A stretch of DNA of 33,242 nt, from assembly GCA_036524115.1 (NCBI GenBank), contig DATDCY010000207.1, positions 1 to 33,242 of the forward strand, given 5' to 3'. A model generated the notes under the pieces. That model worked only from the letters and a program-made list of their open reading frames with translations. It was not told the DNA's origin and searched no databases. Position numbers and translations under genes: made by a program. The number at the start of each line of letters is the position of its first letter. The stretch's first letter is position 1. The DNA comes from a bacterium. GTDB taxonomy: Bacteria > JAUVQV01 > DATDCY01. Positions 1 through 33,242 of the stretch are shown in pieces.

Positions 1-2
1 CG

Positions 3-1859
3 GTCGCCGCGCTGGCGGTCGCCACGGTCCCGGTCGCCCTGCCGGCGGCCGTCGCGTCGGTCCTCGGCGCCGGGCTGCGGCGCCTGCGCCGCAGCGGAGC
101 GGTCGCCTGCACCCCCGCGACCGCGGACGCCCTCGGCGGCGTCGGGGTGGTCGTCACGGAGAAGGCGGGCACGCTCACCCGCAACGAGATGACGGTGCGC
201 GAGCTGCTCGTGGAGGACCAGGTGCTCGAGGTCACCGGGGACGGGTATGCGCCGGAGGGACGGATCCTGCGCGACGGGGACGTCGCGGACCCTGCGCGCT
301 GGGACAGCCTCGGCATCATGCTGCGGATCGCCGCCCTCTGCACGTCGTCGTCACTGTCGCACGACGATCGGGGCGCATGGCGCGTGGACGGCGACCCGAC
401 GGAGGGCGCGTTGCTGGCCCTTGCCGCCAAGGGCGGCGCCTGGCGGGACGACCTCGCGCGGGAGCACCCGCTGCTTGCGGCGTTTCCCCTCACGGTGGAG
501 CGCCGGCGCATGACGGCGCTCGTGACGGGACGGGCGGGGCGCCCGACGGCTCTCACGAAGGGAGACCCCGACGCGGTCCTGGCGCTGTGCCTGCACCAGC
601 GCACGGCCGCGGGCGTCCGCCCGCTCTCGCCGGCGGACCGCGAACGCGTCCTGCAGCGCGCGGAGGAGATGGCGGGGAGGTTCCAGCGCGTGGTCGGCCT
701 GGCGTACCGCGAGGACGTCCCGGGGCTCGAGCCGCGCACGGCGGAGCGCTCGCTCGTCTGGGTCGGGCTCGCCGGCCTGCTCGACCCGCCGCGGGAGGGC
801 ATCGCCGCCGCGGTCGCCGACGGCTTCGCGGCCGGGGTCGTCCCGGTGATCGTCACCGGCGACCAGCGCGAACCGGCGGTCGCGCTGGCGCGGGGCATCG
901 GCGCGCTGCGGCCGGGCGACGAGGCGATCTGCGGCGAGGAACTGGACGCGCTCACGCCGGAGGCGCTGAGTGCCTGCGTCGAGCGCTACCGGGTCGTCGC
1001 CCGGGCGAACGCCGCGCACAAGCTCCGCATCGTCCGCGCCTGGCGGGCACGGGGGCGCGGCGTGGCGATGATCGGTAACGAGGTGAACGACGCCCCAGCG
1101 CTCAGGGAGGCGGACGTCGGGATCTGGCTCGGCGCCGGCGGGAGCGAGATTGCCGCCGAGGAAGCGGCGCTGCGGATGCCGGACGGCGGCTTTGCGGCGG
1201 CAATGACGGCCCTGGCCGACGGGCGCTCGGTGCGCGCGGCGCTGTCCCGGGCGATCGCCTTTCTCTTCGCGGTGGCCGTGGCCGGGACGCTCGTCGCGCT
1301 GGCGGCCGCCCTGTTCGGCGTCCCGCAGGCCCTCACCCCGCTGCGGGCCCTGTGGATCGCGCTGGCGGCGGGAGCCCCGCCCGCGCTGGCGCTCGGCGCG
1401 GGCCGCGTGCCGGCGGGCCCCGTGGCCTCGCTCCCGGCGCGCCAGCAGGTGCTCGGGCGCGAGTGGTCCGGGCTCGCGCTCGTCGGCGGTGGCGCGACGG
1501 CGCTCGTGGCGCTGGCGACGCGCCTGCTCCTCGGTCGCGGCGCACTGTCTGCGCCCGAGGCGGGAGCGATCACCGTCGCGGTGTCGTGCCTGGCGCTCGT
1601 GGGGCTGGCCTTCAGTTGTCGCAGGCCCGGGTGCGCGCGGCAGGAGAGCACGCTGCGCGAGGACCGCTGGCTGTTCGCGGCCGCCGCGCTCTCGCTCCTC
1701 CTGGCCGTCGTCGTCGTCCAGGTGCCGCCGGCCGCGGGCCTGCTCGGGATCGCGCCTCTGGGCCGCAGGGAATGGCTGGCCGTCGTGCTGCTCGCGCCGC
1801 TGCCGCTGCTGGCGGTCGAGGGCGGCAAGGCGTGGCTGCGGGGGCGGGAGCGGCGCTGA
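3..1859 (+). CDS. P-type ATPase homologue, catalytically degenerate, 5'-truncated by window edge
   Basis: This reading frame runs in from the left edge and matches the P2-type (Ca2+/cation) ATPase layout: end of M4, P-domain start, N-domain (GDPTEGALL; KGD in place of KGA), hinge (DPPR, VTGD), P-domain end and a hydrophobic C-terminus with M5-M10. The hallmark residues are changed. The DKTGTLT phosphorylation motif reads EKAGTLT (Glu codon at 159-161). TGDGVND reads IGNEVND (Asn codon at 1077-1079). The M4 motif PEGLP reads PVALP. The M6 motif NLVTDGLP reads ALAAGAPP. The M5 residues that normally bind cation are also absent. The frame is open and fold-level motifs survive, so this looks like a maintained pseudoenzyme rather than a decayed gene. 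The GTG at 147 lies inside the domain and is not the start. A sensor, scaffold or partner role is possible but unproven. Family assignment is firm; function is unknown. Confidence 0.88.
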   Translation, partial: VAALAVATVPVALPAAVASVLGAGLRRLRRSGAVACTPATADALGGVGVVVTEKAGTLTRNEMTVRELLVEDQVLEVTGDGYAPEGRILRDGDVADPARWDSLGIMLRIAALCTSSSLSHDDRGAWRVDGDPTEGALLALAAKGGAWRDDLAREHPLLAAFPLTVERRRMTALVTGRAGRPTALTKGDPDAVLALCLHQRTAAGVRPLSPADRERVLQRAEEMAGRFQRVVGLAYREDVPGLEPRTAERSLVWVGLAGLLDPPREGIAAAVADGFAAGVVPVIVTGDQREPAVALARGIGALRPGDEAICGEELDALTPEALSACVERYRVVARANAAHKLRIVRAWRARGRGVAMIGNEVNDAPALREADVGIWLGAGGSEIAAEEAALRMPDGGFAAAMTALADGRSVRAALSRAIAFLFAVAVAGTLVALAAALFGVPQALTPLRALWIALAAGAPPALALGAGRVPAGPVASLPARQQVLGREWSGLALVGGGATALVALATRLLLGRGALSAPEAGAITVAVSCLALVGLAFSCRRPGCARQESTLREDRWLFAAAALSLLLAVVVVQVPPAAGLLGIAPLGRREWLAVVLLAPLPLLAVEGGKAWLRGRERR

Positions 1860-1876
1860 CGACCGGCCGGGCGGCT

Positions 1877-2512
1877 CTAGCGCTGCGTGCGGCAGCGCTC
1901 GGCCAGGATGATGGCGCGCAGGTCCTCGACCGCCTGGTCCACGGTGTCGTTGATCACGAGGTAGTCGTAGCGCGGCGCCAGCGCCAGTTCGTCCCGCGCT
2001 ATCGCCAGGCGGCGGGCGAGGTCCGCGGGGTCGGCCGCCTGGTCCCGGCCGCAGAGCCGCCGCTCGAGTTCGGCGATCGAGGGCGGCGCGATGAAGACGA
2101 GCACCGCGTCCGGCGCCAGGGTCCGCACCTGGAGCGCGCCCTGGACGTCGATCTTCAGCAGGACGTCGTTGCCCCCGGCGCGCTCGCGCTCGACCCACCA
2201 CAGCGGGGTGCCGTAGTAGCGGCCGGCGTAGCAGGCGTGCTCCAGGAAGAAGCCCTCGGCGATGCGGCGCTCGAAGTCCGCCGGGGAGAGGAAGAAGTAA
2301 TCGACGCCCTCGATCTCGCCCGCGCGAGGGGCGCGCGTCGTCGCGGTGATGCACCGCCGCAGCCGCGGCGGGCAGGTCCCGGCCGCAAACAGCGGCGCCA
2401 GCACGGCGTCCTTGCCCGCGCCGCTCGGGCCCGAGAGGACGATGATCTTCCCGCGGGCGGATCCCTGCGTCACTGCGCCGCCGCTCCCCTGGCAGTCCTT
2501 CGCGGTTGCCAT
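1877..2512 (-). CDS. gmk: Guanylate kinase
   Basis: The product should phosphorylate GMP to GDP with ATP in the cytoplasm. The 211-residue protein has a P-loop GPSGAGKD (residues 28-35), the GMP-binding stretch TTRAPRAGEIEGVDYFF, a YYGTP segment, the LLKIDVQGA core and a VFIAPPSIAELERRL lid region, all typical of Gmk. The residue after the P-loop lysine is Asp where Gmk normally has Ser or Thr; PhnN kinases have GKD, but the rest is Gmk-like. ATG at 2512 is preceded by GATAAT only six bases away, which favours a leaderless start there. An internal GTG at 2473 has a purine-rich SD-like sequence and is the alternative. It sits 48 bases after the TMTC-like gene and runs convergently into the ATPase. 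Confidence 0.93.
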   Translation of the reverse strand: MATAKDCQGSGGAVTQGSARGKIIVLSGPSGAGKDAVLAPLFAAGTCPPRLRRCITATTRAPRAGEIEGVDYFFLSPADFERRIAEGFFLEHACYAGRYYGTPLWWVERERAGGNDVLLKIDVQGALQVRTLAPDAVLVFIAPPSIAELERRLCGRDQAADPADLARRLAIARDELALAPRYDYLVINDTVDQAVEDLRAIILAERCRTQR

Positions 2513-2518
2513 CGCCGG

Positions 2519-2524
2519 ATTATC
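2519..2524 (-). promoter_or_regulatory. -10-like box 6 nt before gmk start
   Basis: GATAAT on the minus strand (five of six matches to TATAAT) ends six bases before the gmk ATG, and no SD lies between. Transcription from it would begin at or next to the start codon. The -35 candidate TTCTCC at 17 bases is weak. Confidence 0.4.
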
Positions 2525-2560
2525 GCACGCGCCGCACGGGAGGAGAAGCGGTGCGCGCCG

Positions 2561-4342
2561 CTAGCGTCGCGCGCCGGCGGCGCGCAGGCGCTCGGCCTCG
2601 CGTTGCGCCGCCAGGGCCTCGTCGCGGCGTCCGAGCAGCGCGAGCGCCCGGCCGAGGGCCTGCCATGCTTCGGAGGAGTCCGGACGCAGGCGCGTCGTCT
2701 CCCGGAAGAGCGCCTCCGCCTCCGGGAGCCGCCCGGCGTTGGCGAGGATCGCGCCGAGGTTGACGCGCGCAACGGCGCCCGCCGGATCGAGCCGGATGGC
2801 GGCGCGGTAGGCCTCCGCCGCCTCGTCGAGGCGACCGACCTCCGCGAGCGCGTTGCCGAGGTTCGCGGACGCCTGGGCGTTGCGCGGGTCCGCGGCGATG
2901 GCGGCGCGGAAGGCGGGGATTGCCTCCGCCGCCCGTCCGGTGAGCGCCAGGACATTGCCCAGGTTGTTCTGGGCCGACGAGAACGCCGGGTTGATGCGCA
3001 CCGCCTCCCGCAGTTCCGGCTCGGCCTCGGCGTAGCGTCCCTGCGAGAAGAGGAGGAAGCCCAGGTTGCCGCGGACCAGCCAGTTGTCCCTCGTCACCGC
3101 GAGCGTGTGCCGGAAGATCGTCTCGCCGTCCCGCCAGAGGCCGGCCTGCGTGGTGGCGATCGTCGCCAGCGCGGCGATCGTTGCCGCCCCCGCCGCGGGC
3201 GCGAGGCGGCGCACGCGCCAGCGCCCGGCCAGCGTGGCCGCACCCCAGACGGCGGCGACGGTCAATCCGATCTGCGGCAGGTACGTGTAGCGGTCTGCGT
3301 GCGCCTGGTAGCCCACCTGCACCAGGCCGAGCACCGGCGCGAGCATCCCGAGGAACCAGAGCCAGCCGGTCGCGAGGAACGGAAGGGTCGGCCGGCTGCG
3401 GACGAGCGCGGCCGTCACCACGAGCAGGCCGACGCAGGCGATCGCGCCCGCCGTCCACGGCGCCGGCGTCGTGGCGAGCGGGTAGAAGAGCGCAAGATCG
3501 GCGGGCCAGACCGTCTGCACGACGTAGGTGATGACTGACGACGACGCGTTGAGGACACGTGCGGCGGCGGTCGCGGCGGGCATCACCACGATGGCGCGCG
3601 CCTCGGTCTGCGCCACCAGCGTGATCGCAGCCGAGAATGCCGCGAGCGCGAAGAGGGGGAGCTTCTCGGCGATCAGCCGCGCGCGGAATCGCGGGCCCCG
3701 GGCAGCGGCGGCCGGCAGCGCGCGGCCCAGGGGCCACCAGTCCAGCAGGAGCAGCACGCACGGGACGGTGACCAGCATCGGCTTGGCCATGAGGCCGAGG
3801 GCGAGGAAGAGAGGGACCCACGGGGAGCGGCCGGGATCGCCCCGACGGGCGGCGCGCTCGTACGCCAGGAGCACGAGCATGAAGAAGACCCCGGCCAGCA
3901 CATCCTTGCGCTCGGCGACCCAGGCGACCGATTCCACCCGCAGCGGGTGGACGGCGAACAGGGCGGCGACCAGCGCGCTGCGCCAGCGCATGCCGGTGAG
4001 GCGGTGCGCGGCGAGGAAGAGGAGCGCGGCGGCGAGCGCGTGCAGCAGGACGCTCGTCGCGTGGTGGCCGCGGGGGTCGAGGCCGAAGAGCTGCACGTCC
4101 AGCATGTGCGAGAGCCAGGTCAGCGGGTGCCAGTTGGCGGAGTGGAAGGAGGTGAGCGCCCAGCGCACGCCGGCGAGGGTGAGGCCGGTGCGCACCCGCG
4201 GGTTGTCCACGACGTACTCGTTGTCGTCGAACTGGAGGAACCCGTCCGGCAGCCCGGCGATCAGGTAAGGCAGGGCGGCGAGCAGCGCGACGGCGAGCGC
4301 GAGGATGGCGGCAGGTCGACCGTCCTTGCTTCCGTCCTTCAC
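2561..4342 (-). CDS. TMTC-like integral membrane protein with C-terminal TPR repeats
   Basis: This 593-residue protein has about ten hydrophobic segments over residues 10-380, followed by tandem TPR units (about 400-590, with repeated Ala/Gly/Leu TPR spacing such as LGNVLALTGRAAEAIPAF). The N-terminal half carries conserved blocks of bacterial relatives of TMTC O-mannosyltransferases (GT-C fold): FDDNEYVVDNP just after TM1, where an acidic pair is expected to be catalytic, then HPLRVESVAWVAERKDVL and a MAKPMLVTVP segment. By family this suggests transfer of a sugar from a lipid carrier to exported proteins, with TPRs engaging the acceptor; that is inference. GTG is used as the start, placed six bases after TATACT with no SD. 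It is the likely first gene of a short unit with gmk. Confidence 0.85.
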   Translation of the reverse strand: MKDGSKDGRPAAILALAVALLAALPYLIAGLPDGFLQFDDNEYVVDNPRVRTGLTLAGVRWALTSFHSANWHPLTWLSHMLDVQLFGLDPRGHHATSVLLHALAAALLFLAAHRLTGMRWRSALVAALFAVHPLRVESVAWVAERKDVLAGVFFMLVLLAYERAARRGDPGRSPWVPLFLALGLMAKPMLVTVPCVLLLLDWWPLGRALPAAAARGPRFRARLIAEKLPLFALAAFSAAITLVAQTEARAIVVMPAATAAARVLNASSSVITYVVQTVWPADLALFYPLATTPAPWTAGAIACVGLLVVTAALVRSRPTLPFLATGWLWFLGMLAPVLGLVQVGYQAHADRYTYLPQIGLTVAAVWGAATLAGRWRVRRLAPAAGAATIAALATIATTQAGLWRDGETIFRHTLAVTRDNWLVRGNLGFLLFSQGRYAEAEPELREAVRINPAFSSAQNNLGNVLALTGRAAEAIPAFRAAIAADPRNAQASANLGNALAEVGRLDEAAEAYRAAIRLDPAGAVARVNLGAILANAGRLPEAEALFRETTRLRPDSSEAWQALGRALALLGRRDEALAAQREAERLRAAGARR

Positions 4343-4348
4343 TGAGGC

Positions 4349-4354
4349 AGTATA
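4349..4354 (-). promoter_or_regulatory. -10-like box 6 nt before TMTC-like gene
   Basis: TATACT on the minus strand ends six bases upstream of the GTG start, and no SD fits in the gap. It matches the leaderless arrangement seen at several genes here. No convincing -35 box. Confidence 0.4.
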
Positions 4355-4426
4355 CGGGAAGGAGGCGTGCGATGCGCCAGCGGGATTGCCTCGGCTACTG
4401 CGCCGGTGCGTTGCCCGCGCGGCCGA

Positions 4427-5593
4427 TCACCGGTACTTGAGGAGCAGCAGGCCGCCGCCCACGGCCCTCCCGACGACATACACGCTGCCGTCGGCGCCGA
4501 CGGCGACGCCTGTCCCGGCGCCGCGGTACCTCGCCGACCAGAGCCTTGCGCCGGAGGGCGAGTACTTGCGCAGCGCCATGAATCCGTACCGGTTCCCTCC
4601 GCTTTGCCAGATCGAGGTGCCCGTCTGAAACACGTTGCCGTCCGGAGCACGGGCGACGCCGTGGCCCCAGATGGTCCCCGATCCGGGGCTGGCCTCTGAC
4701 CTTGACCAGACGAGGCGCCCGTTGTTCCCGTACTTGCGGAGCAAGCGGAAGCTTTCATAGGGCGCGTGCGACGACCCGCTGACATAGATGCCTCCATCAT
4801 CGGCGGGGGCCGCGACGCCCGATCCGGTCGCGGTGTCGATCTGACCGCCGTCGTAGGTTCGGAGGTAGATCTTGCCCCCGCGCCAGTTGAAGGTGGCGAG
4901 GAAGAGGTCCGGTCCCATCCCGTTGTCCACTTGGCCGACCACGTAGACGAGTTGGCCGTTCGTCGCCACGGACGTGCCGCCATTCCACCCCCATTCGCGG
5001 AAACCGTGGAACGTCCGGGTCCACTTGAGCTCTCCCGTCGCGTGATAGCACTGCAGCAGGACGTCCCAGCCTCCGGACCCGGAAGTGGTGCTTCCGGTAA
5101 GGCAGAGTTCGCCGTCCGCCGCGACCGCGGTCGCAAGATCCCGCCCGCCCCCGTCGAATGTCCGTTTCCACGCCAGGGTGCCGTCGGCGGAGTACTTGAG
5201 GAGGAGCGCGTCGCTGACCGGCGACGTCGCCGCTGTTTCGCCCACGACGTAGACGCTTCCGTCGGGGGCGACCGCCACGCCATTGCCGACCGTGAGCCAG
5301 CGGACGTCGCCTTCATGATATAGCCGCGTCCACACCACGGTGCCCTGCGGGCTGTACTTGCGCAGCAGCAGGGAACTGGACCGGTCGCTGAACCAGGTCG
5401 ACCCCGCCACGTAGACGCTGCCGTCCGCAGCGACCGCCACCGCGCTTCCCTCGTCGTTCGAATCGGCCGCCCCATGGATCCTGGCCCAGACCAAGGTCTC
5501 TGCGTCCGCCACGGGGGCCGCGAGAGGAGTCGCGAGGAGAATGCAGAGGGCGAGGACGTGGGCCGGCCGCGTCCGGGTATTCCTCATCGACAT
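4427..5593 (-). CDS. Exported seven-repeat beta-propeller protein (SBBP/delta-60-like)
   Basis: A signal peptide covers residues 1 to about 31 (basic start, hydrophobic stretch, then PVADA-ET as a probable cleavage site). The rest is seven tandem repeats of roughly 50 residues, each with a VAVAxDGSVYVxGxT-type core: VAVAADGSVYVAGST, VAVAPDGSVYVVGET, TAVAADGELCLTGST, SVATNGQLVYVVGQV, VAAPADDGGIYVSGSS, VARAPDGNVFQTGTS and VAVGADGSVYVVGRA. Each is followed by a LLLRKYSPxGxxxW-like strand. This spacing is what a seven-bladed beta-propeller of the SBBP or delta-60 class needs. No catalytic motif is visible; binding or a surface structural role is a guess. TATAAT lies seven bases before the start. 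Confidence 0.82.
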   Translation of the reverse strand: MSMRNTRTRPAHVLALCILLATPLAAPVADAETLVWARIHGAADSNDEGSAVAVAADGSVYVAGSTWFSDRSSSLLLRKYSPQGTVVWTRLYHEGDVRWLTVGNGVAVAPDGSVYVVGETAATSPVSDALLLKYSADGTLAWKRTFDGGGRDLATAVAADGELCLTGSTTSGSGGWDVLLQCYHATGELKWTRTFHGFREWGWNGGTSVATNGQLVYVVGQVDNGMGPDLFLATFNWRGGKIYLRTYDGGQIDTATGSGVAAPADDGGIYVSGSSHAPYESFRLLRKYGNNGRLVWSRSEASPGSGTIWGHGVARAPDGNVFQTGTSIWQSGGNRYGFMALRKYSPSGARLWSARYRGAGTGVAVGADGSVYVVGRAVGGGLLLLKYR

Positions 5594-5600
5594 GGTGCGG

Positions 5601-5628
5601 ATTATACCCGCGGCGTTCGTGGTGTAAA
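5601..5628 (-). promoter_or_regulatory. Sigma-70-like promoter giving a near-leaderless beta-propeller mRNA
   Basis: On the minus strand, TTTACA (five of six to TTGACA) and a perfect TATAAT are 16 bases apart. The -10 box ends seven bases before the ATG, so transcription should start at or next to the start codon. No SD. Confidence 0.6.
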
Positions 5629-5685
5629 CATCCCGTCGCGGGTGACGGCGGCTCGGGGGGGGCGAACGCGACGGGGACGATTCTG

Positions 5686-5714
5686 TTGATGTGCCGGGCG
5701 TTATCCCCTACGAT
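5686..5714 (+). promoter_or_regulatory. Sigma-70-like promoter before ychF, near-leaderless
   Basis: TTGATG, exactly 17 bases, then TACGAT. The -10 box ends eight bases before the ychF ATG and no SD lies between. Confidence 0.5.
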
Positions 5715-5722
5715 GTCGCCCC

Positions 5723-6823
<1,101 letters not shown>

Positions 6824-6849
6824 TCCGGCGCCCCTCGCGGCTCCCGCCG

Positions 6850-7434
6850 CTACCAGGAGCGGACGCGGCCGATGTCGACGTGGACGAACCCCGAGCGGGG
6901 ATAGTAGCCGACGCCCCCGGCTCCGAGCGCCAGCGCCGCGTCGCGGACCTGGCCAAGGGAGCGGCCCTCGATCCGCAGGTCGATCGCCTCGCCGCTCAGG
7001 TGCAGGCTGTGCTCGGCGACGTGGAGCGGGTCGGCGGCGCGCAGCATGTCGTTGGTGGCCGCCGAGCGGTAGCCGGAGATGATCTGCACGGGCCCCGCGC
7101 CGGCGATCCGCTCGGAGAGCGAGTGGACCACGTCGATGAGCGCCGGCGCCATGGGGCTGACCTCGCCGGTGCGATAGTCGCGCAGGATCACGTTCAGCCC
7201 GGCCAGGGCGTCGGGGACGTACGCCTCTCCGTCCCAGTAGAGCGCGGTGAGCCGCTCGTCCGTGTGGAGATTGTGCAGCGACAGCTCCCGGGGTCTTCCC
7301 GGCGCCGGCGCCGCGGCGCCGCGCCGGGGCACGAGCAGCGCGGCGAGGCCCCAGGCGGCGAGTCCGAGAAAGCCGCGCCGGCTGACGCGCGCGTCGTCGT
7401 GCCTCGCCTGCGCACGGAGCCTCTCGTGTTCCAT
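6850..7434 (-). CDS. Tat-exported DUF882/YcbK (MepK-like) M15-family peptidase
   Basis: The mature region carries the peptidase M15/DUF882 signature: SGYRS, then SLHLSGEAIDL (His and Asp ligands) and GGVGYYPRSGFVHVD (final His ligand), a zinc-binding set shared with MepK, which cleaves mDAP-mDAP 3-3 crosslinks in E. coli. A Tat signal (SRRGFLGLAAWGLAALL) precedes an AAA cleavage region, so it acts in the periplasm. I chose the ATG at 7434 because TATGAT ends six bases upstream; an ATG at 7483-7485 would add 17 residues. It lies 70 bases downstream of the L,D-transpeptidase gene on the same strand, the same pairing as ycbB-ycbK in enterics: one enzyme makes 3-3 crosslinks and the other opens them. 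Confidence 0.87.
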   Translation of the reverse strand: MEHERLRAQARHDDARVSRRGFLGLAAWGLAALLVPRRGAAAPAPGRPRELSLHNLHTDERLTALYWDGEAYVPDALAGLNVILRDYRTGEVSPMAPALIDVVHSLSERIAGAGPVQIISGYRSAATNDMLRAADPLHVAEHSLHLSGEAIDLRIEGRSLGQVRDAALALGAGGVGYYPRSGFVHVDIGRVRSW

Positions 7435-7440
7435 CGGCGC

Positions 7441-7446
7441 ATCATA
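7441..7446 (-). promoter_or_regulatory. -10-like box 6 nt before DUF882 peptidase start
   Basis: TATGAT on the minus strand ends six bases before the ATG at 7434. No SD is present and the -35 box is not convincing. Its position supports the shorter start. Confidence 0.35.
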
Positions 7447-7504
7447 CGCAGCGGGGCCGTCTCGCGCCAGTGATCCCCGTCGCATTCGCCCGGCCCGCGG
7501 GAGT

Positions 7505-9214
7505 TTACCGGGGGGCGGGCGCGCCCGCGAGGGCCTCGAGCAGCGCGGCGTCGCGGCCGTAGACGTCCTCGCGGAACTCGACGGTGCCGTCGGGATCCAC
7601 CCACGTCGTCTGGTAGAGCAGGTACACGGGCATCGGCTCGCGCAAGGGCACGCTCAACGTCGCGCCGGCGGCGATGGCGGCCTCGATCTTCGCGCGCGTC
7701 CACGCCGGGTCCGGGGAGAGCAGTCGCGCGGCCAGCTCCGCGGCGCGCTCGACGCGGATGCACCCCGAGCTGTAGGCGCGGTCCGGTCGCGCGAAGAGCC
7801 CGCGCGACGGCGTGTCGTGGAGGTAGATGTCGTAGCGGTTCGGGATCTGGAACTTGAGGCGGCCCAGCGCGTTTCGCGGTCCCGGGTCCTGGCGGAGGCG
7901 ATAGGGGAACCGGCTGGCGGGAAGCCGCTTCCAGTCGACGGTTCGGGGGTCGATCTCGCGCCAGGCCATTCCGGCCCGCGCAAAGAGCCGGAATCGCTCC
8001 TCCGCGAAGAAGTCCCGGTTCCCGAGGATCAGCGGCAGTTTGTCCTCGAGGGCGATCTTCGCCGGCACGACCCATGGCGGATTCACCAGGACGCTGGTGA
8101 TCTCCCCGGTGAAGAACGGCGTGCGGCGCGATTGGCGTCCGGCGATCACGCGCATCGAGAGGTCGGGCGCGCCCGGCTCGGTCAGCGTCAGCCTGAAGTC
8201 CGGGATGTTGACGACCAGCCGGCGGGGGGCCAGGTCGCGCGGCAGCCAGCGCAGGCGCTCGAGGTTGGCCTCGATCTGCCGCGCGCGCAGCGAGGCGGGC
8301 ACGTTCAGGGCGGCGAGCGTCCGCCCGCCGGCGATCGCGTCGGCATCCAGGCCATGACGTGCCTGGAAGCGCCGGAGCGCCTGGGCCAGCTGGCGGTCGC
8401 AGACCTGGTCGCCGGGTCCGTTCTCCGGCAGGTCGCCGGTCGCGGCGAGACGGCGGCGCAGCGCCGCGATCCGCGGACCGCGGTCGCCCTCGCGCAGCGT
8501 CGGGCCCGGCGCGACGAGCGGCCAACCGCCCGCGGCGGCGACGGCCCGTTGGGCGGCGAGGGCCGCGCGCAGGCGGCGGTAGTCGTCCCGTGCCGGCGGC
8601 AGCTCGGCGAGGGTGCCGGCAAGATGGCCCCGCCCGAGGGCGGCGGCGAGCAGCAGCGGGAGGGCGGCGTCGCGGCCGGCGATGTTCCACTCCGGCTCTA
8701 TCGCGGTCGGGTTGACACGCCCGCTCGTGAGGTGCCTCGCGTAGAGGAAGAACGCGTCGGAGAGCAGCACGTCGAGGTCGACGAGGTCGGCGTCCGTCGT
8801 CGGCGCCGGCCGCTTCCCCTTGGACGCACGGTCCCGCAGGCGCTCGATCGCCGCGAGGTGGTAGTCGGCGGGCCGGAGGCCTTCGCGGTCGACCGAGCGG
8901 ATCGCCGCCAGCAGGTCGCCGGCCTGCGGCGAGAGCTTGCCGCCGTCGCTCCAGGCGAGACGGTTGCCGCGCGCCTCGTAGAAGAGCCGCAGGGCCGCCG
9001 GGCTGATCAGCGGCGTCCCGTCGCGGGTCCAGCCGTCGTCGAGGCGCGCCGCCAGCGACCGCTGCGGCGCGGCGGCACGACTCTCTGCGGTCCGGGGCGC
9101 CTGCGCCTCCGGGGGGGCCGGGGCGCGAGGCGCAGCCACCGCTGCAGGGGACGTCGGGAGCGTCGCCATGGGGAGGACCGCTGCGAGCAGGACGGCGTGA
9201 AACCTCGGCATCAT
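7505..9214 (-). CDS. YcbB-type L,D-transpeptidase (YkuD domain)
   Basis: The product should form 3-3 (mDAP-mDAP) peptidoglycan crosslinks in the periplasm. The 569-residue protein has a signal peptide (residues 1-27), an N-terminal scaffold region, a peptidoglycan-binding repeat (about 235-290, GPRIAALRRRLAATGDLP ... LAQALRRFQARHGL) and a YkuD catalytic domain (about 325-500). The active-site block reads YLHDTPSRGLF followed by YSSGCIRVE; the nucleophile is Cys485, with the HDTP histidine upstream. Length and order match the long YcbB/LdtD class rather than short LDTs. Two ATG codons are adjacent at the start and no SD is evident. It precedes the MepK-like gene and diverges from ferritin. Confidence 0.92.
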   Translation of the reverse strand: MMPRFHAVLLAAVLPMATLPTSPAAVAAPRAPAPPEAQAPRTAESRAAAPQRSLAARLDDGWTRDGTPLISPAALRLFYEARGNRLAWSDGGKLSPQAGDLLAAIRSVDREGLRPADYHLAAIERLRDRASKGKRPAPTTDADLVDLDVLLSDAFFLYARHLTSGRVNPTAIEPEWNIAGRDAALPLLLAAALGRGHLAGTLAELPPARDDYRRLRAALAAQRAVAAAGGWPLVAPGPTLREGDRGPRIAALRRRLAATGDLPENGPGDQVCDRQLAQALRRFQARHGLDADAIAGGRTLAALNVPASLRARQIEANLERLRWLPRDLAPRRLVVNIPDFRLTLTEPGAPDLSMRVIAGRQSRRTPFFTGEITSVLVNPPWVVPAKIALEDKLPLILGNRDFFAEERFRLFARAGMAWREIDPRTVDWKRLPASRFPYRLRQDPGPRNALGRLKFQIPNRYDIYLHDTPSRGLFARPDRAYSSGCIRVERAAELAARLLSPDPAWTRAKIEAAIAAGATLSVPLREPMPVYLLYQTTWVDPDGTVEFREDVYGRDAALLEALAGAPAPR

Positions 9215-9351
9215 GCGTACCCGATGGTGAGGTCCGCCCCGCCGAAAGTCAACGAAGGAAGGGGGGTGATCGCCTCCTTGACACCCGCCGCAGCGCCAAG
9301 GAAGATCGGCGGCAGGTTCCCGCAGGGAGACAACCCGGGAGGAGGCACGCC

Positions 9352-9888
9352 ATGATACCGAAGCGCGTCAGGGACGAGATGAACCTGCAGATCAAGCTCG
9401 AGCTGGAGTCCTACTACCTCTACCTCTCGATGGTCGCGTGGTTCCACGAGCAGAACCTCGACGGCATGGCGCACTGGATGCGCTGCCAGGCGCACGAGGA
9501 GATGATCCACGCGATGAAGTTCTTCGACCACATCATCGAGCGCGGCGGCACCGTCGAGCTGGTCGACCTGAAGCAGGGGAAGACGACGTGGTCCTCGCCG
9601 CTGGAGGCCTGGAAGGACGCCTACGCCCACGAGCAGTTCGTATCGGAGCGCATCCGCACGATCACGAAGGCCGTGCGCGAAGAGAGCGACTTCAACGCCG
9701 AGCCGATCTGCGCCTGGTTCAACAACGAACAGATCGAGGAGGAGACGAGCACGCAGAAGGGCGCGGCCAGCATCGAGATGGTCGGCGACAACCGCCAGGG
9801 GCTGCTGATGCTCGACCGCGAGATGGGCACCCGCGTGTTCACGGCCGGCTCGCCCTTGGACCCGGCGGCGTACAACCTCGCGAAGTAG
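9352..9888 (+). CDS. Bacterial non-heme ferritin
   Basis: The 178-residue four-helix ferritin has the iron ligands expected for FtnA-type proteins: Glu in ELESYYLYLSM, the EEMIHAMKF pair (Glu and His) and Glu residues in the NNEQIEEE segment. It should oxidise and store iron in the cytoplasm. A strong SD (GGGAGGAGG) precedes the ATG by about seven bases. A TTGACA box at 9278-9283 is followed after 17 bases by a poor -10 (GAAGAT), so the promoter is only tentative. The C-terminus (about 165-178) extends past the last helix. An iron store fits a genome rich in cytochromes and Fe-S proteins. Confidence 0.94.
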   Translation: MIPKRVRDEMNLQIKLELESYYLYLSMVAWFHEQNLDGMAHWMRCQAHEEMIHAMKFFDHIIERGGTVELVDLKQGKTTWSSPLEAWKDAYAHEQFVSERIRTITKAVREESDFNAEPICAWFNNEQIEEETSTQKGAASIEMVGDNRQGLLMLDREMGTRVFTAGSPLDPAAYNLAK

Positions 9889-9917
9889 CCGCCGAACGGT
9901 TTCCGCCGCCCCTCGGG

Positions 9918-9936
9918 GGGGGCGTGCTGCGCCCCC
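9918..9936. terminator. GC-rich hairpin between convergent ferritin and MFS genes
   Basis: GGGGGCG and CGCCCCC form a seven-base perfect stem around a five-base loop, midway between the ends of the two convergent genes. No T tract follows on either strand, so intrinsic termination is only possible. Confidence 0.35.
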
Positions 9937-9943
9937 TGCCCGC

Positions 9944-11272
9944 TCAGGTGCGTGCGCCGGAACCGCGGGAGTCCTTCAGCAGCGGCGCGAGCCCGGCGAG
10001 GGCGGCGCCGGCGCCCAGCGCGGTGACGAGCTGCGCAGCCCCGGCGGGGCCGCCCGCGAAGGCGGAGCCGGCCGCGCCGGCGAGCGGACCGGTCAACACG
10101 CCGATGCCGATGACCCACTCGTGGAATCCGCCGCCTTCTCCTTCGCCGCCCGCGCGGTCGAGGGAGGAGTGCAGGGACGCCGAGTAGGCGACGCCCGAGG
10201 CTGCGCCCAGGAGGGCCAGCGCGCCGATCGCGGCCGCAGGCGAGGGCGCGAGGAAGGCCGCGGCGAGCGCGGGAGGCGAGAGCGCCAGCGCCGCCGCGAC
10301 CCAGCCGCGGCGGTACTCCCAGCCGCTCCAGCGCCAGAAGAGCACGAAGACCGCGCCGCGCGCGAACAGATACGTGCTCACGAGCCAGATCGCCAGGCGC
10401 GGGCCGAGGCCGAGGCGCTCGCCGACGGTGGGGGCGAGGGCGGCGAAGGCCCCGAAGAGGAAGTAGCCGAGGCCGTTGGCGATGCGGGCCGAGAGCAGGT
10501 ACCGGGCCCGCGATGCAGACGTGTGGCCGGCCGATCCCGTGCTCGCTCCGGGGTCCTGTCGCTTCGGACCCCCGCGGACTCGACCGTTCGCGACACTGCG
10601 TCCCGCAATGACCTGCTCTTCAAGCTCACGGTCTCGTTCGGATCGCGATGGGATCGCGCTCCGGAACGGCGCGGCTGATACTCCTTCTTTGTGCTCCCTT
10701 CGGTCCGTCACGGGCGCGCCGGCGGCGCTCGAGAAGGGAGAGAAGAAGGTGTGCGCGGCGAGGAGGGCGAGCATCAGGGCGTGGGCGGCGAGCGGCGCGA
10801 AGAAGACCGTGTCGGGGTCGAGCGTGAAGAGCGAGCCGGAGAAGAAAAAGCCGGCGGCGCCCGTGAACGACCAGACGACGTTGTAGAAACCGGCCCGTCG
10901 CCCCAGGTCGGTGGTGCCGGGGGACCTCGCGACGGCGGCCTCGAGCGCGGGCCACGTCAGGGCTGTGGCGCCGCTGTACGCCGCGATCGTGCCGTACAGC
11001 GCGGCCGCCTGCGGCATTCGCCAGCCGGCCACCAAGGCCAGGCACATCCCCGCCAGGCCGAGCGCGATGGAACGGTCGGGGCCGATGCGATCCGCGAGCC
11101 GGCCCCCGGGGCGGGTCGCGAGGACGTAGGCGGCGCCCTGCGCGGCGGCGAGCATGAGGTTCGCCAGGTCGCTGAAGCCGTGGCCGACCCGGGCGTGGAA
11201 GAAGACGCCCAGGAAAAAGATGTTGGTGCCGAGGGCGTTGAGCCCCTCGAGCAGGTAGTAGCGCCTCAGCAA
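9944..11272 (-). CDS. MFS transporter, third gene of the hypDE operon
   Basis: The 442-residue protein has two bundles of hydrophobic helices separated by a long hydrophilic loop (about residues 187-255), as in the major facilitator superfamily. The loop after TM2 reads GGRLADRIGP, an MFS motif A-like sequence. I chose TTG at 11272 as the start because the sequence then begins MLRRYYLLEGLNAL directly before TM1; it is one base away from the hypE stop, so translation is probably coupled. The same frame stays open far upstream across hypE and hypD, but that part is antisense-frame noise. Substrate is unknown; the hyp setting makes a metal or small ligand possible but nothing in the sequence proves it. 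The central loop carries an unusual palindrome-rich insert. Confidence 0.85.
   Translation of the reverse strand: MLRRYYLLEGLNALGTNIFFLGVFFHARVGHGFSDLANLMLAAAQGAAYVLATRPGGRLADRIGPDRSIALGLAGMCLALVAGWRMPQAAALYGTIAAYSGATALTWPALEAAVARSPGTTDLGRRAGFYNVVWSFTGAAGFFFSGSLFTLDPDTVFFAPLAAHALMLALLAAHTFFSPFSSAAGAPVTDRREHKEGVSAAPFRSAIPSRSERDRELEEQVIAGRSVANGRVRGGPKRQDPGASTGSAGHTSASRARYLLSARIANGLGYFLFGAFAALAPTVGERLGLGPRLAIWLVSTYLFARGAVFVLFWRWSGWEYRRGWVAAALALSPPALAAAFLAPSPAAAIGALALLGAASGVAYSASLHSSLDRAGGEGEGGGFHEWVIGIGVLTGPLAGAAGSAFAGGPAGAAQLVTALGAGAALAGLAPLLKDSRGSGART
10512..10710 (-). repeat. Palindrome-rich in-frame insert in MFS central loop
   Basis: About 200 bases encoding the charged, low-complexity centre of the MFS loop contain two clear hairpins: GGGGTCC/GGACCCC (10550-10556 and 10566-10572) and CGCGAT/ATCGCG (10644-10649 and 10653-10658). 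Local composition and codon use differ from the flanking membrane segments. It resembles an intergenic palindromic repeat that inserted in frame. No second copy is in the window, so the repeat call is inference. Confidence 0.4.
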
Positions 11273-12270
11273 ATGCGGGGGAGTTGCTCGCCGGGCAGCA
11301 TGTCGAGAATGCGCGTGCCGGCGGCTGCCGTCTGCAGGAGGACCCTGGCGTCCTCCTCGCGCGCCACCTCGCCGATGATGGCCGCATCTCTTCCGCGCGG
11401 GTGTGCGCGCATCGCGGCCAGCAGCGCCGGGGCGTCCCCGGGCGCGGCGACGGCGAGGAGGATGCCCTCGTTGGCTACGTAGAGCGGGTCCAGGCCGAGC
11501 AGGTCGCAGGCGCCCGTCACCCCGGGGAGCACGGGGATGTCCGCCTCGCGCACGAGGATCCGCCGCCCGGACTCGAGCGCGAACTCCTTGAGCGTCGTCG
11601 CGACGCCGCCGCGCGTCGGGTCGCGCATGACGCGGATGGCCGTCCCGGTCGCGAACATCGCCTCGACCAGGCCGTTGAGCGCCGCCGTGTCGCTGAGGAC
11701 GGGCGGCTCGAAGGTCAGGCCGTTGCGCTCGGCCATCACCGCGATGCCGTGCGAGCCGCAACGGCCGCTGAGGAGCACGGCATCGCCGGGGCGGATCTGC
11801 TGCGCGGAGAGTTCGCGCCCGGGCGCGACCACGCCGATCCCCGCCGTCGTGATGAACAGCCGGTCGCAGGAGCCGCGCCCCACGACCTTCGTGTCGCCGG
11901 CGACGATCGCCACGCCCGCCTCGCGCGCCGCCCGCGCCATGGAGTCGACGATCTGCCGCAATTCCCCGAGCGCGAGCCCCTCCTCGAGAACGAAGCCGGC
12001 ACTGAGGGCCAGCGGGCGCGCGCCGCTGACGGCCAGGTCGTTGACAGTGCCGTTGACCGCCAGATCGCCGATGTCGCCCCCGGGAAAGAAGATGGGCGAG
12101 ACGACGTAGCCGTCCGTCGTGAAGGCGAGGCGCCCGGGTCCCGCCTCCGCGAGCAGCGCCGCGTCGCCGAAGCCGCTCACGTCGAAGGCCGGCGCCATCA
12201 CCTCGCGGATGAGCCGGTGCATCATCCGCCCGCCGCTGCCGTGGCCGAGGAGGATGCGTTCGTCGCTCAT
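11266..12270 (-). CDS. hypE: Hydrogenase maturation protein HypE
   Basis: HypE dehydrates the carbamoyl group placed on its C-terminal cysteine by HypF to give the cyanide ligand of the [NiFe] active site. The 334-residue protein shows the N-terminal GHGSGGRMMHRLI motif, DLAVNGTVNDLAVSG, the GDTKVV nucleotide loop, MRDPTRGG and the expected C-terminus PRIC with the acceptor Cys as last residue. Its ATG overlaps the hypD stop as ATGA, which fixes this start; the frame extends further upstream but only as an overlap with hypD. The MFS gene follows at once. All signature residues are present, so it is likely active. Confidence 0.97.
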   Translation of the reverse strand: MSDERILLGHGSGGRMMHRLIREVMAPAFDVSGFGDAALLAEAGPGRLAFTTDGYVVSPIFFPGGDIGDLAVNGTVNDLAVSGARPLALSAGFVLEEGLALGELRQIVDSMARAAREAGVAIVAGDTKVVGRGSCDRLFITTAGIGVVAPGRELSAQQIRPGDAVLLSGRCGSHGIAVMAERNGLTFEPPVLSDTAALNGLVEAMFATGTAIRVMRDPTRGGVATTLKEFALESGRRILVREADIPVLPGVTGACDLLGLDPLYVANEGILLAVAAPGDAPALLAAMRAHPRGRDAAIIGEVAREEDARVLLQTAAAGTRILDMLPGEQLPRIC

Positions 12271-13370
12271 GGGGCTGCCTGCCCGGCGGCCGCCGTGCCG
12301 GTATCGTGGTACTTGTAGTACGCGGCGCAGCTGCCCTCGCTGCTGACCATGCACGCCCCGACCGGCCGCTCGGGCGTGCAGGCCTTCCCGAAGAGGCGGC
12401 AGTCCGGCGGCGTCTTGATGCCCTTGAGCACCGCGCCGCACTGGCAGGCCGCGGGTTCGGGGACCTCAGGGCGCTCCAGGCCGAAGCGGCGCAGCGCGTC
12501 GCGGTGGGCGAATTGCCCCCGCAGCGCCAGGCCGCTCCCCGGGATGGTCCCGATGCCGCGCCAGTGCGCATCGCAGGGCTCGAAGAAGCGCCCGAGGATC
12601 TCGAGCGCCCGCGGGTTGCCCTCCGGCCGGACGACGCGCGTGTACTGGATCTCGACCGCCGGCTTTCCCGCCGCGAGCTGGGCGAGCAGCATCGCCACGC
12701 CGGCGAGGATGTCGCGGGCGTCGAAGCCGGTGACGACCGCCGCCTTGCCGAAGCGCTCCGGGAGGAAGGCGTACGGTGCGACACCCGTGACCGTGCAGAC
12801 GTGCCCGGGCAGGATGAAGCCGTCGACGCGCACCTCACCGGAGCCGAGCAGCGCCGCGAGCGCGGGGGGCACCGTCTTGTGCACGCAGATGATGGAGAAG
12901 TTCGCCACGCCGAGCCGTTCGGCCTCCGCGAGCGTCCCCGCGACCAGCGGCGAGGTCGTCTCGAACCCCGTCGCGAAGAAGACGATCTCGCGCGAGGGCT
13001 CGCGCCGCGCGAGCGCCAGCGCATCGAGAGGGGAGTAGACGATCCGCACGTCGGCGCCGCCGGCGCGGGCCTCCGCCAGCGACTCGCGCCGGCCCGGCAC
13101 GCGCATCATGTCGCCGAAGGTCGCCAGCGTGACCGTCCCGCTGCGCGCCAGTTCGATCGCCGCCTCGACATCGGCGGCCGCCGTGACGCACACCGGGCAC
13201 CCCGGGCCGGAGAGCAGCTGGATCGAGCCGGGGAGGAGCGCCCGGATGCCGTGGCGGAAGATCGCCACCGTGTGGGTGCCGCAGACCTCCATGAGCCGCA
13301 GCGGCCGACCGGTGGCGCCGGCGAGAACGGCGATTCCGGAGACGATTTCCTCGACCGTGGCCGCTGGCAT
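12267..13370 (-). CDS. hypD: Hydrogenase maturation protein HypD
   Basis: HypD carries a [4Fe-4S] cluster and, with HypC, assembles Fe(CN)2CO for [NiFe] hydrogenases. The 367-residue protein has MEVCGTHT (Cys30), SGPGCPVCVT (Cys58, Cys61), the FFATGFETT block, and the C-terminal cysteine-rich region CQCGAVLKG ... DCRLFGKAC ... GACMVSSEGSCAAYYKY that holds the cluster. It is the first gene of hypD-hypE-MFS. TATAAT lies 11 bases upstream of the ATG (13382-13387), with an overlapping AATAAT at eight bases, and no SD; a short-leader or leaderless transcript is likely. It lies about 12 kb from the hypCABF group. Confidence 0.97.
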   Translation of the reverse strand: MPAATVEEIVSGIAVLAGATGRPLRLMEVCGTHTVAIFRHGIRALLPGSIQLLSGPGCPVCVTAAADVEAAIELARSGTVTLATFGDMMRVPGRRESLAEARAGGADVRIVYSPLDALALARREPSREIVFFATGFETTSPLVAGTLAEAERLGVANFSIICVHKTVPPALAALLGSGEVRVDGFILPGHVCTVTGVAPYAFLPERFGKAAVVTGFDARDILAGVAMLLAQLAAGKPAVEIQYTRVVRPEGNPRALEILGRFFEPCDAHWRGIGTIPGSGLALRGQFAHRDALRRFGLERPEVPEPAACQCGAVLKGIKTPPDCRLFGKACTPERPVGACMVSSEGSCAAYYKYHDTGTAAAGQAAP

Positions 13371-13381
13371 GATGGGGAATT

Positions 13382-13387
13382 ATTATA
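13382..13387 (-). promoter_or_regulatory. -10-like box before hypD
   Basis: A perfect TATAAT on the minus strand lies 11 bases upstream of the hypD ATG, with an overlapping AATAAT three bases nearer. No convincing -35 box and no SD. Confidence 0.4.
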
Positions 13388-13433
13388 ACAGTGCCGTCGC
13401 GCCGGGGCATCGACAAGAGCCGAAAGAAATGTA

Positions 13434-13462
13434 TTGCAGAATTACTATCACTTTAATAGATT
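13434..13462 (+). promoter_or_regulatory. Possible promoter in AT-rich island
   Basis: TTGCAG, exactly 17 bases, then TAGATT, inside an AT-rich patch (about 13425-13490) that stands out from its GC-rich surroundings. It would transcribe the small SD-led frame that follows. Confidence 0.35.
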
Positions 13463-13496
13463 ACCAAACAGATTGCTATTCTAGAAAGGAGGCTGC

Positions 13497-13835
13497 GTGG
13501 GCGGTGGGGCTTTCCGGCGGCTGTCGGTCGTGGTCCGCGCCCTGGTGGGTGGGGAGAAGCTCGACGAGCTGCCGGAAGCCTCCATAACTAGGGAACATCG
13601 TTCACTTCTCGGTTTCATTTCGGCAGGGGAAGCGCTCTCTGAGGATGCGCCTGTCGGGGCAAGGAAGGAGGCCTTCCTCTTGTGGCTGCTCCGGTCGGAA
13701 GAACTCGCTTGCGACCAGCCACCGCAATCCCAGGACCGAACGTCGTTCCTCCACAGGTTGTTTGCTCGTGAAGATCTTCCCAGGGACTCGGAACGCGGTC
13801 CCGGGGGAGGTTCTGCTGTCGCAAGCCGGACGTGA
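13497..13835 (+). CDS. Small hypothetical protein, unrecognised
   Basis: This 112-residue frame begins with GTG four bases after a near-perfect SD (AAGGAGG, 13486-13492) and a promoter-like pair. I do not recognise the product. It starts with a basic amphipathic stretch (GGAFRRLSVVVRALVGGEKL), then charged Glu/Arg-rich sequence, and has no membrane segment. Codon use is less GC-biased than the neighbours, so it could be recent or decayed. It occupies most of the 517-base gap between divergent hypD and the cytochrome operon, where a regulator would be plausible. The remaining bases up to 13887 show nothing clear. Overlapping minus-strand frames look like shadows. Confidence 0.38.
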   Translation: MGGGAFRRLSVVVRALVGGEKLDELPEASITREHRSLLGFISAGEALSEDAPVGARKEAFLLWLLRSEELACDQPPQSQDRTSFLHRLFAREDLPRDSERGPGGGSAVASRT

Positions 13836-13887
13836 GCGGGCGGTGCGAAGGCTGCCGCGATCGGGGCAATCACCGGGGTAAGGTGCC

Positions 13888-14367
13888 ATGGCGATAGAGC
13901 ACAAGAAGCACGTCTTCCGCGTCTTTCTCCTCCTCGGCGCGACGGTTGTCGCCGCGCTGATCGGCAGGATCCTGGCAGTGCCGGCGACCTTCGGGACGTA
14001 CGGCTTCTACCGCGCCGGAAACCTCGGCGAGCAGGCCGCGCGCGAGGTGCGGCACGGCGGCAACGAAGCCTGCGCGGGGTGCCACGCCGAGAAGGCCGCC
14101 GAGCACGGCAAGGGCGCTCATCGGCCAGTGCCCTGCGAGGACTGCCACGACGCCCTGGGGACGCACGTCCGCGACGGGAAGCGGTTCTCCGAGATGAAGC
14201 GCACGAAGAGCGTCACCAAGCTCTGCGCCCGCTGCCACCGGGACCTCGCGGCGCGTCGGGAGTCCTTCCCGCGGATCAACATCGAAAAGCACGTGGCGGA
14301 CCAGGGGGCGACGCTCTCGGACACGGTCTGCTTCGACTGCCACAACCCCCACGACCCGAAGCCTTGA
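13888..14367 (+). CDS. Membrane-anchored tetraheme cytochrome c
   Basis: The 159-residue protein has one N-terminal membrane anchor (about 9-31) and four CxxCH heme sites at residues 62-66 (CAGCH), 83-87 (CEDCH), 113-117 (CARCH) and 148-152 (CFDCH); other His residues could be distal ligands. The HGGNEACAGCH segment is typical of small cytochromes paired with Fe-S and NrfD subunits. It should face the periplasm and exchange electrons with the Fe-S subunit encoded 14 bases downstream. It is the first gene of a five-gene run; a GGGGTAAGGTG sequence upstream of the ATG is a modest SD. Its redox partner outside the complex is not identifiable from sequence. Confidence 0.9.
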   Translation: MAIEHKKHVFRVFLLLGATVVAALIGRILAVPATFGTYGFYRAGNLGEQAAREVRHGGNEACAGCHAEKAAEHGKGAHRPVPCEDCHDALGTHVRDGKRFSEMKRTKSVTKLCARCHRDLAARRESFPRINIEKHVADQGATLSDTVCFDCHNPHDPKP

Positions 14368-14381
14368 GGAGGGCCACGGCG

Positions 14382-15164
14382 ATGACCGACTTCTCGCGAA
14401 GGCAGTTCCTGCGCACTGCGGCGCTCGCGGGCGGCGGCTGCGCGGTCTTCCTGCTGCTCGGGGAGCGGCGGGCGGGCAGGGCGTCCGTCCCGCCTGCGTC
14501 GCCGGCCGGCGACTACGACTGGACGCAGCACAGCTACGCGTACCTCATCGACACGGTCGCGTGCATCGGCTGCGGCATGTGCGTCAAGGCCTGCAAGGCG
14601 GAGAACCGCGTACCGGACGGCTTCTTCCGCACCTGGATCGAGCGCTACGAGATCTCCGAGGACGGCGAGGCCGCCGTCGACTCCCCCGACGGCGGCCTCA
14701 ACGGCTTCGAGGAGAACGTCAGTCACGTCAAGATCTCCAAGGCGTTCTTCGTGCCGAAGATGTGCAATCACTGCGCCCACTCGCCCTGCGTGCAGGTCTG
14801 CCCGGTGGGCGCCAGCTACCGCACGAAGGACGGGGTGGTCCTCGTCGACCAGGAGCGCTGCGTCGGGTGCGGCTACTGCGTCCAGGCCTGCCCCTACAGC
14901 TCGCGCTTCATCCCGCACGAGGAGGACACACCCTACCCGCGAACGGCGCAGAAGTGCACGCTCTGCTACCACCGCATCACCAAGGGGCTCAAGCCGGCGT
15001 GCGTCGCGGCGTGCCCCGTCGGGGCGCGCCAGCTCGCCGACATGAAGAACCCCTTCGACCCGGTGCGCAAGCGCATCCTGACGGAGCGTGTGCAGGTGCT
15101 GCAGCCGGAGCTGCTGACCCAGCCCCAGTGCTACTACCTGGCGCTGGACAAGGAGGTCCGATGA
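14382..15164 (+). CDS. Tat-exported four-cluster [4Fe-4S] electron-transfer protein (NrfC/HybA-like)
   Basis: The 260-residue protein opens with a Tat signal (SRRQFLRTAALAGGG, residues 5-19), so it is exported folded to the periplasm. Four cysteine groups follow in the order usual for DMSO-reductase-family Fe-S subunits: CIGCGMCVKAC, CNHCAHSPCVQVC, CVGCGYCVQAC and CTLCYHRI ... CVAAC. These should hold four [4Fe-4S] clusters linking the NrfD quinone site to the cytochrome. I start at 14382, preceded by GAGGAGGG; the frame is open further upstream but overlaps the cytochrome gene. The stop overlaps the NrfD start as ATGA. No molybdopterin catalytic subunit is encoded nearby. Confidence 0.95.
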   Translation: MTDFSRRQFLRTAALAGGGCAVFLLLGERRAGRASVPPASPAGDYDWTQHSYAYLIDTVACIGCGMCVKACKAENRVPDGFFRTWIERYEISEDGEAAVDSPDGGLNGFEENVSHVKISKAFFVPKMCNHCAHSPCVQVCPVGASYRTKDGVVLVDQERCVGCGYCVQACPYSSRFIPHEEDTPYPRTAQKCTLCYHRITKGLKPACVAACPVGARQLADMKNPFDPVRKRILTERVQVLQPELLTQPQCYYLALDKEVR

Positions 15165-16384
15165 TCCCCGAGGTGCTGGGCTACGCGTTCCCGAACGACG
15201 TCCACATCCTGTGGTCGCTGATGATCGTGACCTACCCGTACGTCACGGGGCTGGTCGCGGGGGCGTTCATCGTCTCCTCGCTCTACCACGTCTTCGGCCG
15301 CAAGGAGCTCTGGCCGATCGGGCGCTTCTCGCTGGTGGCGTCCCTCGCCTTCATGCTCGTGGCGACCTGGCCGCTGCTCAATCACCTCGGGCACCCGGAG
15401 CGGGCCTTCAACATCATGATCACGCCCAGCCCCTCCTCGGCAATGGCCGGCTTCGGGCTGGCGTACAACTGGTACCTGATGATCCTCGTGCTCGAGGTCT
15501 GGTTCGTCTTCCGCAAGGACATCATCCTGACGGCGCGGCGCAGCCGCGGGCTCAAGCGCTTCCTCTTCTCGGTGCTGGCGCTGCGGACGTACGACATCTC
15601 GGAGGAGGCGCTTGCGACGGACCACAAGATCGTCACCGTGCTGGCGGCGATCGGCATCCCCTCGGCGTGCTTCCTGCACGGCTACGTCGGCTTCCTCTTC
15701 GGCGCGCTCAAGGCCAACCCCTGGTGGTCGACGCCGCTGATGCCGGTCATCTTCCTGTTCTCGGCCGTGGTCTCGGGCATCGCGGCGATGATCCTCATGT
15801 ACCTGGCCGCGATGGGCCTCAAGGGGCTTCCGGTCCTGCGCGAGACGGTCGCGACGATGGCGCGCTGGCTCTGGCTCTTCATGATCCTCACGGTGACCCT
15901 CGAGCTGCTCGAGATCATCACGCTGTCCTACGAGAGTTCCGAGGCTTGGGTCATCATCCGCCAGCTCCTGACCACGCGGCTCTCCTTCAGCTTCTTCTCG
16001 CTGCAGCTGGTCTTCGGCTCGCTCATCCCCTTCATCTTGCTGATGATCGTCGTGCTCATGGGCAGCCAGATGAAGGCGCGGGTGCAGAACATCCTGGCCG
16101 GGGCGGCCTCCGCGATCCTCCTCGTCCAGGTCTTCTCGATGCGCTGGAACGTCGTCATCGGCGGCCAGCTCTTCTCGAAGAGCCTGCGCGGCCTGCGCAG
16201 CCCGTACCAGCCGGGATTCTTCGAGAAGGAGGGGATCCTGCCGATGCTGCTGATCCTGGTCGCGCCGTTTGTGATCCTCGTCATCTTCGAGCGGGTCCTG
16301 CCGATGTTCCGCGCAGTCGAGGAGGCTGCCGCGGCAGGGCGGATCGGCGACGAGGACGCGGGGGGCGCCGGGGCGACGAACTAG
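15161..16384 (+). CDS. NrfD/PsrC-family integral membrane quinone-interacting subunit
   Basis: The 407-residue protein has about ten membrane helices, the length and pattern of the long NrfD class (HybB, DsrP, QrcD). The TYPYVTGLVAGAFIVSSLYHVFG segment in the first helices matches the region that forms the quinone pocket in this family. The C-terminus is a charged cytoplasmic-like tail. An SD (AAGGAGGT) lies just before the ATG inside the preceding gene, and the ATGA overlap implies coupled synthesis. With the Fe-S protein and tetraheme cytochrome it should form a quinol:cytochrome or cytochrome:quinone complex; the direction cannot be told from sequence. Related three-subunit modules occur as Geobacter Cbc complexes and in Qrc. 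Confidence 0.94.
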   Translation: MIPEVLGYAFPNDVHILWSLMIVTYPYVTGLVAGAFIVSSLYHVFGRKELWPIGRFSLVASLAFMLVATWPLLNHLGHPERAFNIMITPSPSSAMAGFGLAYNWYLMILVLEVWFVFRKDIILTARRSRGLKRFLFSVLALRTYDISEEALATDHKIVTVLAAIGIPSACFLHGYVGFLFGALKANPWWSTPLMPVIFLFSAVVSGIAAMILMYLAAMGLKGLPVLRETVATMARWLWLFMILTVTLELLEIITLSYESSEAWVIIRQLLTTRLSFSFFSLQLVFGSLIPFILLMIVVLMGSQMKARVQNILAGAASAILLVQVFSMRWNVVIGGQLFSKSLRGLRSPYQPGFFEKEGILPMLLILVAPFVILVIFERVLPMFRAVEEAAAAGRIGDEDAGGAGATN

Positions 16385-16422
16385 CGTCGGGCGGCTTCTG
16401 AAGCCGGAGGAGGCAAGGCGTC

Positions 16423-18195
16423 ATGGGCGAGGCAGCGAGTCTCGAGTCGCGGGTACTCGCGCTGGAGGGGCAGATCGAGGAGTTGCGGCGCCGTGTGGGT
16501 GCGGTTGAATCGGTCCGGCGTTCGCCCGCACCAGCCACCGCGCCCCCGTGGGCGGCGGCTCCGCCGGAGGTCGAGCGCGGACAGGCCGCTGCACCGGTTG
16601 CTGGCGCGGTTGCGGCCGGCTGGTCGGGGTCATCGGTGCTGGCCAAGGTCTCCACGGTCTGCTTCCTGCTCGTCATCGCCCTCGGGCTGCGGACGGTCGC
16701 CGACAGCGGCGCGATCAGCCCGACTGCGGGCGCCTTCGCCGGTCTCGGGTATGCGGCCGCGCTGATCGTGGCCGGATGGGTGCTCTACGCGCGGCGCAGC
16801 GAGCTGGCGCCCGTCTTCGCGGTGTGCGGTGCGGCGCTGCTCTGCTCCATCGTCGTCGAGACCTACGCGCACTTCGGCTCGCTGCCGGGGACGGCGGCCT
16901 ACCTTGCCCTCGGCGCGACGGCCCTGGCGATGACCGCGATCGGCGAGCGACACGGCACGCCGCTGCCGGGGACGATCGGCGTGCTCGGGGCAATGTTCTC
17001 CGGGATCGCGCTGAGCGTCCCGCACCCCGACTTCGGATCCCTTGCCGCGCTTCTGTTGTTCACGAGCGCACTGGGTGCTGCCGTGTCGCGCCGGCTCAAG
17101 GGCGACTGGATCGGGTGGACGGCCTTCCTGCTCTCGGCGGCGGTGCTCGTGGTCTGGGCCGTGCGCATCCGCGTCTCGCTCACGGGCGGTGACCCGGCCG
17201 GACCGCTCGCCGGCAGGCAGTGGTTCCCGCCGCTCGTGTGGGCGTACGCCCTCTTCTGGCTTGGCCAGTCCCTCGCGGGGCTGCTGCGTCCGCCGCGGCC
17301 GCTGCCCACCGTGCTCTCGCTGGTGCTGCCCTCGCTCGGGGCGGCCGTGGCGTTCCTGGCGGGCTTGCAGGTCGCCGCGGCGGAGGGAGACGCCCGGGCG
17401 CACGGCGTGGCCGGGCTGCTGCTGGCCGCGGTGCTCGTGGGCGTCGCCGCCTGGTCCGGCCTGCGCGCGGGCGGCGGCGCGCCCGCGCTCAACGCCTACG
17501 CGGTGGCCGCCGTCATCCTCTTCACCCTCGGCTTCTCCGCGGCCAGCGGCTCTCTTCTCGGTGCGCTGCCGCTGCTCTCGGTGACGGCCTTTGGCTTCGC
17601 CGTCCTCTCGGTGCGCTGGGAAAGCGGCGGTGCCCGCCTCGTGTCCTATCTGCTGCAGATCTTCGTCGCGCTGGCGCTGGCCGCCATCCTGCTCGGGGGG
17701 GGCACGGCGGAGACGCCCGGCATGGCGGCGCTGGCGTCCCTCGTCCTCGCCCTCGTCGCGCTCGGGCACTACCGCTGGTGCCGCCGCCACTCGCCGGCCG
17801 CGGCGTCGCTCGTCTTCCGCTTCCTTGGCGCCACCGACCGCTGCTCGCTGGCCCTGCTCACGGCCTCGCTCGCGGGGGGGTTCTTCCTGCTGCGCACGGC
17901 GGCCTTCCTGCTGCTCGGCGGCGGCGTGCAGTCGCGCGACGTCTTCCTGAGCGTGCAGTCGCTCGTGATCAACGTCGCCGGCGTGGCGCTCTTTGCGCTG
18001 GCGGCGCGCGGCCGCAGCCGCGAGCTTCGCACCCTGGCGGTGCTCGTGACCCTCGTCGGCGCGGCAAAGGTCTTTCTCTACGACCTGATCGCCGTCCACG
18101 GCGTCTCGCGGCTGGCGAGCGTCTTCTCGTTCGGCCTGCTGGCCGCCGTGGCATCGGTGGTGCTCGGACGCTGGCAGCGTCGCGAATCCCCATGA
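16423..18195 (+). CDS. DUF2339-like polytopic membrane protein
   Basis: The 590-residue protein begins with a short coiled coil (residues 5-30, LESRVLALEGQIEELRRRV), then an Ala/Pro linker, then some 14-16 hydrophobic helices. The ending, KVFLYDL ... GVSRLASVFSFGLLA, is the conserved signature I associate with DUF2339 membrane proteins. No catalytic residues are evident and function is unknown; a coiled-coil plus helix bundle could be an envelope assembly or transport factor. A strong SD (GGAGGAGG) lies about 12 bases before the ATG, 38 bases after NrfD, so it is likely co-transcribed. Its stop overlaps the next start as ATGA. Confidence 0.8.
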   Translation: MGEAASLESRVLALEGQIEELRRRVGAVESVRRSPAPATAPPWAAAPPEVERGQAAAPVAGAVAAGWSGSSVLAKVSTVCFLLVIALGLRTVADSGAISPTAGAFAGLGYAAALIVAGWVLYARRSELAPVFAVCGAALLCSIVVETYAHFGSLPGTAAYLALGATALAMTAIGERHGTPLPGTIGVLGAMFSGIALSVPHPDFGSLAALLLFTSALGAAVSRRLKGDWIGWTAFLLSAAVLVVWAVRIRVSLTGGDPAGPLAGRQWFPPLVWAYALFWLGQSLAGLLRPPRPLPTVLSLVLPSLGAAVAFLAGLQVAAAEGDARAHGVAGLLLAAVLVGVAAWSGLRAGGGAPALNAYAVAAVILFTLGFSAASGSLLGALPLLSVTAFGFAVLSVRWESGGARLVSYLLQIFVALALAAILLGGGTAETPGMAALASLVLALVALGHYRWCRRHSPAAASLVFRFLGATDRCSLALLTASLAGGFFLLRTAAFLLLGGGVQSRDVFLSVQSLVINVAGVALFALAARGRSRELRTLAVLVTLVGAAKVFLYDLIAVHGVSRLASVFSFGLLAAVASVVLGRWQRRESP

Positions 18196-19307
18196 GGCGC
18201 GCGGTCGGCGTCGCGCCGATCGCAGCCGCGCTCCTGATCAGCGCGCTCGCGACGGCCGCGGACGCCGCGTTCAAGAATGTCGAGGTGGGCGCAAAGGCGC
18301 CGCCGTTTGCGCTGCAGGACGCGGACGGGAAGGTGCGGGAGAGCGCGGAGCTGCTGCGCGGCAGCGTTTCGGTCGTGGTGTTCTTCGCGACCTGGAGCCC
18401 GCGTTCGCGCGAGATTCTCGAGGATCTCGAGCGGCTGCGCGCTGAGGTCGGGGCGAAGCCCCTTGCCGTGATCGCGATCAACGTCGAGCACCTGGCGATC
18501 AGCGGGGCGGACCGCGCCGCCGCCCGGGCGCTTGCGGCGGACGCCCGAAGCTCTGCCACGCTCCTCTTCGACGACGGGCTTGTGGCGTTCGACGCCTACG
18601 GCACGATGGCCGTCCCGTCGAGCATGGTGGTCGACGCCGAGGGACGGGTGACCTACGCCCTGGCCGGCTATCCGATGACGATGCGCGCGGAGCTGGCCGA
18701 CGCCGTGCGCAAGGCCCTCGGGCTCCCGACCTCGGCGGAGCTGCGCCCGGCGCAGGAGTACGTCCCGAAGAACCACGCCCTGATGTACTACAACTTCGGG
18801 CGGCGCCTGCTCGAGAAGGGACAGGACGAGAAGGCCGCGGAGCAGTTGCTCGTTGCCGTCGAGCGCGACCCGGAGTTCAAGAAGCCGTACCTCGAGCTGG
18901 GCCTGCTCCATGCGCGCCGCGGGGAGACGCAGAAGGCGCGCGAGTACTTCGTCAAGGCCCGGGAGCTGGATCCCAGGGACGCGGAGGCGGCGTACCAGGC
19001 GGCGATCTGGAACCTGCGCGCGGGGAGCTTCGAGGACGCCGAGACCATCTTCGAGCAGCTGACCGCGGACTACCCGGACCAGGGAGGCTACGTGCTCGGT
19101 CTCGCCCTGACCCGCAAACTTCTCGGTCGCGAGGCGGATTACCAGGCCGGCGTGGCGAAGGCGGCCGGCGTGCGGCCGCCCACGGCGCGCGTGCTCTACC
19201 ACGTGGGCGCGGTCGCCGAGGCCCACGGCCTGCGCGAACTCGCCGCGGAATACTACCGCCGGTCATTGGAGTTGGCCCTGCGACCCGAGGCAGCCGGGAC
19301 GCGATGA
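18192..19307 (+). CDS. Exported thioredoxin-fold/TPR protein lacking the redox cysteines
   Basis: The 371-residue protein has a signal peptide (1-25), a TlpA/AhpC-like thioredoxin domain (about 28-175) and three or more TPR units (about 190-370, e.g. EKAAEQLLVAVERDPEFKKPYLELG). The place of the WCxxC active site reads W68-S-P-R-S72, so both cysteines are replaced by serine. Other fold marks remain: VVVFFATW before the site and the cis-Pro region VPSSMVVDAEGRV. It therefore cannot act as a thiol-disulfide oxidoreductase but may bind a partner. Translational coupling to the DUF2339 gene and location behind the cytochrome complex point to an assembly or scaffold role; that is inference. Confidence 0.85.
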   Translation: MRRAVGVAPIAAALLISALATAADAAFKNVEVGAKAPPFALQDADGKVRESAELLRGSVSVVVFFATWSPRSREILEDLERLRAEVGAKPLAVIAINVEHLAISGADRAAARALAADARSSATLLFDDGLVAFDAYGTMAVPSSMVVDAEGRVTYALAGYPMTMRAELADAVRKALGLPTSAELRPAQEYVPKNHALMYYNFGRRLLEKGQDEKAAEQLLVAVERDPEFKKPYLELGLLHARRGETQKAREYFVKARELDPRDAEAAYQAAIWNLRAGSFEDAETIFEQLTADYPDQGGYVLGLALTRKLLGREADYQAGVAKAAGVRPPTARVLYHVGAVAEAHGLRELAAEYYRRSLELALRPEAAGTR

Positions 19308-19380
19308 GCCCGATTTGGCAGCGAAAATCCATCATCGGGTATCGAGGGGGGTGGGGGCGGGGCGAGATTCCTGACGATAC

Positions 19381-19409
19381 TTGACATAATCCAGCGGGAA
19401 AGTCATTAT
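19381..19409 (+). promoter_or_regulatory. Sigma-70-type promoter of the ImcH-like cytochrome gene
   Basis: A perfect TTGACA (19381-19386), exactly 17 bases, then CATTAT (19404-19409). Transcription should start near 19416, giving a leader of about 57 bases with an SD (GGGGGAGA), unlike the leaderless pattern elsewhere. It separates this gene from the upstream five-gene run. Confidence 0.65.
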
Positions 19410-19472
19410 ACGCGCCTTTGTCGACGCAACGTGGTAGAACATGGGAAGGCACGAAGGGCAGGGGGAGACCGA

Positions 19473-20936
19473 ATGGACGCTGAGCAGCTGAAGTCCCTGG
19501 ACACCCGGGGGCGATTCTTCAACTACGCCAACAACCCGATTACCATCGCCGGCGCGGTGATCGCGGCGATCTCGGCCGTGATCCTTCTGACCGTCGTCGC
19601 GATCAGCGCGATGGGCGGCCACCTCGGCCCCTACTCCGGGATCATGGCCTTCATGATTCTCCCGGGCGTCTTCCTGCTCGGCCTCGTGATCATTCCCGCC
19701 GGCATCTGGCTGCGCCGGCGCAGGTTGCTGGCCGCCCACCTCAGCCAGGAGGAGATCAATCGCTTCCCGCAGCTCGACTTCAACGACAACCACCTCCGGC
19801 GGGGTGCGCTCATCTTCCTGGCGCTGACCATGGGCAACGCGATCGTCTTCGCGACGGTCAGCTACCTCGGCGTCGAGTTCATGGAATCGCCGAAGTTCTG
19901 CGGCACGGTCTGCCACACGGTGATGCGGCCCGAATACACGGCCTACCAGGGATCGCCGCACTCGCGCGTGATGTGCGTGCAGTGCCACATCGGCCCCGGC
20001 GCCTCCTGGTTCGTCAAGGCCAAGGTCGACGGGCTGCGCCAGGTCATCGCGACGACGCTGAACACCTTCAGCCGGCCGATCCACTCGCCGATCGCCAAGC
20101 TGCGCCCGGCCCGCGAGACCTGCGAGGCCTGCCACTGGCCCTCCAAGCACATCGGCGACAAGCTCTACTCCTTCGTGCGCTTCGCCGAGGACGAGGCGAA
20201 CACGCCGAGCTACAACGCGATGCTCGTCAAGACCGGCGGCGGCGACCTCGACACCGGGCGGCACGGCGGGATCCACTGGTGGCACATCTACTCCGACAAC
20301 AAGATCCGCTACATCCAGGGCGACGAGCGCCGCCTCTCGATCGCGTGGGTGGAGCTGACGACGTCGCAGGGCGAGGTGCGCACGTACAGCCGCAAGGGGG
20401 AGAAGGCGCCGACGCCGGAGCAGATCAATGAAGCGCGGCAGATGGACTGCATCGACTGCCACAACCGGCCGACGCACCTCTTCCAGCGGCCGAACAAGGC
20501 GATGGACGACATGATCGAGCGCCGGCCGGAGCTCGCGAAACTGCCGTTCTACAAGCGCGAGGCGGTGAAGGCGATCACGGCCAAGCACGCGACGCACGAC
20601 GGCGGGATGCAGGAGGTCAAGCAGGCGATCGTCGACTTCTACGCCAAGGGCTACCCGGCGGCGGCGAAGGACCTCGTCGCGAAGGGCGGCGACGCCGCGG
20701 CCGAGGTCTTCGGCAAGATCTCCTTCCCGGAGATGAACACCAACTGGGAGACCCACCCCAGCCACATCGGTCACCCGGACCCGACCACCGACGAGGGTTT
20801 TCCGGGGTGCTGGCGCTGCCATGACGACAAGCTGACGACCGCCGACGGCAAGCACACGATCCCGCAGGACTGCGACAACTGCCACACGTTCCTCGTCGAG
20901 GCCAGCCCGACGCCGCCGGAGTTCGCCAGCAAGTAG
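19473..20936 (+). CDS. ImcH/NapC/NirT-family multiheme cytochrome c quinol dehydrogenase
   Basis: The 487-residue protein has three N-terminal membrane helices (about 22-46, 54-80, 110-132) followed by a periplasmic multiheme domain. Heme sites are one CX3CH (C143-GTV-CH) and five CxxCH: CVQCH (168-172), CEACH, CIDCH, CWRCH and CDNCH. NapC-like landmarks include SPKFCGTVCHTVMRPEYTAY and SPHSRVMCVQCHIGPGASW. Three helices plus a long heme domain match ImcH of Geobacter, which oxidises menaquinol for high-potential extracellular acceptors; ImcH is described with seven hemes, so this is a relative rather than a proven orthologue. It has its own promoter and terminator. It probably passes electrons from the quinone pool to periplasmic cytochromes. 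Confidence 0.9.
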   Translation: MDAEQLKSLDTRGRFFNYANNPITIAGAVIAAISAVILLTVVAISAMGGHLGPYSGIMAFMILPGVFLLGLVIIPAGIWLRRRRLLAAHLSQEEINRFPQLDFNDNHLRRGALIFLALTMGNAIVFATVSYLGVEFMESPKFCGTVCHTVMRPEYTAYQGSPHSRVMCVQCHIGPGASWFVKAKVDGLRQVIATTLNTFSRPIHSPIAKLRPARETCEACHWPSKHIGDKLYSFVRFAEDEANTPSYNAMLVKTGGGDLDTGRHGGIHWWHIYSDNKIRYIQGDERRLSIAWVELTTSQGEVRTYSRKGEKAPTPEQINEARQMDCIDCHNRPTHLFQRPNKAMDDMIERRPELAKLPFYKREAVKAITAKHATHDGGMQEVKQAIVDFYAKGYPAAAKDLVAKGGDAAAEVFGKISFPEMNTNWETHPSHIGHPDPTTDEGFPGCWRCHDDKLTTADGKHTIPQDCDNCHTFLVEASPTPPEFASK

Positions 20937-20962
20937 CCTGCCGCCGATTCGGCGCCGAGGAG

Positions 20963-20987
20963 AGGGCCCCCGCGGGCCCTTTCTTCG
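20963..20987 (+). terminator. Rho-independent terminator after ImcH-like gene
   Basis: AGGGCCC, a four-base loop, GGGCCCT, then TTCTTC. The seven-base stem is perfect and followed by a T-rich stretch, 26 bases after the stop codon. Confidence 0.8.
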
Positions 20988-21001
20988 TTCCTGGGCGCCG
21001 G

Positions 21002-21030
21002 TTGACAGATCGCGTCGAATACCTTAATGC
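21002..21030 (+). promoter_or_regulatory. Possible promoter upstream of the small exported protein
   Basis: A perfect TTGACA (21002-21007) is followed after 17 bases by TAATGC, which ends seven bases before the ATG at 21038. The -35 is strong and the -10 weak; CTTAAT at 15 bases is an alternative. Confidence 0.4.
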
Positions 21031-21037
21031 TAATCTC

Positions 21038-21340
21038 ATGAATGTTCGCGCGACATGCGCCCTGCTCGTCGTCGTCGCCCTGCTCCAGCAGTTTGTGCCG
21101 CTCGTGCAAGTGATGCCCGTGATGGAACCCCGGCCGCCCGGCGGCGCTCCCGCCTTCCTCCGCACCCTTGACGTCTGCGACGACGGCGGCGACCGCCGCG
21201 TCACCCAGGAACAGCCGATCCTGCCCGCGCAGCCGATGCTCGCGGCCATTCCATCGCGGTGGGAGCTGGGACTCGACGGTCCGTCGCTCGCGCTGCCGGA
21301 CGGCTTCCCGCGGCTGCCGCTGCGTCCCCCGCGCGCCTAG
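21038..21340 (+). CDS. Small exported protein, unrecognised
   Basis: A hydrophobic N-terminus (residues 5-25, ATCALLVVVALLQQFVPLVQV) looks like a signal peptide or single anchor. The remaining 75 residues are Pro-rich with one cysteine (LDVCDDGG). I start at ATG 21038; the frame opens at a TTG 36 bases earlier, but that would overlap the TTGACA box. No SD is seen. I cannot name the family. It is followed 98 bases later by the Met-rich barrel gene on the same strand, so a joint role at the envelope, perhaps with metal, is possible but not shown. Overlapping frames on the other strand are less convincing. Confidence 0.55.
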   Translation: MNVRATCALLVVVALLQQFVPLVQVMPVMEPRPPGGAPAFLRTLDVCDDGGDRRVTQEQPILPAQPMLAAIPSRWELGLDGPSLALPDGFPRLPLRPPRA

Positions 21341-21438
21341 TCCTTCCCGGTTGCTGCCGATCTTGCGCATTGCCCCTGCGGCCCGATGGCGGGCGGCGGC
21401 GCGCACCCGTTGACCAGACTGGTGGGAGGGACTGTGCG

Positions 21439-22518
21439 ATGAAGAGACTCGTCCTTGTTGCGATGATGATGTGGGCGTGGGCCGCCGGCGCCGCCGTGGC
21501 TGCCGAGACAGGCGCATCCGGCGCCACCGGCGGCGCGCCGGCCGGCGGAGAGCACGCGGGCTGCGGCTGCGCGGACACCGCTGTCAACCCCGGCTCGATC
21601 GAACCGATCTATCACACGCACGCGGCCGGCAGGTGGATGGTGAGCTACCAGTTCATGCGCACCGGGATGGACGGCCTGCGCGACGGGACGTCGGATGTAC
21701 CGGTCGACGCCGTGAGCCCGATGGGCAGCGAGCCCTACGGCTACATGATGACGCCGACCAAGATGACGATGGACATGCAGATGCTCATGCTCATGTACGG
21801 CGCCACCGACCGCCTGACGCTGATGGCGATGGCCAACTACCAGAAGAACAACATGGACATGCTCATGAACATGGGCATGGGCAACAAGCCGCAGGACCCC
21901 ATGCGCACGGAGGGCGTCGGGGATGTGGAGCTGCGCGCCCTCTGGCTGGCGGCGCACGGCCTGGTGGCCGGCGTCGGCGTGAGCCTGCCCAGCGGCTCGA
22001 TCGACGAGACGACCACGATGATGCGCATGGACTTCCGCGCTCCCTACGACATGCAGCTTGGTTCCGGCAGCGTGGACCTGCGCCCGTCGTTGACCTGGGC
22101 GGGGGCGAGCGGTGACGGCCTCTGGGGCTGGGGCGGGCAGGCCGTCTACACCTGGCGCACCGCCGACAACAAGCACGACTACCGGCTCGGGGACGCCTTC
22201 CGGGCCGCGGGCTGGCTCGACCGGGCGCTGGGCCCCGTGCGCGTCTCGGCGCGCCTGGCCTACCTGACCGCGGGGCGCATCCGCGGGGAGGACGCCGGGA
22301 TCGCGAAGATCCTCGACCCGGAGATGGGGGCGCCGACGCCGGACGCGGACCCCGGCAACTACGGCGGGCAGCGGCTCGACGGGACGCTCGGCGCGAGCGT
22401 CGGTTTCGGCGCGTGGCGCTTCGGCGTCGAGGGGGGCGTGCCCCTCTACCAGAACCTCAACGGCCTGCAGCTCAAGACGGAGTGGACGCTGGCCGCGGGG
22501 GTGCAGGTCACGCTGTAG
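21439..22518 (+). CDS. Methionine-rich outer-membrane beta-barrel protein
   Basis: The 359-residue protein has a signal peptide (1-22), a short Gly/Cys segment (GCGCADTAVN) and then alternating beta-strand sequence ending in VTL, as in outer-membrane barrels of the transporter/MetA-like class. Residues 67-155 hold 20 methionines. From 109 to 119 every second residue is Met, again at 129/131 and from 139 to 147, so these side chains would line one face of consecutive strands. Such ladders suggest soft-metal (Cu or Ag) contact or an unusual pore lining; that is inference. An SD (GGTGGGAGGG) precedes the ATG. The 3' end overlaps convergent hypF by 11 bases. Confidence 0.78.
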   Translation: MKRLVLVAMMMWAWAAGAAVAAETGASGATGGAPAGGEHAGCGCADTAVNPGSIEPIYHTHAAGRWMVSYQFMRTGMDGLRDGTSDVPVDAVSPMGSEPYGYMMTPTKMTMDMQMLMLMYGATDRLTLMAMANYQKNNMDMLMNMGMGNKPQDPMRTEGVGDVELRALWLAAHGLVAGVGVSLPSGSIDETTTMMRMDFRAPYDMQLGSGSVDLRPSLTWAGASGDGLWGWGGQAVYTWRTADNKHDYRLGDAFRAAGWLDRALGPVRVSARLAYLTAGRIRGEDAGIAKILDPEMGAPTPDADPGNYGGQRLDGTLGASVGFGAWRFGVEGGVPLYQNLNGLQLKTEWTLAAGVQVTL

Positions 22519-24859
22519 CGCCGAGGCGCGCGCGCAGCAGGAAGGCCTGCCCGAGGGAGACGCCGCCGTCGTTCGCGGGCACGCGGGTGTTCGTGTGCCC
22601 GCGCAGCCCGCGGGCGGCGAGGCCGCGCTCCACCCCCTCGAGCAGCAGCCGGTTCTGGAACACGCCGCCGCTGAGAACGACGTCCGCGATGCCTGTCGCG
22701 CGGTGCAGCTTGCCGACCTGCCCGAGGATCGCCGCGACGACCGTCGCGTGCAGCCGGGCAGAGACGGTCCCGGGGCCGGCGCCGCCCTCCAGGTCCTCGA
22801 GCAGGCTCACGATCGCGGCGGAGAAGTCGAGGCGCGCCGGCGCGCCCGCGAGGATCGCGAAGTCGTAGGGCTCGCCGAGACGGCCCCCGGCGGCCGCCTC
22901 GAGCCGCATCGCGGCCTCGCCCTCGAAGGTGTTGCGGTCGCAGAGGCCCGCGAGCGCCGCGGCGGCCTCGAACAGCCGTCCGGCGCCTGAGCTCAGGGGC
23001 GAGAGCGCGCGATTGGCGCGCAGCCGCAGGACGTTCGCAGCCTCGGCCTCGCCGTGTCGCGCGAGCAGCGCGCGCACGGCGGCGCGCTCCGGCAGCATCC
23101 CGCCGCACGCCTCCGCCACGTAGCTCAGGGCCATGCGCCACGGGTGGCGGATCGCCCCCTCGCCGCCGGGAAGCGGCACGGGGAGGAACGACGCGGCGCG
23201 CTCGTACGAGCGGGCGTCGGCGATCAGGAACTCCCCGCCCCAGACCGTCCCGTCCGTGCCGTAGCCGGAGCCGTCGAGCGCGACGCCGATGACCGGGCCG
23301 GCCAGGCCGGTCTCCGCGAGGACGGAGGCGACGTGCGCCCAGTGGTGCTGGACGCCCCAGCGCTCGAGGCCCTGCTGCTCCAGCGCCCAGCGGGTCGAGA
23401 AGTAGCCGGGGTGCAGGTCGTGCGCGATCGCCGCGGGCTCGACGCGGTAGACCGCCTTGAGGTTGGCCAGCGTCTCGAGGAAGTACTCGAGCGTCTCGTG
23501 GTTCTCCAGGTCGCCGATGTGCTGGCTGACGAGCGCCGCGCCCGGGGTGGTCAGCGTGAAGGTGTTCTTGACCTCGGCGCCGCAGCCGAGCACGGCCGGC
23601 CCGGCGCCGGCGAGCGGGATCGCCCGCGGGACGTAGCCGCGCGCTCGCCGGACGTGGAGCGTTCGCCCCGCGACGCGGCGCACCACCGAGTCGTCGACGC
23701 GCATGAAGATGCCGCGGTCGTGGTCGAGAAAGGCGTCGGCGAACTGAGCCAGCGCGCGGTGGGCGGCCTGCTCGTCCCGGACGATGGGCTCCTCGGCCAC
23801 GTTGCCGCTCGTCATCACCAGGGCGCGGAAGCCCGGGGTCGGGCCGGCCGCGCCGCCGCCGGGGGGCGCGCCGGACGGTGCGCAGAAGAGCAGCCGGTGC
23901 AGCGGCGTGTTCGGGAGCATGAAGCCGAGCTCGGCGGAGGCGGGCGCGACAGCCTCGGGGAGGGCGCACTCCGGCCGCCGCGCGAGCAGAACGATGGGCC
24001 GCTCGGGCGAGAGCAGCAGCGCCTCCTCCTCGTCGCTCACGACGGCGAAGGAACGGACCGTCTCCGCGTCCGGCGCCATGAGCGCGAAGGCCTTGTTGCT
24101 GCGGCGCTTGCGCTCGCGCAGGCGGGCGACGGCGGCGGGGGCGAGGGCGTCGCAGGCGAGCTGGTACCCGCCGAGGCCCTTGAGGGCGAGGATGCCGCCA
24201 TCGCGCAGCAGCGTCACGGCGGCGCGCAGCGCCTCGCGCCCGCGCGGGGCGTCTCCCATCGCGACAGGCGTCCCCGGCGCGACACGCCGGAAGGTGACGG
24301 TCGGCCCGCACGCCGGGCAGGCGTTCGGCTGCGCGTGGAAGCGGCGGTCCGCGGGGTCGGCGTACTCGCGCGCGCACGCGGCGCACAGGGCGAACGGAGC
24401 CATCGTCGTGTTGGGCCGGTCGTAGGGAACTCGCAGCGTGATCGAGTAGCGCGGGCCGCAGTTCGTGCAGTTGATGAACGGGTACGCGTGCCGCCGGTCC
24501 GCCGGGTTCTCCAGCTCGCGCAGGCAGTCGGGGCAGGTCGCGATGTCCGGCGAGAGGTCGGTCGAAGCGCCGGCCTCGCGGCTGGGAAGGATCAGGAAGT
24601 CGGCGTCGCCGCGCGCGGGCACCGCGGACTCGGCGACGGCGGCGATCCGCGCCAGCGGGGGAGGTGCCGCCCGCAGCGCGCCGGCGAACTCAGCGGCGCG
24701 CGCGCCCTCGATCTCGATCTCGACGCCGGCGGAGGAGTTGCGCACGAAGCCGGCGAGGCCCAGCTCGCGCGCGAGGCGCCAGACCGTCGGCCGGAAGCCG
24801 ACGCCCTGGACGACCCCGGTGATCTCTAGGCGGAGGCGCGGAGCCTGCCCTCGAGCCAC
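22508..24859 (-). CDS. hypF: Carbamoyltransferase HypF
   Basis: HypF uses carbamoyl phosphate and ATP to carbamoylate the HypE cysteine. The 783-residue protein has the usual four parts: acylphosphatase-like (about 8-95, GVVQGVGFRPTVWRLA), a zinc-finger pair (CPDC ... CTNC and CAAC ... CPAC, about 105-185), a YrdC-like domain (about 200-390) and a Kae1-like domain (about 400-780) with HDLHPGYFST, HHWAHVASV, GVALDGSGYGTDG and LSGGVFQN motifs. I chose GTG at 24859: it has a GGAAGG SD and places the acylphosphatase motif at the normal distance from the N-terminus. It overlaps the end of hypB by 34 bases. The open frame extends further upstream but there it is only a shadow of hypB. Confidence 0.95.
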   Translation of the reverse strand: MARGQAPRLRLEITGVVQGVGFRPTVWRLARELGLAGFVRNSSAGVEIEIEGARAAEFAGALRAAPPPLARIAAVAESAVPARGDADFLILPSREAGASTDLSPDIATCPDCLRELENPADRRHAYPFINCTNCGPRYSITLRVPYDRPNTTMAPFALCAACAREYADPADRRFHAQPNACPACGPTVTFRRVAPGTPVAMGDAPRGREALRAAVTLLRDGGILALKGLGGYQLACDALAPAAVARLRERKRRSNKAFALMAPDAETVRSFAVVSDEEEALLLSPERPIVLLARRPECALPEAVAPASAELGFMLPNTPLHRLLFCAPSGAPPGGGAAGPTPGFRALVMTSGNVAEEPIVRDEQAAHRALAQFADAFLDHDRGIFMRVDDSVVRRVAGRTLHVRRARGYVPRAIPLAGAGPAVLGCGAEVKNTFTLTTPGAALVSQHIGDLENHETLEYFLETLANLKAVYRVEPAAIAHDLHPGYFSTRWALEQQGLERWGVQHHWAHVASVLAETGLAGPVIGVALDGSGYGTDGTVWGGEFLIADARSYERAASFLPVPLPGGEGAIRHPWRMALSYVAEACGGMLPERAAVRALLARHGEAEAANVLRLRANRALSPLSSGAGRLFEAAAALAGLCDRNTFEGEAAMRLEAAAGGRLGEPYDFAILAGAPARLDFSAAIVSLLEDLEGGAGPGTVSARLHATVVAAILGQVGKLHRATGIADVVLSGGVFQNRLLLEGVERGLAARGLRGHTNTRVPANDGGVSLGQAFLLRARLGATA

Positions 24860-25479
24860 GCGTACCAGCCTTCCAGCCCCGCGCCGGTGCGCGCCGAGAC
24901 CTCGAAGACCTGCAGGCCGGGGTTGAGCGCGAGCGCATCGCGGCGGATCTTCTCGAGGCTGACGTCGAGGTGCGGCGCCAGGTCGACCTTGTTCACGAGC
25001 AGCGCCTCGCACTCGCGGAACATGCGCGGGTATTTCAGCGGCTTGTCGTCGCCCTCGGTGATGGAGAGCAGCATGACCTTGGCGTCCTCGCCGAGGTCGA
25101 ACTCCGCAGGGCAGACGAGGTTGCCGACGTTCTCGATCACCAGCAGGTCGATCGCACCCAGCGGCAGCTCGGGGAGGACGGACTGGACCATGTTCGCGTC
25201 GAGGTGGCAGCCGCCCGCGGTGTTGATCTGGATCACCGGCACGCCGAGCGCCGCGATCACCTCGGCGTCGTGGGTCCCCTGGATGTCGCCCTCGATCACG
25301 CCGAAGCGCATCCGCGCGCCGAGGTCGCGGATCGTGCGCGCCAGCAGCGTGGTCTTGCCGGCGCCGGGGGACGACATCACGTTGACCGTCCTGATCCCCT
25401 GCTCGTGCAGCGTGCGGCGGTTCTCGTCGGCGATGCGGGCGTTCGCCTTGAGGATGTTGGTGACGACCTTGACCTTCAT
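24826..25479 (-). CDS. hypB: Hydrogenase nickel-insertion GTPase HypB
   Basis: HypB is a SIMIBI GTPase that delivers nickel with HypA. The 217-residue protein has the P-loop SSPGAGKT (36-43), the metal-binding switch Cys in GGCHLDA (Cys91, His92), ENVGNLVCPAEFDLGE with Cys123, and NKVDL for guanine. It lacks the N-terminal CCxxCxC and His-rich extension of E. coli or Bradyrhizobium HypB, so it is the short type with only the G-domain metal site. ATG overlaps the hypA stop as ATGA, and GGAGGGGGAG is a strong SD. The longer open frame upstream overlaps hypA and is not used. Confidence 0.97.
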   Translation of the reverse strand: MKVKVVTNILKANARIADENRRTLHEQGIRTVNVMSSPGAGKTTLLARTIRDLGARMRFGVIEGDIQGTHDAEVIAALGVPVIQINTAGGCHLDANMVQSVLPELPLGAIDLLVIENVGNLVCPAEFDLGEDAKVMLLSITEGDDKPLKYPRMFRECEALLVNKVDLAPHLDVSLEKIRRDALALNPGLQVFEVSARTGAGLEGWYAWLEGRLRASA

Positions 25480-25823
25480 GGCTCCCCCTCCAGGTCCAGC
25501 ACGGCAAGCTCGTCGCCGGTGGTGATGCGGAAGCTCCCGCCGCCGCACAGCGGGCAGGCGAGAACATAGGGCTCCGGGCTGGTGAACTCCCGCCCGCAGT
25601 CCTCGCAGCGTCCGCCGATCGGCACCTCCTCGATCGCCAGCGTCGCCCCGGCCGCCGGGGTGCCGGCCTTCGAGCACTCGAAGGCGAAGCGCAGCGCGTC
25701 CGGCAGCACCCCGGTGGCCCTGCCCACGCGCAGCCGCACGGTGTCGACCCGCGCAAGGCCTGCCTCCACGGCTGTCGAGCGCACGATGTCGAGCACGGAG
25801 AGGGCGATCGAGAGCTCGTGCAC
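25476..25823 (-). CDS. hypA: Hydrogenase nickel chaperone HypA
   Basis: The 115-residue protein begins MHE, the N-terminal nickel site, and has the structural zinc site of two CxxC pairs (Cys73/Cys76 and Cys90/Cys93). The start codon is GTG, fixed by the need for His2. It passes nickel to the large subunit with HypB. It lies 30 bases after hypC and overlaps hypB by four bases. A weak purine stretch is the only SD, so coupling to hypC translation is likely. Confidence 0.96.
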   Translation of the reverse strand: MHELSIALSVLDIVRSTAVEAGLARVDTVRLRVGRATGVLPDALRFAFECSKAGTPAAGATLAIEEVPIGGRCEDCGREFTSPEPYVLACPLCGGGSFRITTGDELAVLDLEGEP

Positions 25824-25853
25824 GGCGGTTGCGCGGAGGGTGACCGGGGGCTC

Positions 25854-26177
25854 TCAGCCCGCCGGCTTGGCGGGATCGTCGCCCCAGGCGATGGTGCCGC
25901 GCGCAAAGATCTCGCGGAATTCCTCGGGGACCTCGTCCGGGCTCTCGCCGGCGACCCTGGCGGCGTCGATGAGGCGCCCGAAAAATTGCAGGGACTCCTC
26001 CGCGGTCTCGCGGTCGACGGTCTGCATCGCGAACCCGGCGTGGACGAGCACGAAGTCGCCGGGCGCGACCTGCTCGGGCAGGAGCATCAGGCTCGCCTCG
26101 CGGCGTGCGCCGCAGACGTCGACGACAGCGGTGATGCCGTCAGTGGAGACCACGCGGGACGGTATGGCGAGGCACAT
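25854..26177 (-). CDS. hypC: Hydrogenase maturation chaperone HypC
   Basis: HypC carries the Fe(CN)2CO group and binds the hydrogenase large-subunit precursor through Cys2. The 107-residue protein begins MCLAIPSRV and contains the VDVCGARREASLMLLP and GDFVLVHAGFAM blocks of the family. It is longer than the usual 75-90 residues; the additional C-terminal stretch (about 75-107) is acidic then Pro/Ala-rich. It is the first gene of hypC-hypA-hypB-hypF, with TATAAT eight bases before its ATG. Confidence 0.96.
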   Translation of the reverse strand: MCLAIPSRVVSTDGITAVVDVCGARREASLMLLPEQVAPGDFVLVHAGFAMQTVDRETAEESLQFFGRLIDAARVAGESPDEVPEEFREIFARGTIAWGDDPAKPAG

Positions 26178-26185
26178 GGTGGACG

Positions 26186-26214
26186 ATTATAGCCGAGGGG
26201 GTCGGGACTGCCTA
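26186..26214 (-). promoter_or_regulatory. Sigma-70-like promoter of hypCABF, near-leaderless
   Basis: On the minus strand TAGGCA (four of six), exactly 17 bases, then a perfect TATAAT that ends eight bases before the hypC ATG. No SD lies between. This is one of the clearest cases of the leaderless layout. Confidence 0.6.
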
Positions 26215-26230
26215 GCGCCGAAAAGGGAAC

Positions 26231-26265
26231 GGCCAACCCCGCCCGGGTCAGGGCAGGGGTTGGCC
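26231..26265 (-). terminator. Strong hairpin terminator after the Ala/Pro-rich gene
   Basis: GGCCAACCCC and GGGGTTGGCC form a perfect ten-base stem, extended past one mismatch. On the minus strand it is followed by GTTCCCTTTTC, a moderately T-rich run. It insulates hypC from the gene upstream. Confidence 0.75.
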
Positions 26266-26295
26266 TTCGAACGTTCCAGTTCGCGCTGGGATGTG

Positions 26296-26631
26296 CTACT
26301 TGCCGTATCCGCCGGTCGCCGGCGCGGCCTCCGCAGGGGCGGCAGCCGGAGCCGTCGTGGCGGTCGAATCCGCAGCAGGCGCGGCCGGGGCGGCCGCAGC
26401 AGCCGGGGCCTCGGCGGCCGGAGCGGCAGCAGTCGGAGCTGCAGCAGCGTCCGCAGCCGGGGCAGCCGCGGGAGCCGCAGCTTCAGCGGCCGGAGCGGCG
26501 GCCGGAGCCGCAGCGGCGTCCGCCGGGGCTGCCGGCGCCGCCTCTTCCGCGAGGGAGAGGCTGGCAGCGGCGAGGAACACGGTGAGGACGGACATCAGGA
26601 CAGCGAGGAACTGCTTCTTCGTGGCACCCAT
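26296..26631 (-). CDS. Exported Ala/Pro-rich low-complexity protein
   Basis: The 111-residue product has a signal peptide (about 1-28, KKQFLAVLMSVLTVFLAAASLSLA). The rest is almost entirely Ala, Pro, Glu, Asp and Thr in repeated AAAPAA-type units, ending GGYGK. No family is recognisable; such sequences behave as flexible, extended periplasmic or cell-wall linkers. Expression signals are strong: TTGACA-17-AAGAAT, a near-perfect SD (AAGGAGG) six bases before ATG, and a strong terminator. I therefore infer an abundant protein. The MarR gene lies 93 bases upstream on the same strand and could regulate it. The opposite strand also stays open because of the repeats, but lacks start signals. Confidence 0.8.
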   Translation of the reverse strand: MGATKKQFLAVLMSVLTVFLAAASLSLAEEAAPAAPADAAAAPAAAPAAEAAAPAAAPAADAAAAPTAAAPAAEAPAAAAAPAAPAADSTATTAPAAAPAEAAPATGGYGK

Positions 26632-26662
26632 GTGACCTCCTTTTTCAATTGGCACCCAAATC

Positions 26663-26691
26663 ATTCTTGCGCCAAATACCGGGACTGTCAA
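26663..26691 (-). promoter_or_regulatory. Promoter of the Ala/Pro-rich protein gene
   Basis: On the minus strand a perfect TTGACA (26686-26691), exactly 17 bases, then AAGAAT (four of six). The -10 box lies some 30 bases upstream of the start codon, leaving room for the strong SD. Confidence 0.65.
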
Positions 26692-26724
26692 GTATTGGCA
26701 GACGCGCGTTGAGAGACGACCGGA

Positions 26725-27297
26725 TCAGCGGGAGGGACGTCGTCCGTTTGCCGGCGCAGCCGCGCTCGACTCCGCGCGCAGCGCGCGGCGCGGGACGTTG
26801 ACCTCGGTCGAGAGCAGGAGCTGCGGCGGCAGGGCCTGCGCGCCGAGGAGCCGCACCTGGATCTCCAGGCCGCGCGCGACGGTCCGCAGCTCGCGGGCCG
26901 ACAGCGACTCCAGCCCGGCAAGCAACATCTCCGAAGGGACGGCCGGCGGCCGCTTCACCAGGGCCTTCCCCGTCTGCGTCAGGCCGACGTTGACCACGCG
27001 ACGGTCGCCGTCGAACCGCTCGCGCACCGCGAGCTTCTTCGCCTCGAGGCGGTCGAGGATGCCGACCACCGTCGACGGGTGCAGGTACATGCGGGCGGCG
27101 AGTTCGGAGACCCGCACCGGCCCGTGCTCGGAGAGGACCTTCAGGGCCCAGAGCTGCGGGATCGTCAGCCCCTCGATGTGCTTGGCGACCTTGGAGCGGT
27201 CGTTGATCGCCTTGAAGACGCGCCGCAGGTTGTCCATGATGCCTTCGATGAGCTTCGCCTGGGCGGCCTCCGGAGACGTCGACTGCGGTTCGGGCAC
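26725..27297 (-). CDS. MarR-family transcriptional regulator
   Basis: This 190-residue protein has a MarR-type winged helix: IPQLWALKVLSEHGPVRVSELAARMYLHPSTVVGILDRLEAKKLAVRERFDGDRRVVNVGLTQTG spans the recognition helix and wing with the DRR motif. The C-terminus (about 150-190) is longer than usual and ends in a basic, Pro/Ala-rich tail. I chose GTG at 27297 because it follows a GGGGAG SD and a promoter (TTGCCG-17-CATTAT) just upstream; an ATG at 27342 would place the start inside that promoter. Ligand and targets are unknown; the neighbouring Ala/Pro-rich gene is a candidate target. Confidence 0.9.
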   Translation of the reverse strand: MPEPQSTSPEAAQAKLIEGIMDNLRRVFKAINDRSKVAKHIEGLTIPQLWALKVLSEHGPVRVSELAARMYLHPSTVVGILDRLEAKKLAVRERFDGDRRVVNVGLTQTGKALVKRPPAVPSEMLLAGLESLSARELRTVARGLEIQVRLLGAQALPPQLLLSTEVNVPRRALRAESSAAAPANGRRPSR

Positions 27298-27321
27298 TGA
27301 GCGCTCCCCTTTCCTCGGCCC

Positions 27322-27350
27322 ATAATGCACCAGAAGCCTCATGACGGCAA
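27322..27350 (-). promoter_or_regulatory. Promoter of the MarR gene
   Basis: TTGCCG, exactly 17 bases, then CATTAT on the minus strand. Transcription would begin around 27315, upstream of the SD and GTG start. Confidence 0.5.
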
Positions 27351-27419
27351 CGTGGGGGGCGCGGGCGTTCGACCGACAGTGCCCGCGCGGCGGGGACAGC
27401 GTGCGCGCGCCCCGCGCGA

Positions 27420-27953
27420 TCAGAGCCGGGTGCAGACGATCTTCGCCAGCGCGGCGAGCTGGTCCTGCGTGAGGAACGCCTTCCCGCGGTTGGCGAAGTC
27501 GTCACCGCTCATCATCCGGAAGGCGGCCGTGCCCTTGCGGAACGCGAGGGCCGTGCCGCCGAGGTACGAGTAGGCCTCATCCCCGACGCCGGCGACGGGG
27601 ATGAGGTCGGTCGCCGTCGCCTCGAGCGTCGACCGCAGCGTCCCGGCGCCGGTATCGAGTCGCGAGAAGACCAGGACCTTGAGCCCAACCAGCTCGCCGA
27701 GACGGCGCCCGCCGAGGTCGCGCCGCTCCCTCTCGGCCTGTTCCTCCTTTTCGGCCGGGCCGGGCACCTTCTCAAAAGTCAGCCGTTCCGCGCGATTGTC
27801 GTCCGGCGGGGCGAGGGTGACGCCCTTGAGGCCGATCGTCTCGAAGTCCTCCGTCCGGAGAAGGTTCCCGAGCAACGCGGCGCCGGCCTGCGACGGCGCG
27901 GCCGCGACGAGCGCCGCGAGGACGAGTGCCAGCAACACCGCCGCGCGATTCAT
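27420..27953 (-). CDS. Secreted protein of unknown function
   Basis: The 177-residue protein has a signal peptide (about 1-28, MNRAAVLLALVLAALVAAAPSQAGA). A charged middle (EKEEQAERERRDLGG) is followed by a segment reading IPVAGVGDEAYSYLGGTALAFRKGTAAFRM; this VGDEA-type block occurs in small exported or lipoprotein families that I cannot name with confidence. No lipobox is present. I chose ATG at 27953, three bases after the reductase gene stop, with a GAGG SD; the longer open frame overlaps that gene. It appears to be co-transcribed with the reductase. Confidence 0.75.
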   Translation of the reverse strand: MNRAAVLLALVLAALVAAAPSQAGAALLGNLLRTEDFETIGLKGVTLAPPDDNRAERLTFEKVPGPAEKEEQAERERRDLGGRRLGELVGLKVLVFSRLDTGAGTLRSTLEATATDLIPVAGVGDEAYSYLGGTALAFRKGTAAFRMMSGDDFANRGKAFLTQDQLAALAKIVCTRL

Positions 27954-27955
27954 CC

Positions 27956-28552
27956 TCAAAACGCCCCCGTCACAACCTTCCCGGCACGCTCGTAACTTGC
28001 GAAGATGACACCACTCGGCGTCTGCTCCGAGTGCGTAAGCCTGAACGCCGCCGGAAGGGTCCCTTCGCCGAAGAGACGCTTGCCCATGCCGAGGGTGATG
28101 GGGAAGGTCTTGAGCCACAGCTCATCAACCAGGTCCTGTGTGAAGAGCGTTTGGAGGAGCCGGCTGCTGCCGTAGACCTGAAGATCAGGACCTTCCTGCT
28201 GCTTCAGCCTCCGTATTCCCTCCGGGACGTCACCTGTGATGAACACGGTGTTGTCCCAGAGCGACTCGGTCTGCCTGTCCGAGACCACGTACTTCGTCGC
28301 CGAATTGATGCCCGGCCACCCGCTCTCGTGTGCCGGCCAATACGAGGCGAATATCTCGTAGGTCCGTCTTCCGAGCAGGAGAGCACGCGTCCTGGTCATC
28401 TGTTCCTGCATGATGGCGCCAAACCGCTCGTCGGCATACGGCACAACCCAGCCGCCATGGGTGAACCCGCCATCGGTGTCTTCCTGCGGTCCGCCCGGCG
28501 CTTGAATGACCCCGTCGAGGGTGACAAATTCGAGGACGATGACTCTTCGCAT
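27956..28552 (-). CDS. Dihydrofolate reductase/RibD C-terminal-family reductase
   Basis: The 198-residue protein has the RibD C-terminal/DHFR-like fold signatures: LEFVTLDGVIQAPG at the start, LLLGRRTYEIFASYWP in the middle, TKYVVSD and VYGSSRLLQTLFTQDLVDELWL near the NADPH site. This family includes YwjB-like reductases whose substrates are mostly unknown; it is not a confirmed folate enzyme. ATG at 28552 has an SD (AGGAG). GC content is lower than in genes to the left, and similar proteins are common in mobile soil gene pools, so horizontal gain is possible. Confidence 0.88.
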   Translation of the reverse strand: MRRVIVLEFVTLDGVIQAPGGPQEDTDGGFTHGGWVVPYADERFGAIMQEQMTRTRALLLGRRTYEIFASYWPAHESGWPGINSATKYVVSDRQTESLWDNTVFITGDVPEGIRRLKQQEGPDLQVYGSSRLLQTLFTQDLVDELWLKTFPITLGMGKRLFGEGTLPAAFRLTHSEQTPSGVIFASYERAGKVVTGAF

Positions 28553-28601
28553 GGGTGTTTCTCCTGTGTGCGTCAGCCAAGGGGCCCCGGGCAAGCGTGC
28601 G

Positions 28602-29087
28602 TCAACCGCGCCACGCAGTCTCGATTGCGGCGATGTCGATCTTCTTCATCAGCAGCATGGCGTCGAACGCGCGCTTGGCCGCAGCGCGATCGGGGTCGGT
28701 GACAGCTCTGGTCAAGGCAATCGGCGTGATCTGCCACGACAATCCCCATTTGTCCTTGCACCAGCCGCACGCGCTCTCCTGCCCGCCATTGTCGATGATC
28801 GCGTTCCAGTAACGATCCGTCTCGGCCTGATCGGCGGTGGCGACCTGGAACGAGAATGCCTCACTATGCTTGAACGCGGGTCCGCCATTGAGCCCGATGC
28901 AGGGAATTCCCATCACAGTGAACTCGACCAGCAACACATCACCTTTCTTCCCGGAGGGAAAATCTCCCGGGGCGCGGTGCACCGCGCCGACGGACGAATC
29001 AGGAAAGGTCTCGGCGTAAAAGTGCGCCGCGGCCTCGGCTGTTCCGTCGTACCACAGGCAAATCGTGTTCTTGGCTGGCTTCATCAT
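28602..29087 (-). CDS. PhnB-like VOC-superfamily protein
   Basis: The 161-residue protein fits the VOC/PhnB-like group often annotated as 3-demethylubiquinone-9 3-methyltransferase domain: ICLWYDGTAEAAAHFYAETFPDS at the N-terminus, EFTVMGIPCIGLNGGPAFKHSEAFSFQV in the middle and the CGWCKDKWGLSWQITP block. These proteins are usually small dimeric metal-binding or ligand-binding folds; the methyltransferase name is historical. Two ATG codons are adjacent and GAGGAG is a good SD. The open frame continues upstream, but without start signals. Confidence 0.88.
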   Translation of the reverse strand: MMKPAKNTICLWYDGTAEAAAHFYAETFPDSSVGAVHRAPGDFPSGKKGDVLLVEFTVMGIPCIGLNGGPAFKHSEAFSFQVATADQAETDRYWNAIIDNGGQESACGWCKDKWGLSWQITPIALTRAVTDPDRAAAKRAFDAMLLMKKIDIAAIETAWRG

Positions 29088-29154
29088 GTCGCTTCTCCTC
29101 TGCCATGAGTCGCCGAACGCAGCGTGTGGCTCCCTCGCGACCGCGGTTCGCGGG

Positions 29155-29526
29155 CTATGGGGTATCGCTTGTCTTTGCAGCGGACCAGCAACCTCCCCGG
29201 CCTCCGCCACCGGTAATAGTGCCTGACATGGCATTGCCGCTTTCGAGGGTTCCAACGAGGATGTCTCCCAACGATTCGGTGAAGTCCAATGTAATTCCAT
29301 TCCCTTCGCCCCGCCACCTCCCGGCATTGCTGTCATTGGCGGTGACCGTGCCATCTGCGGATATATGGAGGACGCCGGTGAAGGAATGACCAGTACATCC
29401 ATAGTCCCGGCGTGCTGCCCAAGTGCCGACAACACGTGCCTCATCGTTGTCATCACCACTTCCCGCGCAGTTCGCAACGCCACAAGTAAGAGCCATGACG
29501 AGCAGAAGAAGTCGGATGCTCCTCAT
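29155..29526 (-). CDS. Small probable lipoprotein, unrecognised
   Basis: The 123-residue product has a hydrophobic N-terminus (SIRLLLLVMALTCGVANC) with a lipobox-like V-A-N-C, imperfect because Asn replaces the usual small residue before Cys. The mature part is Gly/Ser/Thr-rich with two further Cys, and has a VVGTWAARRDYGCTG ... GTVTANDSNAGRW pattern like small beta-sandwich or lipocalin-like exported proteins (VxGTW is a common motif there). ATG at 29526 has a GAGAAGGGA purine stretch. It begins directly beside the half attC that ends the cassette array, so it may be either chromosomal or a disrupted cassette gene. Confidence 0.6.
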   Translation of the reverse strand: MRSIRLLLLVMALTCGVANCAGSGDDNDEARVVGTWAARRDYGCTGHSFTGVLHISADGTVTANDSNAGRWRGEGNGITLDFTESLGDILVGTLESGNAMSGTITGGGGRGGCWSAAKTSDTP

Positions 29527-29543
29527 TCCCTTCTCCTCTCCCA

Positions 29544-29562
29544 TTGCAACGCCTGGTTGGGC
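29544..29562 (-). repeat. Truncated attC (first half only) at array end
   Basis: On the minus strand GCCCAAC, CAGG and CGTTGCA match the first half of the other sites, and the outer arm pairs with the start of the cassette at 29645-29885. The second half is missing; the sequence runs directly into the lipoprotein gene. Confidence 0.7.
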
Positions 29563-29604
29563 CGTCTTTCAGTCTTATGTACAACACAGATGACACTTCT
29601 CCAT

Positions 29605-29627
29605 CTCAACAACTCGATATTGTTGAG
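29605..29627. repeat. Inverted repeat in the 3' region of the last cassette
   Basis: CTCAACAA and TTGTTGAG form an eight-base perfect stem with a seven-base loop between the small cassette gene and the half attC. No T tract follows; role unknown. Confidence 0.4.
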
Positions 29628-29644
29628 AGCCGGCCTTTACTACC

Positions 29645-29833
29645 CTATTGATATTTGTTGAACTCGTACTTCTCGGCCAGGTTTGCCTTTTCTTCCGGGG
29701 ACAGAGAAGTGAAGTAGCCTTTCCAACCGGGACAGAAGTTGATATGCCAACGCCAGAGTCGCCCAAGTAGCGATTTGGGGTTGTTGTCATACTTTGCCCG
29801 AAAGGCACAGTGTGCACATCTTTGCTCAGCCAT
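29645..29833 (-). CDS. Cassette gene: 62-residue putative zinc-binding protein
   Basis: The small protein begins with CAHCAFRAKYDNNPKSLLGR, continues with LWRWHINFCPGWKGYFTSL and ends with a charged helix (SPEEKANLAEKYEFNKYQ). The CxxC and the later Cys/His residues suggest a zinc site; I recall similar short proteins in varied bacterial genomes, but none with a known function. An AGGGAG purine stretch precedes the ATG. It is the oldest cassette of the array by position. A larger overlapping frame on the same strand (to 29575) has poorer composition and is rejected. Confidence 0.72.
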   Translation of the reverse strand: MAEQRCAHCAFRAKYDNNPKSLLGRLWRWHINFCPGWKGYFTSLSPEEKANLAEKYEFNKYQ

Positions 29834-29879
29834 TCATACGCTCCCTGATAGAATTGTTCTTCGACTGCCACTGTCGTTG

Positions 29880-29972
29880 GCCCAACGTAGCGTCTGGCCG
29901 CGGGGCGGGATGGCGCGTAGCTGTGCTACGCACAGACCGTGACAGACCGTCGGCTACAAGGCCTGGTTATGC
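29880..29972 (-). repeat. attC site
   Basis: Outer arms GCCCAAC and GTTATGC, with inner arms GTCTGGCC and GGCTACAA. The interior keeps the CTGTGC-TAC-GCACAG hairpin shared with three other sites. The last inner arm carries an extra base relative to its partner, giving a minus-strand orientation. Confidence 0.9.
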
Positions 29973-30030
29973 CATCCCCATGATATCGCTTTCGACGCTG
30001 AGCATTGGACAGAATTCGTATTGGAGATTT

Positions 30031-30243
30031 CTAACGAATTGAAGAAAAGAAAAGACAAATCGCGTCCACAACACACAGGACGAAGGAAACGATGGCTGTT
30101 TTGTGCCACAATCTCGCTTGTTCCCTTGCGTCCTGGAAATAGTCCTTCAATAGACTTCCGGCTGCCAAGAAGAGAAACATCCACAATCCAAAGAAACTGG
30201 CTACGCCGACGAAATCCCGTGCACTCTTTGTCAATCCTCTCAC
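30031..30243 (-). CDS. Cassette gene: small two-helix membrane protein
   Basis: The 70-residue product has two clear hydrophobic helices (about 11-31 and 48-67) joined by a charged loop (KDYFQDAREQARLWHK) and a basic N-terminus, a hairpin membrane protein. The start is GTG at 30243, the only start in the frame after an in-frame stop. SD is weak (GGAG overlapping). A competing frame (29954-30262) ends HNQAL inside the attC as cassette genes often do, but its sequence has no recognisable structure. Function unknown. Confidence 0.5.
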   Translation of the reverse strand: MRGLTKSARDFVGVASFFGLWMFLFLAAGSLLKDYFQDAREQARLWHKTAIVSFVLCVVDAICLFFSSIR

Positions 30244-30382
30244 TCCAGAGCACCAGGCTCAATCCGATTGTGAGACGGGTTCAGGACACGTCCACAGGCT
30301 AGCCAAACCCCTTAGGAATAGCAAGAATCACACGTCCGGCGACGACTTCGGTGATGGCAGGCATAGTTCTTCTCTTCTTGTG

Positions 30383-30476
30383 GCATAACGTAGCGTTTAG
30401 CCGCGAGACGGGCTGGCGCGGGCTGTGCTCCGCACAGACCGTGACAGACCGGATCGGCTACAACGCCTGGTTAGGG
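30383..30476 (-). repeat. attC site
   Basis: Outer arms GCATAAC and GTTAGGG with inner arms TTTAGCC and GGCTACAA. The interior hairpin is CTGTGC-TCC-GCACAG. Its first outer arm pairs with the end of the next cassette on the left, not with its own right arm. Confidence 0.92.
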
Positions 30477-30854
30477 CATATCTTCAATGTCCGTACACTT
30501 TTGCCACATGAAGCCCGGGAGTAGCATTAGACCTAGATCGTAGGTTCTTTCATCGATTTGCTGGGCGACAAAGGCACCAAGAAGCGCCCCCACGGCCGTC
30601 GTGGCGAAAAGCTCCCATCGATTTGACCACCCAGCCAGGACGGGTTCGGTAAGTTCTTGATGTCGGTAGTCGGCGATCACCTGGAAGTGAGCGCGCGACC
30701 ACTGCTCGGTGGGTGCATGAATGGAGAAACCGACGAAGGCTGGCTTGATTGCCAAATCGTCTTCGGGATTCGGTGAATCAACGCGCCGGGCAGACGCAAG
30801 CAAAGTAGGCCACTGGGCCAGGACGTTTTCGAAGATCATCTTAGGCTCGAGCAT
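30471..30854 (-). CDS. Cassette gene: hypothetical protein
   Basis: The product (127 residues from ATG 30854; a GTG nine bases upstream adds three) is not recognised. It has a mixed alpha/beta look: PAFVGFSIHAPTEQWSRAHFQVIADYRHQEL, then a short hydrophobic stretch (WELFATTAVGALLGAFVAQQ) that may be one membrane segment. The stop codon TAA lies within the outer arm of its own attC (CCCTAAC), the usual arrangement for cassette genes. No SD is obvious at either start. Confidence 0.65.
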   Translation of the reverse strand: MLEPKMIFENVLAQWPTLLASARRVDSPNPEDDLAIKPAFVGFSIHAPTEQWSRAHFQVIADYRHQELTEPVLAGWSNRWELFATTAVGALLGAFVAQQIDERTYDLGLMLLPGFMWQKCTDIEDMP

Positions 30855-30877
30855 TGATATCACATTTCAGCTTAGTG

Positions 30878-30999
30878 CCCTAACGTAGCGTTTAGCTACC
30901 GGCGCGCTTGCGGGCGCCTTGGAACTTGCCTTTGCCTCTGCACACTGAACGGTAGCCCTCTTGCAAGCGTGATCGGTCAGCTACAACGCCTGGTTAGGC
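30878..30999 (-). repeat. attC site (long, second subfamily)
   Basis: Outer arms CCCTAAC and GTTAGGC. The interior differs from neighbours and is shared with the rightmost site: GGCGCGCTTGC near one end and TTGCAAGCGTGATC near the other, which can pair as CGCTTGC/GCAAGCG. Confidence 0.9.
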
Positions 31000-31281
31000 G
31001 TTCCTCCTCCGTGATTCGGATGGGAATCGTGATGAGCCGTGGTGAGAGGGGAGACGCACATCATGGACGTCGTTACTCTTGATCACGACTTTGAATGACT
31101 GGCTTGTCGTAATGTTTCGAATAGTCTGTTCTTGATCCAGAGTTTCGAGACTGATTTCAAGCTCATGACCCAATTCAAGGTTGTGTGTCGTATTCCCTTG
31201 AAGGACGACCAATATGGAGTTGTCAGTGATCGCGCTGGCGTAGTTGAGCTCTCGATTGATCTTGTTGACGATGGCTTTCAT
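30994..31281 (-). CDS. Cassette gene: small hypothetical protein
   Basis: The 95-residue product starts KAIVNKINRELNYASAITDNS and contains ILVVLQGNTTHNLELGHELEISLETLDQEQTIRNI, which suggests beta strands. The C-terminus is basic with His and Arg (HHGSSRFPSESRRRNA). No family is recognised. The stop TAA lies in the CCTAAC arm of its attC. The ATG is 20 bases after the cassette crossover, with only a weak purine tract. Confidence 0.62.
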   Translation of the reverse strand: MKAIVNKINRELNYASAITDNSILVVLQGNTTHNLELGHELEISLETLDQEQTIRNITTSQSFKVVIKSNDVHDVRLPSHHGSSRFPSESRRRNA

Positions 31282-31294
31282 TATCTGTTCTTTC

Positions 31295-31392
31295 GCCTAA
31301 CGTAGCGTTTAGCCGCGGGCCGAGATGGCGCGGGCTGTGCTCCGCACAGACCGTGACAGATCGGATCCGTCGGCTACAACGCCTGGTTAGCT
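31295..31392 (-). repeat. attC site
   Basis: Outer arms GCCTAAC and GTTAGCT, inner arms TTTAGCC and GGCTACAA, and the CTGTGC-TCC-GCACAG interior hairpin. It closely resembles the sites at 30383 and 32651. Confidence 0.92.
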
Positions 31393-31809
31393 CTCCTTTT
31401 CCTCTTCATCTTCCTCGCGACACCTGTAATGCGATAACTCGATGTCCAGACCCGTGGGTGCAGCAGCCCGGATGAATTTTGCGGGCAGGTAATCGGAGTA
31501 GGCCGCCCACTCGTCACGCATTTCAATCCCGAAGTCCAGTACCGCGTATTCCACGCCGGGGAATGCTGTCATGGCTTCTAGGGACGCGCCGTGTTCTTCA
31601 AGGAATGCCGTTGCGTCTTCAATTTGTCGTTCGAATTCGTCAAGGTCTGCTTGGCTGACGTCAAACGCTGCGCCACTATCCGTGAGTATCTTCTTCTTGA
31701 CTCCATGTACATCGCCCTTACACCAAGTACGATAGGGCGTGAAGGGTAGCCGCTTGAGCAGAGCACCAACGTCCAACTCTTGGCCACCGACTCTAAGAAT
31801 GCATGACAT
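31387..31809 (-). CDS. Cassette gene: conserved-looking hypothetical protein
   Basis: The 140-residue product begins SCILRVGGQELDVGALL and contains WCKGDVHGVKKK, an acidic helix (DVSQADLDEFERQIEDATAFLEEH), then FPGVEYAVLDFGIEMRDEWAAYSDYLPAKFIRAAAPTGLDIELSHYRC, ending in an acidic tail. I recall similar short proteins as hypothetical cassette products but can assign no function. An AGAAGAG purine tract precedes the ATG and the TAA stop lies in the attC outer arm. Composition and length fit a soluble cytoplasmic protein. Confidence 0.72.
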   Translation of the reverse strand: MSCILRVGGQELDVGALLKRLPFTPYRTWCKGDVHGVKKKILTDSGAAFDVSQADLDEFERQIEDATAFLEEHGASLEAMTAFPGVEYAVLDFGIEMRDEWAAYSDYLPAKFIRAAAPTGLDIELSHYRCREEDEEEKES

Positions 31810-31825
31810 GTCTCTTCTTTCTCAG

Positions 31826-31883
31826 AGCTAACGTAGCGTTCAGCCGCGCGCGTCAGCGCGTCGGCTGCAACGCCTTGTTGGAG
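31826..31883 (-). repeat. attC site (short, about 58 bp)
   Basis: Outer arms AGCTAAC and GTTGGAG, inner arms TTCAGCC and GGCTGCAA, with a minimal CGCG-rich loop. Length is close to the classical 59-base element. It lacks the interior hairpin of the longer sites. Confidence 0.93.
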
Positions 31884-32641
31884 TGCTTTCCATCCTTTGT
31901 TCTTGCGCTGTCATAGATGAGTTCTTGACCAACCCTCAGCCCATTGGGACCACTCAAGGTATTCTGACGGATGATCTCTTCGGCTTCAGTGGAGTACTTG
32001 GTGGATATTCGTTCAACAGTCTCCCCAGACTGCACAACATGGCGCCATGAGACGTGGGCAGCTGACAAGGAAGACAGAGCGTCGGGATTGAAGTCTACGG
32101 TATCAATAGATTGTCCAGCTTCTGCATCCTCTTCAGTTTCGAAGATCGACGACGACGTATAGGCCAAGACATATCTCGAGCCGTCCCAGAAGTGAATGGC
32201 TCCGGCGTACCCGTCAAATCGCGACTTGTCCTGCTGCATGTGCCATCCCCGAAATATCCGATATCTTCCGTTAAACTTTGGCCCGCCTGTTACGACTTCG
32301 GCCCATGTCCCTTCACTATCGAACAGAAGCACGAGCCTATTGTCCCGCATTTCAAACAGATAGTTGTACCTGATCGCCCAGGATCCAGACCCGCCTCCAG
32401 GAGAGAATCGATAGACGGGGCTTCCATCACCAATGTCGACCGTCGAGAATTCGGCCCCAGGATCAAGGCTGTACTCGCGAAAGACTATGGATGCCACCTC
32501 TTCGGGGTTGACGCATTCAACTTTGCTGAGAACGTACTGGACCTCCTGCGGAGTCACAGAAGACAGGACGAGCGAGTCAGGGCAAAGGAGTCCGACACAC
32601 ACCAAGACCATGACAATCAACGATTGCCTACTCAGTGTCAT
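31853..32641 (-). CDS. Cassette gene: exported LysM-like protein ending in attC-encoded ALQPTR
   Basis: The 262-residue protein has a signal peptide (about 1-28, SLIVMVLVCVGLLCPDSLV), a beta-rich middle with FSPGGGSGSWAIRYNYLFEMRDNRLVLLFDSEGTW, and a C-terminal LysM-type domain (HVVQSGETVERISTKYSTEAEEIIRQN ... LRVGQELIY). LysM domains bind N-acetylglucosamine polymers such as peptidoglycan. The last residues ALQPTR are encoded by its attC, a tail I recognise from many environmental cassette proteins. I prefer ATG 32641 to the TTG at 32656, which lies within the attC crossover. It is the largest cassette gene here. Confidence 0.83.
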   Translation of the reverse strand: MTLSRQSLIVMVLVCVGLLCPDSLVLSSVTPQEVQYVLSKVECVNPEEVASIVFREYSLDPGAEFSTVDIGDGSPVYRFSPGGGSGSWAIRYNYLFEMRDNRLVLLFDSEGTWAEVVTGGPKFNGRYRIFRGWHMQQDKSRFDGYAGAIHFWDGSRYVLAYTSSSIFETEEDAEAGQSIDTVDFNPDALSSLSAAHVSWRHVVQSGETVERISTKYSTEAEEIIRQNTLSGPNGLRVGQELIYDSARTKDGKHSNKALQPTR

Positions 32642-32650
32642 CGTTCTGCA

Positions 32651-32748
32651 CTCCAACGTAGCGTTTAGCCGCGGGATGGGATGGCGCGGGCTGTGCCCCG
32701 CACAGCCCGTGACAGACCGGATCCGTCGGCTACAACGCCTGGTTGGCC
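32651..32748 (-). repeat. attC site
   Basis: Outer arms CTCCAAC and GTTGGCC, inner arms TTTAGCC and GGCTACAA, and a CTGTGC-CCC-GCACAG interior hairpin. The upstream DUF1232 gene is translated through nearly all of it. Confidence 0.92.
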
Positions 32749-33087
32749 ATTCCTATTCCCATCGACTTGTCTTCTGCACTCCATTACGACCTCTTCTGGG
32801 ATTGTTCTTCTTGCTGTCCATACCAGGAGAGGCAAAATCAACAGATCGTCGAGGTGGCCAAGCACTGGAATAAAATCAGGAATCAGATCAATAGGTGAGA
32901 TGGCATAGGCGATCGCGATGCTGAGAATTATTCGTGAAATCCTTGGGGTGAGCGGATGGCGCATGACAAGCCGGTAGACCTGTATTTCTGTTTTGAATAG
33001 AGCAAGGAGTGATCGAGATCTTTCGACGTATTTCATGCGTGCTCGAGACTCCGGTGGTGGTGAAGCAGTTTCAATAGTATTTTTCAT
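32665..33087 (-). CDS. Cassette gene: DUF1232 (YkvA-like) membrane protein, tail encoded by attC
   Basis: The DUF1232 signature is unmistakable: RIILSIAIAYAISPIDLIPDFIPVLGHLDDLLILPLL (about residues 52-88), one or two membrane helices around SPIDLIPD. Function of this family is unknown. The 140-residue frame does not stop at the attC boundary: about the last 27 residues (from GQPGVVADGSG onward) are read from the attC itself, stopping at a TAA in the far inner arm. ATG at 33087 lies only 12 bases after the crossover; an in-frame Met at residue 18 is an alternative. Neither has a clear SD. Confidence 0.8.
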   Translation of the reverse strand: MKNTIETASPPPESRARMKYVERSRSLLALFKTEIQVYRLVMRHPLTPRISRIILSIAIAYAISPIDLIPDFIPVLGHLDDLLILPLLVWTARRTIPEEVVMECRRQVDGNRNGQPGVVADGSGLSRAVRGTARAIPSRG

Positions 33088-33097
33088 TTATTGTTCA

Positions 33098-33224
33098 GGC
33101 CAACGTAGCGTTTAGCCGCGGGCGCGCTTGCCGGCCCGGACTGGAACGCTTCAACTCACCTCAGCACTTGCATCTGAGGGCCGATATGCAAGCGTGATCC
33201 GTCGGCTACAACGCCTGGTTCGAT
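33098..33224 (-). repeat. attC site (long, second subfamily)
   Basis: Outer arms GGCCAAC and GTTCGAT, and interior GGCGCGCTTGC and TATGCAAGCGTGATC segments like the site at 30878. Its right arm belongs to a further cassette outside the window; bases 33225-33242 read as a minus-strand frame ending in a TGA, so that cassette's gene probably ends at this edge. Confidence 0.9.
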
Positions 33225-33242
33225 GGTCATCCTCTCTTCTTC

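Follow-up and report, generated by a model that had tools for sequence, protein, structure and literature searches.

The stretch of DNA analysed here (the window) is 33,242 bases long and makes up an entire contig, C207, of the 3.9-Mb genome of an uncultured bacterium, in 374 contigs with a bin contamination estimate of 4%. At one end of it, between 29544 and 33242 and on the minus strand, lie seven complete attC sites, seven cassettes and one half site (Table 1). The original prediction had placed seven complete attC sites there from reading the sequence, and a covariance model found all of them, on the minus strand between 29880 and 33224. The half site was also present as predicted, as the sequence AACGCCTGGTTGGGCC at about 29548-29563, with a model score of just 6.6 bits because its L'/R' half is missing. 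The array reaches the right edge of the contig, which stops ahead of any integrase, and the R'' arm of attC 1, ATCGAAC, is part of a further cassette running off the contig. The GC content of the array is 53%, against 72% for positions 1-27400 of the window.

Table 1. Features of the array in the window. Cassettes are given from core to core; bit scores are those of the attC covariance models (R2, held-out) and fold z compares folding with shuffles.
Feature	Position	Strand	Evidence and remarks
attC 1	33098..33224	-	R1 113.3 bits; held-out R2 114.3 bits; fold z -2.84; nearest the contig edge
Cassette 1	32742..33104	-	ORF 32665-33087, 140 aa, DUF1232/YkvA-like (PF06803, E 3e-14); arms GTTGGCC/GGCCAAC
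attC 2	32651..32748	-	95.7 bits; held-out 73.9 bits; fold z -6.02
Cassette 2	31877..32657	-	ORF 31853-32653, up to 266 aa, LysM domain (PF01476, E 8e-11); arms 10 nt
attC 3, short form (58 nt)	31826..31883	-	50.5 bits; held-out 47.6 bits; fold z -4.53
Cassette 3	31386..31832	-	ORF 31387-31809, 140 aa; weak DUF4279 (PF14106, E 0.0035, below cut-off); arms 9 nt
attC 4	31295..31392	-	96.3 bits; held-out 74.6 bits; fold z -5.63
Cassette 4	30993..31301	-	ORF 30994-31281, 95 aa; no Pfam match; arms 8 nt
attC 5	30878..30999	-	111.7 bits; held-out 118.1 bits; fold z -2.60
Cassette 5	30470..30884	-	ORF 30471-30863, 130 aa, glycine-zipper-like stretch; Pfam sub-threshold only; arms 9 nt
attC 6	30383..30476	-	85.0 bits; held-out 63.4 bits; fold z -5.72
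Cassette 6	29966..30389	-	Best ORF 29954-30262, 102 aa from TTG; no Pfam match; arms 9 nt
attC 7, most diverged	29880..29972	-	70.7 bits; held-out 50.5 bits; fold z +0.37
Cassette 7	29556..29886	-	ORF 29575-29871, 98 aa; no Pfam match; arms 8 nt
Half attC of cassette 7 (R'' and L'' present, no L' or R')	29536..29562	-	Sequence; 6.6 bits only
Distal tail, intermediate GC (61%)	27956..29544	-	GC, Pfam; cassette orientation, no recognisable attC

In every cassette the longest ORF runs leftward, giving about one ORF per cassette, all in one direction. This holds weakly for cassette 6, where the ORF begins 127 nt inside the cassette and we are unsure of its coding status. No toxin-antitoxin pairs were recognised with Pfam among the window cassettes, the cassette proteins had no match at E 1e-3 among 80 integrase loci of other bacteria, and no Rfam family scored over threshold in the window. 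Regarding plasmids, the comparison with plasmid records gave local matches of 65-85 nt only.

Beyond the half site, the distal tail carries a small lipoprotein-like ORF, a 3-dmu-9_3-mt/PhnB-like gene (28602-29087) and a RibD_C-like gene (27956-28552). A model scan for attC remnants among these genes (27956-29544) returned best scores at chance level. One to three such genes, in cassette orientation and lacking attC, follow the last truncated attC in three clusters of this genome (27956-29544 in the window, 9100-10400 in locus L012 and 3375-4118 in locus L014), and in all three they have an intermediate GC content of about 57-65%. They are possibly old cassettes whose sites were lost.

Structure of the attC sites

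In order to avoid circularity, a second model (R2) was built from the attC sites of three clusters on other contigs, with zero window sequence, and it recovered all seven sites with E values from 4e-28 to 4.5e-10. The sites have the R'', L'', L' and R' arms expected of an integron array together with an unpaired base in L'', and their cores fit RYYYAAC and GTTRRRY. This extra base, a G at alignment column 16, was found in the L'' arm of 17 of the 17 aligned sites of the genome. Folding was assessed on the sites as single-stranded DNA against shuffles: all window attC sites folded better except attC 7, the z score of which (+0.37) was no better than shuffles, and four did so by at least 4.5 standard deviations. 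Across the attC sites of this and other genomes, in an alignment that had been fitted to the structure, a 12-pair stem showed changes on both sides at 11 pairs, and 0 of 500 shuffles scored as high.

The attC sites of the window and of three further clusters, on contigs C18, C68 and C206, share their arms and can be sorted by loop into three or four types (about 58, 92-98, 114-128 and 122 nt), which recur across different clusters.

The asymmetry of an attC site, that is, the extra base in L'', tells the direction of an array. Given both the direction of the cassette ORFs and this conserved base, it follows that the integrase should lie to the right of the array, and the orientation is therefore the one originally predicted.

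Pairing of arms within cassettes

The first bases past the recombination point of each cassette were compared with the reverse complement of the end of the same cassette, counting the contiguous match. In cassettes 1 to 7 these matches were 7, 10, 9, 8, 9, 9 and 8 nt long, which sum to 60 against a mean of 31.1, and among all 5040 permutations of starts and ends this sum was reached only by the true pairing, in which the start core pairs with the R'' arm of the cassette's own attC. All seven pairs quoted in the original prediction are present, some of them one or two bases longer than given there. By comparison, the arms that meet inside one attC of the array, and thus come from neighbouring cassettes, match over just 3-6 nt in the window. 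Genome-wide, the 13 usable cassettes gave a sum of 101 against 52.3 (sd 5.7), a value reached in 0 of 20000 shuffles.

Strong pairing with the own end and weak pairing with the neighbour is what the insertion of circular cassettes predicts. The rule is established integron knowledge, and nothing about it is new here. The array does confirm that cassette boundaries can be placed by reading the sequence alone. These boundaries had been called proven: the pairing is real, but the word is slightly too strong, the link between the window and an integrase being one that we infer.

The sites have palindromic sequences and are found in other parts of the genome too, as would also be the case if they were dispersed hairpins (REP-like elements or transposon ends) between ordinary genes. 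Nevertheless, the arm pairing is specific to each cassette, the cores and the extra L'' base of the 17 aligned sites are those of attC, the sites are confined to directional clusters with low-GC genes, and related sites adjoin intI in other genomes. The permutation test and the association with intI refute this explanation, to which we give next to no probability.

An integrase and other attC clusters in the same genome

A single protein of the genome exceeds the curated cut-off for integron integrases (374.5 bits, or 392.5 for the whole protein, against 265), and its score together with the catalytic residues R, K, H, R, H and Y places it in TIGR02249. Its gene is intact, encodes 458 aa at 321-1697 of locus L011 on contig C284 and is transcribed rightwards, divergently from what lies to its left, namely an attI-like junction, GCTCAAC (203-209), a cassette of about 160 bp and a partial attC. 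The junction matches the attC arm of this cassette, GTTGAGC at 46-52, so that here too the start of the cassette pairs with its own attC arm. The partial attC fills positions 1-52, belongs to the same family as the window sites and scores 30 bits with the held-out model. Directly behind the intact gene, at 1862-2074, there is a C-terminal remnant of a second intI copy, with 87% identical DNA over 190 bases, in which the catalytic tyrosine has become a cysteine (TTMICTHVL) and most of the length is lost.

The genome-wide scan with the attC model found sites on C18, C68, C206, C207 and in the C284 stub, and nowhere else, about 20 attC sites over four clusters with several loop types. The clusters on C18, C68 and C206 have GC-rich chromosomal sequence (about 70-79%) on both sides and are by definition CALINs, attC clusters that have no integron integrase. 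Each of them ends distally in a truncated attC, like the window, and each carries one toxin-antitoxin pair: in one case MazF and a ribbon-helix-helix protein, in another BrnT and an antitoxin of CopG type, and in the remaining one a Phd-type antitoxin and a weak ParE-like match.

Some details were seen at the edges of these clusters. Immediately ahead of the first cassette, the proximal flanks of C18 (L012 3377-3522) and C206 (L014 7635-7780) have about 57 bp in common, 79% identical, and this shared part ends in CCTAA[T/G]CAACT|GTT, similar to the core of an attI. The flanks may be what is left of attI in integrons whose intI has gone. We rejected the idea that this flank is a genome-wide repeat, as just two copies were found. 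In C68 the R' arm of one attC is replaced by GATCAACTGTTTGGC (L013 4449-4461), the motif ATCAACTGTT being common to this replaced arm and the start of the C18 array, and the place looks like a hybrid junction of attC and attI type.

Both C207 and C284 look native to the genome, as hypF of the window and the ftsA-ftsZ-radical SAM-YfiH genes of C284 match a genome of the same order with 57-71% identity. Synteny with that genome (G001) did not join the two contigs: nothing within 20 kb on its ftsZ contig matched the window, and the contig with hypF is 6 kb long. There is no read or contig that connects C207 with C284 either, and between the two, one or more cassette ends are absent. However, the array is open at the right of C207 and at the left of C284, and at no other place, so the simplest map joins these two ends: the two contigs probably belong to a single locus that the assembly left with a gap. 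Therefore, of the earlier claim that the integrase lies to the right, the orientation stands and an intI with the predicted layout exists in the same genome, its linkage to the window being probable.

We consider that the feature in the window is very probably the distal part of a chromosomal integron, that is, an array built by an integrase. The arm pairing, the orientation and the matching intI and attC in the same genome make integrase-mediated assembly, as first proposed, the best reading. A cassette would enter as a circle, and the integron integrase, here most likely that of C284, would recombine the folded attC of the circle with attI beside intI, opening the circle at GTTRRRY and pushing older cassettes away from intI, in this case leftward. 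In the circle, the start core and the R'' arm of the same cassette would form one attC, which is why the arms of one cassette pair and those of neighbours pair less well. The recombination activity and the direction of growth are what we infer from this arrangement.

Another explanation is that the array is itself a CALIN without its own integrase, fed in trans by that of C284 or cut off by a rearrangement. Three such clusters do exist in the same genome. Furthermore, CALINs are commoner in bacteria than complete integrons (PMC9668308), and off-target insertion, loss of intI and rearrangement have been proposed as their origins (PMC8618304). Nevertheless, in the window 7 of 7 cassettes have kept their arms intact. 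In the three CALINs a match of at least 7 nt was found in only 4 of 10 cassettes, and for this reason the window array looks younger or active. In addition, C284 needs an array on its left. We therefore regard a CALIN as the less likely origin, though a serious one.

It is also conceivable that the array is a fossil, whose integrase has since disappeared or become inactive, C284 being unrelated or placed in the wrong bin. The mutated and shortened intI remnant on C284 fits such decay, but the main gene beside it is complete and encodes every catalytic residue, the genes around it match the same lineage, the attC stub is of the same family and the window arms are undecayed, which makes a fossil very improbable. 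Regarding relatives, the outcome that would have refuted the original prediction, a lack of integrase together with identical arrays in related genomes, was not seen: in the one same-order genome compared, no protein passed the integrase cut-off and the attC model gave a single marginal hit. Hits to attC were obtained in three genomes with intI, and none or only marginal ones in four without it.

The array brings integrons to a lineage that is deeply isolated: among the genomes compared, one belongs to the same order and the others share only the domain. As it combines an intact integrase with a well-preserved array and with three attC clusters of the same family that are decaying, this genome is also useful for the study of CALIN formation.

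The integrase clade and comparison with known systems

The least expected result is that the C284 integrase belongs to a clade with two core-binding domains. It carries two SAM-like copies of this domain in tandem, both matched by PF13495. With a profile of 22 sequences of the extra domain alone, the best solved structure was IntI4 (E 2.4e-4, residues 14-91), and the profile aligned to the core-binding domain of IntI with E 4.7e-7. AlphaFold2 modelled the extra domain as a confident helical bundle (pLDDT 89.3), whose best structural matches were IntI4 chains, with a TM score of 0.65 by query length and a Foldseek E value of only 0.04.

In a tree of 79 integrases made with the extra domain left out, 27 of 29 long-form sequences were set apart by a branch that had full SH-aLRT support; the same side holds three sequences left short by ORF calls, and the two long frames opposite may owe their length to upstream overhang. 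Members of the clade come from Nitrospinota, Nitrospirota, Thermodesulfobacteriota, Gammaproteobacteria and Verrucomicrobiota. Among 386 genomes, 53 had an integrase over the cut-off, about 16 of these with open frames of at least 430 residues, counted from stop to stop, which may overstate the length. A broadened attC model found 21 sites (E up to 0.1) at 8 loci of the clade, some of which had also supplied sites to the model, and all of them were upstream of intI and on the opposite strand. This is the classic layout of an integron.

We found no description of such a clade in the open-access papers searched. That the likely integrase of the array represents an undescribed major IntI clade, with tandem domains in several phyla and a distinct mechanistic class, is a tentative suggestion that we hold to be doubtful. 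If true, the extra domain would alter the enzyme's grip on folded attC or on attI; for instance, it might hold a larger part of the hairpin or an adjacent repeat of attI. If these enzymes work in another way than IntI1 and IntI4, the accepted picture of attC recognition could be tested in a new enzyme. The array is an ordinary integron array from an unsampled lineage, and any novelty may lie in the integrase, outside the window.

With sedentary chromosomal integrons the probable locus of C207 and C284 shares intI, an attI-like junction, related attC sites, cassette genes pointing in one direction away from intI and a chromosomal setting. It differs in that the recovered array is short (seven complete cassettes, one on C284 and partial ones at the contig edges), in its three or four attC loop types rather than one and in a presumed linkage to intI; large sedentary integrons have from tens up to hundreds of cassettes whose attC sites are nearly uniform, against about 20 attC sites of several loop types here. 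The definition of a CALIN fits C18, C68 and C206, and would fit the window if there were no intI to the right, although the window array ends at a contig edge and its sites show less decay than the ones in these three clusters. The nearest solved structure to the C284 integrase is Vibrio cholerae IntI4 (PDB 2a3v), and the core-binding and catalytic domains match IntI4 and TIGR02249 from end to end, with a phmmer E value of 6e-75 and, when structures were compared, 43% identity. However, in the C284 protein and its clade these domains are preceded by a second core-binding domain of about 90 residues; the C284 integrase is 458 residues long, compared with about 320-340 for IntI4 and the TIGR02249 integrases.
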